From Streptomyces luomodiensis (GTDB lineage Bacteria > Actinomycetota > Actinomycetes > Streptomycetales > Streptomycetaceae): a stretch of DNA of 64,000 nt. The notes beneath the pieces were generated by a model. That model did no database searches. It saw nothing but the letters and a program-made list of their open reading frames with translations, and was not told where the DNA came from. The stretch is from assembly GCF_031679605.1 (NCBI RefSeq), contig NZ_CP117522.1, forward strand, positions 3,224,001 through 3,288,000, written 5' to 3'. The first letter of the stretch is position 1, and each line of letters opens with the position of its first letter. The translations under genes were made by a program, and so were the position numbers. Positions 1 to 64,000 of this stretch are shown piece by piece.

Positions 1-47
1 GCACGGGCGGGGCGCGCTTGGCGTAGCGCTGGCCATAGGGCGTGCAC
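1..47 (-). CDS. Possible start of a gene running off the left edge
   Basis: On the minus strand a GTG at 47-45 is preceded by AGGAG with a five-base gap, a good Streptomyces ribosome binding site. The frame stays open to the edge of the window (V-H-A-L-W-P-A-L-R-Q-A...). An ATG at 35-33 in another frame is the alternative. Only about 15 codons are visible, so no function can be given. It would be divergent from the small genes at 269-849. Confidence 0.35.
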   Translation of the reverse strand, partial: MHALWPALRQARPAR

Positions 48-268
48 GTCTTCTCCTAAGGGTCCACCTCGACCTTTTCCGCGAGGGTGGCGTACGTCCA
101 GCCTCCGGAAGCCATGAGGGACGTTTTACCCAACGCGGGACGTCCAGAAGTGGGGTTTAGGGAGGTTCCTACGTCTTGGTCACAGCGCGATGATCGCGAA
201 AAGACTCCCGCGACCGCGCATGAGCGGCAGTGCGGGACTGCCGGGCACGGTGTGCAGGCGGTGGCGCT

Positions 269-577
269 GTGAGCGTGCGTCCCCGTTTGCTGCCGTGGCG
301 CGGCCCTGCGGGGCAGCGATGCTATCTGGTGTCGGATGAGGACGGTGAGGGGTATCTGTCGCGGCTGGCTGACGAGATGGAAGCGGTCCAGCTTCAGATG
401 GGCGCTGAGCTCATCGGCCATGCCCGTCTGATGCTCGGCGACCGGAAGGTGGACGTCCGTGAGCTCCGCTACCTCTCGGACCGTCTGATCGAGGCGTTGG
501 AAGATGCGCTGCGGATCGCGGAGAGTCGCGGCGGGCGTCTGCCGGTGCCCGGCTCAGACGGAGGAGGGGCGCGATGA
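269..577 (+). CDS. Small conserved actinobacterial protein, unknown function
   Basis: This 102-residue protein starts at GTG 269 (VSVRPRLLPWRGPAG...). A longer frame exists from ATG 230, but the GTG start fits better: it begins at the RPRLLPW-type opening I recall from small Streptomyces proteins that share the later segment up to AESRGGRLPVP. The middle is predicted to be helical and acidic (LADEMEAVQLQMGAELIGHARLML). There is no signal peptide or membrane segment. Its ATGA overlap with the next gene indicates translational coupling. The family resemblance is from memory; the function is unknown. Confidence 0.6.
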   Translation: MSVRPRLLPWRGPAGQRCYLVSDEDGEGYLSRLADEMEAVQLQMGAELIGHARLMLGDRKVDVRELRYLSDRLIEALEDALRIAESRGGRLPVPGSDGGGAR

Positions 578-849
578 GTGAGGTGTCAGGAGGCTGGCAG
601 GTGGGTCCGGCATCGGGGCGTGGCCTGCGTCGAGGGAGAGACGGTCGGCTTGAGCTGCCGCTGCACGTGCTCCGACCTGGTCACACATCGTTGGTATCGA
701 TGGTGCTGACGGTCGTGGAAGCGGAGCAGTTGCACGCTGCCTTGTGCTACGCGCTCGGCGGCGAGCCTGCGACACATGACGCGCCGGAGTGCCGTCAGCC
801 CGCGGCTCGGTCGGGTGCGGATTTCGTCTCGCACCTTCGGCGCATGTGA
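574..849 (+). CDS. Small hypothetical protein with a repeat-derived C-terminus
   Basis: This 91-residue protein starts at ATG 574, overlapping the upstream stop as ATGA. The core reads LELPLHVLRPGHTSLVSMVLTVVEAEQLHAALCYALGG in two short stretches and resembles small Streptomyces proteins of unknown role. The last ~14 codons, ending SGADFVSHLRRM, are supplied by copy A of a dispersed repeat (809-855). The natural C-terminus may therefore have been replaced or extended by the repeat. The pair with the upstream gene is probably one transcript. Confidence 0.55.
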   Translation: MSEVSGGWQVGPASGRGLRRGRDGRLELPLHVLRPGHTSLVSMVLTVVEAEQLHAALCYALGGEPATHDAPECRQPAARSGADFVSHLRRM

Positions 850-855
850 GCAGAG
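809..855 (+). repeat. Dispersed ~55-bp repeat, copy A
   Basis: The segment starts GGTCGGGTGCGG, continues with TTTCGTCTCGC and ends near TGAGCAG. It matches copy B (1144-1200, opposite strand) and copy C (56091-56150). It carries the hairpin-like core GC(A/G)CC-TTC-GGCGC. Here it also supplies the stop codon of the gene ending at 849. Confidence 0.75.
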
Positions 856-1223
856 GCGACGGAGGTGGGGGCGCGGCGGCGAGCGCCGGGTCCGTCGGTG
901 TGGGCGCCAGTGGCGGCTTCCATGCTCGGTAGTCGGGTCCATCCGGACTGCGGGCGGCCCTCTCGGTACCCCCCTCAAAAGCGTTTGACCTGACGCAACT
1001 AATTTGTCAATCAGTTTCGGGGGGGGACCCACCCCCCTTGCTGTCCGGCACCGGCCTCGGCCCCCGGCCACGGAAGCCGCCACCGGGCCCTGCCCCACCG
1101 GCCCGACGCCCGGCGACGCCGCCGCACCCCCCACCCCCTGCCCTGCTGCTCAATTGCGCCGAAGGCGCGAGACGAAGCCCGCACCCGACCACGCCGAGCA
1201 CCCCAACCGCCTCGCCCCGCCCT
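850..1223. other. Gene-poor stretch between two small-gene loci
   Basis: I see no convincing gene here. It holds an AT-richer patch (about 993-1018, with CTAATTTGTCAATCAG) that could be promoter DNA. A G7/C6 self-complementary segment lies around 1019-1038 (GGGGGGG-ACCCA-CCCCCC). The inverted copy B of the dispersed repeat follows. The rest is extremely GC-rich and open in several frames without a usable start. Confidence 0.5.
1144..1200 (-). repeat. Dispersed ~55-bp repeat, copy B
   Basis: Read on the minus strand it runs GGTCGGGTGCGG, CTTCGTCTCGCGCC, TTCGGCGC, then ATTGAGCAGCAGGG. It has the perfect small hairpin GCGCC-TTC-GGCGC. It lies in inverted orientation 290 bp from copy A, just downstream of the gene at 1224-1601. 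Confidence 0.75.
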
Positions 1224-1601
1224 CTACAGCGGGCGGAGGTCGCTGCTGGTGGAGAGCCTCAGGCGCACCTCCTGTTCCTCGTCCCCCGCCACCACACCCT
1301 GCTGCCGCACCTCGAAGGCGTGGGACAGGACGTCCGCCATCTGCCGCACCTGGCTGGGGCCGCCCTGGAGTTCGGCGGTGACGGGTGCCGTCAGGGAGGC
1401 GGGCCGTGGCTCTCCGCGCGTATCGGCCACCTCGAACGTGGAGGTCCACACCGTGGGCCGCCCCTCCGTCGCGTCCTGCGGAAGATCGGCGAATGCGTCG
1501 TCGGAGCGGTAGCACGTGCGCAGGACACCGAAGACGGCCTCGGCGTCGTCCCGCGAGATTCCGCTCAGCGCCACCAGCACCTGTCCGGCCGTCGTGGACA
1601 T
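1224..1601 (-). CDS. Hypothetical cytosolic protein
   Basis: This 125-residue protein starts at ATG 1601 (MSTTAGQVLVALSG...), with GAGGAAGG eight bases upstream. The GTG at 1610 is too close to that site. It has no signal peptide, no membrane segment and no motif I recognise. The composition is acidic and alternates helix with strand. It is divergent from the GH30 gene, with 216 bp between the starts. Function unknown. Confidence 0.6.
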   Translation of the reverse strand: MSTTAGQVLVALSGISRDDAEAVFGVLRTCYRSDDAFADLPQDATEGRPTVWTSTFEVADTRGEPRPASLTAPVTAELQGGPSQVRQMADVLSHAFEVRQQGVVAGDEEQEVRLRLSTSSDLRPL

Positions 1602-1651
1602 GGGGGCCACCTTCCTCGTTGATCTCGTTCAGCGTTGTTCCGTCTCATTCG

Positions 1652-1689
1652 GCCTATGCCGAGGTCTACGGCCTATGCCGAGGTCTACG
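1652..1689 (+). repeat. Perfect 19-bp tandem duplication upstream of the GH30 gene
   Basis: GCCTATGCCGAGGTCTACG occurs twice with no gap (1652-1670 and 1671-1689). It lies in the divergent intergenic region, about 130 bp before the GH30 start. It could be a duplicated regulator site or simple slippage. Confidence 0.8.
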
Positions 1690-1773
1690 GGTACCCGCCG
1701 GCCTCGCCCGCATCACCTCATGAGCGATCCCTTGACCCGTCCCACCGCCGCCTCTACCGTGCGGCCGACGTTA

Positions 1774-1786
1774 CGGAAACGTTCCG
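1774..1786 (+). promoter_or_regulatory. Candidate sugar-regulator operator
   Basis: CGGAA-ACG-TTCCG is an inverted repeat ending 31 bp before the GH30 start. Its AACGTT centre resembles LacI-family operators, which commonly control Streptomyces glycosidases. Assignment to LacI is inference. Confidence 0.35.
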
Positions 1787-1817
1787 GAACTTTTCGGAGC
1801 CGAGAAGGGAAGTTTTC

Positions 1818-3209
1818 GTGCTCACATCGGTCCGCACCGCCCTCGTCGGCGCACTCGCCGCCGCGCTGATCCCGTTGGCCACGCCGTCCGCCACCGCGGC
1901 ACAACCCCCTGGCGGCACCGTGGATTTCGGGAAGCACCTCCAGCCCATCGACGGTTTCGGCTTCTCCCAGGCGTTCCAGCGCGCCGACCTGATGCACGGC
2001 GCGCAGGGTCTGACGCCCGAGCATCAGCGGGAGGTCCTGGATCTGCTGCTGAACCGCGCCACGGGTGCCGGGCTGAGCATTCTGCGGCTCGGCATCGGCT
2101 CGTCCTCCGACGAGGTCTACGACCATATGAAGTCCATCCAGCCCACCGACCCGGGCGGTCCGGACGCGCCACCGCGCTATGAGTGGGACGGCGACGACGG
2201 GGGCCAGGTGTGGCTGGCCAAGGAGGCGCGGCGGTACGGCGTCCAGCGCTTCTACGCCGACGCCTGGAGCGCGCCCGGCTATATGAAGACCAACGGGACG
2301 GACGCGAACGGCGGGACGCTGAAGGAGGAGTGGCGACGGGCGTACGCCGACTACCTGGTGCGGTACGCGACGTTCTACCGCCAGGAAGGCGTGCGGATCA
2401 CCGACCTCGGCTTCACCAATGAGCCGGATCTCGCCACGTCCTACGCCTCGATGCGGTTCACCCCGCGGCAGGCGGTCGACGTGGTCAAGGCGATCGGCCC
2501 GGCGGTACGGCGGGCCGGGATCAACCTGGTGTGCTGCGACGCGGCCGGATGGGACGAGCAGGCGGCGTTCTCCGCCGCGATCGAGGCGGACGAGGAGGCG
2601 GCGGCCCAGGTCGCGGTGCACACGGGCCACCCGTATGTGACCCCCTCCGACCAGCCCCTCCCGACGAGCCGCCGCACCTGGATGTCGGAGTGGAGCCCCA
2701 ATGGCACGACCTGGAACGAGGCATGGGACGACGGCAGCGGGTACGACGGCTTCGCGGTCGCGGAGGCGATCCACACGACGCTCGCGGACGCGGGGGCGAG
2801 CGCGTATGTGTACTGGTTCGGCGCGTCGGTGGGCGCCACCCGGGGACTGATCCAGCTGGACGGCCCGGATTACCACGTCTCCAAGCGGCTGTGGGCCCTG
2901 GCCGCGTACAGCCGTTTCATCCGGCCCGGAGCGGTACGGGTGGCGGCGGACTCCGGGGCGGAGGGATTGCGTACGACCGCCTTCCGGAACCGCGACGGCC
3001 AGCGGGTGCTGGAGATCCTCAACACCGGTGAGGGCCCGGCGCGGGTGGATTACGCCCTGCGTGGAGCGGGCGGCGGGGACGCGCGGGGCGCGGTCTACCG
3101 GACGGATGACACGCATGCGCTCAGCCGGGTCGGGACCGCGCGGGTGCGCGGCGGACGGCTGGCGGCCGAGCTGCCGGGGCGTTCGCTGACGACGGTGGTA
3201 CTGCCGTAA
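1818..3209 (+). CDS. Secreted glycoside hydrolase, family GH30-like
   Basis: This 463-residue exported enzyme is likely to act on beta-1,6- or beta-1,4-linked plant or fungal glycans outside the cell. The GTG start at 1818 follows GAGAAGGGA. The signal peptide runs about residues 1-29, ending TPSATAA. A TIM barrel follows (PIDGFGFSQAFQRA... LRLGIGSS... YADAWSAPGYMKTNG). The acid/base Glu is about residue 202 in FTNEPD and the nucleophile Glu about residue 291 in WMSEWSP, the pair and spacing expected in clan A. The C-terminal ~90 residues form the beta-sandwich of GH30 enzymes. GH30 subfamily and substrate cannot be fixed by eye; beta-1,6-galactanase and glucuronoxylanase are the main options. 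A perfect-stem terminator follows. Confidence 0.85.
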   Translation: MLTSVRTALVGALAAALIPLATPSATAAQPPGGTVDFGKHLQPIDGFGFSQAFQRADLMHGAQGLTPEHQREVLDLLLNRATGAGLSILRLGIGSSSDEVYDHMKSIQPTDPGGPDAPPRYEWDGDDGGQVWLAKEARRYGVQRFYADAWSAPGYMKTNGTDANGGTLKEEWRRAYADYLVRYATFYRQEGVRITDLGFTNEPDLATSYASMRFTPRQAVDVVKAIGPAVRRAGINLVCCDAAGWDEQAAFSAAIEADEEAAAQVAVHTGHPYVTPSDQPLPTSRRTWMSEWSPNGTTWNEAWDDGSGYDGFAVAEAIHTTLADAGASAYVYWFGASVGATRGLIQLDGPDYHVSKRLWALAAYSRFIRPGAVRVAADSGAEGLRTTAFRNRDGQRVLEILNTGEGPARVDYALRGAGGGDARGAVYRTDDTHALSRVGTARVRGGRLAAELPGRSLTTVVLP

Positions 3210-3214
3210 ACGAG

Positions 3215-3259
3215 CGGTCCGGCGCTCCCCGCCATGCGGTGGCGGGGAGCGCCGGACCG
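3215..3259. terminator. Strong bidirectional terminator hairpin
   Basis: A perfect 19-bp stem, CGGTCCGGCGCTCCCCGCC (3215-3233) with its complement at 3241-3259, closes a 7-base loop. It lies between the converging GH30 gene and the reductase gene and can serve both. There is no T-tract, as is usual in Streptomyces. Confidence 0.85.
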
Positions 3260-3291
3260 GTGCGTCGGCTGCTCCTGTGATCCTGTGGACG

Positions 3292-4311
3292 TCAGTCCTC
3301 GAAGGCGACGATCATCTTGCCGGTGTTCTCCCCACGGAGCATCCCGAGGAAGGCCTCCACCGCGTTCTCCACACCCTTGGCGACGGTCTCCCGGTAGTGC
3401 AGCTTGCCCTCCCGGATCCAGCCGCCGACCTCCTCGAAGAACTGCGGCTGGAGATGCTGGTGGTCCGCGACCAGCATGCCCTGAATGCGCAGCCGCTTGC
3501 CGATGACCAACGCGAGGTTGCGCGGGGCGGGGGTCGGCTCGGTGACGTTGTACTGCGAGATCATGCCGCAGACGGCGATCCGGCCGTGCACCTTGAGGCG
3601 GCCGATGGCGGCCTCGAGGTGCTCACCGCCGACGTTGTCGAAGTAGACGTCGATCCCGTCGGGTGCGGCCTCCTTCAGCTGCTCGGCCACCGGGCCCTTC
3701 TTGTAGTTGAACGCCGCGTCGAAGCCGTACTCCTCGAGCAGCACCCGGACCTTCTCGTCGCTGCCGGCGCTGCCGATCACCCGGGAGGCGCCCTTGAGCT
3801 TGGCGATCTGGCCGACCTCGCTGCCGACCGCGCCCGCCGCACCGGAGACGAAGACCGCGTCGCCCTCCTTGAAGGACGCGACCTCCAGCAGCCCCGCGTA
3901 CGCGGTGAGTCCCGGCATGCCCAGCACCCCGAGGTAGGCGGGGAGAGGGGCGGTCTCGGGGTCGACCTTCACCGCGCTCTTGCCGTCCACCACCGCGTAC
4001 TCACGCCAGCCGCCGAAGTGCAGGACGTGGTCCCCGACGGAGACGCCGTCCACGGTGGAGGCGATGACCTTGCCGACCGCGCCGCCGTCCATCGGCTGGT
4101 CCAGCTGGAACGGCGGCGTGTACGACTTCACGTCGTTCATGCGCCCGCGCATGTACGGGTCCACCGACATGTAGAGATTGCGGACCAGCACCTGATCGGG
4201 GCCCGGCTCGGAGACCGGGGCCTCGCGCAGCGCGAAGTCCTCCGGCTTCGGCCACCCCTCGGGGCGGGCGACCAGGTGCCATTCACGGCCGGTGGTGGGG
4301 ATGACGGACAT
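3292..4311 (-). CDS. NADPH-dependent alkenal/enone reductase, CurA/leukotriene-B4-dehydrogenase type
   Basis: This 339-residue zinc-free member of the medium-chain dehydrogenase family reduces conjugated C=C bonds of enones with NADPH. It opens REWHLVARPEGWP and has the family motif LYMSVDPYMRGRM at about 47-59. The cofactor-binding signature VSGAAGAVGS lies near 160. The C-terminal half contains YFDNVGGEHLEAA and VCGMISQYN. Length is normal for the family. It is divergent from a MarR gene across a 71-bp gap that contains an inverted repeat, so it is probably repressed by that MarR protein and induced by an electrophile. Confidence 0.9.
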   Translation of the reverse strand: MSVIPTTGREWHLVARPEGWPKPEDFALREAPVSEPGPDQVLVRNLYMSVDPYMRGRMNDVKSYTPPFQLDQPMDGGAVGKVIASTVDGVSVGDHVLHFGGWREYAVVDGKSAVKVDPETAPLPAYLGVLGMPGLTAYAGLLEVASFKEGDAVFVSGAAGAVGSEVGQIAKLKGASRVIGSAGSDEKVRVLLEEYGFDAAFNYKKGPVAEQLKEAAPDGIDVYFDNVGGEHLEAAIGRLKVHGRIAVCGMISQYNVTEPTPAPRNLALVIGKRLRIQGMLVADHQHLQPQFFEEVGGWIREGKLHYRETVAKGVENAVEAFLGMLRGENTGKMIVAFED

Positions 4312-4357
4312 GAAAAGGGGCCTCTCCTAAGCTTCAGCAGTTGAAACAATCATGCTG

Positions 4358-4379
4358 CTTGATATTTCAGGGTGTCAAG
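4358..4379. promoter_or_regulatory. Probable MarR operator
   Basis: CTTGATA (4358-4364) and TGTCAAG (4373-4379) form an inverted repeat with an 8-base spacer. It ends 3 bp before the MarR start, inside the divergent promoter region. Size and AT content fit MarR-family operators; binding by the adjacent MarR protein is inference. Confidence 0.6.
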
Positions 4380-4382
4380 TAA

Positions 4383-4829
4383 ATGGGTACCCTGGTGACC
4401 ATGACGTCCCGCATCGACCCGCTGACCCTCGAGGTCGTCGAGCTCATCGGCACCATCGTGGCCCGTTATCACCAGGAATACGAGGAGGCGGCGGCCAAGC
4501 ACTCCCTGACCGGCGCACAGGCCCGGGTGCTGGGCCTGCTGTCCGGCGGCCCGACACCGATGCGCCGCCTCGCCCAGCAGCTGAAGTGCGAACCGTCGAA
4601 CGTCACCGGGATCGTGGACCGCCTGGAGTCGCGCGGCCTCGCCGAGCGCCGCCTCGACCCGGCCGACCGCCGGGTCAAGCTCGCCGCGGCCACCGAGGCG
4701 GGCCGGGAGACCTCCGAACGGCTCAGGGGCTCGCTCGACTTCGCCCGCGAACCGCTGGCGGAGCTCTCGGACGAGGAGCGCACGGTGCTGCGCGACCTGC
4801 TCAAGCGGATGCTGGGCGTGGCGCCGTAG
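4383..4829 (+). CDS. MarR family transcriptional regulator
   Basis: This 148-residue winged-helix dimer contains LTGAQARVLGLL, MRRLAQQLKCEPSNVTGIVDRLESRG (recognition helix about 68-83) and the wing DPADRR at 92-97. Start ATG 4383 is chosen over ATG 4401 because of GGGTG upstream. It is divergent from the CurA-like reductase, and its likely operator overlaps its own translation start region. It therefore probably represses both genes until an electrophilic or aromatic ligand binds. Confidence 0.88.
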   Translation: MGTLVTMTSRIDPLTLEVVELIGTIVARYHQEYEEAAAKHSLTGAQARVLGLLSGGPTPMRRLAQQLKCEPSNVTGIVDRLESRGLAERRLDPADRRVKLAAATEAGRETSERLRGSLDFAREPLAELSDEERTVLRDLLKRMLGVAP

Positions 4830-4859
4830 CGGCCCCTGGACGGCCCCTGGGCCCCTTGG

Positions 4860-5612
4860 CTAGACGCACCACCACAGGAAGCAGCTTTCCGTGGCCGTCG
4901 AGGTCGGCGTCGGTTCGACGGTCGCCGGGTCGGTGGGCCCGGGGTGCGACGGGGAGGTGGGCCGCTGGGTCGCGCCGGGGCCGCCCGGGGCCGGGGCGGA
5001 GGCGTCCGGCGGGTCGGAGGAGGAGTCGTCCGGATCGGCCGAGGCGTCGCCGCTCCCGTCCTCGGACGTCTCGCCGCCCTCACCCTCGGCCTCGTCCCCG
5101 GACGGGTCGCCGTCCTCATCCTGGCCGTCGCTCCCCGCCGAGGGGGCCGCGCTCGGGCCGCCCGCGTCCTGGCCGCCCGACTCGGCGGAATCCGTCGCCC
5201 CGCCGGTGCGGTCGGCCGCCGGCTCCCGCTGTCCGGGCGCCGGGGAGGACTCCCGCCAGTGCCCCTCGGTGGCCAGCTCGGCCACGAACAGCGCGGCCAG
5301 CACCGGGCCGAGCACCGCCGCCAGGATCGTCACCCGGCGCCCCCGCCCCCGGCGGGCCCGGCGCGCGCGGCGGCCGATGAGGCCACGGGACTTGGGCTTC
5401 CGGCGCGAGGCACGGGAGGCACGCGAGGCGACGGGAGTGGCGGAAGAGCCGGGGGCGGCGGGAGAGGCGACCGGAGAGCCGGGGGACGCCTGCGTGCCCG
5501 CGTCCGCGTCCGGTGCGGCGAAGGCCGGCCCGGGGTCCTCGACGGGCGTCCCGCAGTCGGGGCAGGAGAGGGCACCGCCCAGATAGCGGTGGCAGGCAGA
5601 GCAGTAATCCAT
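4860..5612 (-). CDS. Zinc-ribbon membrane protein with long acidic Ser/Pro/Gly tail
   Basis: This 250-residue protein begins with a zinc ribbon, C-x2-C...C-x2-C (MDYCSACHRYLG, CPDCGTPV; residues 4-21). A disordered linker and a basic patch (RRARRARRGRGRR) follow, then one membrane helix at about 101-117. A long acidic low-complexity outer segment ends in TESCFLWWCV. The ribbon and basic stop-transfer patch suggest an N-in, C-out topology. I recall NCBI naming similar proteins after SCO2400. The role is unknown; the ribbon could bind a cytosolic partner while the tail probes the envelope. Confidence 0.65.
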   Translation of the reverse strand: MDYCSACHRYLGGALSCPDCGTPVEDPGPAFAAPDADAGTQASPGSPVASPAAPGSSATPVASRASRASRRKPKSRGLIGRRARRARRGRGRRVTILAAVLGPVLAALFVAELATEGHWRESSPAPGQREPAADRTGGATDSAESGGQDAGGPSAAPSAGSDGQDEDGDPSGDEAEGEGGETSEDGSGDASADPDDSSSDPPDASAPAPGGPGATQRPTSPSHPGPTDPATVEPTPTSTATESCFLWWCV

Positions 5613-5763
5613 TTCGCGGGCAGGTTATGTGACCAACGGATAGGCCAGCAGGCCGCGGGGTGTGAGGATCCTGTGCAAAGAACCGTACGAACGCCCTCGT
5701 CAGCCCCTCCCCCGCCGGTGTCCGGCGCCCGCGCGGCCCCGCCCGGCCCCGCCCCGCCGTCGC

Positions 5764-6642
5764 TCAGCCGGCGAAGGCGGGTTGCGCCAGTCCCTGTCCC
5801 GCGCCCTCGATGACCAGCAGCGACCCGGCGAGCGGCGGCGCGGCGGCGCCGAGGCCGACCCGTGCCGAGGTCAGATACAGATCGCGGAGGTCCGCCCCGC
5901 CGAAGGCGCAGGCGGTCGGGCGCGGGAACGGAAGCTCCACCACCCGATCGAGTGTCCCGTCGGGGGCGTAGCGGCGGATCGCGGCGCCGTCCCACAGGGC
6001 GACCCACACCGCGCCGTCGGCGTCCACGCACAGCCCGTCCGGGAAGCCCGCACCCTCCTCGATCTCGACGAACGGCCGGCGCCCCGAGACCACCGGACCG
6101 TCCGCGCCGTCCGCGCCGTCCGCCACGTCGAAGACGTCGATACGGCGGGTGGGGGTGTCGATGTAGTACATGCGGCGGCCGTCCGGGCTCCAGCCGATGC
6201 CGTTGCTGACCGTGACCCGCGGCAGGAACTCCGTACGGGAGCCGTCCGCCCCGATCCGGGAGAGCGTGCCGCCGCCGGTCGCCTCGTCGTAGCGCATGGT
6301 GCCCGCCCAGAGCGAACCGTCGGGCGCGACCGCGGCGTCGTTGCCCCGGCGGCCGGGGACCGCCTCGCGCAGCAGCCAGCCGAAACCGCCGTCGGGCCCG
6401 TACACCCCGATGCCGTCGCGGAGGTTGACCACCAGTCCGCCGCCCGCGCGGGGCTTGGCCGCGCCGACGTGCTGCTCGGTGACCAGGGTGGTGCGGCGGC
6501 CGGTGGCGGGGTCGTAGCCGTGGACGCGGGAGGAGAGGATGTCCACCCAGATCAGCCGCCGGGCGGCGGCGTCCCAGGTGGGTCCCTCGCCGAGCACGGC
6601 GTGCGCGCGCACCGCGATCTCGAGCGACGGCCGCGTGCTCAT
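5764..6642 (-). CDS. SMP-30/gluconolactonase/LRE family lactonase
   Basis: This 292-residue six-bladed beta-propeller probably hydrolyses a sugar lactone. The metal ligands of the SMP-30 fold are all present: Glu19 (VLGEGPTWD), Asn101 (RGNDAAV), Asn147 (SNGIGWSPDG) and Asp202 (GFPDGLCVD). Its start overlaps the stop of the upstream IclR gene (ATGA, 6639-6642), so the two are one operon. A sugar-acid or aldose-oxidation role is likely; the exact lactone is unknown. A short ADGADGADG repeat lies near residue 176. Confidence 0.88.
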   Translation of the reverse strand: MSTRPSLEIAVRAHAVLGEGPTWDAAARRLIWVDILSSRVHGYDPATGRRTTLVTEQHVGAAKPRAGGGLVVNLRDGIGVYGPDGGFGWLLREAVPGRRGNDAAVAPDGSLWAGTMRYDEATGGGTLSRIGADGSRTEFLPRVTVSNGIGWSPDGRRMYYIDTPTRRIDVFDVADGADGADGPVVSGRRPFVEIEEGAGFPDGLCVDADGAVWVALWDGAAIRRYAPDGTLDRVVELPFPRPTACAFGGADLRDLYLTSARVGLGAAAPPLAGSLLVIEGAGQGLAQPAFAG

Positions 6643-7415
6643 ATGTCCCGCCTCCGATGCCCCAGCCGTACCGACAGTTCCGCCGCGCCCTTGGCCGCCA
6701 GCTCCTCCAGCTCGGCCTGGCGCTCCTCGCTCCAGCGGATCGTCGGCACCGAGATCGACAGCGCCGCGACCACCTTCCCGGTGGAGTCCCGTACGGGAGC
6801 CGCCACGCAGTTCACATCCGGGTTGGACTCCCGCTGCTCGACCGCGACGCCGCGCTCGCGCACGGTGGCGAGGTGGCGGCGCAGTTCGCCGGGGGAGGTG
6901 ATGCTGTTGTCCGTCATCGCGGCCAGCGGCTGGTCGTCGGGCAGCCGGGCGTCCAGGGCGTCCTCCGGGAGGGAGGCGAGCAGCATCTTGCCGACCGAGG
7001 TGCAGTGGGCGGGCAGCCGGCGGCCCGCGGCCGAGACCATGCGGACGGCGTGGGTGGAGTCGACCTTGGCGATGTAGATGACGTCGGCGCCCTCGAGGAT
7101 GGCGACGTGCACGGTTTCGTCGCAGGTCTCGGCGACGGTCCGGGCCACCTGCCGGCCCTCGGCCGCCAGGTCGAGCTGTTCGGCGTAGCGGCTGCCCAGC
7201 TGGTACGGCCGCACCCCGAGCCGGTAGCGGCCGGGCTGGTCGGGTACGTGGACCAGGTAGGAGCGGGCGGCCAGGGTGGTCACCAGCTCATGGACCGTCG
7301 TACGGGGCAGTCCCAGCCGCCGGGTGATCTCGGGGGCGGAGAGCGTGCCGTCTCCGTCCAGGAAGAGCTCGAGTATGTCCAGGGCCCGTGTCACCGCGGG
7401 CACCAGGCGTCCCAT
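6639..7415 (-). CDS. IclR family transcriptional regulator
   Basis: This 258-residue protein has an N-terminal winged helix (VPAVTRALDILELF... RRLGLPRTTVHELVTTL, about 4-65) and a C-terminal effector-binding domain (80-255). Start ATG 7415 has GGAGGG nine bases upstream; the frame is open further 5' but without a supporting ribosome site. It is followed by and overlaps the SMP-30 lactonase gene, whose substrate or product is probably its effector. The 145-bp gap to the divergent gene at 7561 holds its promoter and possibly the element CGGTAAACCGAAC near 7490. Confidence 0.9.
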   Translation of the reverse strand: MGRLVPAVTRALDILELFLDGDGTLSAPEITRRLGLPRTTVHELVTTLAARSYLVHVPDQPGRYRLGVRPYQLGSRYAEQLDLAAEGRQVARTVAETCDETVHVAILEGADVIYIAKVDSTHAVRMVSAAGRRLPAHCTSVGKMLLASLPEDALDARLPDDQPLAAMTDNSITSPGELRRHLATVRERGVAVEQRESNPDVNCVAAPVRDSTGKVVAALSISVPTIRWSEERQAELEELAAKGAAELSVRLGHRRRDI

Positions 7416-7560
7416 AAGTACTCGCCCTCCGCTTCTGGTCCGGATGCATATGGTTCGCGCGCAGATGTTCGAGATCCCGGCCGATGGCCGGTAAACCGAA
7501 CACAGGTTACGCATAGCCGTCTTCCTCCGGCAATGGTCCGGCAAAGGCACGATAGGAACC

Positions 7561-8193
7561 ATGGATTCCGCACCGGACTCGTTCCCCACCCCCTTCCCCT
7601 TCGTCCTCGTGCTGCTGCGGCGGATGGCCGATCATCAGCCGGGGCTGGTCGAGGACGCGCTGCGCGAGCTGGGCTTCGGGCGTTCGGTGATGCGCGAGGC
7701 CAACCGCCGCTGGCAGGCCATGCGGCACGCGTCACGGCGGCGCTCGGCGGTCGCCCGCTACCGCGCCGTGCTGGGCCCGCCCGAGTCCACCGCCACCCGC
7801 CGGATCGGCGATCTGACCTGTGAGGCGCTGAGCTGGTCCGTGCCGCTGTGGCCGGATCTGCGGTTCGAGGTGCTCACCGCGCCGAACGGGGCGGTGTGGA
7901 ACGAGTGGCTGGTGCGCGCCCCGGGCGCGCCCGGGGCGACGTTGCGTACGGCCGCCGATCTCGTGCCCTGGTCCTGCACGGTGGACGAGGTGGCGCGCGC
8001 CTTCGCGCCCGCGCGGCCGATGGAGGGCTCGGCGCCCACCCGCTGGCGGCTCGCCTTCGACGCATGGGACGGAGAGCACGGGGCGAACGGGGCGAACGGG
8101 GCAAACGGCGAACTCCGCCACTATGTGGCGGAGTTCACCTGGGGATTGCTTCAGCGCGTGGAGAACGTCAGGCCAGCTTCGCCGACAGCGTGA
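7561..8193 (+). CDS. Hypothetical protein with a (GAN)n insertion
   Basis: This 210-residue protein starts at ATG 7561 after ATAGGAACC. It has a helical N-terminal half rich in Arg/Ala and a C-terminal part with strands (LRFEVLTAPNGAVWNEWLVRAPG). I do not recognise the family. Near residue 180 there is a short in-frame tandem repeat, GANGANGANG, from a 9-bp DNA repeat. Its last 26 bp overlap the tail of the convergent OsmC gene. Confidence 0.6.
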   Translation: MDSAPDSFPTPFPFVLVLLRRMADHQPGLVEDALRELGFGRSVMREANRRWQAMRHASRRRSAVARYRAVLGPPESTATRRIGDLTCEALSWSVPLWPDLRFEVLTAPNGAVWNEWLVRAPGAPGATLRTAADLVPWSCTVDEVARAFAPARPMEGSAPTRWRLAFDAWDGEHGANGANGANGELRHYVAEFTWGLLQRVENVRPASPTA

Positions 8194-8593
8194 TCTCCGT
8201 ACCGGCGAGCGCCTGGCTCACCGGGCAGTTCTTCTTGGCGTCCTCGGCCGCCGCGACGAACGCGGCCTCGTCCAGGCCCTCCACCGAGCCCTCGACGGTG
8301 AGGTGGATACCGGTGATCCCGGTGCCGGGCTGGAAGGTGACCTCGGCCTGGGTGGTCAGCTGGGTGGGCGGGTTGCCCGCCTGGGTGAGGCCATGCGAGA
8401 GCGCCATCGAGAAGCAGCTGGAGTGCGCCGCCGCGATCAGCTCCTCGGGGCTGGTCTTGCCGTTCGCCTGCTCGGCGCGGGACGGCCAGGAGACCGGCTG
8501 CTCGCCGATGCCGGAGGAGTCGAAGGTGACGGTCCCCTTGCCCTCGGCCAGGTTGCCCTGCCAGACGGTGTGCGCGGTACGCGTCGTAGCCAT
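8168..8593 (-). CDS. osmC: OsmC family peroxiredoxin
   Basis: This 141-residue thiol peroxidase reduces organic hydroperoxides with a Cys pair. Both cysteines are present, Cys60 in AAHSSCFSMAL and Cys123 in KKNCPVSQALAG, together with Arg39 and Glu50/51 (SPEELIAAAH). Start ATG 8593 is chosen because MATTRTAHTVWQGNL is the usual opening; a GTG 36 bp upstream is in frame. The spacing fits the OsmC rather than the Ohr branch. It is monocistronic and convergent with the unknown gene at 7561. Confidence 0.9.
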   Translation of the reverse strand: MATTRTAHTVWQGNLAEGKGTVTFDSSGIGEQPVSWPSRAEQANGKTSPEELIAAAHSSCFSMALSHGLTQAGNPPTQLTTQAEVTFQPGTGITGIHLTVEGSVEGLDEAAFVAAAEDAKKNCPVSQALAGTEITLSAKLA

Positions 8594-8668
8594 GCTCGCT
8601 GTTCCCTGCTTCCTGTCGGTGACGTCCACCTGCCGGTGGAGCGCCGGATGTGACGTACGGTCGGATGA

Positions 8669-9316
8669 TCACCGGGCGGGGGTGCCGCCCCTTCCGGCCG
8701 ACCCCGGTCCGGAGATCGCCTCCGAGCCTACGTTCCAGGCGACGACGGCCGGGCGACCATGCTCAGTTCCGAGTCGACTCACGGTCGCGGTGTCCAGCCG
8801 GAAGAGCGCGCCGGCGGACGGGGGCAGCCCCAGCCGGCGGGCGGTGAGCACCCGCAGCACATGGGCGTGGGCCACCAGCACCACATCGGCGCCGTCCGCC
8901 GCGTCCAGCTCGGGCGCGATCCGGGCGAGCACCCGGTCCACCCGGGCCCCGATCCGCTCGGGCGACTCCCCCGGGTGGCCGGCTTCGCCCGGCGGGACGC
9001 CGTCGGTCCACAGGTTCCAGCCGGGGCGGGTGCGGTGGATCTCGGGGGTGGTGACGCCCTCGTAGCCGCCGTAGTCCCATTCGTGCAGCTCGGGCTCGGT
9101 CGTGAGGTCCTCGAGCCCGGCGAGCCGCGCGGTCCGCACGGCCCGCTCCATGGGGCTCACCAGGGTCAGCCCGATCTTGCGCGCGGCGAGCAGCGGGCGC
9201 AGGGCGCGCGCCTGCTCCTCGCCGTGCGCCGTCAGGGGCATATCGGTCCAGCTGGTGTGCTTCCCCGACCGGCTCCACTCGGTTTCGCCGTGCCGGATCA
9301 GCAGCAGCTCAGCCAT
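8669..9316 (-). CDS. Histidine phosphatase family protein (phosphoglycerate-mutase-like)
   Basis: This 215-residue protein carries the catalytic RHGE at 8-11, Arg58 (SPMERAVRTA), an acid in HEWDYGGYEG near 79 and the second His150 (VLVAHAHVLRV). This is the complete phosphohistidine active site. In Streptomyces such proteins act on small phosphate esters; the true substrate is unknown. Its start overlaps the end of the thioredoxin gene by 8 bp, so the pair is co-transcribed. The C-terminus is a Gly/Pro-rich tail. Confidence 0.85.
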   Translation of the reverse strand: MAELLLIRHGETEWSRSGKHTSWTDMPLTAHGEEQARALRPLLAARKIGLTLVSPMERAVRTARLAGLEDLTTEPELHEWDYGGYEGVTTPEIHRTRPGWNLWTDGVPPGEAGHPGESPERIGARVDRVLARIAPELDAADGADVVLVAHAHVLRVLTARRLGLPPSAGALFRLDTATVSRLGTEHGRPAVVAWNVGSEAISGPGSAGRGGTPAR

Positions 9317-9722
9317 TGCGGTCGGACGCCTTCTCCTCGTCGATGGCCCGCTTCTCGTTCGCGGCGGCCGCGATGGAAGCGCGCACCGAGTCCATGTCGA
9401 GGTCGCGGGCCTGGCCGATGACGTCCTCCAGGGCCGGCTCGGGGAGGGCGCCGGGCTGGGCGAAGACCGCGATGTTGTCGCGCACGATCATCAGCGTGGG
9501 AATGGACTGGATGTCGAAGGCGGCGGCCAGTTCGGGCTGGGCCTCGGTGTCGACCTTGGCGAACAGCAGATCCTGGTGGCGCTCCGCGGCCTTCTCGTAG
9601 ATGGGCGCGAACATCCGGCACGGCCCGCACCAGGAGGCCCAGAAGTCGATCAGGACGAACGCGCTTCCGGACACGATGTCGTCGAAGTTGTCCTTGGTGA
9701 GCTCGACGGTGCTAGTGCTCAT
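9309..9722 (-). CDS. trx: Thioredoxin
   Basis: This 137-residue disulfide reductase has the active site WCGPC at 31-35, after IDFWAS. The cis-Pro is in IQSIPTLMI and the fold is complete through residue ~110. A charged C-terminal extension of about 25 residues (AIAAAANEKRAIDEEKASDRNG region) is longer than in TrxA. Start ATG 9722 gives MSTSTVELTKDNF; the upstream frame lacks a ribosome site. It is first in a two-gene operon with the phosphatase. Confidence 0.9.
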   Translation of the reverse strand: MSTSTVELTKDNFDDIVSGSAFVLIDFWASWCGPCRMFAPIYEKAAERHQDLLFAKVDTEAQPELAAAFDIQSIPTLMIVRDNIAVFAQPGALPEPALEDVIGQARDLDMDSVRASIAAAANEKRAIDEEKASDRNG

Positions 9723-9789
9723 GCCTGCGTTACCCGCTTCCGTACGTCGGCAGATGCCTCGTGCACGGTAACCCCGCCGCCGCCGTCCG

Positions 9790-11415
9790 TTATTCCGGCC
9801 GGAAACGGATGCCGAGGTCGGCGGGGGTGAAGCGGCGTACGTCCCGGGTGGACAGCCCGTGGCCGGTCCCCCGCAGGACCCAGAAGCCACCCGTCCGGCC
9901 GCGGTCGTAGCCGGGCGCGGCGGCGATCACGTCGTCGTGGCCGTCGCCGTCGACGTCGAGCAGCGGGGGCTGGGGGGCGAAGCCGTCGGAGCCGTACGGA
10001 GCGGGCCGGCCGGGCACGCCCGGGGTGTCCAGGTCGACGGTCTGCTCCCCGCCGTCCTCCTCATGCGCGCTCGCGGCCGGGTCGTACTCGCCACCGCGCC
10101 CGCGCCGGGACCCGGGCAGCAGGGTGAGCCGGCCGTTGCCGTGGTGCTTCTCCGGGGTGGCCACCACGAGGTCGGGACGGCCGTCGCCGGTGATGTCGCC
10201 CACGGCCGGGGAGCCGCCGAAGCCATCGCCGCGCCGCGCGTCGCCGGGCAGGCCAGGACCGGACGGGTCGACGGTGAGCTCCGGACGCCCCCTGCCCAGC
10301 CCGGACCTGGCGCCGTGCACGACGGTGAGCCGCCCGGAGCCGCGGTGCGGGCCGGGGCCGAGGGTCCCCTGGCCGGGCGCGAGCAGATCGTCGATCCCGT
10401 CGTGGTCGGCGTCCCCGGCCGCGGGCTCGCGCGGACCGTCCTCCGTGCCGAGGGCGTGGGCCAGCCGCGCCTCGGGCCGCTTGTCCCGCACCAGGCCCTC
10501 GGGCCCGCCCCGGTAGTGGGCCACGGGTGGGTCGAGGGGGGCGGTGTCGTCGGATTCCGGCTGATCGGGCTGTTCGGTGTCGTAGGGGTAGGTCAGCACC
10601 ACGTCGGTGCGGTGGTCACCGTCGAAGTCCCCGGCGGTGGCGGTGGCGGGCGCGGTACGGCGGTGCCGGCCGGTGGGGAGCGCGGCGGTACGGGCCGGGC
10701 GGGGCGTGGCGCGCCCCGACCCGAACGTCCCGAACGGCCGGAACGGCCCGTACAGCACGCGCACCGCGCCCCGGCCGTCGGCCGCCGAGGCCAGCAGGTC
10801 GGCGGCGCCGTCCCCGTCGAAGTCCCCCACGGCCAGGGCCAGGAATCCGGCCGCGCCACCGCGCAGCGGGCGTGGCGCGGCCAGCCCACGGGGGCCGCCG
10901 CGCAGCACCACCGTCTCCCCGGTCCGCGCGGACCGTGGTGTCCTCCCGTGCCGGAAACGCGCCGTCACCAGGTCGGTGAATCCGTCCCCGTCGAGATCGG
11001 TCCGCAGCGGCGGCCCCACGTAGTCGTCCTCGGCGCCGTCGACGACGAGGCGGTGCCGTGGGTCCAGGCCCCGCGCCGAGCCGTAGACGACCGCCAGCCG
11101 GGCGGGCAGCGGTCCCCGGGAGGCGCTGGTGGGGCGGATGGTGGTGGCGAAGTCGTCGTAGCCGTCGCCGTTGAAGTCCCCGAGCGACGCGGCGGCCGCT
11201 CCCTTCGTGGCCCCCTCCCCCGGCCTCCGGCCGCCATGGCCGCCCTTGCTGCACCCGGCGAGCAGCAGCACGGCGGACACGGCCACGGCGGCGACGGGGA
11301 CGAGCGAACGCACGGCGGCGGCACCTCCGAGGCGGATCGACACGGGTACGGACATCGGCACGGGTACGGACATCGGCGGGGATACGGACAGGGGTTCATC
11401 GCTCAAGGACTCCAC
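9790..11415 (-). CDS. FG-GAP/VCBS-repeat lipoprotein
   Basis: This surface lipoprotein of about 541 residues has a lipobox LLLAG-C after a hydrophobic segment. Seven calcium-loop motifs of the D-x-D/N-x-D-G type follow, including DFNGDGYDD, DLDGDGFTD, DFDGDGAAD, DADHDGIDD, DITGDGRPD and DVDGDGHDD. This implies a seven-bladed beta-propeller of the integrin-alpha kind, held outside the membrane. The start is uncertain: GTG 11415 has GAGAG upstream, but ATG 11373, ATG 11355 (which gives the shortest leader) and GTG 11484 are in frame. A short duplicated stretch encodes MSVPV twice there. Adhesion or carbohydrate binding is likely. Confidence 0.75.
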   Translation of the reverse strand: MESLSDEPLSVSPPMSVPVPMSVPVSIRLGGAAAVRSLVPVAAVAVSAVLLLAGCSKGGHGGRRPGEGATKGAAAASLGDFNGDGYDDFATTIRPTSASRGPLPARLAVVYGSARGLDPRHRLVVDGAEDDYVGPPLRTDLDGDGFTDLVTARFRHGRTPRSARTGETVVLRGGPRGLAAPRPLRGGAAGFLALAVGDFDGDGAADLLASAADGRGAVRVLYGPFRPFGTFGSGRATPRPARTAALPTGRHRRTAPATATAGDFDGDHRTDVVLTYPYDTEQPDQPESDDTAPLDPPVAHYRGGPEGLVRDKRPEARLAHALGTEDGPREPAAGDADHDGIDDLLAPGQGTLGPGPHRGSGRLTVVHGARSGLGRGRPELTVDPSGPGLPGDARRGDGFGGSPAVGDITGDGRPDLVVATPEKHHGNGRLTLLPGSRRGRGGEYDPAASAHEEDGGEQTVDLDTPGVPGRPAPYGSDGFAPQPPLLDVDGDGHDDVIAAAPGYDRGRTGGFWVLRGTGHGLSTRDVRRFTPADLGIRFRPE

Positions 11416-11578
11416 GCGGCGCTCTCGGGTTGCTCCGCGCGCCCCCGCGGAACCCCGTACGCCCCCACAGAATTCACGCGACACCGGGCGCCGAGGTTGC
11501 GATCATGGCGGGGACCTCGCTCTGGGCGGGGAACTGGACGCGTCACGAGCAACTCGACGAGGAGGAAGGCGATCCGCG

Positions 11579-12226
11579 ATGCCGGCCGTACCCGCCGATC
11601 CGACGGTGCTGCACCCGATGCCCGAGCAGCCGCGGGTGGTGTTGCTGAAGCCGCTGGTCACCTCGCCACTGATCGAGGTCGGGGAGTTCTCGTACTACGA
11701 CGACCCGGATGACCCCACCACGTTCGAGACCCGCAACGTGCTGTACCACTACGGGCCCGAGCGGCTGGTCATCGGGAAGTTCTGCGCACTGGGCGAAGGG
11801 GTGCGGTTCATCATGAACGGCGCCAACCACCGCATGGACGGCCCCTCCACCTTCCCCTTCCCCATCATGGGCGGTTCGTGGGCCGACCACTTCGACCTGA
11901 TCACCGGCCTGCCGGGCCGGGGCGACACCGTGGTCGGCAATGACGTCTGGTTCGGCTACCGGGCGACGGTGATGCCCGGCGTCCGCATCGGCCACGGCGC
12001 GATCATCGCCTCCGGTTCGGTGGTCGTGGACGACGTGCCCGACTACGGCGTCGTCGGCGGCAACCCGGCCCGGCTCATCCGCCGCCGCTACGACGACGAG
12101 GACATCGCCCGGCTGCTGGCCCTGGCCTGGTGGGACTGGCCGGTCGAGCACCTCACCGCCCACCTCCGCACGATCATGTCCGGAAGCGTGGCCGACCTCG
12201 AGGCGGCGGCCCCGCGCCAGAACTAG
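11579..12226 (+). CDS. Xenobiotic acyltransferase (Vat/CatB type hexapeptide O-acetyltransferase)
   Basis: This 215-residue left-handed beta-helix enzyme acetylates hydroxyl groups of antibiotics such as streptogramin A or chloramphenicol. It has the family segment EFSYYDDPDD, the catalytic His84 in FIMNGANHRMDG, hexapeptide turns (IGKFCALGEGV, VGNDVWFGYRATVMPGVRIG) and NPARLIRRR near the end. Start ATG 11579 has GGAGGAAGG upstream. It converges on the WYL regulator gene so tightly that both stop codons lie in one CTAG (12223-12226). It may protect against an unknown antibiotic; substrate not provable here. Confidence 0.85.
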   Translation: MPAVPADPTVLHPMPEQPRVVLLKPLVTSPLIEVGEFSYYDDPDDPTTFETRNVLYHYGPERLVIGKFCALGEGVRFIMNGANHRMDGPSTFPFPIMGGSWADHFDLITGLPGRGDTVVGNDVWFGYRATVMPGVRIGHGAIIASGSVVVDDVPDYGVVGGNPARLIRRRYDDEDIARLLALAWWDWPVEHLTAHLRTIMSGSVADLEAAAPRQN

Positions 12227-13656
12227 CCAGGTGTGCGCTGTCCGGGGCCGTCGGCCGCCGCGGCAGCGGCGTAGCGGCGCGCCAGGTGCGCGAAGGCCTC
12301 CTTGAGTTCGGGCGGCCCGATGACCTCGATGTCGGCGTCGAACCTGCCGATGGTGGCGGCCAGTCCGGGCCATGACCACGCGCCCAGGACCAGTCGGCAG
12401 CGGTCCGGGCCGAGTGCCTCGACGACTCCGTCCCCGGCGAAGGGGGATACCTCGGCGGCGGGCAGGTCGAGGATCACCTCGCCACGGCAGGGCCAGCCGC
12501 CGGGCCCGTCGGAGCCCTGGAACCGGCCGGCGATGAAGGCGGCCACGTCCCCGCCGGGCACCTCACGCGGGGTGAAACGGGGCCCGGTGGGGGTGCGCGG
12601 GGTGATCCGGTCGACGCGGAAGGTGCGCCAGTCCTCGCGGTCGAGGTCCCACGCGAGCAGATACCAGCGCCCGCCCCAGGTGACGAGATGATGCGGCGCC
12701 ACCTTGCGCGGCGGAGCCGCGACAGACCCGATACCGACCGCCCCCGCCGGTGAAGCCACTCCAGGCGGACAAGCCTCCCCCGGCCGGGAAACCGCCCCAG
12801 GCCGGGAGGCCGCTCCCGGCGGAGAAGCCGACCCAGGCGGACAAGCCGCACCCGCCGGAGAAGCCGCTTCCGGCGGGGAGGCCACCCCAGCCAGGGAAGC
12901 CGCACCCGGCGGGGAAGCCGCCCCAGGCCGGGAAGCCGCACCCGACAGAGAAGCCGACCCAGGCGGACAAGCCGCACCCGCCGGAGAAGCCGCTTCCGGC
13001 GGGGAGGCCACCCCAGCCAGGGAAGCCGCACCCGGCGGGGAAGCCGCCCCAGGCCGGGAAGCCGCACCCGACAGAGAAGCCGACCCAGGCGGGGAAGCCA
13101 CCCCCGGCCGGGAAGCCGCACCCGACGCAGAAGCCACCCCCGGCCGGGAAGCTGCCCCCGGCGGGGTGGCGGGGGTGTAGTCGAAGCGGAGGACCTCGCG
13201 GGCGCGGACGGCTGTGCTGAGCGCCATGAGGACCTGCGGGTCGGCCCGCGGATGCGGCCGGTCTCCCGGACGTTCGACGGCGGTGATCTGGAGCGCGTCG
13301 ACGCGGTGCCGCAGCCGTGCGGGCATGACCTGCCGGACGGTGTTCAGGGCGCGCGCCGCCGCGTCCTCGATCCCGGCGCCGGTGGTGAGGGCGGTCTGGA
13401 GCGCGACGGCGAGGGCGACGGCCTGCTCGTCGTCGAACAGCAGCGGGGGCAGCTCCGCGCCCGCGCCGAGCCGGTAGCCCCCGTCGGGGCCCTTGGTGGC
13501 CACGATGGGGTAGCCGAGTTCGCGCAGGCGGTCGACATCGCGACGCACGGTGCGCGGACTGATCTCCAGCCGCTCGGCCAGCAGCTGCCCCGGCCAGTCG
13601 CGGCGTGCCTGGAGCAGCGAGAGCAGGGACAGCAGTCGCGCTGACGTCTTCGGCAT
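12223..13656 (-). CDS. YafY-type HTH/WYL transcriptional regulator with a repeat-filled WYL domain
   Basis: This 477-residue protein has an N-terminal HTH (LAERLEISPRTVRRDVDRL, about 1-65) and a WYL domain. That domain is interrupted between VLRFDYTP and RKVAPHHLVTWGGRWYL by about 145 residues of Gly/Ala/Ser/Pro repeats. Relatives have only a short loop at this point. The C-terminal WCX part (DLPAAEVSPF... VIGPPELKEAF) is intact. Start ATG 13656 is chosen; ATG 13665 is possible. It is divergent from the DinB operon, which it probably controls. The insert is in frame and a multiple of six residues, so function may persist. Confidence 0.85.
   Translation of the reverse strand: MPKTSARLLSLLSLLQARRDWPGQLLAERLEISPRTVRRDVDRLRELGYPIVATKGPDGGYRLGAGAELPPLLFDDEQAVALAVALQTALTTGAGIEDAAARALNTVRQVMPARLRHRVDALQITAVERPGDRPHPRADPQVLMALSTAVRAREVLRFDYTPATPPGAASRPGVASASGAASRPGVASPPGSASLSGAASRPGAASPPGAASLAGVASPPEAASPAGAACPPGSASLSGAASRPGAASPPGAASLAGVASPPEAASPAGAACPPGSASPPGAASRPGAVSRPGEACPPGVASPAGAVGIGSVAAPPRKVAPHHLVTWGGRWYLLAWDLDREDWRTFRVDRITPRTPTGPRFTPREVPGGDVAAFIAGRFQGSDGPGGWPCRGEVILDLPAAEVSPFAGDGVVEALGPDRCRLVLGAWSWPGLAATIGRFDADIEVIGPPELKEAFAHLARRYAAAAAADGPGQRTPG
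12745..13170. repeat. Coding minisatellite: 18-bp units and a 126-bp duplication
   Basis: The region is built from degenerate 18-bp units that encode six residues such as G-A-A-S-x-P on the minus strand. Seven units make a 126-bp higher-order block present in two near-identical copies (12822-12947 and 12948-13073); a third copy begins at 13074 and diverges. All period lengths are multiples of three, so the host gene stays open. Confidence 0.9.
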
Positions 13657-13756
13657 GACTCCCATTCTGCCCCGAGTAGCGGCCACAACCTGTCCGCTAC
13701 CTCTGTGAGTGTTGTCTCCGTCAGACGACGAGAACGACCAGAAGGACCCGATCACC

Positions 13757-14335
13757 GTGACCGCCACCACCACAACCCCCGCCACCCTCGACGCCGAGCG
13801 GGCCGATCTGCTCGCCGAGCTCACCGCCGCGCGCTCCGCCCTGATCAAGACCGTGCAGGGGCTCAGCGACGAGCAGGCCGGTGAGCGCCCGACGGTCAGC
13901 GCGCTCTGCCTGGGCGGGCTGATCAAGCACGTCGCGTTCATCGAGGAAGGCTGGATGCGCTTCGTCCTCGAGGGCCCCTCGGCGCTGCGTTACGACCTGC
14001 CCGAGGGTGTCACCTGGGCCGACCTCATGGGCGGTACCGCGAAGGAGGTCCCGCAGTGGGCGATCGACAACCAGAACAACTTCCAGATGCTGCCCGGTGA
14101 CACGCTGGCCGGGGTGCTCGAGGCTTACGAGCGGGTGGCCGCCCGGAGCGCGGAGGTCATCTCCACCGTCCCCGACCTGTCGGCGACGCACCCGCTGCCG
14201 GAGGCGCCCTGGAACGAGCCGGGTGCGGAGCACAGCGTGCGCCGGGTGATCATGCACGTCATCGCCGAAACCGCCCAGCACGCCGGGCACGCGGACATCA
14301 TCCGCGAGACGCTCGACGGGCAGACGTCCAGCTGA
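13757..14335 (+). CDS. DinB family protein
   Basis: This 192-residue four-helix bundle belongs to the DinB/mycothiol-dependent group. It has the metal-site histidines in LIKHVAFIEEGW and the C-terminal motif ETAQHAGHADIIRE. Members are metal-dependent thiol S-transferases or unknown. Start GTG 13757 is chosen, with AAGGA upstream; an upstream in-frame ATG gives a longer leader without a site. It is divergent from the WYL regulator and 98 bp before the aldo/keto reductase gene. It may form a stress or detoxification unit with the two genes that follow. Confidence 0.85.
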   Translation: MTATTTTPATLDAERADLLAELTAARSALIKTVQGLSDEQAGERPTVSALCLGGLIKHVAFIEEGWMRFVLEGPSALRYDLPEGVTWADLMGGTAKEVPQWAIDNQNNFQMLPGDTLAGVLEAYERVAARSAEVISTVPDLSATHPLPEAPWNEPGAEHSVRRVIMHVIAETAQHAGHADIIRETLDGQTSS

Positions 14336-14433
14336 CCGCTTCCCGGAACCGCTCGGCGCCGCGCTGGTGACGGCCGTCACCTGCGCGGCGCCGGACCCCA
14401 TGAGCCAAGGAACCGAAGGGAAACGGCGCGACC

Positions 14434-15477
14434 GTGAAGACGCGTGAGCTGGGGCGGACCGGTATCCAGGTCAGCCCCTACTGCCTGGGCACCATGAAGT
14501 TCGGTCAGGTGGGCAATCCCGACCACGACGACTGCGTCCGGATCATCCACCGGGCGCTGGACGCGGGGATCAACGTCATCGACACCGCCGATGTGTACGG
14601 CCCGCACGGGGAGTCCGAGGAAATCGTCGGCAAGGCGCTGCGCGGGCGGCGCGACGACATCGTGCTGGCCACCAAGGTCAACGGCAGGATGGGCGAGGAC
14701 CCCAACCGCGGCGGCAACTCCCGGCGCTGGATCATCGCCGAGGTGGAGCACTCGCTGCGGCGCCTGCGGACCGACCACATCGACCTCTACCAGATCCATC
14801 ACCCCGATCCGCGGACCGATCTCGAGGAGACCCTCTCCGCCCTCACCGACCTGGTGCGCAGCGGCAAGGTACGGGCGATCGGGTCGTCCAACTTCCCGGC
14901 CTCGGAGATCGTCGAGGCGCAGTGGGTCGCGGACCGGCGCGGGCTCCAGCGGTTCCGTACCGAGCAGCCCACGTACTCCCTCCTCAACCGCGGCATCGAG
15001 CACGAGATCCTGCCCGTCTGCCAGCGGTACGGCATGGGCACGCTGGTCTGGAGCCCGCTGGCGATGGGCCTGCTCAGCGGCCGTTTCCGCAAGGGCCGAA
15101 CCGTGCCGCCGCAGGACGCGCGGATGCGCTGGGTGCCCCGGCACATGACCGACGAGCGCAAACTCGACGCCGTGGAGCGGCTCATCCCGCTGGCCGAGGA
15201 GGCCGGCCTGTCGCTGACCCACCTCGCGATGGCCTTCGCCATCACCCACCCCGGTGTCACCTCGGCCATCATCGGGCCACGCACCATGGAGCAGCTCGAC
15301 GACCTCCTGGCCGGCGCCGGAACCACCCTCGACGACGAGCTCCTGGACCGGATCGACGAGATCGCGCCGCCCGGAACCGACATCGGCCCGATCGACGTGT
15401 CCTACACCCCACCGGCCGTCGAACGCGCCGCGCTGCGCCGCCGCCCGGCCGGGGAACGCGCCGCGGTGACCCGATGA
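14434..15477 (+). CDS. Aldo/keto reductase
   Basis: This 347-residue NADPH-dependent carbonyl reductase has the full catalytic tetrad: Asp50 and Tyr55 (DTADVYG), Lys81 and His122/123 (QIHHPD). The cofactor segment is near SAIIGPRTMEQL. It starts at GTG 14434. The stop overlaps the start of the next gene as ATGA, so it is translationally coupled to the AlkZ-like glycosylase. The natural substrate is unknown; it resembles the AKR branch that includes YajO-like and general stress proteins. Confidence 0.9.
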   Translation: MKTRELGRTGIQVSPYCLGTMKFGQVGNPDHDDCVRIIHRALDAGINVIDTADVYGPHGESEEIVGKALRGRRDDIVLATKVNGRMGEDPNRGGNSRRWIIAEVEHSLRRLRTDHIDLYQIHHPDPRTDLEETLSALTDLVRSGKVRAIGSSNFPASEIVEAQWVADRRGLQRFRTEQPTYSLLNRGIEHEILPVCQRYGMGTLVWSPLAMGLLSGRFRKGRTVPPQDARMRWVPRHMTDERKLDAVERLIPLAEEAGLSLTHLAMAFAITHPGVTSAIIGPRTMEQLDDLLAGAGTTLDDELLDRIDEIAPPGTDIGPIDVSYTPPAVERAALRRRPAGERAAVTR

Positions 15478-16574
15478 CCGTCCTGGGCACCCGGGCGCTG
15501 AACCGCGCGACGCTCGCCCGGCAGTTGCTGCTCGACCGCGCCGACGTCCCGGTCCACGACGCCGTCGGGCACCTGTGCGGTATGCAGGCGCAGGAGCCGC
15601 AGGAGCCGTTCGTCGGGCTCTGGTCGCGGCTGCGCGCGTTCGACCCGGCGGACCTCTCGGATCTGCTGGTCCGGCGCGGTCTGGTGCGGACCCACCTCAT
15701 GCGCCGCACCGTCCATCTGCTCACCGCCGAGGACACCCTGGCCTGGCGGGCCCGCCACGGCACCATGCTGCGCCAGCGGGTGCTCGGCACCTACCGCCGC
15801 GAGTTCGAGGGGGTCGACCTCGACGAACTCGCCGTGGCGGGCCGGGCGGTGATGGCCGACGGCGAGCCCCGCTCGATGGCCGAGCTGGTGCGGGTGCTGG
15901 CCGACCGCTGGCCGGCCCCCGCACCGCGGGCACTGGGCGAGATGGTGATCGCCGCCCTCGTGCCGATGGCGCAGACGCCACCGCGCGGGCTGTGGCGCAC
16001 CAGGGCGGGGGTGCGCAACGTCCTGCTCTCCTCCTGGCTGGGCCGGGAGGCCGACCCGCCCGTCCCGGACGGCTCCGATCCGGTCGGCCAGACGCTGGTA
16101 CGGCGCTATCTGGCCGCCTTCGGCCCCGCGGCCTCGGCCGATGTCCGCGCCTGGTGCGGCCTGGCCGGGCTGCCGACCGCGGTGGCCGCGATCCGCGAGG
16201 AGCTGGTCACCTTCCGCGACGAGCGCGGGCGCGAGCTGCTCGACCTGCCCGACGCGCCGCGCCCGGACCCCGACACGCCCGCCCCGGTGCGGTTCCTGCC
16301 GGCGTTCGACAACGCGATCCTCGGCTACCACGACCGCGGCCGGATCATCGACGACGCCCACCGTGGCCTGTCGGTCGCCGGCGAGCGCGTGGTGCTGGTC
16401 GACGGCCGGGTCGCGGCGACCTGGAAGGTCGAGGCGGACACGGTGGCCGTCACCCCGTTGCGCCGCCTCTCCCCGGCCGAGTGCGCCACGGTCGCCGAGG
16501 AGGGGCGGGAGCTGGCGTCGTTCCTCTCCGACAGCGCGAGCGACCGGGTACGGGTCGCCGCGTCGCCGGGCTGA
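15474..16574 (+). CDS. Winged-helix DNA glycosylase, AlkZ-like (HTH_42 family)
   Basis: This 366-residue protein belongs to the winged-helix family that includes AlkZ, which unhooks interstrand crosslinks and gives azinomycin self-resistance. The catalytic QxQ motif is visible as Q38-A-Q40 in GMQAQEPQEP, nearly the same position as in AlkZ (about 37/39). Other family segments are HLMRRTVHLL, VRFLPAFDNAILGY and ATWKVE. It starts with ATGA overlap on the reductase gene. The QxQ form suggests an AlkZ-like rather than YcaQ/AlkX-like (QxD) enzyme. Repair of bulky or crosslink adducts is likely; the lesion is unknown. Confidence 0.85.
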   Translation: MTVLGTRALNRATLARQLLLDRADVPVHDAVGHLCGMQAQEPQEPFVGLWSRLRAFDPADLSDLLVRRGLVRTHLMRRTVHLLTAEDTLAWRARHGTMLRQRVLGTYRREFEGVDLDELAVAGRAVMADGEPRSMAELVRVLADRWPAPAPRALGEMVIAALVPMAQTPPRGLWRTRAGVRNVLLSSWLGREADPPVPDGSDPVGQTLVRRYLAAFGPAASADVRAWCGLAGLPTAVAAIREELVTFRDERGRELLDLPDAPRPDPDTPAPVRFLPAFDNAILGYHDRGRIIDDAHRGLSVAGERVVLVDGRVAATWKVEADTVAVTPLRRLSPAECATVAEEGRELASFLSDSASDRVRVAASPG

Positions 16575-16612
16575 CCCGGAACGCGCACCGGCCCCGCCCC
16601 GCCCGGGTCAGC
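16570..16612. terminator. Bidirectional hairpin spanning two converging stop codons
   Basis: GCTGACCCGG (16570-16579) pairs perfectly with 16603-16612. The stop codons of the AlkZ-like gene and of the convergent acetyltransferase gene sit inside the two arms, so one hairpin ends both transcripts. Confidence 0.7.
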
Positions 16613-17360
16613 CTTCGAGACTCAGGTACAGGCGGGTGCCCCGGGGCTCGTAGCCGACCCGTTCGTAGACGCGGCGGGAGCCCTCACCCGCGTACTCCAG
16701 CCATACCGACCGGGCTCCGCGCGCGAACATCGCCTCGGTCAGCGCGGCGGTGACGGAGGCGGCGACGCCCCGGCCCCGGAAGGCGGGCCGGGTGCCCACG
16801 CCCGCCAGTTCCGCGGTGCCCACGGCGGGCGCCGAGCAGGTGGCCGCACCGGCGCAGCCGCCGTCGGGGGCGCGGACGAACCGGACCGCGCCCCCGCCCT
16901 CCTGGACGCGGCGCAGCCGGTCCGCCCCCTCGGGGGAGGCGGCGAACTCGCCGAACGCCTCGGACAGCGCGGCGTCGATCGCCCGGTAGTCCTCGTCCGT
17001 GGCCGGGACCGCCACCGGGACGGCCGCCGTGCCGCGCGGGATGGTGAGCCGTTCCGGGGTGCAGACCAGATACGCGTGCACCGCCTCCACGGTGAACCCC
17101 GCCGCGCGCAGCGCGGGCTCCACGGCGGGTGCGGCGTCCGGCGCGAACTCGAGCCGGGGCTTGAGGCCGCGCACCCGGAACGCCTCGATCAGCTCCCGGA
17201 CGTCCCGGGCGGTGGGCCGGGCGGCGGGCAGCGGGGTCGCGTAGTTGATGTACGGGCTGGTGGTGCCGGGGTCGAACCCCGCCACGAAGCCCCCGGTCTC
17301 GATGAGCACGGGGCGGCGGCGGAGGTTGGCGACGGCGAAGCCTTGGACGTCGGTGCCCAT
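16608..17360 (-). CDS. GNAT family N-acetyltransferase
   Basis: This 250-residue protein has an N-terminal half typical of two-lobed GNATs (GFVAGFDPGTTSPYINYA). The acetyl-CoA site is in the C-terminal half: AGVGTRPAFRGRGVAASV, with the R-G-R-G-V-A pyrophosphate loop near 190. YERVGYEPRGTRLYL closes the fold. Start is ATG 17360. It is convergent with the AlkZ-like gene. The acceptor substrate is unknown. Confidence 0.85.
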   Translation of the reverse strand: MGTDVQGFAVANLRRRPVLIETGGFVAGFDPGTTSPYINYATPLPAARPTARDVRELIEAFRVRGLKPRLEFAPDAAPAVEPALRAAGFTVEAVHAYLVCTPERLTIPRGTAAVPVAVPATDEDYRAIDAALSEAFGEFAASPEGADRLRRVQEGGGAVRFVRAPDGGCAGAATCSAPAVGTAELAGVGTRPAFRGRGVAASVTAALTEAMFARGARSVWLEYAGEGSRRVYERVGYEPRGTRLYLSLEG

Positions 17361-17495
17361 GGTGATGTGACCTCACGAAGAAAGCGAAGACAGGGAACGG
17401 ACCTGCGTGGGGCCGCCGCGAGGAAACGGGTGTGGCACCGATGCGTCAGTGCCGACGGCGGCCGCTGGCGGACGCCGGGTTCATGGGCTTCAGTC

Positions 17496-17545
17496 CTTCG
17501 GAATGCGGATGGAATGCGGATGGAACACGGATGGAACGCGGGAAT
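17496..17545. repeat. 11-bp tandem repeat between genes
   Basis: Units close to GGAATGCGGAT recur four to five times, degrading rightward. The surrounding gene-free stretch (17361-17608) holds no ORF I trust. It should contain the promoter of the GNAT gene. Confidence 0.7.
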
Positions 17546-17608
17546 GCGCGGTGTTGTGCCGGCTGAGCGTACGCGATCCTCCCACCCGGTGTCAGGATCA
17601 CGGGCGGG

Positions 17609-19108
17609 TCAGCTCCATGCCCGTCGTTCCCGGCCACGGGGGTCGTCGAGCTGGATCCACTCGGCGTCGATGCGCAGGGTGGCCCGGCGTTCGGTGTCGT
17701 ACGGGTCCCAGCCGGGGTCGCCGGTCCGGGCGAACCGGATCCAGGTCTCGTGCATCCGGGCGGCGAGACCGGCGGGCGGCTCGTCGGGGCCGAGCAGGGC
17801 AGCCGGTCCCCGGAGTGCGGGCAGGTGCGCGAGGTCGAAGACGAAGGGGAGGTCGACCGCGTGGGTGGCGCCCAGTTCGCCGTCCAGGGCGTGGGAGCGC
17901 CACGCGAACTCGTACGCGAAGGTGGCCGAGCCGGGGTGCGCGGCGTGGGCGTCGGCCAGGGCCCAGCTGCCCGCGCCGAACAGCGCGTCCCCCATGATGG
18001 CGGACCGCAGCTCGGCGGCGGACGCCTCGGGGCGGGCCTTGCGGTACGCCTCGACGAGCTGGGCGGGACGCGGATGCGAGCGCGCCGCCGCCGCGTCGAC
18101 GTCCTCGGCGGTGGACGTGGCGTACCTGCCCACGGGGACCAGGTAGAGGTTGCCCTCCTCGGTGGTGGTCCCGACGAGCAGGTCCACCTCGGCGGCCAGG
18201 CCGGCGGCGACGGACGCGGCGGGCTGCGTGTCGAGGACCAGGCTGAAGGGGCTGAGCCCGATCAGCGGGTCGTGGTGCGTGGCGGTGCGCAGATCGATGC
18301 CCGCGAGCCGGGAGGCGGCCTCGGCCAGACGGTCGTCGGGGATCCGGGCGAACGCGTCGGCGTGCGGCGCTACGCCCAGGGCCTCGGCCGCCGCCCGGGT
18401 GACGCGCGCGGCCTGCTCGGTGGTGAACGCGCCCAGGCCGCTGCCGCTTTGGACGACCGCCCGGCGGACGAGGCCCGCGGCCTCGGGGGTGGCGAGGACG
18501 CCGCCGACGATGGTCGCCCCGGCCGACTGGCCGAAGAGGGTGACGTTGTGCGGGTCACCGCCGAAGGCGGCGATGTTCTCCCGGACCCAGCGCAGGGCGG
18601 CGATGACGTCGAGCAGACCGCGGTTGGCGGGCGCTCCGGGGAGGTCCAGGAACCCGGCGATGCCGAGCCGGTAGTTGAGGGTGACGAGGACGACGCCGTC
18701 ACGGGCGAAGGCGGAGCCGTCGTACAGCGCGGACCGTGTCGACCCGGCGACGAAGCCGCCGCCGTGGACGAACACCATCACGGGCAGGTCGCCGCCCGTC
18801 GCGGCCTCGGGCGTCCAGACGTTGACGGTGAGGTAGTCCTCCCCTCGGCACCAGCCGTCGCCGAAGTAGGGGGACATGTCGATGGTGCCGAGCCTGCGCT
18901 CGGCCTGGGGCGCGTTGGGCCCCGGTACGGTGGCGTCCCGTACGCCGTCCCAGGGCTCGTGCGGCCGCGGCGGGGCGAACCGGCCGGCGCCGAGCGGAGG
19001 GGCGGCGTAGGGGATGTTCAGGAAGACGGCGGTGCCGGTGCCGTCCTGGCGCAGTCCGCGCACCGCGCCCCGTGTGGTGGTCGCGACGGGACCGGGTCGG
19101 TGGTTCAT
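17609..19108 (-). CDS. Type-B carboxylesterase
   Basis: This 499-residue alpha/beta hydrolase has the oxyanion loop HGGGF at 115-119 and nucleophile Ser195 in LFGQSAGATI. The acid is Glu317 or 318 in GTTTEEGN and the base His416 in GATHAVDLPF. The full-length family opening (RGAVRGL... FLNIPYAAPPLG) is present and there is no signal peptide, so it is cytosolic. It follows the metallo-hydrolase gene by 21 bp in the same direction, suggesting a catabolic two-gene operon acting on an ester or lactone. Substrate unknown. Confidence 0.9.
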   Translation of the reverse strand: MNHRPGPVATTTRGAVRGLRQDGTGTAVFLNIPYAAPPLGAGRFAPPRPHEPWDGVRDATVPGPNAPQAERRLGTIDMSPYFGDGWCRGEDYLTVNVWTPEAATGGDLPVMVFVHGGGFVAGSTRSALYDGSAFARDGVVLVTLNYRLGIAGFLDLPGAPANRGLLDVIAALRWVRENIAAFGGDPHNVTLFGQSAGATIVGGVLATPEAAGLVRRAVVQSGSGLGAFTTEQAARVTRAAAEALGVAPHADAFARIPDDRLAEAASRLAGIDLRTATHHDPLIGLSPFSLVLDTQPAASVAAGLAAEVDLLVGTTTEEGNLYLVPVGRYATSTAEDVDAAAARSHPRPAQLVEAYRKARPEASAAELRSAIMGDALFGAGSWALADAHAAHPGSATFAYEFAWRSHALDGELGATHAVDLPFVFDLAHLPALRGPAALLGPDEPPAGLAARMHETWIRFARTGDPGWDPYDTERRATLRIDAEWIQLDDPRGRERRAWS

Positions 19109-19129
19109 CTCTCGTCCTTTCCGCGGGCC

Positions 19130-20044
19130 TCAGAGCTGTTCGGAGTACGCGGCGAAGGGCGCCCAGCCCTTGATGGTGAACGCGCTGCCGTCGCGCGCCA
19201 CTTCCGCCGCGCCGTGGCCGCCCAGGTGGGCGGGGATCACCAGCGCGTTGTTGTCGGCCGCCCAGCCCAGGACCTTGCGGCGGGTGGCGCGGGCGCCCGC
19301 GGGGTCCTCGCAGAAGCAGCTGTTGACGTCCGGCTCCAGGATCTGCACCGGGGTGTGCAGCATGTCGCCGACGAACACCGCGCGGTCCGAGCCGGAGGTG
19401 AGGGTCAGCACGGAGGCGCCCGGGGTGTGTCCGGGGGCGGCGTCCAGGCGCAGGTTGCCGTCGATGCGGTGGCTGTTCTCCCACAGCAGCGTCTGGCCGG
19501 CCTGGTGCACCGGGGCCACGCTGTCCTCGAAGACGTTCTGGTTGCCGTAGCCGGACCGCGGCTTGTGGCCGTTCTCCGGGTTCCAGAAGTCGAAGTCGTC
19601 CTTGGGCATCAGATAGGTGGCGTTGGGGAAAGTGGGCGCCCAGTGCCGCCCGTCCAGATACGTGTTCCAGCCGACGTGGTCGTTGTGCAGATGCGTGTTG
19701 ATGACGATGTCCACGTCCTCCGGCGCGACACCGGCCCGCGCGAGATTGTCCAGGAACGCGGTTTCGAGACGGCTCCAGACCCGCGCGTACGGGCGCTCCT
19801 TGTAGTTGCCCACGCCGGTGTCGACGAGGATGGTCCGGCCCTCACTGCGCAGCACCCAGGTCTGGATCGCGGACACCACGACATGGGTCTCGGGGTTCAC
19901 GAAGTCCGCGTCGAGCCAGGAGGAATTGTCCTCCCACACCTCCTTCGAACTCTCCGGGAAGAAATCCTCGCGCTTGATGTCCACGGGTCCGAAATATTCC
20001 CATACCCGGGTGACGGTGACATCGCCGAGCTCGATCTGGTCCAT
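19130..20044 (-). CDS. MBL-fold metallo-hydrolase
   Basis: This 304-residue protein has the zinc-binding motif THLHNDHVGWN (His118, His120, Asp122, His123), then APGHTPGAS, VFVGDMLH and IPAHLGGHG for the remaining ligands. Start ATG 20044 has AAGGAG seven bases upstream. The family includes quorum-quenching lactonases, alkylsulfatase-like and methyl-parathion-hydrolase-like enzymes. Length and spacing resemble the lactonase/MPH side. It is first in an operon with the type-B esterase. Confidence 0.88.
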   Translation of the reverse strand: MDQIELGDVTVTRVWEYFGPVDIKREDFFPESSKEVWEDNSSWLDADFVNPETHVVVSAIQTWVLRSEGRTILVDTGVGNYKERPYARVWSRLETAFLDNLARAGVAPEDVDIVINTHLHNDHVGWNTYLDGRHWAPTFPNATYLMPKDDFDFWNPENGHKPRSGYGNQNVFEDSVAPVHQAGQTLLWENSHRIDGNLRLDAAPGHTPGASVLTLTSGSDRAVFVGDMLHTPVQILEPDVNSCFCEDPAGARATRRKVLGWAADNNALVIPAHLGGHGAAEVARDGSAFTIKGWAPFAAYSEQL

Positions 20045-20063
20045 GGGTGCTCCTTGAGAATCC

Positions 20064-20107
20064 GGGGAATCGGGGAATGTGGGGAATCGGGGAATGTGGG
20101 GAATTCC
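20064..20107. repeat. 17-bp GGGGAAT tandem repeat in the leader of the MBL gene
   Basis: GGGGAATC plus GGGGAATGT (17 bp) occurs twice and is followed by a third GGGGAATT. It lies 20-63 bp upstream of the MBL start, so it is probably in the transcribed leader or core promoter. Confidence 0.8.
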
Positions 20108-20293
20108 GTCGGGGAAAATCCCGCCGAGGCTTTCGCCTGCTTCCTGGAACCGTACGAACGCCCCGGTGCACGCGGTATCCGTAAGGTGACTGCACCTGTG
20201 CACGGCTCGGGCGGCGGGCCCCCGCGCTTGTAATGTGGGCGGCAGGCGGCGGGGCGGCTCCCGTCGGGGAGAGTCACGATTCCTGGAGACTCC

Positions 20294-23101
20294 GTGGACG
20301 AGCACACTGCCGGCGCCGGCGCGGTCAGCGGACCGGAGCCGGACGCGGCGGAGCCGATCGTCGGCCGGGACGCGGAGCTGGCACGCCTCTTCCACGCGGT
20401 GGACTCATCGGCCGACCCGCTGCTCATGCTCGTCGGGGACGCGGGCGCGGGGAAGAGCACGCTGCTGGACGCCGTGGCGCGCCGGGCCGAGGCCCGCGGC
20501 GCTCGTGTGCTGCGTGCCCGCGGGAGCGAGTCGGAGTCGAGCCTCGCCTTCTCCGCGCTGCACCAGGTGCTGCGGCCGGTGCCGGCCGAGGTGGCCGCGC
20601 TGCCGGAGCGGCAGCGCGCGGCGCTGCACCAGGCCTTCGGTGCGGGTTCGGCCGCGGCCGAACCCGACCTCATGCTGATCGGGATCGCCGTCCTGGGCCT
20701 GCTGTCGGCCCTGGGCGAACGGCATCCGGTCCTGGTGGTGCTGGACGACGCCCAGTGGTGCGACCGGGCCTCCCTGGACGCGCTGTCCTTCGCCGCCAGA
20801 CGGCTGGCGGGTGAACCGGTCACGCTGCTGGTCGGCGCCCGCGCCCAGCCGCCGGGGCTCGACCGTCGGGTACCGGTGCTCACCCTCGGCCCGCTCGACG
20901 ACGCCGCGGCCAACCGCCTGCTGGACCTCCGGCCGGAGCGCCCCACCGGCAGGACCCGGGCGCGCATCCTGGACCAGGCCGGCGGCAACCCGCTGGCACT
21001 GACCGAACTGGCGAGGGCGGCCACCGAACCGACGAGCGGGGCCACCGCGCACGACGCGGCCGCCCAGCCGCCGGCCGCGGGCCCGTTGCCGCTCACCGAA
21101 CACCTGGAGCGGATCTTCGCCGCCCGTCTGCACGAGCTGCCCGCCGCCACCGCGCGGGCCCTGCTGCTCCTGGCCGCGATGGACACCGAGGACTCCGCGA
21201 TCGCCGCCTCGGCCGGACTCGGGCACACCGAGGACGACGCGTGGCCGCCCGCCGAGCGGGCCGGACTGGTCCGGCGGACCGGCCGGGACGTCCGGTTCCG
21301 TCATCCGCTGGTCCGGTCCGCCGTCTATCACGCCGCGCCCTTCGACGCACGGCGTACGGCCCACCTCAGGCTGGCCGAGCTGCTGCGGGACGAACCCGAC
21401 CGGCGTGCCTGGCACCTCGCCGCCGCCTGCCCCGGTCCGGACGCGGCCGTGTCGGCGGAGTTGGCCGAGACCGCGGACCGGGCTCGCCGCCGTGGCGGCT
21501 ACGCGGCGGCGGCCAGGGCCCTGCACCGGGCCGCGGAACTCGCGCCCCGGCGCGAGGACAGCGCCCGGCTGCTGGTCGAAGCCGCCGCCACGGCCGTGTT
21601 CACCGGCGATATCGCCTGGGTGGAGGAGCTGGCCGCCGCGGCACGGGCGCGCACCGACGACGCGGCGCTGCAGGCCGCCGCCGCGGTGCAGGTCGGGCGG
21701 CTGGCGGCGATGACCGTGCGGCACACCGCGGTCTTCGCCCGGCTCACCGACACGGCCGAGCGGCTGACGGCCGCGCAGCCCGCCACCGCGCTGGACCTGC
21801 TGGCCGGCGCCGCCGTGGTCGGCTTCTACGGTGGACGGGACAGTCAGCGGCAGCGCGTCCGGGAACTCCTGCGGCGCCTTCCCGAGGACGCGTCACCCGG
21901 CTGGCTGCGCACCTGGGTGCGGGCCGTGTCGGACCCCTTCGCCGACCGGGCCGAGCTGCTCGGTCTGCTCCCCCGGCTGGCCGCCGAGGTGGCACACCGG
22001 CCCGAGCGGCTCACCACTCTCGCGATCATGGCGTGGGTGCTGGACGAGACCCCGCGCGCGGTCCGCGCCTTCGACGAGGCGTTCGCCCGCTGGGAGCTGC
22101 GGGGGCCGCTGCCGGCGGGGCTGGGCGGCGCGGCCGCCTGGAGCTATGTGGAATGCGGGAGATGGGAACAGGCCCGCGCGGAGTGCGCCCGGGTGAGCGC
22201 GGTCGGTTCGGCGGCCGGCCTCGGCCACGCCGTGGCGTGCGCGGCCACGGTGGACGCCACCGTGCTGGCCTACCAGGGCGACGCGGCGGCGGCCCGCGCC
22301 CGCGTCGAGGACGCGCTCGCCCTGGTCGATCCGCTGGAAAGCCGCTCGGTGGCCGTCTACGCCCGGCGCGCGCTCGGCGCCGCGGCCGCCGCGGAAGGCG
22401 CGTACGAGACCGCGTACGACCAGCTCCGCATGGTCTTCACGGCGGATGGCGCTCCCGTGCACTACCACGCCTCCTACCCGGCCCTCGCGGATCTGGCCGC
22501 CGCCGCGGTGCGCGGGGGGCGACGCGAGGAGGCCGCCGCGATCGTCGAGCGCTCCGCACGCGCCCTCGCGGCGGGCGCCTCACCTCGTCTGCGCGCGCTG
22601 ATCAGCCGCGCACGGGGCCTGCTGGCGGACCCCGAGGAGGCCGAACCGCACTTCCGGGCGGCCCTGGCCGACCCGGCGCTGGCGCACTGGCCCTTCGAAC
22701 GCGCCCAGACCCTGCTGGATTTCGCCGAGTGGCTGCGGCGCCGGCGGCGCATCGCGGAGGCGCGGGGGCCGCTCACCGAAGCCCTGGAGACCTTCCGGCG
22801 CCTCGGCGCGCGCCCGTGGATCGAGCGCGCCCGAGCCGAATCGCGCGCCGCCGGCCTCGATGTGACGGACACGGCCCCCGACGCGATCGCCGAACTCTCC
22901 CCGCAACAGCAGCAGATCATCAGGCTGGCCGCGCGCGGGCTGACCAACCGGGAGATCGGCGAGAAGCTCTTCCTCTCCCCGCGCACGGTCAGCTCGCACC
23001 TCTACCGCAGCTTCCCCAAGCTGGGCATCACCGCCCGCTCCCAGCTGCGCGACCTCCTCGAGGGCGGCCTCGCGACGGCCGGCCGCCACGGGCCCGGGTG
23101 A
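20294..23101 (+). CDS. LAL-type LuxR family transcriptional activator with AAA/NB-ARC-like ATPase
   Basis: This 935-residue regulator has Walker A GDAGAGKST at 48-56, Walker B VLVVLDDAQW near 147-155 and a long helical tetratricopeptide-like middle. The C-terminal LuxR HTH reads LSPQQQQIIRLAARGLTN, then SPRTVSSHLYRSF, about 868-920. LAL proteins switch on antibiotic or sugar-catabolic operons. The GTG start at 20294 follows GGAGACTCC weakly. It is divergent from the MBL/esterase operon across 249 bp, making that operon a candidate target. No partner ligand can be seen. Confidence 0.88.
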   Translation: MDEHTAGAGAVSGPEPDAAEPIVGRDAELARLFHAVDSSADPLLMLVGDAGAGKSTLLDAVARRAEARGARVLRARGSESESSLAFSALHQVLRPVPAEVAALPERQRAALHQAFGAGSAAAEPDLMLIGIAVLGLLSALGERHPVLVVLDDAQWCDRASLDALSFAARRLAGEPVTLLVGARAQPPGLDRRVPVLTLGPLDDAAANRLLDLRPERPTGRTRARILDQAGGNPLALTELARAATEPTSGATAHDAAAQPPAAGPLPLTEHLERIFAARLHELPAATARALLLLAAMDTEDSAIAASAGLGHTEDDAWPPAERAGLVRRTGRDVRFRHPLVRSAVYHAAPFDARRTAHLRLAELLRDEPDRRAWHLAAACPGPDAAVSAELAETADRARRRGGYAAAARALHRAAELAPRREDSARLLVEAAATAVFTGDIAWVEELAAAARARTDDAALQAAAAVQVGRLAAMTVRHTAVFARLTDTAERLTAAQPATALDLLAGAAVVGFYGGRDSQRQRVRELLRRLPEDASPGWLRTWVRAVSDPFADRAELLGLLPRLAAEVAHRPERLTTLAIMAWVLDETPRAVRAFDEAFARWELRGPLPAGLGGAAAWSYVECGRWEQARAECARVSAVGSAAGLGHAVACAATVDATVLAYQGDAAAARARVEDALALVDPLESRSVAVYARRALGAAAAAEGAYETAYDQLRMVFTADGAPVHYHASYPALADLAAAAVRGGRREEAAAIVERSARALAAGASPRLRALISRARGLLADPEEAEPHFRAALADPALAHWPFERAQTLLDFAEWLRRRRRIAEARGPLTEALETFRRLGARPWIERARAESRAAGLDVTDTAPDAIAELSPQQQQIIRLAARGLTNREIGEKLFLSPRTVSSHLYRSFPKLGITARSQLRDLLEGGLATAGRHGPG

Positions 23102-23121
23102 CGCGCCCCGAGGCCATGGGG

Positions 23122-23166
23122 CGTGGCCCGGTCAGGCGCGGCCCGGTCAGGCGCGGCCCGGTCTTG
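23122..23166. repeat. 15-bp tandem repeat after the LAL gene
   Basis: Three units of about GTCAGGCGCGGCCCG follow one another, the last imperfect. They lie between the converging LAL and SDR genes. No clear terminator stem is visible there. Confidence 0.7.
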
Positions 23167-23180
23167 CGCGGCGCGGACGG

Positions 23181-24089
23181 CTACGCGCGGGACGGCTCGC
23201 CGGTCCGGAAGTAGTGGCCCTCGCCGAGGTCGTCGAGGAGCCCCGGCCGGGTCGGCTGCCACCCCACCAGCTCGCGGGTCAGGTCGCTGGAGGCCGATCC
23301 GTCGGCGGCCACCATGGGGGCGAGCCAGCCGAAGTGCTCGCCGGCGTCCTCGGGAGAGATGGCGGCCACGGGAAGGCCGAGGTGCCGGCCGATCGCCTCG
23401 GCGAGGGTGCGGACCGGTATCCCCTCCTCCGCGACGGCGTGCAGCGCCGATCCCGCCGGTGCCTTCTCCAGGGCGAGGCGGTACAGGTGTGCGGCGTCCA
23501 GCCGGTGCACGGCCGGCCAGCGGTTCGACCCGTCGCCGACGTAGCCGGAGACGCCCTTGGCGCGGGCGATGTCGATCAGGGTCGGGACGAAGCCTCGGTC
23601 GCCCTCGCCGTGCACCGAGGGGGCGGGGCGTACCACGGACGAGCGCACGCCGCGCGACGCCAGCGAGAGCATCGCCTGATGGGCGGCGGCTCGGGGCGTC
23701 GCCGCGGGGTCCTGCGCGTCCCGCTCGGTGGCCACCCGGCCGGGCGCGAGTCCGAGGACGCCGGTAGTGATCACGAAGGGGCGGTCGGTGCCCTCGAGCG
23801 CGCCGCCGATCGCTTCGATGGCCGCCAGATCGGTGCGGGCCGCCTCGGCGAACCGCGAGAAGTCGTGGACGAACGCGAGGTGGATGACCCCGTCGGACGC
23901 GGCGGCACCCGCGTGCAGGCTGTCGAGGTCCTCCAGGGAGCCTCGGTGCACCTCGGCCCCGGCCGCGGCGAGGGCGGCGGCGGAAGCGTCCGAGCGGGCG
24001 AGGCCGAGGACGTGGTGACCGGCGTCGATGAGTTCGGGAACGACGGCGGAGCCGATGAATCCGGACGCACCGGTGACGAAAACGCGCAT
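23181..24089 (-). CDS. NAD-dependent epimerase/SDR-like oxidoreductase
   Basis: This 302-residue extended SDR has the N-terminal Rossmann motif VTGASGFIGS (residues 5-14) and the family segment SVHGEGDRGFVPTLIDIA. The usual Tyr-x3-Lys is replaced by AAHQAMLS in the catalytic helix. The enzyme may therefore bind NADP and an isoflavone- or quinone-type substrate without classical SDR chemistry. Start ATG 24089. It is divergent from a TetR gene with two operators in the gap, so it is very probably TetR-repressed. Confidence 0.85.
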   Translation of the reverse strand: MRVFVTGASGFIGSAVVPELIDAGHHVLGLARSDASAAALAAAGAEVHRGSLEDLDSLHAGAAASDGVIHLAFVHDFSRFAEAARTDLAAIEAIGGALEGTDRPFVITTGVLGLAPGRVATERDAQDPAATPRAAAHQAMLSLASRGVRSSVVRPAPSVHGEGDRGFVPTLIDIARAKGVSGYVGDGSNRWPAVHRLDAAHLYRLALEKAPAGSALHAVAEEGIPVRTLAEAIGRHLGLPVAAISPEDAGEHFGWLAPMVAADGSASSDLTRELVGWQPTRPGLLDDLGEGHYFRTGEPSRA

Positions 24090-24146
24090 GAGAGCTACTC
24101 CGGGTGAGTGGATGCCGCCCCGCGCACACCTGTGGCGAGGACAGTC

Positions 24147-24163
24147 ATGTCAGTGACTGTTAT
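24147..24163. promoter_or_regulatory. TetR operator, distal copy
   Basis: ATGTCAG-TGA-CTGTTAT is an imperfect version of the perfect palindrome at 24181-24197. Their centres are 34 bp apart. It lies on the SDR-gene side of the divergent region. Confidence 0.7.
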
Positions 24164-24180
24164 CAACAGTACCACCACCC

Positions 24181-24197
24181 ATGACAGTGCCTGTCAT
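24181..24197. promoter_or_regulatory. TetR operator, perfect palindrome
   Basis: ATGACAG-TGC-CTGTCAT has 7-bp arms that are exact complements around a 3-base spacer. It lies 17 bp before the TetR start, in the position expected for autoregulation. Confidence 0.8.
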
Positions 24198-24214
24198 CAC
24201 GTAGGATGCGCGGT

Positions 24215-24787
24215 ATGGGTCGATGGGAGCCGAACGCACGTGGCCGGCTGGCGCAGGCGGCGCTGGAGCTGTACATCGAGCACGGCTTCGAGCAGACGAC
24301 GGTTGCCAAGATCACCGAACGGGCGGGACTGACGGAACGCACCTTCTTCCGGCACTTCGCCGACAAACGCGAGGTCCTGTTCGCCGGTACGGGCACGATG
24401 CTGGACCACTGCGTGAGCGCCGTCGCCGAGGCCCCCGACGCCGCGACACCGATGGAGATGATCGCCGCGGCCCTGGACGCCATGGCAACCGAGTTCCAGG
24501 GACGCGCCGAACTCATCCGGCAGCGCCAGGCCGTCATCGAGGCCCACCCCGAGCTGCGGGAACGGGAGCTGATCAAGCTCGCGACCTGGGCCGCGGCGCT
24601 CACCGACGCGATGCGCCGGCGCGGCGTGGACGCACTGACCGCCCACCTGACCGCCGAAACCGGGATCGCCGTGCTCAAGGTGGCGTTCGCCCGCTGGATC
24701 ACGGAAGCGGAATCCGGTCAGCGGCCCCTGGCCCAGCTCATCGGGGAATGCCTGGACAGGCTCGGCACCGTGACCGCGAGCCGCTGA
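24215..24787 (+). CDS. TetR family transcriptional repressor
   Basis: This 190-residue protein has an N-terminal HTH (RGRLAQAALELYIEHGFEQ, ITERAGLTERTFFRHFADK, about 9-58) and an all-helical ligand domain. Start ATG 24215 has AGGA nine bases upstream; ATG 24206 is in frame. Two operators lie in the 125-bp gap to the divergent SDR gene, which should be its main target. The inducer is unknown. Confidence 0.9.
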   Translation: MGRWEPNARGRLAQAALELYIEHGFEQTTVAKITERAGLTERTFFRHFADKREVLFAGTGTMLDHCVSAVAEAPDAATPMEMIAAALDAMATEFQGRAELIRQRQAVIEAHPELRERELIKLATWAAALTDAMRRRGVDALTAHLTAETGIAVLKVAFARWITEAESGQRPLAQLIGECLDRLGTVTASR

Positions 24788-24912
24788 CCGTACGCCGACG
24801 GCGCCCCGATGACCGCACGCCGACGGCCCGGAAGACCGTACGCCGACGGCCCGGAAGACCGTACGCCGACGGCCCGGAAGACCGTAACGCCGACGCCCCC
24901 GATGACCGTAAA
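24788..24912. repeat. 23-bp tandem repeat after the TetR gene
   Basis: About five to six units of GACCGTACGCCGACGGCCCG plus three bases (GAA) follow the TetR stop. The central three are near identical and the outer ones drift. It directly precedes the terminator hairpin. Confidence 0.85.
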
Positions 24913-24919
24913 CGCCGAC

Positions 24920-24948
24920 GGCCTGGGCAGCTCGTCGCTGCCCAGGCC
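24920..24948. terminator. Perfect 12-bp terminator stem
   Basis: GGCCTGGGCAGC-TCGTC-GCTGCCCAGGCC lies between the converging TetR and transporter genes and can end both transcripts. Confidence 0.85.
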
Positions 24949-24978
24949 GGTCGATGTCGCCGCGATGACCAGGCCGGC

Positions 24979-26352
24979 TCAGCCGTCCCGCACCGTGGTC
25001 CGGGCCAGCGGCAGCCCCGCCGTCTCGCGGAAGGAGAACAGCACCACCAGCGCCGAGACGACCGCCAGGGCCATCAGGTAGAACCCGGGCGCGAGCGGTG
25101 TGCCCGCGAGGGTGACCAGTCCGGTCGCCACGAACGGCGCCGTCCCGCCGAACAGCACGTACGCCGCCGTGCAGCCAAGCGCCGAACCGCTCGCGCGCAG
25201 CTGCCCGGGGAACATCTCCACCATGGCCGGCACGTTGGAGGTGCCGATCACCGCCACCAGCACCGCCAGCACCGAGGTGCCCACCAGCGCGCCGGCCAGT
25301 GAGGTGCCGATCAGCCAGAACGCGGGCAGGGTCGCCACGGCGAAGCCCCCGCACGCGGTGAGCAGCATCGGCCGCCGCCCGAAGCGGTCGCTGGCCGCCG
25401 CCATCAGCGGACAGGCGGCGCTGTACGCCAGCATCGCCACACACCCGGTCAGCATGGACTGAGCCTTGGTGTAGCCGATCTCCTCCGACATGTACGCGAT
25501 GAGGTAGCTGCTCATCAGGTAGTAGCCGACCGCGTTGGTGATGCTGTAGCCGAACAGCGTCAGCACCTGCCGCCGGCACACCCGCCAGGCGTCCCGGATC
25601 GGGGCGTCGCGCACCGCCTCGCGCCGCTCCATGGCCCGGAAGACAGGCGTGTCCTCGATCCGGCCGCGCAGGTACAGGCCGATCAGACCGAGCGGCCCGG
25701 CCAGCAGGAACGGGATGCGCCAGCCCCAGCTGCGCAGCGCCTCGTCCTCCAGCGACCAGGTGATGAGCAGCCCGGTCAGCGACCCGGCCACCGCCGCGAG
25801 CCCCACGGTCAGCGCGACCACGCTGGCGTACCGGGCCCGGCGGCCCTCGGGCGCGTACTCCATGATGAAGGCCGAGGCGCCGGTGTACTCGCCGCCGGTG
25901 GAGAAGCCCTGCACCGCGCGGAGCAGGAACAGCAGCACCGGGGCGACGATGCCGAGCGTGGCGTAGCTCGGCATCAGGCCGATGAGCAGGGTCGAGCCGC
26001 TCATGCACAGCACGCTCAGCGCCAGCATCCGGTTGCGGCCGATGCGGTCGCCGTAGCGGCCGAAGAACACCGCGCCGATGGGCCGGGCCACGAACCCGCC
26101 GGCGAACACCGCCCAGGTGGCCAGCAGCGCCGCCGTCTTGTCGTACTGCGGGAAGAACAGGCCGGCGATGGTCGCCGACATCACCGCGTAGGCGCCGGAG
26201 TCGAACCACTCCACGAAATTGCCGATGGCGGTCGCCAGGGCCACCTTGCGCCGCTCGGCGGACGTGGCCGCCTCCTCGGGGGCGGCCGCGGGGGCCGGGG
26301 TGGTCGCGGCTCCCGGCGCGGTGGCCGCGCCGTTGACGTCGTGTCCGGTCAC
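24979..26352 (-). CDS. MFS transporter, metabolite:H+ symporter (MHS/ProP-like)
   Basis: This 457-residue, about 12-helix inner-membrane protein has MHS signatures: GNFVEWFDSGAYAVMSATIA at the first helix, GGFVARPIGAVFFGRYGDRIGR and QGFSTGGEYTGASAF. Start GTG 26352 overlaps the acyl-CoA synthetase stop (GTGA), so it is the last gene of a three-gene operon. Relatives import osmolytes, shikimate, dicarboxylates or aromatic acids. Here it likely imports the carboxylic acid that the synthetase activates. A Pro/Ala-rich 25-residue N-terminal tail precedes the first helix. Confidence 0.88.
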   Translation of the reverse strand: MTGHDVNGAATAPGAATTPAPAAAPEEAATSAERRKVALATAIGNFVEWFDSGAYAVMSATIAGLFFPQYDKTAALLATWAVFAGGFVARPIGAVFFGRYGDRIGRNRMLALSVLCMSGSTLLIGLMPSYATLGIVAPVLLFLLRAVQGFSTGGEYTGASAFIMEYAPEGRRARYASVVALTVGLAAVAGSLTGLLITWSLEDEALRSWGWRIPFLLAGPLGLIGLYLRGRIEDTPVFRAMERREAVRDAPIRDAWRVCRRQVLTLFGYSITNAVGYYLMSSYLIAYMSEEIGYTKAQSMLTGCVAMLAYSAACPLMAAASDRFGRRPMLLTACGGFAVATLPAFWLIGTSLAGALVGTSVLAVLVAVIGTSNVPAMVEMFPGQLRASGSALGCTAAYVLFGGTAPFVATGLVTLAGTPLAPGFYLMALAVVSALVVLFSFRETAGLPLARTTVRDG

Positions 26353-28046
26353 CTCGGTCCGTCCTTCCGGCTCGTCGCGCCCGCGTCGGGGGCGGGGGTG
26401 GGGGTGGGGCTGGTCGGCTCGGCGTCGCGGGCGCGCAGCGCGGCCCGCTGGATCTTCCCGGTGGCCGAACGGGGCAGTTCGCCGATGAACTCGATCAGCC
26501 GCGGATAGGCGAAGCGGGAGTGGTCCCGCTTCGCGTGCTCGGCGATCTCCCGGGCCAGCGCGTCGGACGGCCGGTACCCGGGGGCCAACTCGATCCACGC
26601 CTTGACCGCCTGGCCGCGCACCGGGTCGGGCACGCCCACCACACCGGCGTCGGCGACGGCGGGGTGGGTGCGCAGGACCGCCTCCACTTCGTACGGACCG
26701 ACACGGTACCCGGAGGTCTTGATCACGTCGTCGGTGCGGCCCAGGAACCAGAAGTAGCCGTCCGCGTCGCGCACCGCCTGGTCCTTGGTGCGGTACCACG
26801 GCCCGCCGAAGGTCTCCGCGGACGCCTCGGGCCGCTCCCAGTACCCGAGCGGGAACTGCGGGTTCGACCGGGCGCGCAGGCAGATCTCACCGGGCTCGCC
26901 GTCCGGGACCTCGGTGCCGGACTCGTCCAGCAGGGCCACGTCCCAGCCGGGCAGCGGGCGACCCATCGAACCGGGCTTGACCGGCACGCCGGGGAAGTTG
27001 CCGAGCAGCGGGTAGGACTCGGTGGAGCCGTAGTAGTCGAGCGGGGTGACGCCGAACTGGTCGCGGAACCAGGTGATGAGGTCCTCGGTCAGCGGCTCGT
27101 TGGAGCAGCACACCACGCGCAGCGCCTGCGGGTGGCGGGTGCCCGCGTCCGGCACCTCCTGCCGCATCTTGCGCAGGAAGGTGGGGTTCACCAGGGCGGT
27201 GGTGACCTTGTTGCGGGACATGCTGGCGAGCAGGCCCGCCGGGTCGAAACCGGCGGCCGGCCGGTACACCAGGTGCACCGCGCCCGCCCGCAGTGGGCCC
27301 ATCAGCTTCGCCATCGACCAGGCCCAGTCGCCCGCGCCGTAGAACACGTCGCCGGGCCGCAGGTCGTGGCAGTAGCGGAACTCGTTGTGGCCCAGCAGGG
27401 TGCGGTGGGCGTGCACGATGCCCTTGGCGGCCCCGGTGGTGCCCGAGGTGTAGAAGATCAGCGCCGGGTCGTCGGGGGCCGTGTCGACGGTGGTGAACTC
27501 CGGCGCGAGCGCCCCGATCGCGGGGTCGTCCACGTCGACGAAGGTGCCGTCGAAACCGGCCGCGCGGTGCGCGGCGGCGGCCTCGGTCACCAGGACCGAG
27601 GCACCGGAGTCGGCGAGCCGGTAGCGGATCGGCTCGTCCGCCCACAGCAGCGACATCGTCACCAGGATCGCCCCGGTGCGCAGCACGCCGAGATAGGTGG
27701 CCGGGGTGTCGGGCCGCTGCGGCAGCAGGACGGCGACCCGGTCGCCCTTGCGCACCCCGAGGGCGTGCAGATGCGCGGCGACCTGCCGGGAACGGTCCTG
27801 GATCCGCTGCCAGCGGACCTCCTCACGGTGGCCGGTGTGGTCCTCGAAGACGAGGGCGAGCCGGTCGCCGGGGTGCCGGTCGGCCACGTCGGCGGCCATG
27901 TTGTACCGCTCGGGAACCTCCCACCGGTGGTTGTCGACGAGGCCGCGGTAGGCGGCCTCGGCGTCCTGGGTGTCCTGGGTATCCCGGATGTCCTGGGTGT
28001 CCTGGACGTCCTGGGCGGGATCGGCGGCGGTGACGCCGGTGGACAT
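26349..28046 (-). CDS. Acyl-CoA synthetase (AMP-forming)
   Basis: This 565-residue ANL-family enzyme adenylates a carboxylic acid and forms its CoA thioester. Motifs are A3 FYTSGTTGAAKGIVHAH, A5 DYYGSTESYPL, A7/A8 WYRTKD...GRTDDVIKTSGYRVGP and the C-terminal Lys in RSATGKIQR. It resembles the medium-chain or acetyl-CoA-synthetase-like branch. Start ATG 28046 has GGAGGA upstream. The N-terminus carries a short in-frame repeat, QDTQDIRDTQDTQD. It lies between the enoyl-CoA hydratase and the MHS transporter in one operon, which points to uptake and beta-oxidation-like breakdown of one acid. Confidence 0.9.
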   Translation of the reverse strand: MSTGVTAADPAQDVQDTQDIRDTQDTQDAEAAYRGLVDNHRWEVPERYNMAADVADRHPGDRLALVFEDHTGHREEVRWQRIQDRSRQVAAHLHALGVRKGDRVAVLLPQRPDTPATYLGVLRTGAILVTMSLLWADEPIRYRLADSGASVLVTEAAAAHRAAGFDGTFVDVDDPAIGALAPEFTTVDTAPDDPALIFYTSGTTGAAKGIVHAHRTLLGHNEFRYCHDLRPGDVFYGAGDWAWSMAKLMGPLRAGAVHLVYRPAAGFDPAGLLASMSRNKVTTALVNPTFLRKMRQEVPDAGTRHPQALRVVCCSNEPLTEDLITWFRDQFGVTPLDYYGSTESYPLLGNFPGVPVKPGSMGRPLPGWDVALLDESGTEVPDGEPGEICLRARSNPQFPLGYWERPEASAETFGGPWYRTKDQAVRDADGYFWFLGRTDDVIKTSGYRVGPYEVEAVLRTHPAVADAGVVGVPDPVRGQAVKAWIELAPGYRPSDALAREIAEHAKRDHSRFAYPRLIEFIGELPRSATGKIQRAALRARDAEPTSPTPTPAPDAGATSRKDGPR

Positions 28047-28090
28047 GGCGAGTCCTCCTCGTGGCGCGGGAACGGGATGTCGGGGGGCGG

Positions 28091-28137
28091 CGGGGATGCC
28101 GGGGGACGGGGATGCCGGGGGACGGGGATGCCGGGGC
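28091..28137. repeat. 15-bp tandem repeat between two operon genes
   Basis: About three copies of GACGGGGATGCCGGG, with the first and last imperfect, lie between the enoyl-CoA hydratase stop and the synthetase start. They are transcribed as part of the operon leader between genes. Confidence 0.8.
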
Positions 28138-28155
28138 GGCGGTGAGCGGAGGCGA

Positions 28156-28980
28156 TCAGCGGCGGCGGCCGGCCAGGAAGCGGGCCATCTCACGCTGCGG
28201 CTCCCCGGTGGCGTACGCGGCCACATGGACCTTCTTGGCGGCCTCGATCGCCTCGTCGAGCCCGGCGTCGTCCAGTTCGCGCAGCCGGCCCTTGGTGAGC
28301 GCGACCGCGCCGGGCGGGAGCTGGGCCAGCCGGGATGCCTCGCCGAGGGCCTCCTCCTTGACCCGGTCCTCGTCGACCAGGCGGTTCAGCAGCCCGAGCC
28401 GCAGCGCCTCGGCGCCGTCCACGAGCCGTCCGGTGAGGGCGAATTCGGCGGTCTTCGCCCGGCCGAGGATGCCGCGCATCGCCCAGATGCCGGTGATGCT
28501 GGGGATGCCGGACAGCACCTCGGGCTGGCCCATGCGCACGCCCGGGTGGCCGATCCGCAGGTCGGCGAGGAGGGCGAACTGGAAGCCGGAACCGGCCGCG
28601 ACCCCGTTCACGGCGGCGACGACCGGCTTGTCCAGGGCGCGTACGGCACGGAACAGCCGGCCGAAGTCGTCGATCCACTCCTCGGCGGCGGTGTGGTCCT
28701 CGGCGTCGATCGCGGCGGTCTCCGCGAGGTCCTGCCCGGCGCAGAACGCCCGGCCGGTGCCGGTCAGCACGACCGCCCGGCACCGGTCGTCGGCGCCGGC
28801 GGCGGCCAGCGCGGCGACGAGTTCGGCGCGCGTCGCGGCGGTCCAGGCGTTGAGTTTCTCCGGGCGGTTGAGCGCCACCTCGACGACGTGGCGGCCGTCG
28901 TGGGCGGCGTCGGCCGTTTCCTCCGTCTCGCTCGTGGTGACCGGGTGACGGGTGACGACGACAGTGCTGGACGCGGACAT
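28156..28980 (-). CDS. Enoyl-CoA hydratase/isomerase family protein
   Basis: This 274-residue crotonase-fold enzyme has LNRPEKLNAWT near 37-47, the first oxyanion-hole segment AFCAGQDL at 78-85 and the second, NGVAAGSGF, at 125-133. QPEVLSGIPSITG follows, with Glu154 placed as a catalytic acid. The second catalytic position that is usually Glu is Gln134 here (GFQFALLAD), so isomerase or hydrolase chemistry is possible. An extended N-terminus of about 30 residues is unusual. It is first gene of the operon with acyl-CoA synthetase and transporter and is divergent from LysR. Confidence 0.85.
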   Translation of the reverse strand: MSASSTVVVTRHPVTTSETEETADAAHDGRHVVEVALNRPEKLNAWTAATRAELVAALAAAGADDRCRAVVLTGTGRAFCAGQDLAETAAIDAEDHTAAEEWIDDFGRLFRAVRALDKPVVAAVNGVAAGSGFQFALLADLRIGHPGVRMGQPEVLSGIPSITGIWAMRGILGRAKTAEFALTGRLVDGAEALRLGLLNRLVDEDRVKEEALGEASRLAQLPPGAVALTKGRLRELDDAGLDEAIEAAKKVHVAAYATGEPQREMARFLAGRRR

Positions 28981-29161
28981 GACGGCGTTCCTTCCTGGGG
29001 CGGGGACGGACGGCCCGGTGGCGCGCGGGACACCGGCGCGCCGGGCCGGAGGGTGACGGGGAGGGGGATGACGGGGAGGGGGCCGGGAGTGGGCCTCCCG
29101 TGGCCAGTCATGGAAACAGCCGGGGATGTGAGCTGGCTAACACCAATCGGGACTGCCCGCG

Positions 29162-29176
29162 ATATCACAGCGATAT
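29162..29176. promoter_or_regulatory. Candidate LysR box
   Basis: ATATC-ACAGC-GATAT is an inverted repeat with a T-N11-A core. It lies 10 bp before the LysR start and 180 bp before the divergent hydratase operon start. Placement suits autoregulation; control of the operon would need further sites in 28981-29160. Confidence 0.5.
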
Positions 29177-29185
29177 GGTGCGGCC

Positions 29186-30157
29186 ATGGAGCTCCGCCAT
29201 CTGCGCTACTTCGCCGTCCTCGCCGAGGAACTCCACTTCGGACGGGCCGCGGAACGCCTGCACATGGCCCAGCCCCCGCTCTCCCAGCGCATCCGGGACC
29301 TCGAGCGCGAGCTGGGGGTGCGGCTGTTCGACCGCACCCGGCCCCGCATCCAGCTGACCGAGGCGGGCGCGCTGCTGCTGGAACACACCCGCCCGGTGCT
29401 GGCCGGGGTGGACACGGCCCGCGAGGCGATGCGCCGTCTGCGGCCCGGCGAGGCCGGGATGCTGCGGGTCGGCGTACCGCCGGACACCCGGCCGCCGGTG
29501 CTGCGCACACTCACCGCGGGCTTCGCCCGGCGGGTCCCCGACGTCCTGATCGACCTGCACGAACTGACCACCGACGAGCAGTTGGTGCGGCTGCGGGAGG
29601 GCGAACTGGACGCGGGGGTGGTACGGCACCCCTCGGACACGGTGGGCCTGGAGTCGGGTCCCGTACTACGGCGCGAACTCGGCGTAGTACTGCCCGCCGA
29701 CCACCCCTCGGCACACCCGGCCGATCCCCCCTCGGCACACCCCGCCGACCACCCCTCGGCACCCGGCGGGGCGCCGGTGCGACTGCGGGATCTCGACGGC
29801 GCGTCCCTGGTCATCTTCCCGCGGGTGATGGCCCCGCGCCTGTACGACCACCTGCTGCTGGTGTGCCGGGACGCCGGTTTCCTGCCGGGCGCCATCCGGC
29901 ACGCCCGCAATCCGGACTTCGTCCACGGCCTGGTCCTGGCCGGCCGAGGGGTGCACCTGAACGAGGCACCGACCGCGCCACTGCCCGAGGGACTGGTGTG
30001 GCGCCCGCTGGACAACTTCTCACTGGCCTGGCTGACCTCGGTGGTATGGGTGCCGACCCGCCACAACGAGGCGATCGCCGCGTTCGCCGACGCGGTCCAC
30101 GAAAGCCTCACCGAAGCGGGACACCGTCCACACGATCGCCCGCACGACCGTCCTTGA
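29186..30157 (+). CDS. LysR family transcriptional regulator
   Basis: This 323-residue protein has the N-terminal HTH MELRHLRYFAVLAEELHFG with PPLSQRIRDLERELGVRLF, and a periplasmic-binding-like effector domain (about 90-300). It is divergent from the hydratase/synthetase/transporter operon, the usual arrangement for a pathway activator. A loop in the effector domain holds a tandem repeat (PADHPSAHPADPPSAHPAD) made from near-identical 24-bp DNA units around 29695-29760. The tail repeats RPHDRPHDRP. Effector unknown. Confidence 0.88.
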   Translation: MELRHLRYFAVLAEELHFGRAAERLHMAQPPLSQRIRDLERELGVRLFDRTRPRIQLTEAGALLLEHTRPVLAGVDTAREAMRRLRPGEAGMLRVGVPPDTRPPVLRTLTAGFARRVPDVLIDLHELTTDEQLVRLREGELDAGVVRHPSDTVGLESGPVLRRELGVVLPADHPSAHPADPPSAHPADHPSAPGGAPVRLRDLDGASLVIFPRVMAPRLYDHLLLVCRDAGFLPGAIRHARNPDFVHGLVLAGRGVHLNEAPTAPLPEGLVWRPLDNFSLAWLTSVVWVPTRHNEAIAAFADAVHESLTEAGHRPHDRPHDRP

Positions 30158-30213
30158 GACGTCCGCGTACGACTCACTCATCGGCATGCTCCGTTGCCGT
30201 GCGTTCCCGGCGA

Positions 30214-30566
30214 TCACGCGTCTCGGCGTCGGGCGGCACCCAGGCGTCCGGTGGCCAGGGCCGCCAGGAGGGCGATGGCGGCGGCCAGGGCGAGGCTGAC
30301 CCGCAGCCCGTGCTGGAATCCGGCCGGGGCGGAGATCAGGGCGCCGAAGACGGCGACGGCCAGGGCGCCGCCGATCTGGCGGCTGGTGTTGAAGACCCCG
30401 CCGGCGGTGCCGGTCTGCCCGGCGGGCACGTGCTCCAGCAGCAGCGCGGTGGTCGGGGGCATCACCAGCGGGCCGGCCATGCCCACGGGGATCAGCAGCA
30501 GCGCGCTCGCCCACACCGGCACCGAGGCGGGTACCAGCGCGAGGGCGATCGAGCCGGCCGCGATCG
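30214..30566 (-). pseudogene. C-terminal stump of an MFS drug exporter (DHA2/EmrB type)
   Basis: About 115 residues match the last membrane helices of a 14-helix drug exporter: GMAGPLVMPPTTALLLEHVP, AGQTGTAGGVFNTSRQIGGA and VAVFGALISAPAGFQ. The first ~300 residues are missing. Reading 5'-ward on the minus strand, the match stops near 30566, where sequence of the neighbouring regulator stump begins on the other strand. No start or ribosome site serves the stump. It was probably divergent from the XRE regulator gene before a deletion fused them. Confidence 0.8.
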
Positions 30567-31221
30567 GCGGCGTCTCGGAGGAGATCCGGGACAGCCTCGC
30601 CGCCGCCCTCCAGCTCGACGACGTCGAGCGCGCCCACCTGGCCGCCCTCATCCGCGCCGCGAACGCCCCGCACCGCCCCGCCGACCGCGACGGCGGCACT
30701 CACACCTACGGGACAGTCTCCAGCAGATCCTCGACGCCATGACCGGTGCCGCCGCGTTCGTACGCAACGCCCACCTCGACGTCCTCGCCACCAATCGGCT
30801 CGCCCGCGCCCTGTACGAAGAAGCACTCGCCACCGACGACCAGCCGTCGAACCTGGCCCGCTTCGTCTTCCTCGACCCCCGGGCCCGCCGCTTCTACCGC
30901 GGCTGGGACGGCATCGCCCACGATGCCGTCGGCAGTCTGCGCGCTGAGGCCGCCCGCACACCGGGCAACACCGACCTCGCCGACCTCATCGACGAGCTCA
31001 CGACCCACAGCGACGAGTTCGCCCTGCGCTGGGACGCACACGACGTCGAGTACTACCGCAGCGGACAGCAACGCTTCCACCATCCCGCCATCGGCGACCT
31101 CGACCTCGACTACGACGCCCTCGAAATCCCCGCCGACCCCGGCCTGACGATCGTCACCTACACCCTCGCCGCCACCTCGCCGCACGCCCCCGCGTTCCTC
31201 CGGCTTCAGCAGCGCAGCTGA
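30567..31221 (+). pseudogene. Truncated, frameshifted XRE/MmyB-type regulator
   Basis: The plus strand reads GVSEEIRDSLAAALQLDDVE and then RAHLAALIRAANAP, the end of the XRE DNA-binding domain. After a frame change near 30695-30715 it reads DSLQQILDAMTGAAAFVRNA and the whole MmyB-like ligand domain to a stop at 31221 (FALRWDAHDVEYYRSGQQRF, HHPAIGDLDLDYDALEIP). The HTH start is missing at the 30566 junction. Both lesions point to an inactive gene. Such regulators normally sit divergent from an SDR or MFS gene. Confidence 0.8.
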
Positions 31222-31266
31222 TACCAGCCCGGCACCGGCCCCGAGAAACGACACACGCGTGTGCAC

Positions 31267-32010
31267 CTAGAGTTGCGAAGCCCCTCCGTCGACAGGGAAC
31301 TCCGCTCCCGTCGAGAAGGTCGCATCGAACGCCAAGTACGCCACCGAGGCGGCCACTTCCTCGGACGTCCCCAGCCGCTGCATCGGGTTGGTGCTCCGGT
31401 AGGTGTCCTTGATCGTCTCGATGACGTCGGCGGGCACGGAGCGGTCCAGGATGCCCGAGTCGATCGGGCCGGGGCTCACGGCATTGACGCGCACCTTGCG
31501 CGGCAGCAGTTCGCGGGCCAGGGTGCGCGTCATCGACCGCAGGGCTGCCTTGCTCGCCGAGTAGACACTGAGCGCGTCGAGGCCCAGGACGTTCACCACC
31601 GAGGTGGTGAGGACCACGCCGCTTCCCTCGCGCAACAGCGGCGCCAATGCCTGCACCGTGAAGTACGGGCCCTTGGCGTTGATGTCGAACAGCTCGTCGT
31701 ACATCTCCTCCGTCGTCGAATCGAACGGCGCGGACGCGGTGACACCGGCGTTGACGAACAGCGCGTCCACCGCGCCGAACCGCTCCTGGACCGTGTCGGC
31801 CAGCGCCTTGATGTCCTTCAGGGACGCGGCGTCGCTGCGGACGGCGATCGCCTTGTCCCCCAACTGCTCCAGCGCGGCGTCCAGGGTGGACCGGGTGCGG
31901 CCGGTGATCAGCACGTGCGCCCCACCGTCCGCGAACAACCGGGCCGTCGTCAGGCCCAAACCGCTGCTTCCACCCGTGATCACGATCTTCTTGCCGTCAT
32001 AAGTGGTCAT
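31267..32010 (-). CDS. Short-chain dehydrogenase/reductase
   Basis: This 247-residue classical SDR has the cofactor motif ITGGSSGLGL at 11-20, NAG at 87-89, Asn111, Ser137 (TTSVV), Tyr150 and Lys154 (YSASKAA), so it is catalytically complete. Start ATG 32010. It is divergent from a LysR gene 94 bp away, which probably controls it. The substrate is not identifiable. The C-terminal FPVDGGASQL is typical. Confidence 0.9.
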   Translation of the reverse strand: MTTYDGKKIVITGGSSGLGLTTARLFADGGAHVLITGRTRSTLDAALEQLGDKAIAVRSDAASLKDIKALADTVQERFGAVDALFVNAGVTASAPFDSTTEEMYDELFDINAKGPYFTVQALAPLLREGSGVVLTTSVVNVLGLDALSVYSASKAALRSMTRTLARELLPRKVRVNAVSPGPIDSGILDRSVPADVIETIKDTYRSTNPMQRLGTSEEVAASVAYLAFDATFSTGAEFPVDGGASQL

Positions 32011-32073
32011 GCCCCCAACCCAAATGCCCACCCGCCCAGCCTGTCCAAGACCTGTTCCGTAAGCCGTCATGTC

Positions 32074-32100
32074 CCAGGCGTATGACCACACGTACCCTGG
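32074..32100. promoter_or_regulatory. Candidate LysR operator
   Basis: CCAGGCGTA (32074-32082) and TACCCTGG (32093-32100) form an imperfect inverted repeat directly before the LysR start. It lies in the SDR/LysR divergent region. Confidence 0.5.
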
Positions 32101-32104
32101 GCGA

Positions 32105-33007
32105 ATGGACGTCGATCTGCGGCTCGTGCGCTATTTCACGGTCGTGGCGGAGTTCGGCAACTTCGGCCGGGCCGCCACCAGGCTGCACCTGGCGCAGCCG
32201 TCGCTGAGCCGCCAGATCCAGCGACTGGAGGCTCAGCTCGGCGTCCGGCTCTTCGACCGCTCGCCGCACGGCAGCAGCCTCACCGACGCCGGTCAGGCAT
32301 TCCTTCCCAGGGCCCGGATACTGCTCCAAGAGGCCGAGCAAGCCGCTCGCACGGCCAGAGCCGCCGTCCAGCCCCGTACTGTCACCATCGGCTGCGCCGA
32401 AGGACTGGTCATCACCGCCTGTGTGCAGGAACTGCGCCGCCGGCACCCTGACAGCCAGGTCCGCACCCGGCACCTCGGCTGGCGGGACACGAGCGCCCTC
32501 GCCGAGGGGCGGGTCGACGCCCTCCTCGCGTACCGGCCCCTGCCCTTCCCCACGGACGGCTTCCGGGTGACCAAGCTCCATGAGGAGTCGCGGGTGCTCG
32601 TCACGTCGGCGAGTCATCATCTGGCGCACGAGAAAGCCGTCAGCCTGCGGGCCCTGTCGGACGAGGAACTGGTGGCCTGCGTCAGCACTCCGGTCGTCTG
32701 GAGCACGCCCAAGCCCATCGGCGACCGCCCTGCACCACCCCCGCCCGCGAGCGACGACAGCTACGAGGACAAGCTGGAACTCATCGCCACCGGCCACTGT
32801 GTCGCGCTCTTCCCCGCCGGCGATCGACGCGCCGCCGTGCGCGAGGACATCGCCCTGGTGCCGGTCATCGACATCGACCCCTGCGAGGTCGTACTCGTCA
32901 CACGCGCCGACGACCCCAACCCACTGCTCGGATCACTGGAAGACGCCGCACGTACCTTGCTCGCCCCAGCCTCCCGACGGGAGAACCACGAACTGCCGGT
33001 CAACTGA
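32105..33007 (+). CDS. LysR family transcriptional regulator
   Basis: This 300-residue protein has the [23 protein letters not shown] with [19 protein letters not shown], then an effector domain. Start ATG 32105; an upstream in-frame ATG at 32069 lies within the divergent promoter and is less likely. It is paired with the SDR gene at 31267 and probably regulates it. The last residues before the stop are charged. A small hairpin (TCTTGTC-GGCG-GACAAGA, 33059-33076) lies downstream. Confidence 0.88.
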
Positions 33008-33143
33008 CGAACCCGTACAGCCGAGGCACGCCCTGGATGTGAGGGGTTCGGCCTGAAGTCTTGTCGGCGGACAAGATCACCGGATGCCTCCGGAGCTCGG
33101 GAAGCGCGCGCCAGCCACTCGCCCGTTTCGATGTCAGGTGTTC

Positions 33144-34040
33144 TCACCGGGTCAACGCGAGCAGCTCATCGATCACCGGCCCCTCACCACCGTTACCGAG
33201 GTGGGCGATGGCCGCGAACGGGGCGATCACCTGGCTCCAGGCATGGAGCCGGTCGCCATCGAGCCCGCACGCCGCCGCCACGCGCGCGCAGCGGGTCTCG
33301 ACGCCCTCCAGCCCGGCACCGGCCACGACGTAATCCACAGCGTCGAAGCACGGATCACCCATACATGCCTTCGGATCGATGGCCATCAGACCGCGCTCCG
33401 CGCCGCCGTCGAGCACGTTGCCCAGGTGCAGGTCACCGTGGAGCAACACGGTTGTCGCTTCCGTGTCCAGCAGCCGCTCGCACCGCTGGATGGCCCTGTC
33501 CCACGCGGTGACGTCCATCCGTGCACTGATCGCAGGCTCGGACAGCCGCCTGCCGACCCGGGCGAAGGCCTCCTCGCACCGGCCGCGCAGCACACGCGGC
33601 GGCCACGGAGGCGGAGCGACCCCGTGCAACGCGGCGAGCAGGTCCGACCACTGCCCCGGAAGCGAAGCAGCGGACATGTCCTCCGCCGGCGTTCCGGGCA
33701 CGATCTCCTCCAGCACCATGGCACCCGCGTCCTCGTCGACGGCCAGCACAGAGGGCACCCGGCCCGAGGCAGCGAACCACCCCAGCATTCCGACCTGCTC
33801 GGCCAGAAGAGCTCGCTCCGGACTGATTTTCAGCACCGCAGGCGTGCCGTCGGGCCAACGGCACCGCAACGCAAGCGATGAAGCACCGTCCGGGAGGGAC
33901 TCACCGAGCGAAAGTCCCCACTGGGACGTCAGCCGCGCGATGAGATCCGGCGTGTCAGCGCACCATTCGGCAACCTGGGGACCGAATCGACGTACCAACC
34001 GCGTAGTGACGCTCTCCACATCCACCAGCAGCCGTTTCAC
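33144..34040 (-). CDS. APH(6)-like phosphotransferase (aminoglycoside/hydroxyurea kinase family)
   Basis: The kinase is about 298 residues if it starts at GTG 34040; GTG 34018 is also possible, and neither has a strong ribosome site. It has a lysine in AVLKIS (about 71), the catalytic loop HGDLHLGNVL (His201, Asp203, Asn208) and the metal loop MAIDPKACMGDPCFD (Asp222). The order and spacing are those of APH(6)/streptomycin-6-kinase and the hydroxyurea kinases. The same frame is open without a stop back through the truncated lantibiotic dehydratase to 35177, so it may be translated as a fusion or by read-in. The substrate is unknown. Confidence 0.8.
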   Translation of the reverse strand: MKRLLVDVESVTTRLVRRFGPQVAEWCADTPDLIARLTSQWGLSLGESLPDGASSLALRCRWPDGTPAVLKISPERALLAEQVGMLGWFAASGRVPSVLAVDEDAGAMVLEEIVPGTPAEDMSAASLPGQWSDLLAALHGVAPPPWPPRVLRGRCEEAFARVGRRLSEPAISARMDVTAWDRAIQRCERLLDTEATTVLLHGDLHLGNVLDGGAERGLMAIDPKACMGDPCFDAVDYVVAGAGLEGVETRCARVAAACGLDGDRLHAWSQVIAPFAAIAHLGNGGEGPVIDELLALTR

Positions 34041-34249
34041 ACGGGTCAGTGTGCCGCTCGCGCGATCTTTGTCCACCGCTTTTCCACCGCTCGCCGTGAA
34101 CGCGAGCCAACGAGCGCATCCGACCAGATCACGTGAGACAGGCTCATGGTCCGTGCACCGCAGCCACGAGCGCAGCAATCCGTATGTTCCGCAGGAACTC
34201 GTCGTTGTTGTCCACCCGATCGACGCTATGGCGCCTGTCGGACAGCTTG

Positions 34250-35317
34250 CTCCGGGGACGGGGCGCCTTCGAGCCGTTCGGGGCTGAGCACGGTCTGCTT
34301 CTCGCACCACAGCCTCGGGGATCTGCACGTCGCAGTCCAGGACGCTGTCCATCATCAGAGGAACAGGCGCGACGTCGGTGATCGCCCGCATCCGTTTGGA
34401 GGCATCGGCCTGCGGATGCCGTGGGAGAGGGCAATCGCGGCTGGCCAACGTCTGCCGGATGGCGTGGAGCCGCCGTACGAGGCCGGAGACCTCCGGGATC
34501 GTGTGCGCGTCGGCGGCGTCCAACTCGGCGCACAGGTGCTCGAAGGCGTCCACGGTGGTCGACGGAGCCCAGAGGCTGCTGATCAGCATGCCTTGTTCGA
34601 GCAGGCCGCCGAGAACGGTATCGATCTGCTGCGCGGACGCGTGGGGGAACTGGTCGGCGAGCAGGGTGCGCAGTTCGCCGTACCGGATCCGGGTCTCCGC
34701 AGCCAGAAGAGCCGCTGCGACCGGGCGGGTATGGCCCACGGAGACCTCCAGCGGGGCCAGGAGCGTCGCACGCCCGTCGGCCGGTCTGCCTGGGGCCACC
34801 CACCACGCACCACGTGCGTGACCGGTGTTGTTGGTGACGACGCGCAACCGGTCCAGGAGCGACGAACACCGCTCCGGGCGGGCTACGACGTCGCTGATCC
34901 ATTCCGCGTCGGCCCGTACCGACACCGCGTCCGCGCTGCCCCAGCGGACTTTCGGGATGGCGCCGACCCTCAAAGGCGCTGTCCCGGCGAACAGGCCGAA
35001 CGGCGTGGGGCGTCCGGACCAGCGCAACAGGTACGACAGTACGGGGAGAATGACGCGGCGGCTGCGGCGCGGATCCGGCTGCGCTGCGGTCAGCGTGCTC
35101 GTCACCTGCTCGGCCAGTACAGGACTGGCTGCTGACAGCGCGGTCTTCACGTCTCCCTGTCGCCAGATATCGGACAACCACGCGCGGGCGCGTCCAAGGC
35201 CCCCTCAGTGAGCAAGTCCAGGTCTTTCGGCAGGTCTTCTGCTGGGGGCCTGGCCCCGGTGGTGGCGCGCAGCATCGCGCCGGTCTGCCACCCGTAGCGG
35301 ACTGGTGGTGCAGCCAT
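34250..35317 (-). pseudogene. Lantibiotic dehydratase (LanB) N-terminal stump with a frameshift
   Basis: From ATG 35317 the minus strand reads MAAPPVRYGWQTGAMLRATT and PKDLDLLTEGALDAPAR. A frame change near 35195-35205 follows. In the next frame it continues WLSDIWRQGDVKTALSAASP and LSYLLRWSGRPTPFGLFAG, a clear LanB N-terminus. The match continues to about 34290-34250 (PLMMDSVLDCDVQIPEAVV) and then ends. Full LanB glutamylation domains are far longer, so more than half the enzyme is gone. The lesion pair makes dehydration activity unlikely. It lies downstream of the FxLD precursor and methyltransferase. Confidence 0.8.
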
Positions 35318-35396
35318 CGCTCGCCCTTCCCTTCGAGCAGCGGGTCGGCCGACGGTGCTGGGGCGCCTCTGCACCGGCGCCCCAGCAACCGGGCCG

Positions 35397-35560
35397 TTAG
35401 GCCGGGTCCTCGATGAAGCTGTTGCAGGCGCTGGCGCCGTTCGCGCAGGTACTGCCGCAGCCGTCATTCGTGCTGCACATCAACTTGCCGTTCGGGTGGG
35501 CGGCCACGACCACGCGCACGTTCAGTGCGAACTCCTTCGTGAGTTGAGTGGTGCGGGCGC
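35397..35560 (-). CDS. FxLD-family lanthipeptide precursor, damaged or unusual 5' end
   Basis: The minus strand encodes LTKEFALNVRVVVAAHPNG and then a Cys/Ser/Thr-rich core, CSTNDGCGSTCANGASACN, ending FIEDPA at stop 35397. Leader motif, NDGCGSTC core and the adjacent FxLD methyltransferase place it in the FxLD class I lanthipeptides; the motif is FALN here rather than FxLD. No ATG, GTG or TTG lies in frame between the leader and the methyltransferase stop. The only normal candidate is GTG 35519, 12 bases after AAGGAG, which would delete the FxLD motif. The true start is lost, or a rare start such as CTG is used. Confidence 0.75.
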
Positions 35561-36802
35561 CTAGCTCTCGACGGTGGTCTCCACCGAGTGCCAGGACAAG
35601 GTGACCCGGCTGTGCACCTTGTCGATGACGCGCTCTCCAGGGAGCTGGTCGTCGGGCGTGCCGGCCGGGAAGACACTGATCTTCGGACCCGGGCCACCGC
35701 GGTGTTCCTTCGCCCAGGTGCGCACGTGCTCGGTCACCGTCTGGGCGAGCTTCTGACGGGTCGGCCCGAAGGCGTGGACGCCGTACTCGACGTGCTCGTC
35801 GTCTTCGGTCCGGCGTGTGGTGAGGTACGCGAAGCTGTCCCCCTCGACGGTGGCCAGGGAGAAGTACCGGTTGCTGGGCGCCACCAGGCCGGTGTCCAAG
35901 TCGGGGTCTACCGCCATGACGCAAAAACCGTCCAGGACGGTCGCCAGGTACATCTGCAGGGTGTCCACGTGCTCCTGAAGACCAACCGTGACCGAGGTCC
36001 ACATCTCCTCGCGCACGGTAAGGACTGCGTTGTCCAGTTGACTTGGGTCCGCGGGCAGCCCGTCATCGAAGCGGAGACCGATCTCGTCGGTGCCGGCGAC
36101 CAGCAGCAGTTCCTCCTGATGCGCGGCGGCACCCTGCATCGGCACGAAGCCGCACACCCTCGCCGAGCTGCTCTCCAGGTGGTCGCCCACGCGCTTGAAG
36201 TCGATGGTGCGCGTCAGCCCGCGCATCCGCAGAGGCACGACCAGACGCCCGCCGTCGGTCAGCTCCTCTCGCCAGCCAGGCAGGATGTCCCATGCCCCGG
36301 CGGTGACGATGATGCGGTCGTACGGCCCGCGCCCGGGAAAATCCTCGGCGGCGTCGGCGAGCACGACGTTGACCTGGGGGTAGCCGTTCTCCACAAGCAA
36401 GCGGGTGGCACGCTCGGTGACCTCGGGGTCGATGTCCACCGTCGTGACCGTGCCGGACTCGCCGACCAGCTCTGCCAGGTACGCCGCATTCAAACCGCCC
36501 GAGCCGATCTCCAGCACGTTCATGCCCGGCTTGACCGCGGCCTGCTCCAGCATCATCCCTTGGATCTGTGGCGCGCTGACCGAGCTGATGCTGACGCCGT
36601 GCTCGTCCTTCTTCGTTACGACAGCGCCGTAGGCGTTGTACGCCTCCTCCAGAGAGGCGCCCGGCGTGAACGCGTGCCGGGGCACGCGCCGCATGACCTC
36701 CTCGACCTCGGGAGTGGTCAGCCATCCCTTGCTGGTGAGTTCGTCCACCACATCGTTGCGCAGCCGATCCGCATCACTACGCTCAGTGGTCGCGGGAGTC
36801 AT
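35561..36802 (-). CDS. FxLD-system methyltransferase (PIMT-like)
   Basis: This 413-residue protein resembles protein-L-isoaspartate O-methyltransferase in its N-terminal half: MMLEQAAVKPGMNVLEIGSG (SAM motif I near 98-106), TTVDIDPEVTERA and IIVTAGAWDILPGW. A C-terminal domain specific to FxLD systems follows (VHAFGPTRQKLAQTVTEHVR). In the olvA-type system a relative converts a core Asp to isoAsp. The core here contains Asn-Asp-Gly, a fitting site. Start ATG 36802 has GGAAGG upstream. The gene is intact while its LanB is broken, so it may be a recent orphan. Confidence 0.88.
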   Translation of the reverse strand: MTPATTERSDADRLRNDVVDELTSKGWLTTPEVEEVMRRVPRHAFTPGASLEEAYNAYGAVVTKKDEHGVSISSVSAPQIQGMMLEQAAVKPGMNVLEIGSGGLNAAYLAELVGESGTVTTVDIDPEVTERATRLLVENGYPQVNVVLADAAEDFPGRGPYDRIIVTAGAWDILPGWREELTDGGRLVVPLRMRGLTRTIDFKRVGDHLESSSARVCGFVPMQGAAAHQEELLLVAGTDEIGLRFDDGLPADPSQLDNAVLTVREEMWTSVTVGLQEHVDTLQMYLATVLDGFCVMAVDPDLDTGLVAPSNRYFSLATVEGDSFAYLTTRRTEDDEHVEYGVHAFGPTRQKLAQTVTEHVRTWAKEHRGGPGPKISVFPAGTPDDQLPGERVIDKVHSRVTLSWHSVETTVES

Positions 36803-36970
36803 GGGCGAGTCCTTCCGATAGTTCAGGGGGTGCCTCAGCCTGCTATGTCGACCGCTGCGGCGGTGACCATGAAGATCGCATCCAGCTCGCGTGGGACACG
36901 ACCAGCATCCCTCGCAAAACGCCTGGTGCAGGCGCCTTTGATACGACAGGGCCGTATCAGGCGAGGGTTG

Positions 36971-37840
36971 TCACAGGCGCTTTTCCTCGCCGGGAATCGC
37001 GACCTGCACAAGCTGCCTGTTGAGAATGTCCGAAAGCCGGTCGCCATCCAGGGTGAGACGGACGATGTGATGATCGGATACGTGGAGAGGTACCTCGATG
37101 ACATCGACGTTGGTCACCGCGGCCAGCAGATCCGTGGTGACGTAGATCCTGTCGATGCGTGCGTCTGGGCCGTGCGTTGAGCAACCATCGACCGTACGTG
37201 ACACCGCGGTCGCACTGCCGCACGGGGTGGTGGCCCGGTACCGGGCGACATCCTCCAGGCCGGCGATGCGCAGTACCTCGTCCACGCGGGTGTCCATCTG
37301 CCGTGTGCCGTCCGGGCCGACATACGAGCGGTGGAGGCGGTGCCGGCGGTCACGGATCTTCGCAAGCACGTACACGCTGTCACCCAGCAACACCGCTGCC
37401 CGCTCGGCCTGCTGAATGCGCAGCGTCAACAGCTCTTTATCGGCCCAGGTCCGCAGCTGCTCCTGCAGCGCGGCGGCCTCCGTCGCCCCGGGCTTCGGCG
37501 CTTCCCCCTCGGCGTGCTCAGCGCCCTCCACCGCGATCTTCTGTTCCGAGCCGAGCAGGTATCCGAGCGCGGTGTCCACGAGCTTCGCGGCGTCGCCCAG
37601 CTCCCGCCGCTCGATCCCCGTTTCATCACCTGCGGCCGCCGCAAGCTGGCCAGCCTGGTTGTTGTCATAGGCCGACAGCACCTTGTACGCGGCCAGCCGC
37701 CGCAGTTCCTGGGGCGGCAGCCACACGGCAGTCAGTTCCGGGAACGACTGGTTCCCCGGCCTGCCGGCCTCGGCCATCACCGGCTTGTAGTTCAGCCACG
37801 ACCACGCATCGATCACGAACTGGCGCAGGCCCATCTCCAC
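36971..37840 (-). CDS. Chimeric ORF: actinophage portal-like N-terminus and EEP-nuclease-like C-terminus
   Basis: This 289-residue ORF has an N-terminal ~165 residues (LPPQELRRLAAYKVLSAYDN, AAKLVDTALGYLLGSEQK, IQQAERAAVLLGDSVYVLA) that look like the start of phage-type portal proteins. From about residue 170 (KIRDRRHRLHRSYVGPDG) it looks like the end of an endonuclease/exonuclease/phosphatase domain, with RIDRIYVTT and the final SDHHIVRLTL motif. The EEP N-terminal catalytic half is absent. It is best read as two gene fragments fused by recombination; both assignments are by eye. It lies in the scarred region between lanthipeptide and hsp20 loci. Confidence 0.5.
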   Translation of the reverse strand: MEMGLRQFVIDAWSWLNYKPVMAEAGRPGNQSFPELTAVWLPPQELRRLAAYKVLSAYDNNQAGQLAAAAGDETGIERRELGDAAKLVDTALGYLLGSEQKIAVEGAEHAEGEAPKPGATEAAALQEQLRTWADKELLTLRIQQAERAAVLLGDSVYVLAKIRDRRHRLHRSYVGPDGTRQMDTRVDEVLRIAGLEDVARYRATTPCGSATAVSRTVDGCSTHGPDARIDRIYVTTDLLAAVTNVDVIEVPLHVSDHHIVRLTLDGDRLSDILNRQLVQVAIPGEEKRL

Positions 37841-37867
37841 TCCCAGGAAGTCGGCCCCGCGCCAACA

Positions 37868-38365
37868 TCAAACCCTAGCCGCCGTCCACCAGGCCCGCCG
37901 TCGCGCTGTGGGGGCAGTCCGCGACGAGTCCGAGGCAGTGCGCCCTGCGCCGCAGGGCACCACCGCGCGCACCGTCTTGCCACCGCCTGCCCTGCCGGTC
38001 ACGGTCACCGAGCGAGCCAGCCGGTGAACCATCGGCCAGCCGAAGCCCCCGCCGCCGACCCGGTCCGAGATACGCCACTGCGGACGAACCAGGCTGGAGT
38101 CGCCCACGGCCACCTCGACGGCGTCCGGCAGAGCAGCCAGGCTCAGCACGCAGGAGCCTCCCGCGTGCCGCAGCGCGTTGGTGACCAGCTCCGACACCAC
38201 CAGCGCCACGCTGTCGGCCGCCTCCCTACCAACATCGAATGGCAGACACTCCACGAAGGCGCGGGCGCCATCACGGGCCATGGCGATAGAGCCCGGCCGG
38301 TCCATCGAGACAAAGATCGTCAGCGTCGCCGGTCCGGCCACCGGCAGGATCTCCGCCTCATCCAT
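37868..38365 (-). CDS. Anti-sigma-type ATP-binding protein (HATPase, RsbW-like)
   Basis: This 165-residue GHKL ATPase has the N-box [18 protein letters not shown] and the G-box region [17 protein letters not shown]. Start ATG 38365 has GGGGTGAGG upstream; the open frame extends further 5' without a site. Streptomyces carries many such single-domain ATPases, acting as anti-sigma factors or partners in ATPase/roadblock signalling. The C-terminal ~30 residues are Arg/Ala/Thr-rich and may be out of the natural frame. Partner unknown. Confidence 0.75.
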
Positions 38366-38490
38366 CAGCCTCACCCCGTACTCCGGCGCGTTCACCACGG
38401 CGACTGCCCGCCCTGTGTCGTGTGCCCCGCACAGCCGGTCACTAACACAACAACCCGCCACGACGGGCAACAGGAAAGTTGCGCCCAGCC

Positions 38491-38519
38491 TTGTCAATTT
38501 TCGTCGGGCGAGCTATACC
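38491..38519 (+). promoter_or_regulatory. Consensus-like vegetative promoter of hsp20
   Basis: TTGTCA (38491-38496), a 17-bp spacer, then TATACC (38514-38519). This is close to the principal sigma consensus and 42 bp before the hsp20 start, giving a leader of about 36 nt. Confidence 0.65.
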
Positions 38520-38554
38520 GGAAAACGCGGTGAACGCACTGGCATCCCGACGAA
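38500..38554. promoter_or_regulatory. 9-bp inverted repeat flanking the hsp20 leader
   Basis: TTCGTCGGG (38500-38508) and CCCGACGAA (38546-38554) are exact complements 37 bp apart. The left arm lies in the promoter spacer and the right arm abuts the GGGAG ribosome site. This suits an operator for a repressor of heat-shock type; binding is inference. Confidence 0.5.
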
Positions 38555-38561
38555 GGGAGTG

Positions 38562-38990
38562 ATGACGATGCTGATGCGTACCGACCCGTTCCGTGAGCTG
38601 GACCGCCTCACCCAGCAGATCCTGGGCACACCAGCCCACCCCGCGGCCATGCCGATGGACGCCTTCCGAGACGGCGACACCTTCGTGGTCGAACTGGATC
38701 TCCCCGGCGTCGACCCCGAGACCATCGACCTCGACGTCGAGCGCAACGTCCTGACCGTCAAGGCCGAACGCCAGCCCAGTGCAGGCGAAGGCACCGAAGT
38801 CGTGGTCGCCGAGCGACCCACCGGCTCCTTCAGCCGCCAGCTGTTCCTCGGCGAGACCCTGGACAGCGAGCGCATCGACGCCTCCTACGACGCCGGCGTG
38901 CTGCGCCTGACCATCCCAGTCGCCGAGCAGGCCAAGCCCCGCAAGATCGCCATCAGCGGCGGCAGCAGCCGCAAGCAGATCAGCAGCTGA
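38562..38990 (+). CDS. hsp20: Hsp20/alpha-crystallin small heat-shock protein
   Basis: This 142-residue chaperone has the alpha-crystallin domain at about 40-130: [46 protein letters not shown] and the closing [11 protein letters not shown]. It opens [14 protein letters not shown], as in HspX/Hsp18-like proteins. Start ATG 38562 has GAAGGGAG upstream; ATG 38568 is an alternative. It forms oligomers that hold unfolded proteins. Regulation is likely at the promoter described at 38491. The next gene, 64 bp downstream, may be co-transcribed. Confidence 0.92.
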
Positions 38991-39054
38991 CCCCCTCAGG
39001 GGCGGGGGCCGTCCGACCAGCACACCCTTCCGAGACGCGGGACCGGGAGGAACC

Positions 39055-39453
39055 ATGCCCATGCACTGGGACGCATTCCTGGCAGCCATCCAAGAACGCG
39101 GCGAGTACGACTCACCCGAAGAAGCCGAACGAGCCGCCCGCGTCGTCCTCGCCCTACTGGGCGCACACCTGGTCGGAGAAGTGCGCGCCGAACTCGCCGC
39201 CCGCCTCCCCGACGCCTTGGCACTGGTACTCCTCAACCCCCTCCACTGCCACGAACCGCTCCCACCCGAACGATTCATCCGGGCAACAGCCGCATGGATC
39301 GAAGGCGCCACCGAACGCACCGCCACCTGGGACGTCAGCGCCGTGCTCAGCGTCGCGGCCGACCTCGCGGGCGAAGAACTGATGAACCAGATCCTGCTCC
39401 AGCTCCCCCCGGGCTACGACCTACTCTTCGGCCGCCCACAACCAGTCCGATGA
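39055..39453 (+). CDS. DUF2267 family protein
   Basis: This 132-residue helical protein has the DUF2267 pattern: WDAFLAAIQERGEYDSPEEA, ARVVLALLGAHLVGEV, LAARLPDALALVLL. ATG 39055 follows GGGAGGAACC. Members often lie beside hsp20 and other stress genes, as here. Biochemical role unknown. It is convergent with the lipoprotein gene, only 20 bp away, and no terminator is visible between them. Confidence 0.8.
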   Translation: MPMHWDAFLAAIQERGEYDSPEEAERAARVVLALLGAHLVGEVRAELAARLPDALALVLLNPLHCHEPLPPERFIRATAAWIEGATERTATWDVSAVLSVAADLAGEELMNQILLQLPPGYDLLFGRPQPVR

Positions 39454-39473
39454 CCGCCTCTACCGACGACCAC

Positions 39474-41498
39474 TTATTCGAGCAGGAACCGCGCTTGGGA
39501 GCCGGGGCCGGTGGAGTCCATCCAGAACGAGATGATCGCGTGTCGACTGGCCTGCGCCCAGCCCGATGGCGCGTATTCCTCCAAGGGGAGGACGAGCTTG
39601 GCCTGGTCAGCCCGAGCACGATCAAGTTCCCGGGCCTCGACCACGACATCCGCGGTCGGGCCGCCCCGCCCCCACGGCAAGGGCGTCTTCCTGCGACTGT
39701 CGAAGGTATCGCCGTGCCAGAGCACGCTCTTCACGGGTTCATCCGCGAGCAGATAGTCGACCCGGATGCCGAACATCGCCTCCGACGACTTCGGGTCGGA
39801 AGCCAACGTGTCGGCCGATATCTCCAGTTTCAGGGAATCCGGCAGCTTGCGGTATTCCGCGCCGACCAGGGCGGTACCCGCGTTCCCTTCGACACCCACG
39901 TAGGCGATGGCCCGTACGGCGTCATAGCAACCGTAGGCGTTGCCCCGCACGGAGGTCGTGTTTTTCGAACCTGGTATCCGATCGGCGAATGTGTGCTTGC
40001 GGACCAGTTCGGCATCCAGGCCATTCCGGTCCAGGACCGGATGCGCAGACTTGGTACCGACCTCGATGTACGCGATGCCGGGGCCGGCTACGGTCACGGT
40101 CTTGGACAATGACCGGGGAAGCTCGTCAAGGGTGGTGACCTCGGTGGGGACGAACTTGTTGTCGCTGTGTTCCAACGGACTGCCGTGCTTGCTGTCGATG
40201 AGGTAGACCCGCAACTCGGCCTCACCTCGGCTGGAGCCCTGAAGGTGAGACATCTGCACATCGATGCTTTGCGCTCGGCTGGTTTCATTCCACACCAAGA
40301 CCGCGCTGCGATACTGGTCACTCGAGGCCATGGCGCCGATACCGGAAGGCAATTCCCCCTGTACCGAGCCGCGGCGGTCCGGCATCCGCGCATAGAGCTT
40401 CAAGGCATTGAACAAAGGAAGTTGGAGCGCCTCGCCCCCCTTGTATTCAATCAGGTGAGGAATCCAGCCACTGAAGGTGAATGTCTGTAGGTCGGGCACT
40501 TGCAGTGCATTCTTCAATGACACCATGGACCGCACCGCTTCCAACGTGGTCCCGCGACGCTTCCCCCACTCGTGCGGCTTGAACACACCGGACTGCGCCT
40601 GAATGATGGGAACGGTGTTGAAGTCGGTTCCCAGTGCATTGCGAGCAGCGGCGAACAGCTCGTCGAGATCCGCGCCATAGCTGTTCAGGGTGAGGTAGTC
40701 GAACGGCAGGCCAGAGTTGGCCTTGACTCGTTTCCGCAATGCATCGATCGTGGCTTGAAGGTGGGTGCGGCCACCTAGCTTCTCGCGGACGGGAGCGCTT
40801 GTCTTGATGAAGCTCGCCATACCGAACAGCCCTCGAGGAGCGATCGCATTCGTGTAGGCGTCGTAGATGTCGACCATTTGCCTGACCGAGGCGCGGTTCG
40901 GGGACCCGGTGAGATTGTGACTCGGCTCGTTCCACATGCACCAGCTGATCGGATAATCGCTGTAGAGCTTGGTCCACTTACCGATAGCATCCGCAGCGGC
41001 CGTCAAGTCGGTCGGCATGGGGAACAGGTGTGGCCGTTTAGCCTTTTCGTAGTCCCACCACTGCTTCGGCGCGCCCATCAACTGGATCATGATCTCCATG
41101 TTGCGCCGTTGCAGCCCGGTGAACAGCTTTTCGAGGAACTCATTCGGCAACACCGAGACCTCGTCGTTTTCACCCACCACGAAGGGGTATGGCGTCAACG
41201 AGGGGTAATCGGTCTCCGGAAAGCGGATCTCCCCGTCGTAGACCGCCGGCCGGATCTGGTCCATGTACGGCAGACTGTCCAGGATCTCAGTCATACTGAG
41301 GGCTCGCCCCACCCCGATCTTCGACTTGAGCAGCGGAAAGAACTCCGCCTTCCCAAAATCTACCTGAAGTGTCGACGAGGAGGACTTTCCCTCGGAACTG
41401 CTGCAAGCGCCGAGGAGAGCTGCGGTCGCGACCCCGGCGGCAGCCAGGACACCACGCCGGGTGTGCTCGACGGAAGTGGACTGAAATGATTGTTCCAT
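39474..41498 (-). CDS. Tat-type lipoprotein with a GH39-like glycoside-hydrolase fold
   Basis: This 674-residue exported protein starts at ATG 41498. Its signal has the twin arginine (HTRRGVLAAAGVATAALLGA) and lipobox Cys32. A TIM-barrel region follows, with MGAPKQWW, SWCMWNEPSHNL (Glu191 as putative acid/base) and LTLNSYGADLDELF. Where clan-A enzymes carry the nucleophile Glu the sequence reads VPIIQAQSG (Gln300/302), so activity is doubtful or different. A C-terminal beta-rich part of ~250 residues completes it. The gene is clearly poorer in GC than its neighbours and uses codons rare in them, which suggests transfer. Function and substrate unknown. Confidence 0.65.
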   Translation of the reverse strand: MEQSFQSTSVEHTRRGVLAAAGVATAALLGACSSSEGKSSSSTLQVDFGKAEFFPLLKSKIGVGRALSMTEILDSLPYMDQIRPAVYDGEIRFPETDYPSLTPYPFVVGENDEVSVLPNEFLEKLFTGLQRRNMEIMIQLMGAPKQWWDYEKAKRPHLFPMPTDLTAAADAIGKWTKLYSDYPISWCMWNEPSHNLTGSPNRASVRQMVDIYDAYTNAIAPRGLFGMASFIKTSAPVREKLGGRTHLQATIDALRKRVKANSGLPFDYLTLNSYGADLDELFAAARNALGTDFNTVPIIQAQSGVFKPHEWGKRRGTTLEAVRSMVSLKNALQVPDLQTFTFSGWIPHLIEYKGGEALQLPLFNALKLYARMPDRRGSVQGELPSGIGAMASSDQYRSAVLVWNETSRAQSIDVQMSHLQGSSRGEAELRVYLIDSKHGSPLEHSDNKFVPTEVTTLDELPRSLSKTVTVAGPGIAYIEVGTKSAHPVLDRNGLDAELVRKHTFADRIPGSKNTTSVRGNAYGCYDAVRAIAYVGVEGNAGTALVGAEYRKLPDSLKLEISADTLASDPKSSEAMFGIRVDYLLADEPVKSVLWHGDTFDSRRKTPLPWGRGGPTADVVVEARELDRARADQAKLVLPLEEYAPSGWAQASRHAIISFWMDSTGPGSQARFLLE

Positions 41499-42139
41499 TA
41501 CTGGTACTTCTTTCCTGAATTCGCGGTCGGCGCGGTAAGGAATGATTTCCCTGTTCGGGATCACGATTCACGTACTCCACGGCGATCACTCTCGCGGCGG
41601 CATCGACGAGTACATGGCTCGAGAGCCGAGGTTGCGCGGTGTCCGCAGTGGCCGAACTCCACCTCGGTGCCGGTGCCGGTGAAAGTAAGGCATGCACGGT
41701 CGCCTCCCGGTGCGGCCGTGGTGCGCTGCATACGTGAAGGAAGTGAAAATATCCGGTCGCAAAACCTCCGACTCCGACTTGCCAGCCTTTCATTCCGTCC
41801 GTGCACCGCACAGCGGCGGCCTCACGGACCCGTTCCCCTCTTTTCTCCTAGATGCACTACAGCGCGCCTTGGTTCACCACAGCACGCCGCCACGCCGCCC
41901 GCACTTTCTCGCCCTTCTCATACTTCCCTCTCGCAGCTTTGCGGGCATCGCTCGCGCTGCACGCCTTCTGTGCGGTTTTGCCTTTTTCGTTCTGCGATGG
42001 ATGCTGTGGCTCTGGCCTCATCGAGTACACCCCGGCCAGCCTGTCCTCCGGCATCGGCCGTGCGTTGACGGACCGCCTCACGGCACACGTCGACCATCTG
42101 AGGGTGCGCCTCGCCTGATCGATGTCATCTGTGGATGTC
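41499..42139. other. Gene-poor, GC-poorer stretch upstream of the lipoprotein gene
   Basis: I see no gene with both a credible start and coding-like GC pattern in these 640 bp. Open frames of 60-190 codons exist, but their composition is not Streptomyces-like. It should include the lipoprotein promoter. A frame around 42000-42118 ending TPASLSSGIGRALTDRL could be the tail of a lost gene. Confidence 0.4.
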
Positions 42140-42173
42140 AAAGACCCCCAACCGGGATCGGCTGGGGGTCTTT
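42140..42173 (-). terminator. Rho-independent terminator of the partial tRNA
   Basis: AAAGACCCCCA (42140-42150) pairs with TGGGGGTCTTT (42163-42173). On the minus strand it follows the tRNA 3' end by 5 bases, the normal position for a tRNA terminator. Confidence 0.85.
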
Positions 42174-42177
42174 TCGC

Positions 42178-42222
42178 TGGTGGGCGCAGACGGATTCGAA
42201 CCGTCGACATCTGCCTTGTCAT
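42178..42222 (-). pseudogene. tRNA 3' half (probable attachment-site scar)
   Basis: On the minus strand this stretch gives the 3' side of an anticodon arm (loop ATGACAA, then GGCAG), a variable loop ATGTC and a complete T arm GACGG-TTCGAAT-CCGTC. The acceptor strand TGCGCCC, discriminator A and encoded CCA (42178-42180) complete the 3' half. The matching 5' half (an acceptor beginning GGGCGCA) is absent from the next several hundred bases, which are IS and gene stumps. This is what an integrative element leaves at the far end when it enters a tRNA gene. If the loop is intact the anticodon would be GAC (Val), but it may be altered at the junction. Confidence 0.75.
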
Positions 42223-42257
42223 ACTGCAACGGTGCTTGTGCTGATTGCTGAGCGGTT

Positions 42258-42754
42258 TCAGGGACTGTGTCCGCGCCGCTTGTAGTGACTGATACGGGCC
42301 TGACGTTGTCGTCTGCGGCGCCATGTCGACCAGTGCAGAACGTGGTCGACGGGTGCGGGCCGGCGGTCGGTGAGTCGGGTGATCAGGCGTCGGATCTCGG
42401 CGAGGCCGAGGTGGATGAGCTGGGAGGATCCGTTTCTGCTTTGTCCGCATCCAGCTGTCGGGCCCGCAGGACGGTCAGGCAGGCGTGGGCGGCCATGGCC
42501 AGGGTCATGTGACGGTGCCAGCCGGGGTAGCGGCGGACCTGGTAGTCGCCCAGGCCGCATTCCTGTTTCGCGGTCTGGAAGCATTCCTCCACGGCCCAGC
42601 GGCTGCCCGCGACGCGGATCAGCTCGTCCAGGGTGGTCTCGGCGGGGCAGTAGGCGATGTAGTAGGAGATCTCGTCCGGGCGGCTGACGCTGCGGCGGGC
42701 CAGGACCCAGTGCCGGCGGTCGGGCCGGTGCCAGGGCCGGACCTCAACCCGCGC
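42258..42754 (-). mobile_element. IS701-type transposase remnant, frameshifted and 5'-truncated
   Basis: The minus strand encodes the last third of an IS4-superfamily/IS701 transposase: HWVLARRSVSRPDEISYYIA, RVAGSRWAVEECFQTAKQE, CGLGDYQVRRYPGWHRHMTL. The catalytic Glu region (WAVEECF) is present. Near 42418-42424 the frame shifts to SSQLIHLGLAEIRRLITRL and ends HYKRRGHSP at 42258. The N-terminal two thirds, including the first two catalytic Asp, are missing. No intact inverted ends are visible. Confidence 0.8.
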
Positions 42755-42835
42755 CGCCTTATCTCGGCCGATCCCTAGGGCACGACCAGCAGTCGTCACA
42801 TTCACCGTGGCCGGAAGAGCCAGCAGCTCCTCCAT
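42755..42835 (-). pseudogene. First 27 codons of a small HTH protein fused to the transposase stump
   Basis: MEELLALPATVNVTTAGRAL followed by GIGRDKA resembles the beginning of excisionase-like HTH proteins of Streptomyces integrative elements. At about 42754 it runs in frame into the transposase remnant. The IS or a deletion therefore cut the HTH gene near its recognition helix. Confidence 0.5.
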
Positions 42836-42839
42836 CCAG

Positions 42840-43159
42840 TCCCGTCACTCCGGACGGAGCCGGCGGAATCCGCACAGTCGGCCGGGGGCCAGGAACACGC
42901 TACCGACGCCGCCCTCAAGCGGGTCCGGGACCACTGCGCCATTCAGGGGCTGGAGATCCTGCGCATCGAGAACCTCGACAACCAGTATCCGGAGGACCAG
43001 CGGTCGAACTTCGCGCTGCTCCGCTTCTTCATCGCCAGGCCGGAAGGACCGGACGTCTCCCAGTGGGGCCCGTCTGCCGCTGCCCGTCCCCGGTCCGGGG
43101 GCGGCTCACGAGGTCGCGCCGAGCGGCGATCTTCCCAGCGGGCCGGGAAAGCTGCGTAG
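42840..43159 (+). pseudogene. C-terminal remnant of an unknown gene
   Basis: The plus strand reads ATDAALKRVRDHCAIQGLEI, then LRIENLDNQYPEDQRSNFAL and LRFFIARPEGPDVSQWG, ending in a basic tail at stop 43159. Codon use is Streptomyces-like but no start exists upstream. The open frame fades into the divergent HTH stump at about 42835. I do not recognise the family. Confidence 0.45.
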
Positions 43160-43175
43160 CCGCTCACGGCCACCG

Positions 43176-43209
43176 TCTGGGCCACTGTACGACCCTCTGG
43201 GCCACTGTA
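43176..43209. repeat. Two copies of TCTGGGCCACTGTA
   Basis: The 14-bp unit is found at 43176-43189 and 43196-43209, a 20-bp period. It lies between the gene remnant and a terminator. It could be a mobile-element end or protein-binding repeat. Confidence 0.7.
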
Positions 43210-43238
43210 GGGCCACTTGATCTTGGGCTGGCCGAGTG

Positions 43239-43276
43239 AACGGGAGCCACCGCGTCGGCGCGGCGGCTCCCGTTTT
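43239..43276 (+). terminator. Rho-independent terminator
   Basis: AACGGGAGCC (43239-43248) and GGCTCCCGTT (43265-43274) form a 10-bp stem followed by T residues. It probably ended the gene whose remnant stops at 43159. Confidence 0.8.
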
Positions 43277-43322
43277 CGCGTCTGCGCAGGTCAGGATGGT
43301 TCTGCCCGCGTAGTGCGGCTAG

Positions 43323-43396
43323 TGGGGCGGGTGGGACTCGAACCCACGGCCGACGGATTATGAGTCCGCTGCTCTAACCGGCTGAGCTACCGCCCC
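43323..43396 (-). tRNA. tRNA with CAT anticodon (Met or Ile2)
   Basis: This 74-nt cloverleaf has acceptor GGGGCGG/CCGCCCC, D arm GCTC-AGCCGGTTA-GAGC, anticodon loop CTCATAA and T arm GTGGG-TTCGAGT-CCCAC. CCA is not encoded. CAT can mean elongator Met or lysidine-modified Ile2, and I cannot separate them by eye. Confidence 0.92.
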
Positions 43397-43536
43397 GTAA
43401 CGGCGCGTCGTACACATCTGCGCACGCCGTCTGCCGCAGCATAGCCGCTCATACGATCTGCTGCTTCGGAGGATCGGTGATGAGCGCCTCCATGGCTTCG
43501 ATCATGACGTAGATCACGCCCGGCGGGACCCGGAAA

Positions 43537-43562
43537 TGAAAAAGGACCCCTCAAGGGGTCCT
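43537..43562 (-). terminator. Terminator of the tRNA-Asn pair
   Basis: The stem AGGACCCC-TCAA-GGGGTCCT (43543-43562), read on the minus strand, is followed by five T. It sits directly after the tRNA-Asn genes. Confidence 0.9.
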
Positions 43563-43570
43563 CCTCCCTG

Positions 43571-43643
43571 CTCCCCCGACTGGACTCGAACCAGTAACCC
43601 TCCGGTTAACAGCCGAATGCTCTGCCAATTGAGCTACAGGGGA
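43571..43643 (-). tRNA. tRNA-Asn (GTT), second of a tandem pair
   Basis: The 73-nt tRNA has anticodon loop CTGTTAA, T arm ACTGG-TTCGAGT-CCAGT and acceptor TCCCCTG/CGGGGGA. It lies 5 nt downstream of its twin. The anticodon stem differs from the twin (TTCGG against GCCGG) and contains a U-G pair. No CCA is encoded. Confidence 0.93.
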
Positions 43644-43648
43644 CCGAG

Positions 43649-43721
43649 CTCCCCCGACTGGACTCGAACCAGTAACCTGCCGGTTAACAGCCGGCTGCTC
43701 TGCCAATTGAGCTACAGGGGA
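43649..43721 (-). tRNA. tRNA-Asn (GTT), first of a tandem pair
   Basis: This 73-nt copy has a perfect anticodon stem GCCGG-CTGTTAA-CCGGC and otherwise the same body as the downstream copy. Both are read from one promoter to the right and share the terminator at 43543-43562. Confidence 0.93.
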
Positions 43722-43969
43722 TTGCTCCGTGTGCCGCGACCGTGGCCCCGTCCGGGGCTCCCGGACGGCGTTCGCTCGCTGCGACACATACATTAGCGCA
43801 AGCAGGGGGGTGCTCCGCCAATCGGTATGGCCGCGTCAGTCCTCGGGCGGTCCTCGGCCGATCCAGGGATGATCTTCTATGTGATCGTGGGTGATCTGCG
43901 GCGCGGGCGGGTAGGCGTGCGGCACGACCCCGGGGTCCAGATGTGAAGGACAGCGAGAAGGGCAGGTCG

Positions 43970-44239
43970 ATGCGCTACCGGCTGACGTTCATCACCGGGA
44001 TGGCTGTGGGTTACGTACTGGGCACGCGAGCCGGCCGCGAGCGGTACGAGCAGCTGCGGGAGTGCGCGCAGAAGTTCGCACGGAACCCGGCCGTCCGCAA
44101 TACCGCCGAGTCGGCCGCGCAGGGAGGCCGGCAGGCCGCCGTGCGCGCCCTGGACAAGGTGCGGCCGCTGCGCGAGAAGATCGGGCAGCGCGAGGCCCGC
44201 ACCGGGACCGAGGACGACTGGGGCACCAGCAACACCTGA
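43970..44239 (+). CDS. Small YtxH-type membrane protein
   Basis: This 89-residue protein has an N-terminal membrane helix (LTFITGMAVGYVLGTRAG) and a long amphipathic helix rich in Arg, Ala and Glu, as in YtxH/gas-vesicle-like stress proteins. ATG 43970 has GAGAAGGGC upstream; a GTG at 43943 is in frame but lacks a good site. It probably lies in the inner membrane with the helix in the cytosol. It is 25 bp before the kinase gene and may be co-transcribed. Confidence 0.75.
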   Translation: MRYRLTFITGMAVGYVLGTRAGRERYEQLRECAQKFARNPAVRNTAESAAQGGRQAAVRALDKVRPLREKIGQREARTGTEDDWGTSNT

Positions 44240-44264
44240 CGGCGGCGGTGGCATGATCTGATCC

Positions 44265-45761
44265 ATGGGGATAGTCGCCGGGTTGGACAGTTCGTCCGAC
44301 AGCACACGAATCGTCGTCTGTGACACCGATACGGGTGCCGTGATCAAACAGGGGTACGCCCCGCACGCGGCCGGCGGCACCGGCGACGTGGATCCGCAGG
44401 CGTGGCTGATCTCCCTCGGTGAGGCCGCCGAGGGCGGGCTGCTCGAGGGGGTCCAGGCCATCGGCGTCTCGGCGCAGCAGCACGGGCTGCTGGCGCTGGA
44501 CGCGGGCGGGGTGCTGGTGCGCCCCGCGTTGATGGGCAACGACAAGCGCGCGCAGTCCGCGGCCGCCGACCTCACCGAGGCGCTCGGCGGCCGCACCGCG
44601 TGGGCCCAGGCCGTCGGCGCCCTGCCGACCGCCTCGCAGCCGGTGGCCAAGCTGCGCTGGCTGACGCGGAACGAGCCGGAGGCGGCGCACCGCGTGGCCG
44701 AGCTGATGCAGCCGCACGACTGGCTGGTGTGGCAGCTGCTGGGGCGGCCGGTGCGGCGTACGACCGACCGCGGTACGGCCTCCAGCAGCGGCTACTGGTC
44801 GGCGGCGACCGGTTCCTGGCGTCCCGACCTGGTCCAGCTGGCCCTCGGTCACCAGGTGCGGCTGCCGGAGGTCATCGGCCCGGCCGACGCCGCCGGGCAC
44901 ACCCCCGAGGGGCTGCTGATCTCCGCCGGGACGGGCGAGACCATGGCCGCCGCCTTCGGGCTCGGGGTCGGAGTCGGCGACGCGGTGATCTCGCTGGGCG
45001 CCTCCGGCTCGGTCTTCTCCATCCACCACGAGGCGCTGGCCGACCCGACCGGCACGATCCTGTCGTACGCGGACGCCACCGGGATGCACCTGCCGGTGGT
45101 GCACACGCTCAACGCGGTACGGACGCTGCGCGGTACGGCGGAACTGCTCGGCACGGACCTCGAGGGGCTCTCCGCGCTCGCGATGAAGTCCACCCCGGGG
45201 TCGTACGGGCTGGTGCTGCTGCCGTATCTGGAGGGCGAGCGGACCCCGCATCTGCCGCATACGGCCGGCACGCTGACCGGGCTGCGGCGCGAGTCGATGA
45301 AGCCCGAGCACCTGGCGCGGGCCGCGTTCGAGGGCATGCTGTGCGGGCTCGCGGACGCGCTGGACGTGCTGCGCGGACGTGGCGTCCAGGTGCGGCGCGT
45401 CTTCCTGCTCGGGCCCGCGGCCGATCTCCAGGCCGTCCGCGCGATCGCGCCCGCGCTGCTGGGGGCGCAGGTCGTGGTGCCCCAGCCCGCCGACTACGCC
45501 GCCCTCGGCGCGGCCCGCCAGGCCGCGTGGGCACTGGGCGTCGCGCACGGCACCCAGTCACCGCACGAGCCGCCGCGCTGGCCGGCCGCGGCCAGCCAGG
45601 TCTTCGAACCGGGCGACGACCTGCCGGTGGGCCAGGCGGTGCGGCAGCAGTACGTGGCGGTACGGGAACAGACCCACCCCGGCGCCTTCGAGGCGGCGAC
45701 CGGTGGGCACCACGCGGACGGCCACGTGCCCCCCGCCGGCGGGTACGAGACCGGAACCTGA
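44265..45761 (+). CDS. FGGY family carbohydrate kinase (xylulokinase-like)
   Basis: This 498-residue ATP-dependent sugar kinase has the N-terminal phosphate-binding segment GIVAGLDSSSDSTRIVV and the substrate segment VSAQQHGLLALD. ISAGTGETMAAAFGLGVG and LGASGSVFSIHHE follow, and the C-terminal adenosine region is LLGPAADLQAVRAIAPALLG. The QQHG motif and length fit xylulokinase; other pentulose substrates are possible. The C-terminal ~30 residues are extra and His/Gly-rich. Confidence 0.87.
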   Translation: MGIVAGLDSSSDSTRIVVCDTDTGAVIKQGYAPHAAGGTGDVDPQAWLISLGEAAEGGLLEGVQAIGVSAQQHGLLALDAGGVLVRPALMGNDKRAQSAAADLTEALGGRTAWAQAVGALPTASQPVAKLRWLTRNEPEAAHRVAELMQPHDWLVWQLLGRPVRRTTDRGTASSSGYWSAATGSWRPDLVQLALGHQVRLPEVIGPADAAGHTPEGLLISAGTGETMAAAFGLGVGVGDAVISLGASGSVFSIHHEALADPTGTILSYADATGMHLPVVHTLNAVRTLRGTAELLGTDLEGLSALAMKSTPGSYGLVLLPYLEGERTPHLPHTAGTLTGLRRESMKPEHLARAAFEGMLCGLADALDVLRGRGVQVRRVFLLGPAADLQAVRAIAPALLGAQVVVPQPADYAALGAARQAAWALGVAHGTQSPHEPPRWPAAASQVFEPGDDLPVGQAVRQQYVAVREQTHPGAFEAATGGHHADGHVPPAGGYETGT

Positions 45762-46394
45762 GGCCGCACCCGGCCCGTGCGGCCCGAAGTGCACGGCGGA
45801 GCTTCTGGCGCGGCCCGGCGTGTGCGCGGCCCAAGCGCGGACGACCTGCGCGCGGCCCGGCGTGTACGCAGCGCGCGGCCTAGCGCAGCATGGCCCGTAC
45901 GTAGCAGGGCCGTGCCCGGCGCAGGGCGGTTTGCTCCTGCCTAGCACGACGCGGCCTGTGCGCGGCCCGGCCTGGCACGACGCGGCCTCTGCGCGAACCC
46001 GGCCTGCGCGCGGTGCGGCCTGCGCACGGTTCTGCCTCGCACGACGCGGCCTCTGCCCGGCGCAGCCTGTGCGCGGCCCGACCGGTACGCAGCACGATCT
46101 ACGCACGGCCCGACCCGTGCGCGGCGCCACCAGTACGCCGCCCAACCCGAGCGCGGCCCGACGTGCACGGCGGAGCCTGGCGCGGCCCCGCTCATACGCG
46201 GCGCGGCCCGTGCGCGGCACCAACCAGACGCCGCCCAACCCGTACGCGCCGTGGCCCGTACACGGCCCAACCCGTGCGCGGCCCGACGTACACGGCGGAG
46301 CCTGGCGCGGCCCCGCCCATACGCGGCCCGACCCGTACGCCGCCCCACCCGTACGTCGGCCGGTCCGTGCGGGGCGTGGGCCGTGTCGGCGGGG
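45762..46394. repeat. 633-bp degenerate repeat array between kinase and sigma genes
   Basis: There is no credible gene. The stretch is built from short GCGCGGCCCG- and CCCGTACGC-like motifs with larger duplicated blocks. The clearest block begins ACGT(G/A)CACGGCGGAGCCTGG at 46161 and again at 46286, a 125-bp period; a related element lies near 45790. Open frames in all six phases come from this composition. It lies 3' of both flanking genes, so it is a convergent terminator region. Confidence 0.8.
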
Positions 46395-47543
46395 CTAGTC
46401 CAGGTAGCCGCGGAGTTGGTCGGCGAAGGCGTGGTCGCGGAGTTTGTTGAGCGTCTTCGACTCGATCTGGCGGATCCGCTCGCGCGTCACCCCGAAGATC
46501 CGGCCGATCTCCTCCAGCGTGCGGGGGCGGCCGTCGGCCAGTCCGTAGCGCAGCTGCACCACCTTGCGTTCGCGTTCGCCGAGCGTCGACAGAACGGCCT
46601 CCAGATGCTCGCGGAGCAGCAGGAAGGCCGCGGACTCCACCGGGGAGGCGGCGTCGCCGTCCTCGATGAGGTCGCCGAGGGCCACATCGTCCTCCTCGCC
46701 CACCGGCGCGTGGAGGGACACCGGCTCCTGGGCCAGCCGCAGCACCTCGCTCACCCGCTCCGGGGGGAGGTCGAGATGGGCGGCGACCTCCTCGGGGGTG
46801 GGTTCGTAGCCGCGCTCCTGGAGCATCCGGCGCTGGACCCGGATCACCCGGTTGATCAGCTCGACGACGTGCACCGGGACCCGGATGGTCCGGGCCTGGT
46901 CGGCCAGGGCGCGGGACATGGCCTGGCGGATCCACCAGGTCGCGTACGTCGAGAACTTGTACCCGCGGGCGTAGTCGAACTTCTCGACCGCGCGGATCAG
47001 GCCCAGATTGCCCTCCTGGACCAGGTCGAGCATGGTCAGGCCACGGCCGACATAGCGCTTGGCGACGGAGACGACGAGGCGCAGGTTGGCCTCGATCAGA
47101 CGGCGCTTGGCCATCCGGCCCAGGACCACCAATCGGTCCAGGTCCACGGCGAGCTGGGAGTCGAGGTCGGGGGTGGTGCCGAGCTTCTCCTCGGCGAAGA
47201 GGCCCGCCTCGACCCGGCGGGCCAGCTCGACCTCCTCGGCCGCGGAGAGCAGGGGAATCCGGCCGATTTCGCGGAGGTACTGGCGGAAGAGGTCGGCGGA
47301 GGGGCCGCTGGTGTCGGCGCGGACCGTCGGTTCGGTCGGTTCGATCGGTTCGATCGGTTCCGTCGGTTCGACCGGTTCGGTCGGCTCGGTGGGGTTGGCC
47401 GACTCTGCGGGTTCGGTCGACTCTGCGGGGTCCGCTTCGGGGCCGGGGGCGGGGTCGGGTGTCTGGTCGGCGCCGGGCCGGTGCGGGGACTTGGGGCGCG
47501 GTGGCGCCGCGAGGGCCGTGTCGGTGAGGGTCTGGGTCTGCAC
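46395..47543 (-). CDS. hrdA: Principal-like RNA polymerase sigma factor (group 2, HrdA-like)
   Basis: This 382-residue sigma-70 protein has region 1.2 [20 protein letters not shown] and regions 2.1-2.4 ([51 protein letters not shown]). Region 3 and region 4.2 follow ([20 protein letters not shown]). It lacks the long acidic N-terminus of HrdB. In its place is a Thr/Glu/Pro repeat ([20 protein letters not shown]), coded by 9-bp tandem repeats. Length and proximity to dnaG and nitrate reductase suggest the HrdA orthologue; that symbol is from memory of S. coelicolor gene order. Start GTG 47543. Confidence 0.85.
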
Positions 47544-47858
47544 GGGGGCGACCTCCAGGGTGATCGCTGCTGAGGGGGCAGAACGATCGGGTACGGCACG
47601 GCGGCCGCGCCGCCGTCCGTCCCGTACATCATGAGCGGATCTGCGAGGGATTCCGGCCCTACCCGGCCAACACCGCCGCGCTCCGAAGACTCAGGCACCG
47701 CACCCAGTGTGGAGTACGACACAGGCCTGCCACGAGGGGCGTGCGGGCACTTTTTGCGCAGCGGCCCGTGACCGTACGACTACCCGGCGGCTACGCCCGT
47801 CCCCGCCGTCCGCTCCGTCCGCCGCGCGCCCGCGCGCCCGTTCGCCCCGCGGGGCCGC
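47544..47858. other. Intergenic stretch between the sigma gene and dnaG
   Basis: These 315 bp contain no gene I trust. They should carry the sigma-factor promoter and the 3' end of dnaG. A Pro/Arg-type GC-rich section (47770-47850) is typical non-coding Streptomyces DNA, and no clear terminator stem is evident. Confidence 0.5.
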
Positions 47859-49880
47859 CTACAGGGCGGCCGCGCCCCGGTCGCGCAGGGACTGGCCGTA
47901 CTGCTGGAGCACCCACAACTCGTTCTGCACGGCGGCCAGATGGGCGGGGTCCGCGTGCTGCCCCAGGCGCTGGAGGGTGCCCCGCACCTCGGTCACGCGC
48001 TGATTGACCGCGGCCAGCCGCACGGCCACCAACTGCACGCCCGCGTACGCCTCGTCCGGGTCGCGGCGGGTGTGCGGCGGCTCGACGGCGAGCTCGGTGA
48101 CCATGGCGCGCACCGTGTCGTCGGGCGCCGCCTCCCGGACCCGGGCGAGATAGTCGGCGTCGGCGGCGGTCGTGCCGCCCGCGTCCTCGATGGCGCGGCG
48201 CACCGCCGCGTACGGCGGGGCGGTGAACTCGTCGATGCCGTAGGCGTCGAAGGCCGGGGAGACCAGCTCGGGGCGCTGGAGCGCGAGCTTGAGCAGCTCG
48301 CGCTCGACGCGGTGGGCGGGACTGCGCAGATTCAGCGCCGGCCCGCGCGGGACCGGCGGCGCGCCCCCCGCGCCAGGACCGCCGGGTCCACCGGGTCCGC
48401 CAGGACCGCCAGGGCCGCCGGGCCCGCCCCCCGTGCCACCGTGGCTCCCCGGACCGCCCCGGCCGCCGTACCGGGGCCCGCCCGGACCGCCGCCCCGCTG
48501 GTCGCCGCGGCCACCGTGGTCCGGGCCGCCCGGACCGCCGTGCTGCCTGCTGCGGGCCAGCCCGCGCACCCGGCGGATGATCGACTGCTCCTCCGCCTGG
48601 CTGGCGATGCCGACCATCCCGATCAGCCGGATCGCATAGCGGTCCCGCAGCCCCGGGTTCTTGATCGCCGCGACCACCGGCACCGCCTCGTCGACCGCGG
48701 CGATGCGCCCCTCCTCGGTGTCCAGGTTGTAGCGGGAGACGATCGAGGTCAGCGCGAAGGCGAACAGCGGCGTCCGGCTGTCGACCAGGGCCGTCACGGC
48801 CTCGTCGCCGCGGGCCAGGCGGAGTTCGCACGGGTCCATCCCGTCGGGCGTGATCGCGATGGAGGTCTCGGCGGCGAACCGCTGGTCATCCTCGAAGGCG
48901 CGCAGCGCCGCCTTCTGCCCGGCCGCGTCGCCGTCGAAGGTGAAGACGACCTCCGCCCCCGCGTTGTCCATCAGCAGCCGGCGGAGGATCTTGATGTGGT
49001 CGCCGCCGAAGGAGGTGCCGCAGGTGGCGATGGCGGTGGTGACCCCGGCGAGATGGCAGGCCATGACGTCCGTGTAGCCCTCGACCACCACGGCCCGGCT
49101 GGTCTTGGCGATCTCCTTCTTGGCGAGGTCGATGCCGTAGAGGACCTGGGACTTCCGGTAGAGCGGGGTCTCGGGGGTGTTGAGGTACTTGGGGCCGTTG
49201 TCGTCGTCGCGCAGCTTGCGGGCGCCGAAGCCGACGACCTCACCGGAGATGTCCCGGATCGGCCACATCAGCCGGCCCCGGAAGCGGTCGATGGGGCCGC
49301 GCCGGCCCTCCTGGGCGAGCCCGGAGAGGATCAGCTCCTTGTCGGTGAAACCGCGGCCGCGCAGAAAGCGCACCAGGTGGTCCCAGCCGGCCGGGCTGTA
49401 GCCGACGCCGAAGTGGTGCGCCGCGGCCTGGTCGAAGCCGCGCTGGGCCAGGAAGGTGCGGCCGATCTCCGCCTCGGGGCTCTCCAGCTGCTCGATGTAG
49501 AACTGCGCGGCCACTTTGTGGGCTTCGACCAGGCGGGTGCGCTCGCCCTGCTGGCGGCCGGGGGTGTAGCCGCCCTCCTCGTAGCGCAGGGTGATCCCGG
49601 CCTGGGAGGCCAGCCGCTCGATGGTCTCGGCGAAGGAGAGGTGGTCGATCTTCATGATGAAGTCGACGGTGTCGCCGCCCTCCTGGCAGCCGAAGCAGTA
49701 GTAGAGCCCCTTGCTGGGGCTGACCTGGAAGGACGGGGTCTTCTCGTCGTGGAAGGGGCACAGGCCCTTGAGATTGCCACCCCCCGCGTTGCGCAGCTGG
49801 AGGTATTCGGATACGACGGCGTCGATCGGGACCGCTGCCCGCACCGCCTTCACGTCGTCATCGTTGATCCTGCCTGCCAC
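47859..49880 (-). CDS. dnaG: DNA primase
   Basis: This 673-residue primase makes RNA primers at the replication fork. The N-terminal zinc domain has Cys41, His44, Cys62 and Cys65 (CPFHDEKTPSF, YYCFGC). The TOPRIM/RNA-polymerase domain has VVVEGYTDVMACH, TFDGDAAGQKA and DGMDPCELR. The C-terminal helicase-binding domain begins after about residue 515. The linker at about 440-513 is expanded into a collagen-like (GGP)n run, much longer than needed. Start ATG 49880. The flanking 73-bp gap to the FAD reductase has no hairpin. Confidence 0.96.
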   Translation of the reverse strand: MAGRINDDDVKAVRAAVPIDAVVSEYLQLRNAGGGNLKGLCPFHDEKTPSFQVSPSKGLYYCFGCQEGGDTVDFIMKIDHLSFAETIERLASQAGITLRYEEGGYTPGRQQGERTRLVEAHKVAAQFYIEQLESPEAEIGRTFLAQRGFDQAAAHHFGVGYSPAGWDHLVRFLRGRGFTDKELILSGLAQEGRRGPIDRFRGRLMWPIRDISGEVVGFGARKLRDDDNGPKYLNTPETPLYRKSQVLYGIDLAKKEIAKTSRAVVVEGYTDVMACHLAGVTTAIATCGTSFGGDHIKILRRLLMDNAGAEVVFTFDGDAAGQKAALRAFEDDQRFAAETSIAITPDGMDPCELRLARGDEAVTALVDSRTPLFAFALTSIVSRYNLDTEEGRIAAVDEAVPVVAAIKNPGLRDRYAIRLIGMVGIASQAEEQSIIRRVRGLARSRQHGGPGGPDHGGRGDQRGGGPGGPRYGGRGGPGSHGGTGGGPGGPGGPGGPGGPGGPGAGGAPPVPRGPALNLRSPAHRVERELLKLALQRPELVSPAFDAYGIDEFTAPPYAAVRRAIEDAGGTTAADADYLARVREAAPDDTVRAMVTELAVEPPHTRRDPDEAYAGVQLVAVRLAAVNQRVTEVRGTLQRLGQHADPAHLAAVQNELWVLQQYGQSLRDRGAAAL

Positions 49881-49953
49881 GCCCGAATTCTACGGCCGGG
49901 GTCCGACACGGCCGCCCGTGCCCGCCGGACCCCGGAGGAACGGTGCCCGGCGG

Positions 49954-51249
49954 CTACGGGAGCAGCGAGGTCAGCGGCACGGACGGGTCGGCCAGGGCCG
50001 CCGGGTCGAGCTGGTGGCCGCCGCGGATGAGCCGCTGGATCGGCTCGGTGACGTCCCAGACGTTGACGTTCATCCCGGCGAGCAGGCGGCCGTCGTTCAG
50101 CCAGAAGGCGATGAACTGCCGCTTGCCGACGTCGCCGCGCACCAGCACCTGGTCGTAGCTGCCGGGCGGGGCGTAGCCGGAGTACTCCAGGCCGACGTCG
50201 TACTGGTCGGAGAAGAAGTACGGGACCCGGTCGTACGCGACGTCCTGGCCGAGCATGGCGCGGGCCGCCGCCGGGCCGCCGTTGAGCGCGTTGGCCCAGT
50301 GCTCGACGCGCAGCCGGGCGCTCGCGGGCAGGGCGGCCCGTACCGGGCTGCCTTCGAGGAACGCCAGCGGGGCGGAGGCGACGTCGCCCGCCGCGAAGAT
50401 GTCCGGGTCGCTGGTGCGCAACGAGGCGTCGACCGCGATGCCGCCGCCCGCCGCGCGGTCCACCACCTCAAGACCCGCGGCCTCGGCGAGGGCGGTGCGC
50501 GGGGCGGCGCCGATGGCGGCCAGCACGCTGTGGGCGGGGTGCTCCTCGCCGTCGTCGGTGAGGGCTGCCAGCACCATGCCGTCCTGGCCGGTGATCTCGG
50601 TGAGGCGGACGCCGAAGCGGAACCGGACGCCGTGCTCGCCGTGCAGGTCGGCGAAGAGGGCGCCCAGCTCGGGGCCGAGCACGGGGTGGAGCGGGGTGGG
50701 CTCGGGCTCGACGACGGTCACCTCGGCGCCGTAGCCGCGGGCGGCGGCCGCGACCTCGAGGCCGATCCAGCCCGCGCCCGCGATGACCAGCTGGCCGTTG
50801 TCCCGGCCGAGGGCGGCCAGGACGCCCTTCAGCCGCTCGGCGTGGGCGAGCCGGCGCAGATGGTGCACCCCGGCCAGGCCGGTGCCGGGGATGTCGAGGC
50901 GGCGCGGCTCGGCGCCGGTGGCCAGCAGCAGCCGGTCGTAGTGGACGCGGGTGCCGTCGCCCAGGGTCACGGCCTTGGCGGCCCGGTCCAGGTGGACGGC
51001 GGGCTGGCCGAGGTGGAGTTCGATATCGGCCTGGGCGTACCAGGCGGGCTCATGGACGAAGACGCTGTCGCGCTCCTGGCCGCCGGTGAGGAAGCCCTTG
51101 GACAGCGGGGGCCGCTCATAGGGGTGGTCGCGCTCGTCACAGATGAGGATCACCCGCCCGGTGAAACCCTCCGCTCGAAGGGTTTCCGCGGCTTTCGCCC
51201 CGGCCAGGCCCCCTCCGACGATGACAAACGTCTGGTGTGCGTCGACCAC
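49954..51249 (-). CDS. FAD-dependent NAD(P)H:ferredoxin-type reductase
   Basis: This 431-residue two-dinucleotide-domain flavoprotein has the FAD motif FVIVGGGLAGAKAAETLRAE at 8-27 and ERPPLSKGFL. The NAD motif is VIAGAGWIGLEVAAAARGYG near 155-175, and the second FAD motif SDPDIFAAGDVA. The C-terminal reductase domain reads FFSDQYDVGLEYSGYAPPG. It resembles the reductase component for bacterial P450s and dioxygenases. Start GTG 51249. It is probably not in an operon with dnaG. Confidence 0.88.
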   Translation of the reverse strand: MVDAHQTFVIVGGGLAGAKAAETLRAEGFTGRVILICDERDHPYERPPLSKGFLTGGQERDSVFVHEPAWYAQADIELHLGQPAVHLDRAAKAVTLGDGTRVHYDRLLLATGAEPRRLDIPGTGLAGVHHLRRLAHAERLKGVLAALGRDNGQLVIAGAGWIGLEVAAAARGYGAEVTVVEPEPTPLHPVLGPELGALFADLHGEHGVRFRFGVRLTEITGQDGMVLAALTDDGEEHPAHSVLAAIGAAPRTALAEAAGLEVVDRAAGGGIAVDASLRTSDPDIFAAGDVASAPLAFLEGSPVRAALPASARLRVEHWANALNGGPAAARAMLGQDVAYDRVPYFFSDQYDVGLEYSGYAPPGSYDQVLVRGDVGKRQFIAFWLNDGRLLAGMNVNVWDVTEPIQRLIRGGHQLDPAALADPSVPLTSLLP

Positions 51250-51301
51250 TTGTCTCCTCCTCGCTGCCGAGCGATGCCGAGCAGTGCCTTTCGTGAACAG
51301 G

Positions 51302-51352
51302 TGTGCTGTGCGGGCTGTGCGCTGTGCGGGCTGTGTGTGCTGTGCGGGCTGT
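51302..51352. repeat. GCTGTGCGG short tandem repeats
   Basis: Units of 9-16 bp around GTGCTGTGCGGGCTGTG recur four times between the reductase start and the 3' end of dgt. The flanking 190-bp gap holds no gene. Confidence 0.75.
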
Positions 51353-51441
51353 TTCCTATGGGAGCCTCCCGCACCGCGCGTGCGTCCGGAAGGGCCGGTA
51401 CGCCGGACGTGTGCGCCCAGCCGTACCCAGCGGGCGGCGGC

Positions 51442-52812
51442 TCAACCGGTGAGACGGGCGTGGAGCCGGCGGGCCGAGGTGTCGGTCAGGGAGGCGATCT
51501 GGTCGACGATCGCCCGCAGCCGGCCCCGGTCGTCCCCGGCCGCGTCGAAGAGCGCCCGGAACTGGGGGTCCAGGCCGTCGGGGGCGCGGGCGATCAGCGC
51601 CTCGCCCAGCTCGGCGATGACGACGCGCTGATCGGCGCGGACCAGCTCCTGATCGGCGCGCTGGATGACATAGCGGTCGGCCACCGCCTTGAGGACCGCG
51701 CACTCCAGACGGACGGCGCGGGGGACGACCAGCTCGGCGCGGTAGCGGGTGAAGCGGCCGGTGCCGTACGCCGCGCGGGTGGCGCGCTCGGCGGCCAGGC
51801 AGAAGCGGCCGATGAGCTGGCTGGTGGCGTCCTTGAGGCGGGCCTGGGCGACGGACGAGCCGTCGTAGCCGTGCGGCCACCACTCCTGGTCCAGCAGCCG
51901 GTCCAGCGCCTCGGCCAGCTCCGCGGGCTCGGCCCCCGGGGCGTAGCGGTCGGCGGCGACGGCGAAGACCTCGCGCCGCTCGGGCTCGGAGAGCAGGCGC
52001 GCGGGGTCGAGATGGCCGGCGTGCAGCCCGTCCTCCACGTCGTGGACGGAGTAGGCCACATCGTCGGACCAGTCCATGACCTGGGCCTCGAAGGTCGTAC
52101 GGCCCTCAGGGGCGCCCTGCCGGTACCACCCGAAGACCGGGAGGTCGTCCTCGTAGACCCCGAACTTCGGGGAGCCGGGGGTGCGCGGATGGCCGCCGCG
52201 CGGCCAGGGGTACTTGATGGCGGCGTCCAGCGCGGCGCGGGTGAGGTTGAGGCCGACGCTCACCGGCTCGCCGGTCTCCCGGTCGGGCACGAACCGCTTC
52301 GGTTCGAGCCGGGCCAGCAGCCGCAGCGACTGCGCGTTTCCCTCGAAGCCGCCGCAGGGCTCGGCGATCTCGTTGAGCACCTGCTCGCCGTTGTGCCCGA
52401 ACGGCGGATGGCCGAGGTCATGGGCGAGGCAGGCCATCTCCACCAGATCCGGGTCGCAGCCGAGGGCGGCCCCCAGCTCCCGGCCCACCTGGGCGCATTC
52501 CAGGGAGTGGGTCAGCCGGGTGCGGGGCGTGGCGTCGAAGGCCGGGGCGCGCCCGGCCGGTCCGGGGTCGGCGGCCGGTGCGGCGGGCACCACCTGCGTC
52601 TTCCCGGCCAGTCTGCGCAGCGCGGCGGAGTGCAGCACCCGTGCCCGGTCCCGCTGGAAGGCGGTGCGGCCCGGCCGCTTGTCGGGCTCGGGCGCCCAGC
52701 GCTCGAGGTCCGCCGCGGCATAGCCGGGGATGCGGCGGGTGTCGGCCTCGGGGACACCGGTCGGGGGAACCGGATCCGGTCCGGCCGGTTCAGGGGGTGC
52801 GCTGCGGCTCAT
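51442..52812 (-). CDS. dgt: dGTP triphosphohydrolase-like protein
   Basis: This 456-residue HD-domain enzyme hydrolyses dGTP or other dNTPs to nucleoside and triphosphate. It has [20 protein letters not shown] (His102), the metal motif [16 protein letters not shown] (His131-Asp132) and [16 protein letters not shown] with a further ligand Asp. Start ATG 52812 overlaps the end of the chelatase gene by four bases (ATGA). Control of dNTP pools fits its place near dnaG. Confidence 0.92.
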
Positions 52813-53690
52813 ACACCGACGGTAGCCGCCGGGTGGGACACGGGCGCAGAGGCGAGGGCCTGTTCGTAACGGCGGAGTACGAGCCGTGCCACCGCCGGGT
52901 GGGCGCCGAGCGGGGCGGCCGCGACACCGGGGGCGGCGTGCGCGCACTGGGTGGCGAACCGGCCGGGTGCGGTGAAGTAGGAGGCGACCGCGATCCGGTC
53001 ACGGCCGAGCGCGGCCAGGTCCCGTACCGCCTCGGGCACGGTGGGCCCGGAGCCGGAGGCGTAGCCGGGCAGCACGGGCACCCCGCCGAGCCGGGCGCTG
53101 AGCAGGGCGGCGGTCCGGGCCGCGTCGACCGCCGCGTCCGGGTCGCGGGAGCCCGCGGCGGCCAGGACGACACCCGCCCGGTGCGGGACCGTGGCGGGCC
53201 GCCCGGCATGCGTGGGCCGCCGACCGGTCCGGGTCGGCCCCGGCCCGGTCCGCGCGGGACTCCGCCCGGCCTGGGGCGGTGCCGGCCATCCGGCCTCCGC
53301 GAGCCGGGCGTGCAGCGCCTCGGCGAGCAGCGGGTCCGGGCCGAGCGGCGCGGCGATCCGGACGGAGAGATGGGGCGCGGCGGCGACGGCGGCCGGGATG
53401 TCCTGCTTGATGTGGTAGCCGCGGCCGAGGAGCAGCGGAACGAGCACGGCCGCACCGCGCAGCGCGGCCAGCGTGTCGGTCAGCAGCGGCTGGTTGAGCT
53501 CGATGTGGCCGAGGCGTACGGGCAGTCCGGGCCTCAGTGCGCGGACGCGGTCCAGGAGGGCGGTCACGGTGCGCAGCGCCTCGGGGTTCCGGCTGCCGTG
53601 GGCCACGGCGACGAGCGTCGGCGGGCGGCCTACGGAGCGGCCGGAGGGGCCGGGGGCACCGGGGGGACCGGGAGGTGGCGACGCCGTCAT
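52809..53690 (-). CDS. Sirohydrochlorin chelatase (CbiX-type)
   Basis: This 293-residue protein inserts iron or cobalt into sirohydrochlorin. It has two tandem half-domains: the first with [14 protein letters not shown] and [20 protein letters not shown], the second with [13 protein letters not shown] and [14 protein letters not shown]. The catalytic His/Glu positions are in HGSRNPEA and the GYHIKQD loop. Start ATG 53690. It is divergent from the nitrate reductase gene, which needs no siroheme itself, while nitrite reductase does, so co-regulation with nitrate assimilation is sensible. A Pro/Thr/Arg-rich linker joins the halves. Confidence 0.88.
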
Positions 53691-53801
53691 GCCCAGAGCG
53701 TAGGCAGCGGCATATTGCGCCTCCGTTGCGTGGCCGTGACGGGTGGTTGCGGCGATTTCACCAGCCGCCGGGCGGCGCGCTGAGGTCCGGTTCCCGGGGC
53801 C

Positions 53802-53839
53802 GTAATACGAGATGACGCGGGCCGTAACACGGCCGTAGC
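53802..53839. promoter_or_regulatory. Candidate GlnR boxes between chelatase and nitrate reductase
   Basis: GTAAC-N6-GTAGC (53824-53839) and GTAAT-N6-TGACG (53802-53817) resemble the GlnR consensus gTnAc-n6-GaAAc. They are offset by 22 bp, two helical turns. GlnR is the nitrogen regulator of Streptomyces and nitrate reductase is a known target; the match is by eye. Confidence 0.5.
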
Positions 53840-53850
53840 ACGCTCTCCGC

Positions 53851-56055
53851 ATGGTGCACGTTCCCGAGGACCGCTCCCCCGCCGCCGACCCCGTCGACAC
53901 GCACTGCCCTTACTGTTCGCTCCAGTGCGGTATGACGCTGCGGCCGGTGCCGCAGGGCGCAGGACCGGACGGCGGACCGGACGGCGGACCGGGCAGCGGA
54001 CCGGGCGGCGTCGAGGTCCTGGAACGCACCGCGTTCCCCGTCAACCGTGGCGCGCTGTGCGGCAAGGGCCGCACCGCGCCCGCCGTGCTCTCCTCCCGGG
54101 TGCGTCTGACCGAGCCGCTGGTCCGCCGCCCTGACTCCGGCCGGCTCGAACCGGCCACCTGGGAGGAGGCCCTCGACCGGATCGCCGAGAGCCTGGCCGC
54201 CACCGGCCGGGCGCACGGCCGCGACGCGGTGGGGGTCTTCGGCGGCGGCGGGCTGACGAACGAGAAGGCGTACGCGCTGGGGAAGTTCGCCCGGGTGGTG
54301 CTCGGCACCTCGCAGATCGACTACAACGGCCGGTTCTGCATGTCCTCGGCCGCCGCCGCGCACCAGCGGGCCTTCGGGCTGGACCGCGGGCTGCCGTTCC
54401 CGCTGGCGGACGTGGCCCGCACCGGATGCGTCATCCTCGTCGGCTCGAACCTGGCCGAGACCATGCCGCCCGCGCTGCGCTATCTGACCGAGCTGAAGGA
54501 GTCGGGCGGCCGGCTGATCGTGGTCGATCCCCGGCGCACCCGTACGGCGGAGCAGGCGGATCTGCATCTGGCGCCGCGCCCCGGCACCGATCTCGCGCTC
54601 GCGCTGGGGCTGCTGCACCTGGTGGTCGCGGAGGGCCGGGTGGACGAGGAGTTCGTCGAACGGCGCACCAGCGGCTGGCCCGAGGCACGGGCCGCCGCGA
54701 TGGCCCACTGGCCGGAGCTGGTCGAGCGGATCACGGGCGTCCCGGTGCCCGAACTCCGCGCGGCGGTGGCGATGTTCTGCGACGCCGAGAACGCGATGGT
54801 GCTGACCGCCCGGGGCCCCGAGCAGCAGTCGAAGGGCACCGACACCGTCGGCGCGTGGATCAACCTGTGCCTGGCCACCGGCCGCGCGGGCCGCCCGCTG
54901 TCCGGCTACGGCTGCCTGACCGGCCAGGGCAACGGCCAGGGCGGCCGCGAACACGGCCAGAAGGCCGACCAGCTGCCCGGCTACCGCAAGCTGGCCGACC
55001 CGGCCGCACGCGCCCATGTGGCGGCCGTGTGGGGCGTCGAGCCCGATGCCCTCCCGGGGCCGGGGCGCAGCGCGTACGAACTGCTGGACGCGCTCGGCCA
55101 GGACGTCCGGGCGCTGCTGCTGATGGGCTCCAACCCGCTGGTCTCCGCCCCGCGCGCGGCCCATGTGGAGGCCCGGCTGCGGTCGCTGGACTTCCTGGCG
55201 GTCGCCGACGTCGTGCTCTCGGAGACCGCCGCGCTCGCCGATGTGGTCCTGCCGGTGGCCCAGTGGGCCGAGGAGACCGGGACCATGACCAACCTGGAGG
55301 GCCGGGTCATCCTCCGCCGGGCGGCCCTCACCCCGCCGCCGGGCGTCCGGACGGACCTGTGGGTGCTGGGCGGGCTCGCGGCCCGGCTCGGCTGGGAGAA
55401 GGGGTTCCCGGCCGATGCGGAGGAGGTCTTCGAGGAGCTGCGGCGGGCCTCGGCCGGCGGCCCGGCGGACTACTCGGGCATCACCTACCGGCGGATCGCG
55501 GAGGAGGACGGGGTGTTCTGGCCCTGCCCGGAGAGCGCGGACGGCGCCGGTCCGCATCCCGGTACGCCACGGCTGTTCCTCGACCGGTTCGCCACGGACG
55601 ACGGGCGCGCCCGGTTCGTCCCGGTCGGCCACCGCCCGGCGGCCGAGGAGCCGGACGCGGAGTATCCGGTGGTGCTGACGACGGGCCGGGTGCTGGCCCA
55701 GTACCAGTCCGGCGCCCAGACCCGGCGCGTCACCGAACTCAACGAGGCCGCGCCCGCCCCCTACGTCCAGCTCCACCCGCTGCTCGCCGAACGGCTGGGG
55801 GCGGACGAGGGCGCGCCCATCGCGGTGGTCTCCCGGCGCGGCCGCGCCGTGGCCCCGGCCCGCATCAGCCGGGACATCCGGCCGGACACGGTGTTCATGC
55901 CGTTCCACTGGGCGGGGCCGGGACGGGCCAACACGGTGACCAACCCGGCCCTGGACCCGGTGTCGCGGATGCCGGAGTTCAAGGTGTGTGCGGTGCGGCT
56001 GGAGGTGGCGGCGGAGGCGGAGGTAGCGGCGGAGGCGGCGCGGACGGAGGGCTGA
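53851..56055 (+). CDS. nasA: Assimilatory nitrate reductase, molybdopterin catalytic subunit
   Basis: This 734-residue enzyme reduces nitrate to nitrite for nitrogen assimilation in the cytoplasm. The N-terminal [4Fe-4S] ligands are Cys19, Cys22, Cys26 and Cys70 (HCPYCSLQCGM, GALCGKG, with Lys72 for electron transfer). The molybdenum ligand is Cys163 in YNGRFCMSSA. Other segments are GCVILVGSNLAETMPPALR, LTGQGNGQGGREHGQKADQL and the C-terminal MFMPFHWAGPGR-like part. A Gly/Pro repeat (GGPDGGPGSGPGG) is inserted between the iron-sulphur cysteines. Start ATG 53851 lacks a clear ribosome site. Candidate GlnR boxes precede it. Confidence 0.92.
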   Translation: MVHVPEDRSPAADPVDTHCPYCSLQCGMTLRPVPQGAGPDGGPDGGPGSGPGGVEVLERTAFPVNRGALCGKGRTAPAVLSSRVRLTEPLVRRPDSGRLEPATWEEALDRIAESLAATGRAHGRDAVGVFGGGGLTNEKAYALGKFARVVLGTSQIDYNGRFCMSSAAAAHQRAFGLDRGLPFPLADVARTGCVILVGSNLAETMPPALRYLTELKESGGRLIVVDPRRTRTAEQADLHLAPRPGTDLALALGLLHLVVAEGRVDEEFVERRTSGWPEARAAAMAHWPELVERITGVPVPELRAAVAMFCDAENAMVLTARGPEQQSKGTDTVGAWINLCLATGRAGRPLSGYGCLTGQGNGQGGREHGQKADQLPGYRKLADPAARAHVAAVWGVEPDALPGPGRSAYELLDALGQDVRALLLMGSNPLVSAPRAAHVEARLRSLDFLAVADVVLSETAALADVVLPVAQWAEETGTMTNLEGRVILRRAALTPPPGVRTDLWVLGGLAARLGWEKGFPADAEEVFEELRRASAGGPADYSGITYRRIAEEDGVFWPCPESADGAGPHPGTPRLFLDRFATDDGRARFVPVGHRPAAEEPDAEYPVVLTTGRVLAQYQSGAQTRRVTELNEAAPAPYVQLHPLLAERLGADEGAPIAVVSRRGRAVAPARISRDIRPDTVFMPFHWAGPGRANTVTNPALDPVSRMPEFKVCAVRLEVAAEAEVAAEAARTEG

Positions 56056-56090
56056 CCGTACCGCGGCGCGCATCAGGCTGGGCTGCCCGC

Positions 56091-56150
56091 TGCCCGGCGT
56101 GGTCGGGTGCGGGTTTCGCCTCGCGCCGTCGGCGCCGTTGAGCGGCGGCG
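56091..56150 (+). repeat. Dispersed ~55-bp repeat, copy C
   Basis: GGTCGGGTGCGGGTTTCGCC is followed by TCGCGCCGTCGGCGCCGTT and GAGCGGCGG. It matches copies A and B with about 80% identity by eye. It lies just after nasA and abuts the 31/46-bp array. Confidence 0.75.
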
Positions 56151-56153
56151 GAC

Positions 56154-56410
56154 CCGTGACCGGCGGGCGCCAGGGGCAGCGGGCCCGTGACCGGCGGGCG
56201 CAAGGGCCAGCGGGCCCGTGACCGGCGGGCGCCGGGGTGGCGGGCGCCGTGGCCAGCAGGCCCGTGACCGGCGGGCGCCGGGGGTGGCAGGCCCGTGGCC
56301 AGCAGGCCCGTGACCGGCGGGCGCCGGGGGTGGCAGGCCCGTGGCCAGCAGGCCCGTGACCGGCGGGCGCCGGGGGTGGCAGGCCCGTGACCGGCGGGCG
56401 CCGGTGGCGG
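56154..56410. repeat. 31/46-bp tandem array, seven copies
   Basis: CCGTGACCGGCGGGCGC (or a close match) starts at 56154, 56185, 56216, 56262, 56308, 56354 and 56385, giving spacings of 31, 31, 46, 46, 46 and 31 bp. The 46-bp unit is the 31-bp unit plus 15 bp, CCGTGGCCAGCAGGC. The array is between converging genes. Confidence 0.9.
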
Positions 56411-56438
56411 CTTCCGTACGCGACGGCCGGGGCCCGGC

Positions 56439-57428
56439 CTAGGCCTCCAGCTCCGCCAGATACGCCGCCCGCGTCTCCTCGTCCAGGAAGGCGGCCTGGA
56501 AGGAGTTGCGGGCCAGCGTCCGCAGCGTGGCCTCGTCGAGGCCGAGCGCGTCCCGTACGGCGATGACGTTGTCACCCAGGTAGCCGCCGAAGTAGGCGGG
56601 GTCGTCGGAGTTGACCGTCACCAGCAGGCCGGCGTCCAGCATCGCGGGCAGCGGGTGGTCCTCGAGGCGGTCGACGACGCGCAGCCGCACGTTCGACAGC
56701 GGGCAGACGGTCAGCGGGACCCGGTCCGCGACCAGCCGGGACACCAGCGCCTCGTCCTCCAGGCAGCGCACCCCGTGGTCGATACGGTCCACGCCGAGGA
56801 CGTCCAGCGCCTCCCACACATACGCGGGCGGCCCCTCCTCCCCCGCGTGCGCGACGCACTTCAGCCCGGCCTCCCGGGCCAGCGCGAACACCTCGCGGAA
56901 CTTCGACGGCGGATTGCCCACCTCCGCCGAGTCCAGACCGACGGCGGCGATCCGGTCCAGGTGGGGGCGGGCCGCCTCGAAGGTCTCCAGGGCCGACGCG
57001 GCGCTCTCGTCGCGCAGGAAGCACATGATCAGGCGCGTGGTGATGCCGTACGTCCGCGGCGCCGCGTCCAGCGCGCGGCCGATGCCGCGGATGACCGTGC
57101 CGATGTCGACGCCGCGTGCGGTGTGCGCCTGGGGGTCGAAGAAGATCTCCGCATGCCGGACTCCCTGCTCACGGGCGCGGGCGAGATACGCGTCGGTGAG
57201 GTCGGCGAAGTCGTCCTCAGTGCGGAGCACGGTCATCAGCGCGTAGTACAGGTTCAGGAAGTCCTGGAGGTCGCTGAAGGAGTAGGCGGCCCGCAGCTCC
57301 TCCTGGGTGGCGTACGGCAGCGCGACCCCGTTGCGCTCGGCGAGCGCGAAGGCCAGATCGGGCTCCAGGGTGCCCTCGATGTGGAGGTGGAGCTCTGCGG
57401 TGGGAATCGGCGGCACGACTGGGATCAC
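56439..57428 (-). CDS. Adenine deaminase-type member of the adenosine deaminase family
   Basis: This 329-residue zinc amidohydrolase has metal ligands His14 and His16 (AELHLHIEGTLEP), His194 (CVAHAGEEG, with Glu197 as acid), His218 (RIDHGVR) and Asp275 (NSDDPAYF). The EGTLEP opening and the segment GLDSAEVGNPPSKF are typical of Aah1-type adenine deaminases. True adenosine deaminases have DGSL at the opening position. Adenine to hypoxanthine in purine salvage is the best guess; modified adenines or adenosine are possible. Start ATG 57428. Confidence 0.85.
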   Translation of the reverse strand: MIPVVPPIPTAELHLHIEGTLEPDLAFALAERNGVALPYATQEELRAAYSFSDLQDFLNLYYALMTVLRTEDDFADLTDAYLARAREQGVRHAEIFFDPQAHTARGVDIGTVIRGIGRALDAAPRTYGITTRLIMCFLRDESAASALETFEAARPHLDRIAAVGLDSAEVGNPPSKFREVFALAREAGLKCVAHAGEEGPPAYVWEALDVLGVDRIDHGVRCLEDEALVSRLVADRVPLTVCPLSNVRLRVVDRLEDHPLPAMLDAGLLVTVNSDDPAYFGGYLGDNVIAVRDALGLDEATLRTLARNSFQAAFLDEETRAAYLAELEA

Positions 57429-57539
57429 CTGCTGGTTTCGCTGACGGGGGAGTCACTCAGCCTATCCGGGCGGCAGTCCCGGCCCGGGGCGATAGGCTCG
57501 GCGTCGCCAGCAGTGCACTCAGGGGCACAGGAGGCCACC

Positions 57540-57896
57540 GTGAGCAGTCAGCCGACCGAGGCGAGCGCTCCGCTGATCCCCATGCCGTCGCTGACCCCGG
57601 ACGCGCTTCGGGCAGCAGTCGCCGAGATTGTTCCGAGTCGCCTCCCAGAACTGAACGAGCATCTGGCGCGTGCGGCGACCAGCGCGCAGCGCACGAGCAG
57701 CGTGGGACCTCTGAGAGCCTTCACCGCACATTGGGGAACCGTCGTCAACATCGAACGCTGGCCACAGCGCGCCGCCCGCTTCCACTCCTGTGAGGAACTG
57801 GCCGCGGATCCGCTGGCCGACCCGGAAGACGCCCGCGCGGCGGCGAGCGAGATCGGCCACATCCTCCGGACCGCAGGCGAGGAGATCGGTGTATGA
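57540..57896 (+). CDS. Small DUF6247-like protein, first of a two-gene pair
   Basis: This 118-residue protein starts at GTG 57540 after CAGGAGG. It reads LTPDALRAAVAEIVPSRLPE, LNEHLARAATSAQRTSSVG and LRAFTAHWGTVVNIERWPQR. This architecture is common in Streptomyces as the first gene of a pair with a small RelE-like or unknown partner. Its stop overlaps the partner start as ATGA. An antitoxin role is inference from gene layout. Confidence 0.65.
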   Translation: MSSQPTEASAPLIPMPSLTPDALRAAVAEIVPSRLPELNEHLARAATSAQRTSSVGPLRAFTAHWGTVVNIERWPQRAARFHSCEELAADPLADPEDARAAASEIGHILRTAGEEIGV

Positions 57897-58140
57897 GTGA
57901 CGCGTGGGGGTGGGAGTACGACCCGGATGCGGAACACGTCGTGGGGGTCTTCCGCCGCACGTCGTCGCTGAAGTGGAACGGCTCGCCCATGAACTGGCCG
58001 TGCTGGGGAGAGACGCCGCCGAGGTGGGCGCCGGTCACCAGTCGCGCAATCTGGCTTTCCTGGATGTGGGGCTGCTGTACTTCCTGCCGGTGCCCAGCCA
58101 GCAACTGATCGCCGTGGTCCGCGTCACCTGGGCCGGGTGA
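57893..58140 (+). pseudogene. Frameshifted partner gene (toxin-like small protein)
   Basis: It starts at ATG 57893 with MSDAWGWEYDPDAEHVVG. The frame changes at a run of five G (57942-57946) and continues GLPPHVVAEVERLAHELAVL, then NLAFLDVGLLYFLPVPSQQL, ending VTWAG at 58140. The two pieces together give an ~82-residue protein of a kind common in Streptomyces. A one-base error, slippage or true mutation would all look like this. If real, the pair has lost its second protein. Confidence 0.7.
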
Positions 58141-58213
58141 GGCAACCGCCACCCCCCGCTTCCGCGTCACACAGCGCGACCGTGCCGGCGACGCGAAGAG
58201 GGAGAGGGAACGC

Positions 58214-59008
<795 letters not shown>

Positions 59009-59044
59009 TCGTCGCCGCTTCTCCGCCCGAGCCGTCGACCGGGC

Positions 59045-59368
59045 TCAGCCGATGGTCGTCTCCGACACCACCCACGCCAGATAGTCCTCGCTGCCGTTCA
59101 CGATCGGCATCGCGATGACCTCGGGCGTCTCGTAGTCGTGCGCCTCGCGGATATGCGCCTCCAGCTCGTCGTAGCGCGCGGCGGTCGTCTTGAACAGCAC
59201 CTGCCACTCGGCCGCCGTCTCGACCGTCCCCTCCCACCGGTACACGGATGTCACGGGCTGGCTGATCTGCGCACAGGCCGCCAGCCGGGCCTCGATCGCC
59301 CCCCGGGCCAGCGCCTCGGCCTTCTCGGGGGTGTCGGTGGTGGTCAGTACGGTCAGGTAGTCGGCCAC
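59045..59368 (-). CDS. cutA: CutA1-type divalent cation tolerance protein
   Basis: This 107-residue trimeric ferredoxin-like-fold protein has LTVLTTTDTPEKAEALARGA, RLAACAQISQPVTSVYRWEG and the signature EWQVLFKTTAARYDELEAHI. Start GTG 59368 gives VADYLTVL. Linked to copper or other divalent cation tolerance in E. coli; the cellular role is still uncertain. It is convergent with the SanA-like gene and divergent from the cupin gene. Confidence 0.92.
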   Translation of the reverse strand: MADYLTVLTTTDTPEKAEALARGAIEARLAACAQISQPVTSVYRWEGTVETAAEWQVLFKTTAARYDELEAHIREAHDYETPEVIAMPIVNGSEDYLAWVVSETTIG

Positions 59369-59492
59369 TGCTGCGGTACCTCTCTCCACGGCGCGGCTGC
59401 ACGGCGCGGCTGCGAACTGGCGCGTCCCACGGTAGCCGGTGAGGATTGAGGGAACCCGCCGACGATCAGACCGGACCGATCGAGGGGCACTC

Positions 59493-59852
59493 ATGGATGA
59501 CCTCACCACGCTCGCACGCCACCATCTGGACCAGGCGAAGGCCGATCCGCACGGGCGCAGCGCCCATCTGTTCCTGCATGACGGTCCGCTGCGGCAGAGC
59601 GTGATCGCCATGGTCTCCGGCTGCGAGCTCGATGAGCACAACGCCCCTCCGGCGGCCAGTCTCCAGGTGCTGCACGGGCATGTGCGGCTGACCGGCGGCG
59701 GTAACCGGCTGGATCTCATCGCGGGCCAGGTGCAGGAGCTGCCGCACGAACGGCACGGGCTGCGCGCGCTGGAGGACTCGGTGGTGCTGCTGACCGCCGT
59801 GACCGCCACACCGGGCTGTCCCACCCCCTACGAGCAGGTGACCACCGCCTGA
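59493..59852 (+). CDS. Small cupin-domain protein
   Basis: This 119-residue beta-barrel has the cupin-like order HLFLHDGPLRQSVIAMVSG, APPAASLQVLHGHVRLTGGG, NRLDLIAGQVQELPHERHGL. The metal-binding His/Glu positions are only partly conserved, so it may be a ligand-binding or structural member. ATG 59493 follows GAGGGGC. It is convergent with the gene at 59871, with no hairpin between. Confidence 0.75.
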   Translation: MDDLTTLARHHLDQAKADPHGRSAHLFLHDGPLRQSVIAMVSGCELDEHNAPPAASLQVLHGHVRLTGGGNRLDLIAGQVQELPHERHGLRALEDSVVLLTAVTATPGCPTPYEQVTTA

Positions 59853-59870
59853 CGGCCGCCGCGCGCCGCC

Positions 59871-60572
59871 CTAGTCCCCGCCGCCCCCGCCCCCGCCGCC
59901 CCCGCAGGAGTGGTGGCCGCCGCCGTGGCCCGCGCCGTGGTCGCCGCCGTGGCCCCAGCTCCACCAGGACGCGCCGTCCTGGGAGCCGGGGTGCGCGTCG
60001 ATGTCGTTGTCCTCGGCCGCGGTGATGACGAGGCGCCGGCCCCAGTAGCCCAGCCCACCGCTCGCGACGGGCGTGGCGTCGCTGACGGTGCGGCCGCGCT
60101 CCCCGGCCGGGAGGGCGGTGAGGCCGTGGAAGGCGTAGGAGGGGAACGTCTCGTCCTGCTCGGCCGCCTCCAGGAGGCGCCGGCCCGCGCGGGTGGGGCG
60201 GCGCCGGAGCGGGGTGAGCAGACCGCCGGCGGCGAGCCGACGTTGGATCTCCGCCACCTCCGGCCCGCCGCTCAGCGTGGTGACGGCGTCGTCCACCCGC
60301 CTGGGGCGGCGGGCGCACAGCCCGACGAGCGCGCGCTCCACGGGGTGGTCGGCCTGGTCGGATCGGTCGGTCTGGTCGGCCTGTGCTTCCTGGAGCCGGA
60401 CCCGGGCGCGCCGGATCGTGATGACGCCTCGCTCCTGGAGTGCGATGAAGACCGTCTGGACCACCCACGGCGGCCCGCCCACCAGATACGCGATGTCGTA
60501 GAGGTCCAGCGTCCGCGGCTCCGCCGAGGCCGGACGTCGGAACAAGGTCCCCATCGGAATGCCCCCGTCCAT
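59871..60572 (-). CDS. TIGR04222-type protein with Gly/His-rich Cys tail
   Basis: This 233-residue protein starts at ATG 60572; ATG 60554 has the better GGGGG site and gives 227 residues. It reads PRTLDLYDIAYLVGGPPWVV, then helical segments and an ending GHGGGHHSCGGGGGGGGGD. The opening and Gly-rich tail match the TIGR04222 membrane-protein family of Streptomyces, but here I see no strong membrane helix, so this is a short soluble version. Function unknown. A 12-bp repeat encodes SDQAD-like residues in the middle (TDRSDQADH). Confidence 0.7.
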   Translation of the reverse strand: MDGGIPMGTLFRRPASAEPRTLDLYDIAYLVGGPPWVVQTVFIALQERGVITIRRARVRLQEAQADQTDRSDQADHPVERALVGLCARRPRRVDDAVTTLSGGPEVAEIQRRLAAGGLLTPLRRRPTRAGRRLLEAAEQDETFPSYAFHGLTALPAGERGRTVSDATPVASGGLGYWGRRLVITAAEDNDIDAHPGSQDGASWWSWGHGGDHGAGHGGGHHSCGGGGGGGGGD

Positions 60573-60680
60573 CCGAACTGCTTTATTACCGTCAGTTTTG
60601 TCCTTTCGATAAGCGATGAACCTGATGGACGGCATTTCAGAGCAATATTTGAGGTTTCGCGATCGGTATGGCGCTTATGA

Positions 60681-60723
60681 GCGCGGTGGAAGCACCGGCC
60701 ACCGCCGGCTGCTTCCACCGCGC
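60681..60723. terminator. 13-bp perfect terminator stem
   Basis: GCGCGGTGGAAGC (60681-60693) pairs with GCTTCCACCGCGC (60711-60723). It lies 7 bp beyond the stop codon of the minus-strand gene at 60730 and should end its transcript. Confidence 0.85.
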
Positions 60724-60729
60724 GGCGCG

Positions 60730-61395
60730 TCAGGAGGCCGTGTCGTGCAGGACGACGAACCGGCAGCGGGCCTCGCCGCCGTCCGGCAGCGGCCAGCCCG
60801 CGCTGACGTGGCCCCGGGCCCCGGTGGTCCCCGCGCCGGACTCCGGCCGGAGAACGCGCGCCACCTGGAGGGCCGGACCGCCGTCGCCCACCGTCAGGCG
60901 GGTGCCGTCCGGCCCGTTGGCCACGGCCGACGCCTCGGCGGCCCCGGCCGGGACGTCGAAACCGGCCCCGGCCACCTCGGCGGTGACGGAGGGGTCGGGG
61001 GTGTGGGAGACGCTCTGCGCCTGCGGTTCGGCACGGCCCTGGAGGAGCGCCAGCACCTGGGCGACGAACACCGGGTCGTGCGGCCCGTCGTACACCCAAC
61101 GCCGGCCCAGCACTCCGTGCTCGGCCGTGCCGATGAGGGCCGGATCGGCCCCGTCGAGTGGCGCCGCGCGGTAGGTCATCGGCACGTGGTACCAGGCGGG
61201 CCGGTCGCCGGAGTCGTCCCGGACCACCATGAACTCGATCCCCACCTCGCCCTTCGGGTCGTCGAGCCGGAAGCCACCGGCCTTGGACAACTCCGGAGCG
61301 CGCTGGGTGGCGGCGTACCACGGCTGCGCGGGCAGCCAGGTCGCGAGCAGCTCCAACTTGGTCGGAGTCAAGGTGGTCTTGTGGATGATCGACAT
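60730..61395 (-). CDS. Maltokinase N-terminal cap-like protein
   Basis: This 221-residue protein has the fold seen as the N-terminal cap of maltokinase: SIIHKTTLTPTKLELLATWL, PAQPWYAATQRAPELSKAGG, FRLDDPKGEVGIEFMVVRD, then MTYRAAPLDGADPALIGTAE and VYDGPHDPVFVAQVLALLQG. Streptomyces proteins of this kind are often labelled 1,4-alpha-glucan branching protein. The kinase domain itself is absent, so the protein may bind or regulate a partner. Start ATG 61395. Probably monocistronic. Confidence 0.82.
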   Translation of the reverse strand: MSIIHKTTLTPTKLELLATWLPAQPWYAATQRAPELSKAGGFRLDDPKGEVGIEFMVVRDDSGDRPAWYHVPMTYRAAPLDGADPALIGTAEHGVLGRRWVYDGPHDPVFVAQVLALLQGRAEPQAQSVSHTPDPSVTAEVAGAGFDVPAGAAEASAVANGPDGTRLTVGDGGPALQVARVLRPESGAGTTGARGHVSAGWPLPDGGEARCRFVVLHDTAS

Positions 61396-61602
61396 GCCGG
61401 TGAACGCCTTCCCTCGTCGTGTGTGTCCCCGGCCGCCGTCTCACGGCCCAGGACAGCCACTGGCCGTAGGACAGTCTGCCGTGGGCGGGAAAGCCGCGTA
61501 AGGAAGACAGGACGGGTAAGGCGGGTAAGGCAGACGTGGGCGAGCGCTGACCCTGGCGCGGACGCGGCCCTTACTCGTGAGAGTTTGGCAACTACCGGTC
61601 CA

Positions 61603-61614
61603 AACTGATCAGTT
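61603..61614. promoter_or_regulatory. Palindrome upstream of the conservon
   Basis: AACTGATCAGTT is a perfect 12-bp palindrome, 53 bp before the first conservon gene. A TAGTAT at 61621-61626 could be the -10 element, which would put the palindrome near -35 to -20. Candidate regulator site. Confidence 0.5.
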
Positions 61615-61666
61615 GGTCAGTAGTATCTGCCCTTTCTTGGCCGTGTCCCGGATGGAGGTGTCAGAG

Positions 61667-63040
61667 GTGCTGTCGGGGACAAAGGCCGTTGTCCTGGTCG
61701 CGTCCGCGGTGCTGGTACTGGTGCTGTCGCTGTGCCTCACCTGGGTGACCAGACTCCGTCGGGCGCGTGATGAGGCGCGTGCGGCGGTCGAGCGAGAACG
61801 AGCCGTTTCCGCACGGGAACGAGCCAATGCCGCACAGGCGCGCGCGCTGGCGGCCGAACGCGCCGAGGAGGTCGCACGGCTGGCCGCCGTGCAGACCGAG
61901 CTGGACGAGGCGGCGCGCCGGGAGCGGATGCTGCGGGACTCCGTCCAGGCGTCGTTCGAGTCCGTGGCCCGCAACATGCACGCCATGTCGATGGTGCAGC
62001 AGCAGGTCCTCGACGGCCTCGGGCAGCATGTCGCGGACGCGCCGCTGATGGCCGAGGTGATGAAGGCGGACCACGCCGCGGCCCAGATGACCCGCAAGGC
62101 GCAGACGCTGCTGGTGATGTGCGGGATCTGGCCCGCGCGGCGGGAGACCCGGCCGGTGTCGCTCTTCGACTGTGTGCGGGGCGCCCAGTCGCGCATCGTG
62201 GAGTTCGGCCGGGTGGACGTCCACGGCGGGCAGAACCTCTACGCGGTGGCACCCGCCGTGGAGGGGCTGATGCACGCGGTGGCCGAACTCCTGGAGAACG
62301 CCACGGTCTTCTCCCCCTCCCGCACCCAGGTCGCGGTCGCCGTCCGGGAGGTCGCGGCGGGCGCGGTCATCGAGATCGACGACGCGGGGCTCGGCATGCC
62401 GCCGGATGTGCTGGAGCAGGCCGTGGGTCAGCTGCGGGACGGTCTGGACCTGGCCCAGCTGGGCGCCGTGCCCCGGCTGGGGCTCGCCTGTGTGGGGCGC
62501 TGGTCGCGGGAGCTGGGCTTCGGGGTGGAGCTGTCCACGGCGTCGGCGTACGGCGGTACGCGGGTGGTGGTCTTCGTACCGCACCGGCTGCTGACCGAGC
62601 CGACGGGCGCCGTACGGATGGCGGACCGCGAGCCGGTCGTCGTGGAGCCCGTTCCGGTCGGCACGGTGCGCCAGGAGGCGGGCGGCGCCGGCCTCGGCCC
62701 GCTGAACGGCACCTCCCTGAACGACACCCCCGGCACCCCCGGCGCCCCCGGAACCTCCGGCGCCCCCGGCACCTCCGCGCCGCTCGGCAACGGGCTGCCC
62801 CGGCGCCGCAACCGCCGCCGCCCGGCCCCCGGAACCACCCCGGCCGACACGGGCGGCGCGTCCGCCGCCTCCCCCGCCCCGCCGGCCGCCGACACCCCCT
62901 GGACGCCCGAGGCCGCCCGCGCCTCCATCACCAGCGTCGTCTCCGGAACCCGCCGGGGGCGGGCGGAGGCGGCCGGGGCCGTACGGCCCGCGGATCAAGA
63001 CCCGAGTCCGGACCGAGAAGACCGAGAAGGAGACCGGTAG
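61667..63040 (+). CDS. cvnA: Conservon sensor-like ATPase (CvnA type)
   Basis: This 457-residue membrane protein has one N-terminal helix (VVLVASAVLVLVLSLCLTWV), a coiled-coil linker and a histidine-kinase-type ATPase domain. The N-box reads HAVAELLENATVFSPSRTQV and the G-box region IEIDDAGLGMPPDVLEQAV. It lacks a normal phospho-acceptor His helix, as CvnA proteins do. Start GTG 61667 has GGAGGTG six bases upstream; ATG 61652 is in frame. The tail is disordered and Gly/Thr/Pro-rich with a short repeat (GTPGAPGTSGAPGTSAP). First gene of a conservon; the stop overlaps the roadblock start. Confidence 0.9.
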   Translation: MLSGTKAVVLVASAVLVLVLSLCLTWVTRLRRARDEARAAVERERAVSARERANAAQARALAAERAEEVARLAAVQTELDEAARRERMLRDSVQASFESVARNMHAMSMVQQQVLDGLGQHVADAPLMAEVMKADHAAAQMTRKAQTLLVMCGIWPARRETRPVSLFDCVRGAQSRIVEFGRVDVHGGQNLYAVAPAVEGLMHAVAELLENATVFSPSRTQVAVAVREVAAGAVIEIDDAGLGMPPDVLEQAVGQLRDGLDLAQLGAVPRLGLACVGRWSRELGFGVELSTASAYGGTRVVVFVPHRLLTEPTGAVRMADREPVVVEPVPVGTVRQEAGGAGLGPLNGTSLNDTPGTPGAPGTSGAPGTSAPLGNGLPRRRNRRRPAPGTTPADTGGASAASPAPPAADTPWTPEAARASITSVVSGTRRGRAEAAGAVRPADQDPSPDREDREGDR

Positions 63041-63486
63041 TGGCCGGAACCATATCCAGGTTGCCCGACGTTGGATGGATGTTGCGTCCGCTGACCGGGA
63101 TTCCCGGGGTGCGGCATGCCGTCGTCGTCTCGGAGGACGGTCTGCGCATGGGTCACGACTCCGCCGAGGGGCTGACGGGCGAGTCCCGGCTCGGCGTGGA
63201 CGAGGCCGAGTCGCTGGCCGCCGCCTGTGCCGCGCTGACGGTGACCAGCCAGTCCACGGTGTCGCTGCTGTTCGGCGACGAGGCAGGGGTGAGACAGCTG
63301 ATGATCGAGTCCGACAGCGGGTTCGTGCTGTTCACCTCGGCCGGTCAGGGCGCCTCGCTGGGGGTGGCCACCGACACGGAGGCGGATGTCGGGCTGGTGG
63401 CCCAGCAGATGCAGTTACTGGTCGCGAAGATCGGTGCCCATCTGAGCAGTCAGCCACGGGAACCGATGGGCCGCCCGGCGTCATGA
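63040..63486 (+). CDS. cvnB: Conservon roadblock/LC7 protein (CvnB type)
   Basis: This 148-residue protein has a roadblock fold (WMLRPLTGIPGVRHAVVVSE, DGLRMGHDSAEG, LLFGDEAGVRQLMIESDSGF, LGVATDTEADVGLVAQQMQL). GTG 63040 overlaps the ATPase gene stop (TAGTG) and the end overlaps the next start. Roadblock proteins bind and regulate the small GTPase of the operon. Confidence 0.92.
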   Translation: MAGTISRLPDVGWMLRPLTGIPGVRHAVVVSEDGLRMGHDSAEGLTGESRLGVDEAESLAAACAALTVTSQSTVSLLFGDEAGVRQLMIESDSGFVLFTSAGQGASLGVATDTEADVGLVAQQMQLLVAKIGAHLSSQPREPMGRPAS

Positions 63487-63848
63487 GCTCGCCCGGCGAG
63501 GAACGTACCACGGCCGCGGTGCGCCCCTACGTGATCACACGGGGGCGCGCTGGTTCCTCACGGGAAGCTCTGCCGCTGGAAACGCTCGTCGTGGCGTCCG
63601 GGAGCGCGCTGCCGCCGCATCCGCAACCCGAGTACCGGCGGATCGTCGACTTCTGCCAGGGGCTGCTGTCGGTGGCGGAGGTCGCCGCCCATCTCGGTCA
63701 GCCACCGGCCGTGGTGCAGGTGCTGCTCGCGGATCTCATCGACTGGGGCCACATCGTGGCGCGTCCGCCGATCAGAGTGGTCAAGCGAAAACGTGCCGAT
63801 TTGGACTTGCTGAGGAAGGTGCTCGATGGGCTTGAGAGCAAGCTCTGA
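63483..63848 (+). CDS. cvnC: Conservon DUF742 protein (CvnC type)
   Basis: This 121-residue winged-helix-like protein has RPYVITRGRAGSSREALPLE, then CQGLLSVAEVAAHLGQPPAV and VQVLLADLIDWGHIVARPPI. It starts ATG 63483, overlapping the previous gene (ATGA), and overlaps the start of the GTPase gene by 23 bp. Typically third in the cvn operon; may be a scaffold or DNA-binding component. Confidence 0.92.
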   Translation: MSSPGEERTTAAVRPYVITRGRAGSSREALPLETLVVASGSALPPHPQPEYRRIVDFCQGLLSVAEVAAHLGQPPAVVQVLLADLIDWGHIVARPPIRVVKRKRADLDLLRKVLDGLESKL

Positions 63849-64000
63849 GATCTTGATGGCCGGTACGGACGGCACAACAGACGCAGACCGCATGATCCCT
63901 ACAGACCACATAACCGAGACAACCGAGACAGGCGAGACGGACGAGACGGGCGATACGGACGACATGGATGACATGGACGACACACCCGTCATGTATGTGC
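63826..64000 (+). CDS. cvnD: Conservon GTPase (CvnD type), cut by the window edge
   Basis: The first 58 codons are present. From ATG 63826 an acidic Thr/Glu/Asp-rich leader (ITETTETGETDETGDTDDMD) is followed by DDTPVMYV, where the GTPase fold begins; the P-loop would follow beyond 64000. The leader is built from short 6- to 9-bp tandem repeats (GAGACGGGCGA-like) and is much longer than needed. Later in-frame ATGs at 63856, 63892 and others could be the real start. Confidence 0.75.
   Translation, partial: MGLRASSEILMAGTDGTTDADRMIPTDHITETTETGETDETGDTDDMDDMDDTPVMYV

Follow-up and report, generated by a model that had tools for sequence, protein, structure and literature searches.

The minus strand of the Streptomyces luomodiensis DNA analysed here very probably carries, judging from its sequence, a pseudogenised class I FxLD lanthipeptide (lanthimiditide) cluster. 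We refer to the whole 64,000-nucleotide stretch as the window; it spans positions 3,224,001 to 3,288,000 of the genome, which is complete and consists of one contig of 10,044,493 bases. The locus is a broken member of an already known family and not a new pathway, and the cluster is probably dead or dying. Three lesions are found in this strain, which are 1) a loss in the precursor gene, 2) a change of frame in LanB, and 3) a truncation of LanB; LanC is absent as well. The features are listed in Table 1.

Table 1. Features of the FxLD locus and its flanks (window positions).
Feature	Position	Strand	Basis
FxLD precursor remnant: box (FALN, from its F on), core, and stop	35397-35531	-	TIGR04363; no standard start shortly before
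AAGGAG, presumed ribosome-binding site of the precursor, abutting the F codon (TTC); deletion junction	35532-35537	-	letters; intergenic DNA of 14 relatives, by eye
LanB remnant, first piece: start codon, residues 1-41	35195-35317	-	tblastn with P0122, 56% identity
LanB remnant, second piece, other frame: residues 40-344 of 1016	34287-35201	-	tblastn with P0122, 73.8% identity
FxLD-system (PIMT-like, LanSA type) methyltransferase, 413 aa, intact	35561-36802	-	TIGR04364, PCMT PF01135
Aminoglycoside/hydroxyurea-kinase-like gene, 298 aa, own GTG start at 34040, outside the FxLD cluster	33144-34040	-	PF04655, E 3.6e-22
Junction stretch between LanB remnant and kinase region	34132-34286		only short matches beyond the kinase flank
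Weak endonuclease/exonuclease/phosphatase-like gene, possibly an old cluster neighbour	36971-37840	-	PF03372, E 0.0031, below family cut-off

The first-pass annotation, made from the letters alone, had proposed an FxLD-like precursor (FALN, NDGCGSTC) next to an intact PIMT-like FxLD methyltransferase and had called for an HMM search with the models of both families, which bore it out. The start-less precursor frame (35397-35561, minus strand), which ends in TTQLTKEFALNVRVVVAAHPNGKLMCSTNDGCGSTCANGASACNSFIEDPA followed by the stop, scores 61.0 bits against TIGR04363 "FxLD family lanthipeptide" (cut-off 30, E 7.6e-17), and its core carries the TxDGC motif as TNDGC. The methyltransferase scores 556.8 bits against TIGR04364 "methyltransferase, FxLD system" (cut-off 320), with all 394 of the 394 profile positions aligned, and is also matched by the PCMT domain PF01135 in a Pfam search. 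Since none of 14 control genomes has a TIGR04363 match, while the own genome has one, and none has a TIGR04364 match above cut-off, both matches are far beyond chance. Within the genus, precursor matches at E ≤1e-3 are found in 41 of 392 genomes, the present one included, and methyltransferase matches over the family cut-off occur in at least 126 of 295 genomes, among which the subtype may differ.

The precursor was said to have no ATG, GTG, or TTG upstream of its leader, and this holds: the window has no such codon in frame between the conserved end of the methyltransferase and the F of the box. Reading in the precursor frame stays open through the methyltransferase end, which led us to consider a fusion of methyltransferase and precursor by way of a shifted frame. 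The nearest in-frame standard starts upstream, TTG 35924 and then GTG 36002, are both deep inside the methyltransferase gene; in-frame CTG codons upstream of the box lie at 35594 and 35717. An in-frame ATG stands 39 to 81 nt before box F in 29/29 relatives examined (L041-L069), which are the loci returned among the 40 other genomes with a precursor match; in L045, L047, and L048 the anchor is one codon past the F, with the ranges unaffected. The distance from the conserved methyltransferase residue W404 to box F is 59 nt in the window versus 95 to 164 nt in these 29 relatives. The intergenic DNA is still alignable by eye (GCACCACTCAACTCACGAAGG in the window versus GCACCACTCCATCAACGAAGG in L090), and in such alignments the AAGGAG sits at the same place as the relatives' ribosome-binding site. 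Since AAGGAG lies directly against the box with no start in between, a deletion would have taken the first part of the leader together with its start codon, and no translatable precursor with a leader is left in the window. In the closest complete precursors, P0243 and P0244, the F is preceded by 23 and 24 leader residues ending in D-E, so the GAG of AAGGAG and the Glu codon could be a repeat at the deletion ends. The simplest account, we infer, is a deletion whose ends lie at the binding-site GAG and the Glu codon.

P0243 and P0244 have the FALN box and the NDGCG core likewise, which makes both normal for this branch and not changes of the strain; a special adaptation of the core, marked by NDG and FALN, was considered and rejected on this ground. 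Two database records give the broken precursor as a protein, each from a doubtful start: P0242 as 65 aa from CTG 35594 inside the methyltransferase gene, and P0253 as 40 aa from a GTG after the box. Some gene callers evidently assume a start here.

LanB was compared with P0122, an intact protein of 1016 aa with whole Lant_dehydr_N and Lant_dehydr_C domains. The frameshift that had been placed near 35200 was recovered by tblastn with P0122, in which two frames meet within 35195-35201, near a G/C run. In the window, Pfam Lant_dehydr_N is matched over profile positions 4-290 of 649 only. An end of LanB near 34250, far short of a full dehydratase, had also been claimed. The shortfall is real, with homology ending at 34287 (residue 344) and nothing further of P0122 in the window by tblastn, but the frame itself does not close there, staying open on to 33144 and running through the aminoglycoside-phosphotransferase-like kinase. 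About two-thirds of LanB is thus gone, and no full-length LanB stands beside the precursor. The 10-Mb genome has no other LanB: its one PF04738 match is the remnant, and a search with P0122 finds only the remnant. We therefore rejected the idea that the rest of LanB had moved elsewhere in the genome, since neither a further P0122 piece nor a further PF04738 match is present.

The window has no LanC either, as had been noted from its letters: the best match to the LanC of L096, used as a query, is 19 aa long with E 0.2, and the sole PF05147 match of the genome lies 4.8 Mb from the window. When we asked whether LanC had moved elsewhere in the genome, only this distant LANC_like fragment was present (8,027,699-8,028,124, about 8.03 Mb; about 1483-2070 of L147, minus strand), which covers PF05147 positions 158-282 of 350 and is 35% identical to FxLD LanC over its middle. 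It adjoins a gene that reads by eye like an IMP dehydrogenase, with no LanB near, and is perhaps a relic of another class I lanthipeptide cluster. The most improbable of the readings we weighed is that a different lanthipeptide system encoded in this genome continues to modify the precursor in trans. This single LANC_like match speaks for it; against it, the match spans only the profile positions just given and resembles FxLD LanC over its middle only, the genome has no second LanB, and the precursor has no standard start nearby.

Could the lesions be errors of sequencing or assembly, the true genome having a complete cluster? The frame change lies close to a G/C run and, taken alone, could be a sequencing error, and in one relative, G224 (88% complete; loci L103 and L057), LanB is split over frames as happens in error-prone assemblies. 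However, the genome studied here is a single contig with 100% completeness and 0.87% contamination, the rest of LanB is absent from the whole of it, and indel errors do not account for the missing start region or for the loss of about two-thirds of LanB and of LanC. Two of the three lesions, the loss of the precursor start and that of LanB and LanC, exceed the size of base-calling errors, and we regard an artefact as extremely unlikely.

A comparison with intact clusters, which had been suggested with the first annotation, shows what is missing. In the 14 clusters that were fetched, a subset of the 29 relative loci, the gene order is methyltransferase, precursor, LanB, LanC, and a second Lant_dehydr_C protein (PF14028), the last three following the precursor in 14/14; every one of the 29 precursors has its ATG. 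LanB gives one unbroken alignment in 13/14, the exception being L103 (G224), where LanB, LanC, and the last protein are all split over frames. LanC is in two frames in L099. In L095 (G138), whose cluster is complete in other respects, the methyltransferase is represented by residues 142-404 only, the first 141 being missing, so that this gene may be damaged there. Single breaks are therefore not unique to the genome of the window. Among the 29 shorter loci, LanB lies downstream in 28 (not in L060). In L043 it is displaced by 1.27 kb, and in L092 (G225) it starts about 1.27 kb after the precursor versus the usual 0.1 to 0.2 kb or so, which indicates that something was inserted between precursor and LanB in G225.

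The kinase into which the LanB frame runs has its start at the same codon in 5/5 compared relatives (GTG in four, ATG in one), is split over frames in 2/5 of the compared loci, and is without any LanB match in all five. Since the segment 33137-34131 is 93 to 94% identical to loci on four Streptomyces plasmids and the five other loci lack LanB, we assign the kinase to the flank. Among the 120 homologues listed for the LanB-kinase open frame (150 found, 8000 candidates scored), coverage never exceeds 49%, and the fusion of the two frames therefore looks private to this genome. The source of 34132-34286 was sought in 392 genus genomes (best two candidates each), where the matches beyond the kinase flank were all short, and a 34-aa translated piece of it has no match in the plasmid collection. 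In another record, the kinase homologue P0134 is joined to a transposase-like domain (PF13340); together with the occurrence of the kinase on plasmids, this suggests that its 5′ part may have been used repeatedly as a site of insertion.

On the other side of the cluster, a stretch 45.7% identical to the endonuclease/exonuclease/phosphatase-like gene lies just upstream of the methyltransferase in one of the 14 fetched clusters (L098). Streptomyces plasmids also carry DNA similar to this gene, annotated as hypothetical proteins. Plasmids of the genus (NZ_CP108158, NZ_CP107736, NZ_CP104318, NZ_CP030864, and others) have annotated FxLD methyltransferases (fxlM) too, and such clusters may therefore travel.

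A second genome of the species, G360, has less of the cluster. It shows no precursor match in the profile search of 392 genus genomes, no close methyltransferase (best 36% over residues 5-191, with 39/39 candidates scored), and no LanB piece at the syntenic place (L104). Its DNA matches the window at one place, up to 33083, at 33144-33735, and from about 39470 onward; within 33736-37915 the only match among the best 40 of 781 candidates is 104 nt at 71%. The G360 kinase breaks off at 33735, and the piece after it reads by eye like the end of an IS transposase. The segment 37916-39474 of the window lies some 2.7 Mb off, at 5.76 Mb in G360, next to a frame that also reads like a transposase (L105). 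Since the kinase is complete in the window and in relatives, we read the state of G360 as a deletion and rearrangement in G360 itself. The separate lesions, the absence of LanC, the lack of a replacement LanB, and the absence of precursor and methyltransferase from G360 give good support to the initial suggestion that the cluster is being lost. A search of genome contigs for further carriers gave 33 pattern matches and no confirmed relative.

The methyltransferase stands apart from this decay. Its best homologues are P0003 (Streptomyces lydicus) and P0004, 87 and 86% identical, and the conserved blocks are kept in alignments with seven close homologues and with 13 relatives from the fetched clusters (L095, matched over residues 142-404 only, being omitted). 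Its tail, SVETTVES, resembles those of close homologues, which led us to reject the idea that the deletion had altered its C terminus, suggested by a tail longer than most. By sequence, the solved structures nearest to it belong to ordinary protein-isoaspartate methyltransferases (e.g., 2yxe, 1jg1, and 1dl5). Across 188 columns conserved in at least 95% of the 120 listed sequences (that of the window included), it departs at four, the median being 2 and the maximum 16, and 30 of the 120 depart more. In a protein-level count over three sequences, it has 14 unique residues versus 29 in P0003 and 32 in P0004. We thus see no sign of relaxed constraint in this alignment-based comparison, and since residue changes are few, the decay is probably recent. 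The same constraint would also fit continued use, and the core and LanB pieces also show few further changes, a point we counted against decay. Overall, the methyltransferase appears intact yet most likely without a substrate.

The first annotation had raised an alternative, that the precursor now feeds a methyltransferase-only pathway acting on the Asn-Asp-Gly core, and we found no support for it. Such a reduced pathway, similar to those of pamtides and imiditides, would translate the core from a nonstandard start and form aspartimide or isoaspartate on a linear peptide. In its favour, the enzyme is intact and evolves no faster than two sister sequences, the core is family-like with TNDGC, two in-frame codons follow closely on AAGGAG, a CTG (35523-35525) at 6 nt and a GTG (35517-35519) at 12 nt, and methyltransferase-only RiPPs are on record (PMC10787088). 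However, a start at either codon would exclude box F, and OlvSA is described as acting only after OlvB and OlvC, on a dehydrated and cyclised peptide, to give mostly isoaspartate via aspartimide (PMC13001092). The same source describes a common WxxxGxP near the C terminus of lasso, graspetide, and imiditide type enzymes, a motif that none of the 120 listed FxLD methyltransferases has, the window's included, so this enzyme provides no grounds for expecting a linear substrate. Finally, the 90% identity cluster of the methyltransferase has one member, which means that there is no second strain in which the arrangement is kept and no sister with the same lesions. We consider this reading highly unlikely. 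A slimmer chance still goes to a cluster caught in the act of turning methyltransferase-only, in which a box-less core would be made from a nonstandard start by the old ribosome-binding site and the PIMT-like enzyme would be working.

Returning to decay as the preferred reading, the lesions and absences can be read directly in the DNA, and from them we infer how and in what order the cluster may have been lost, and that no product would be made. The ancestor would have had its genes in the order methyltransferase, precursor, LanB, LanC, and second Lant_dehydr_C protein. LanB, perhaps with the second protein, would have dehydrated Ser and Thr in the core, and LanC would have closed thioether rings. 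The methyltransferase would then have methylated the Asp of TxDGC, leading to aspartimide and isoaspartate, by analogy with the work on OlvA and OlvSA. Since OlvSA yields isoaspartate and the core has TxDGC as TNDGC, the ancestral product was probably an aspartimide- or isoAsp-containing lanthipeptide; PIMT-like methyltransferases in lanthipeptide clusters are reported to pair with class I precursors, most with TxDGC (PMC10787088). One deletion of about 36 to 105 nt, a size judged from the spacing in relatives, would have run from the ribosome-binding site to the FxLD box and removed the start codon and leader front. Another event would have changed the LanB frame within 35195-35201. A larger deletion or recombination would have taken the part of LanB beyond residue 344 as well as LanC and the last protein, and joined the remnant to the kinase flank.

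The locus documents how an FxLD cluster breaks, with start and leader front lost and LanB cut in its N-terminal third. A search of the literature for decayed clusters found no paper, although the search was limited and says little. Family-based mining with TIGR04363 and TIGR04364 would count this dead cluster as a member, and the orphan FxLD methyltransferase offers a natural test of PIMT-like action on a linear peptide.

Among known systems, those nearest to the locus are P0003 with P0244, of S. lydicus, and P0004 with P0122 and P0243, each set presumed to sit together. The likeness extends over the methyltransferase (87 and 86%), the FALN box, the NDGCG core, and LanB (about 73% over the common part). 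P0243 and P0244 have the full leader and P0122 is a LanB of full length (1016 aa), whereas both are broken in the window. The OlvA/OlvSA system of Streptomyces olivaceus, as described in PMC13001092, likewise places a PIMT-like methyltransferase beside a class I precursor with a conserved core Asp; there, OlvB and OlvC are present and required before OlvSA, whereas the window has a broken dehydratase and no cyclase. Pamtides and imiditides, according to PMC10787088 and PMC13001092, share with the window a methyltransferase and a precursor without a working dehydratase or cyclase. Their substrates are described there as linear or zinc-folded, and WxxxGxP is reported for the imiditide enzymes (PMC13001092), whereas the enzyme of the window is without this motif and the LanB remnant shows a lanthipeptide origin.
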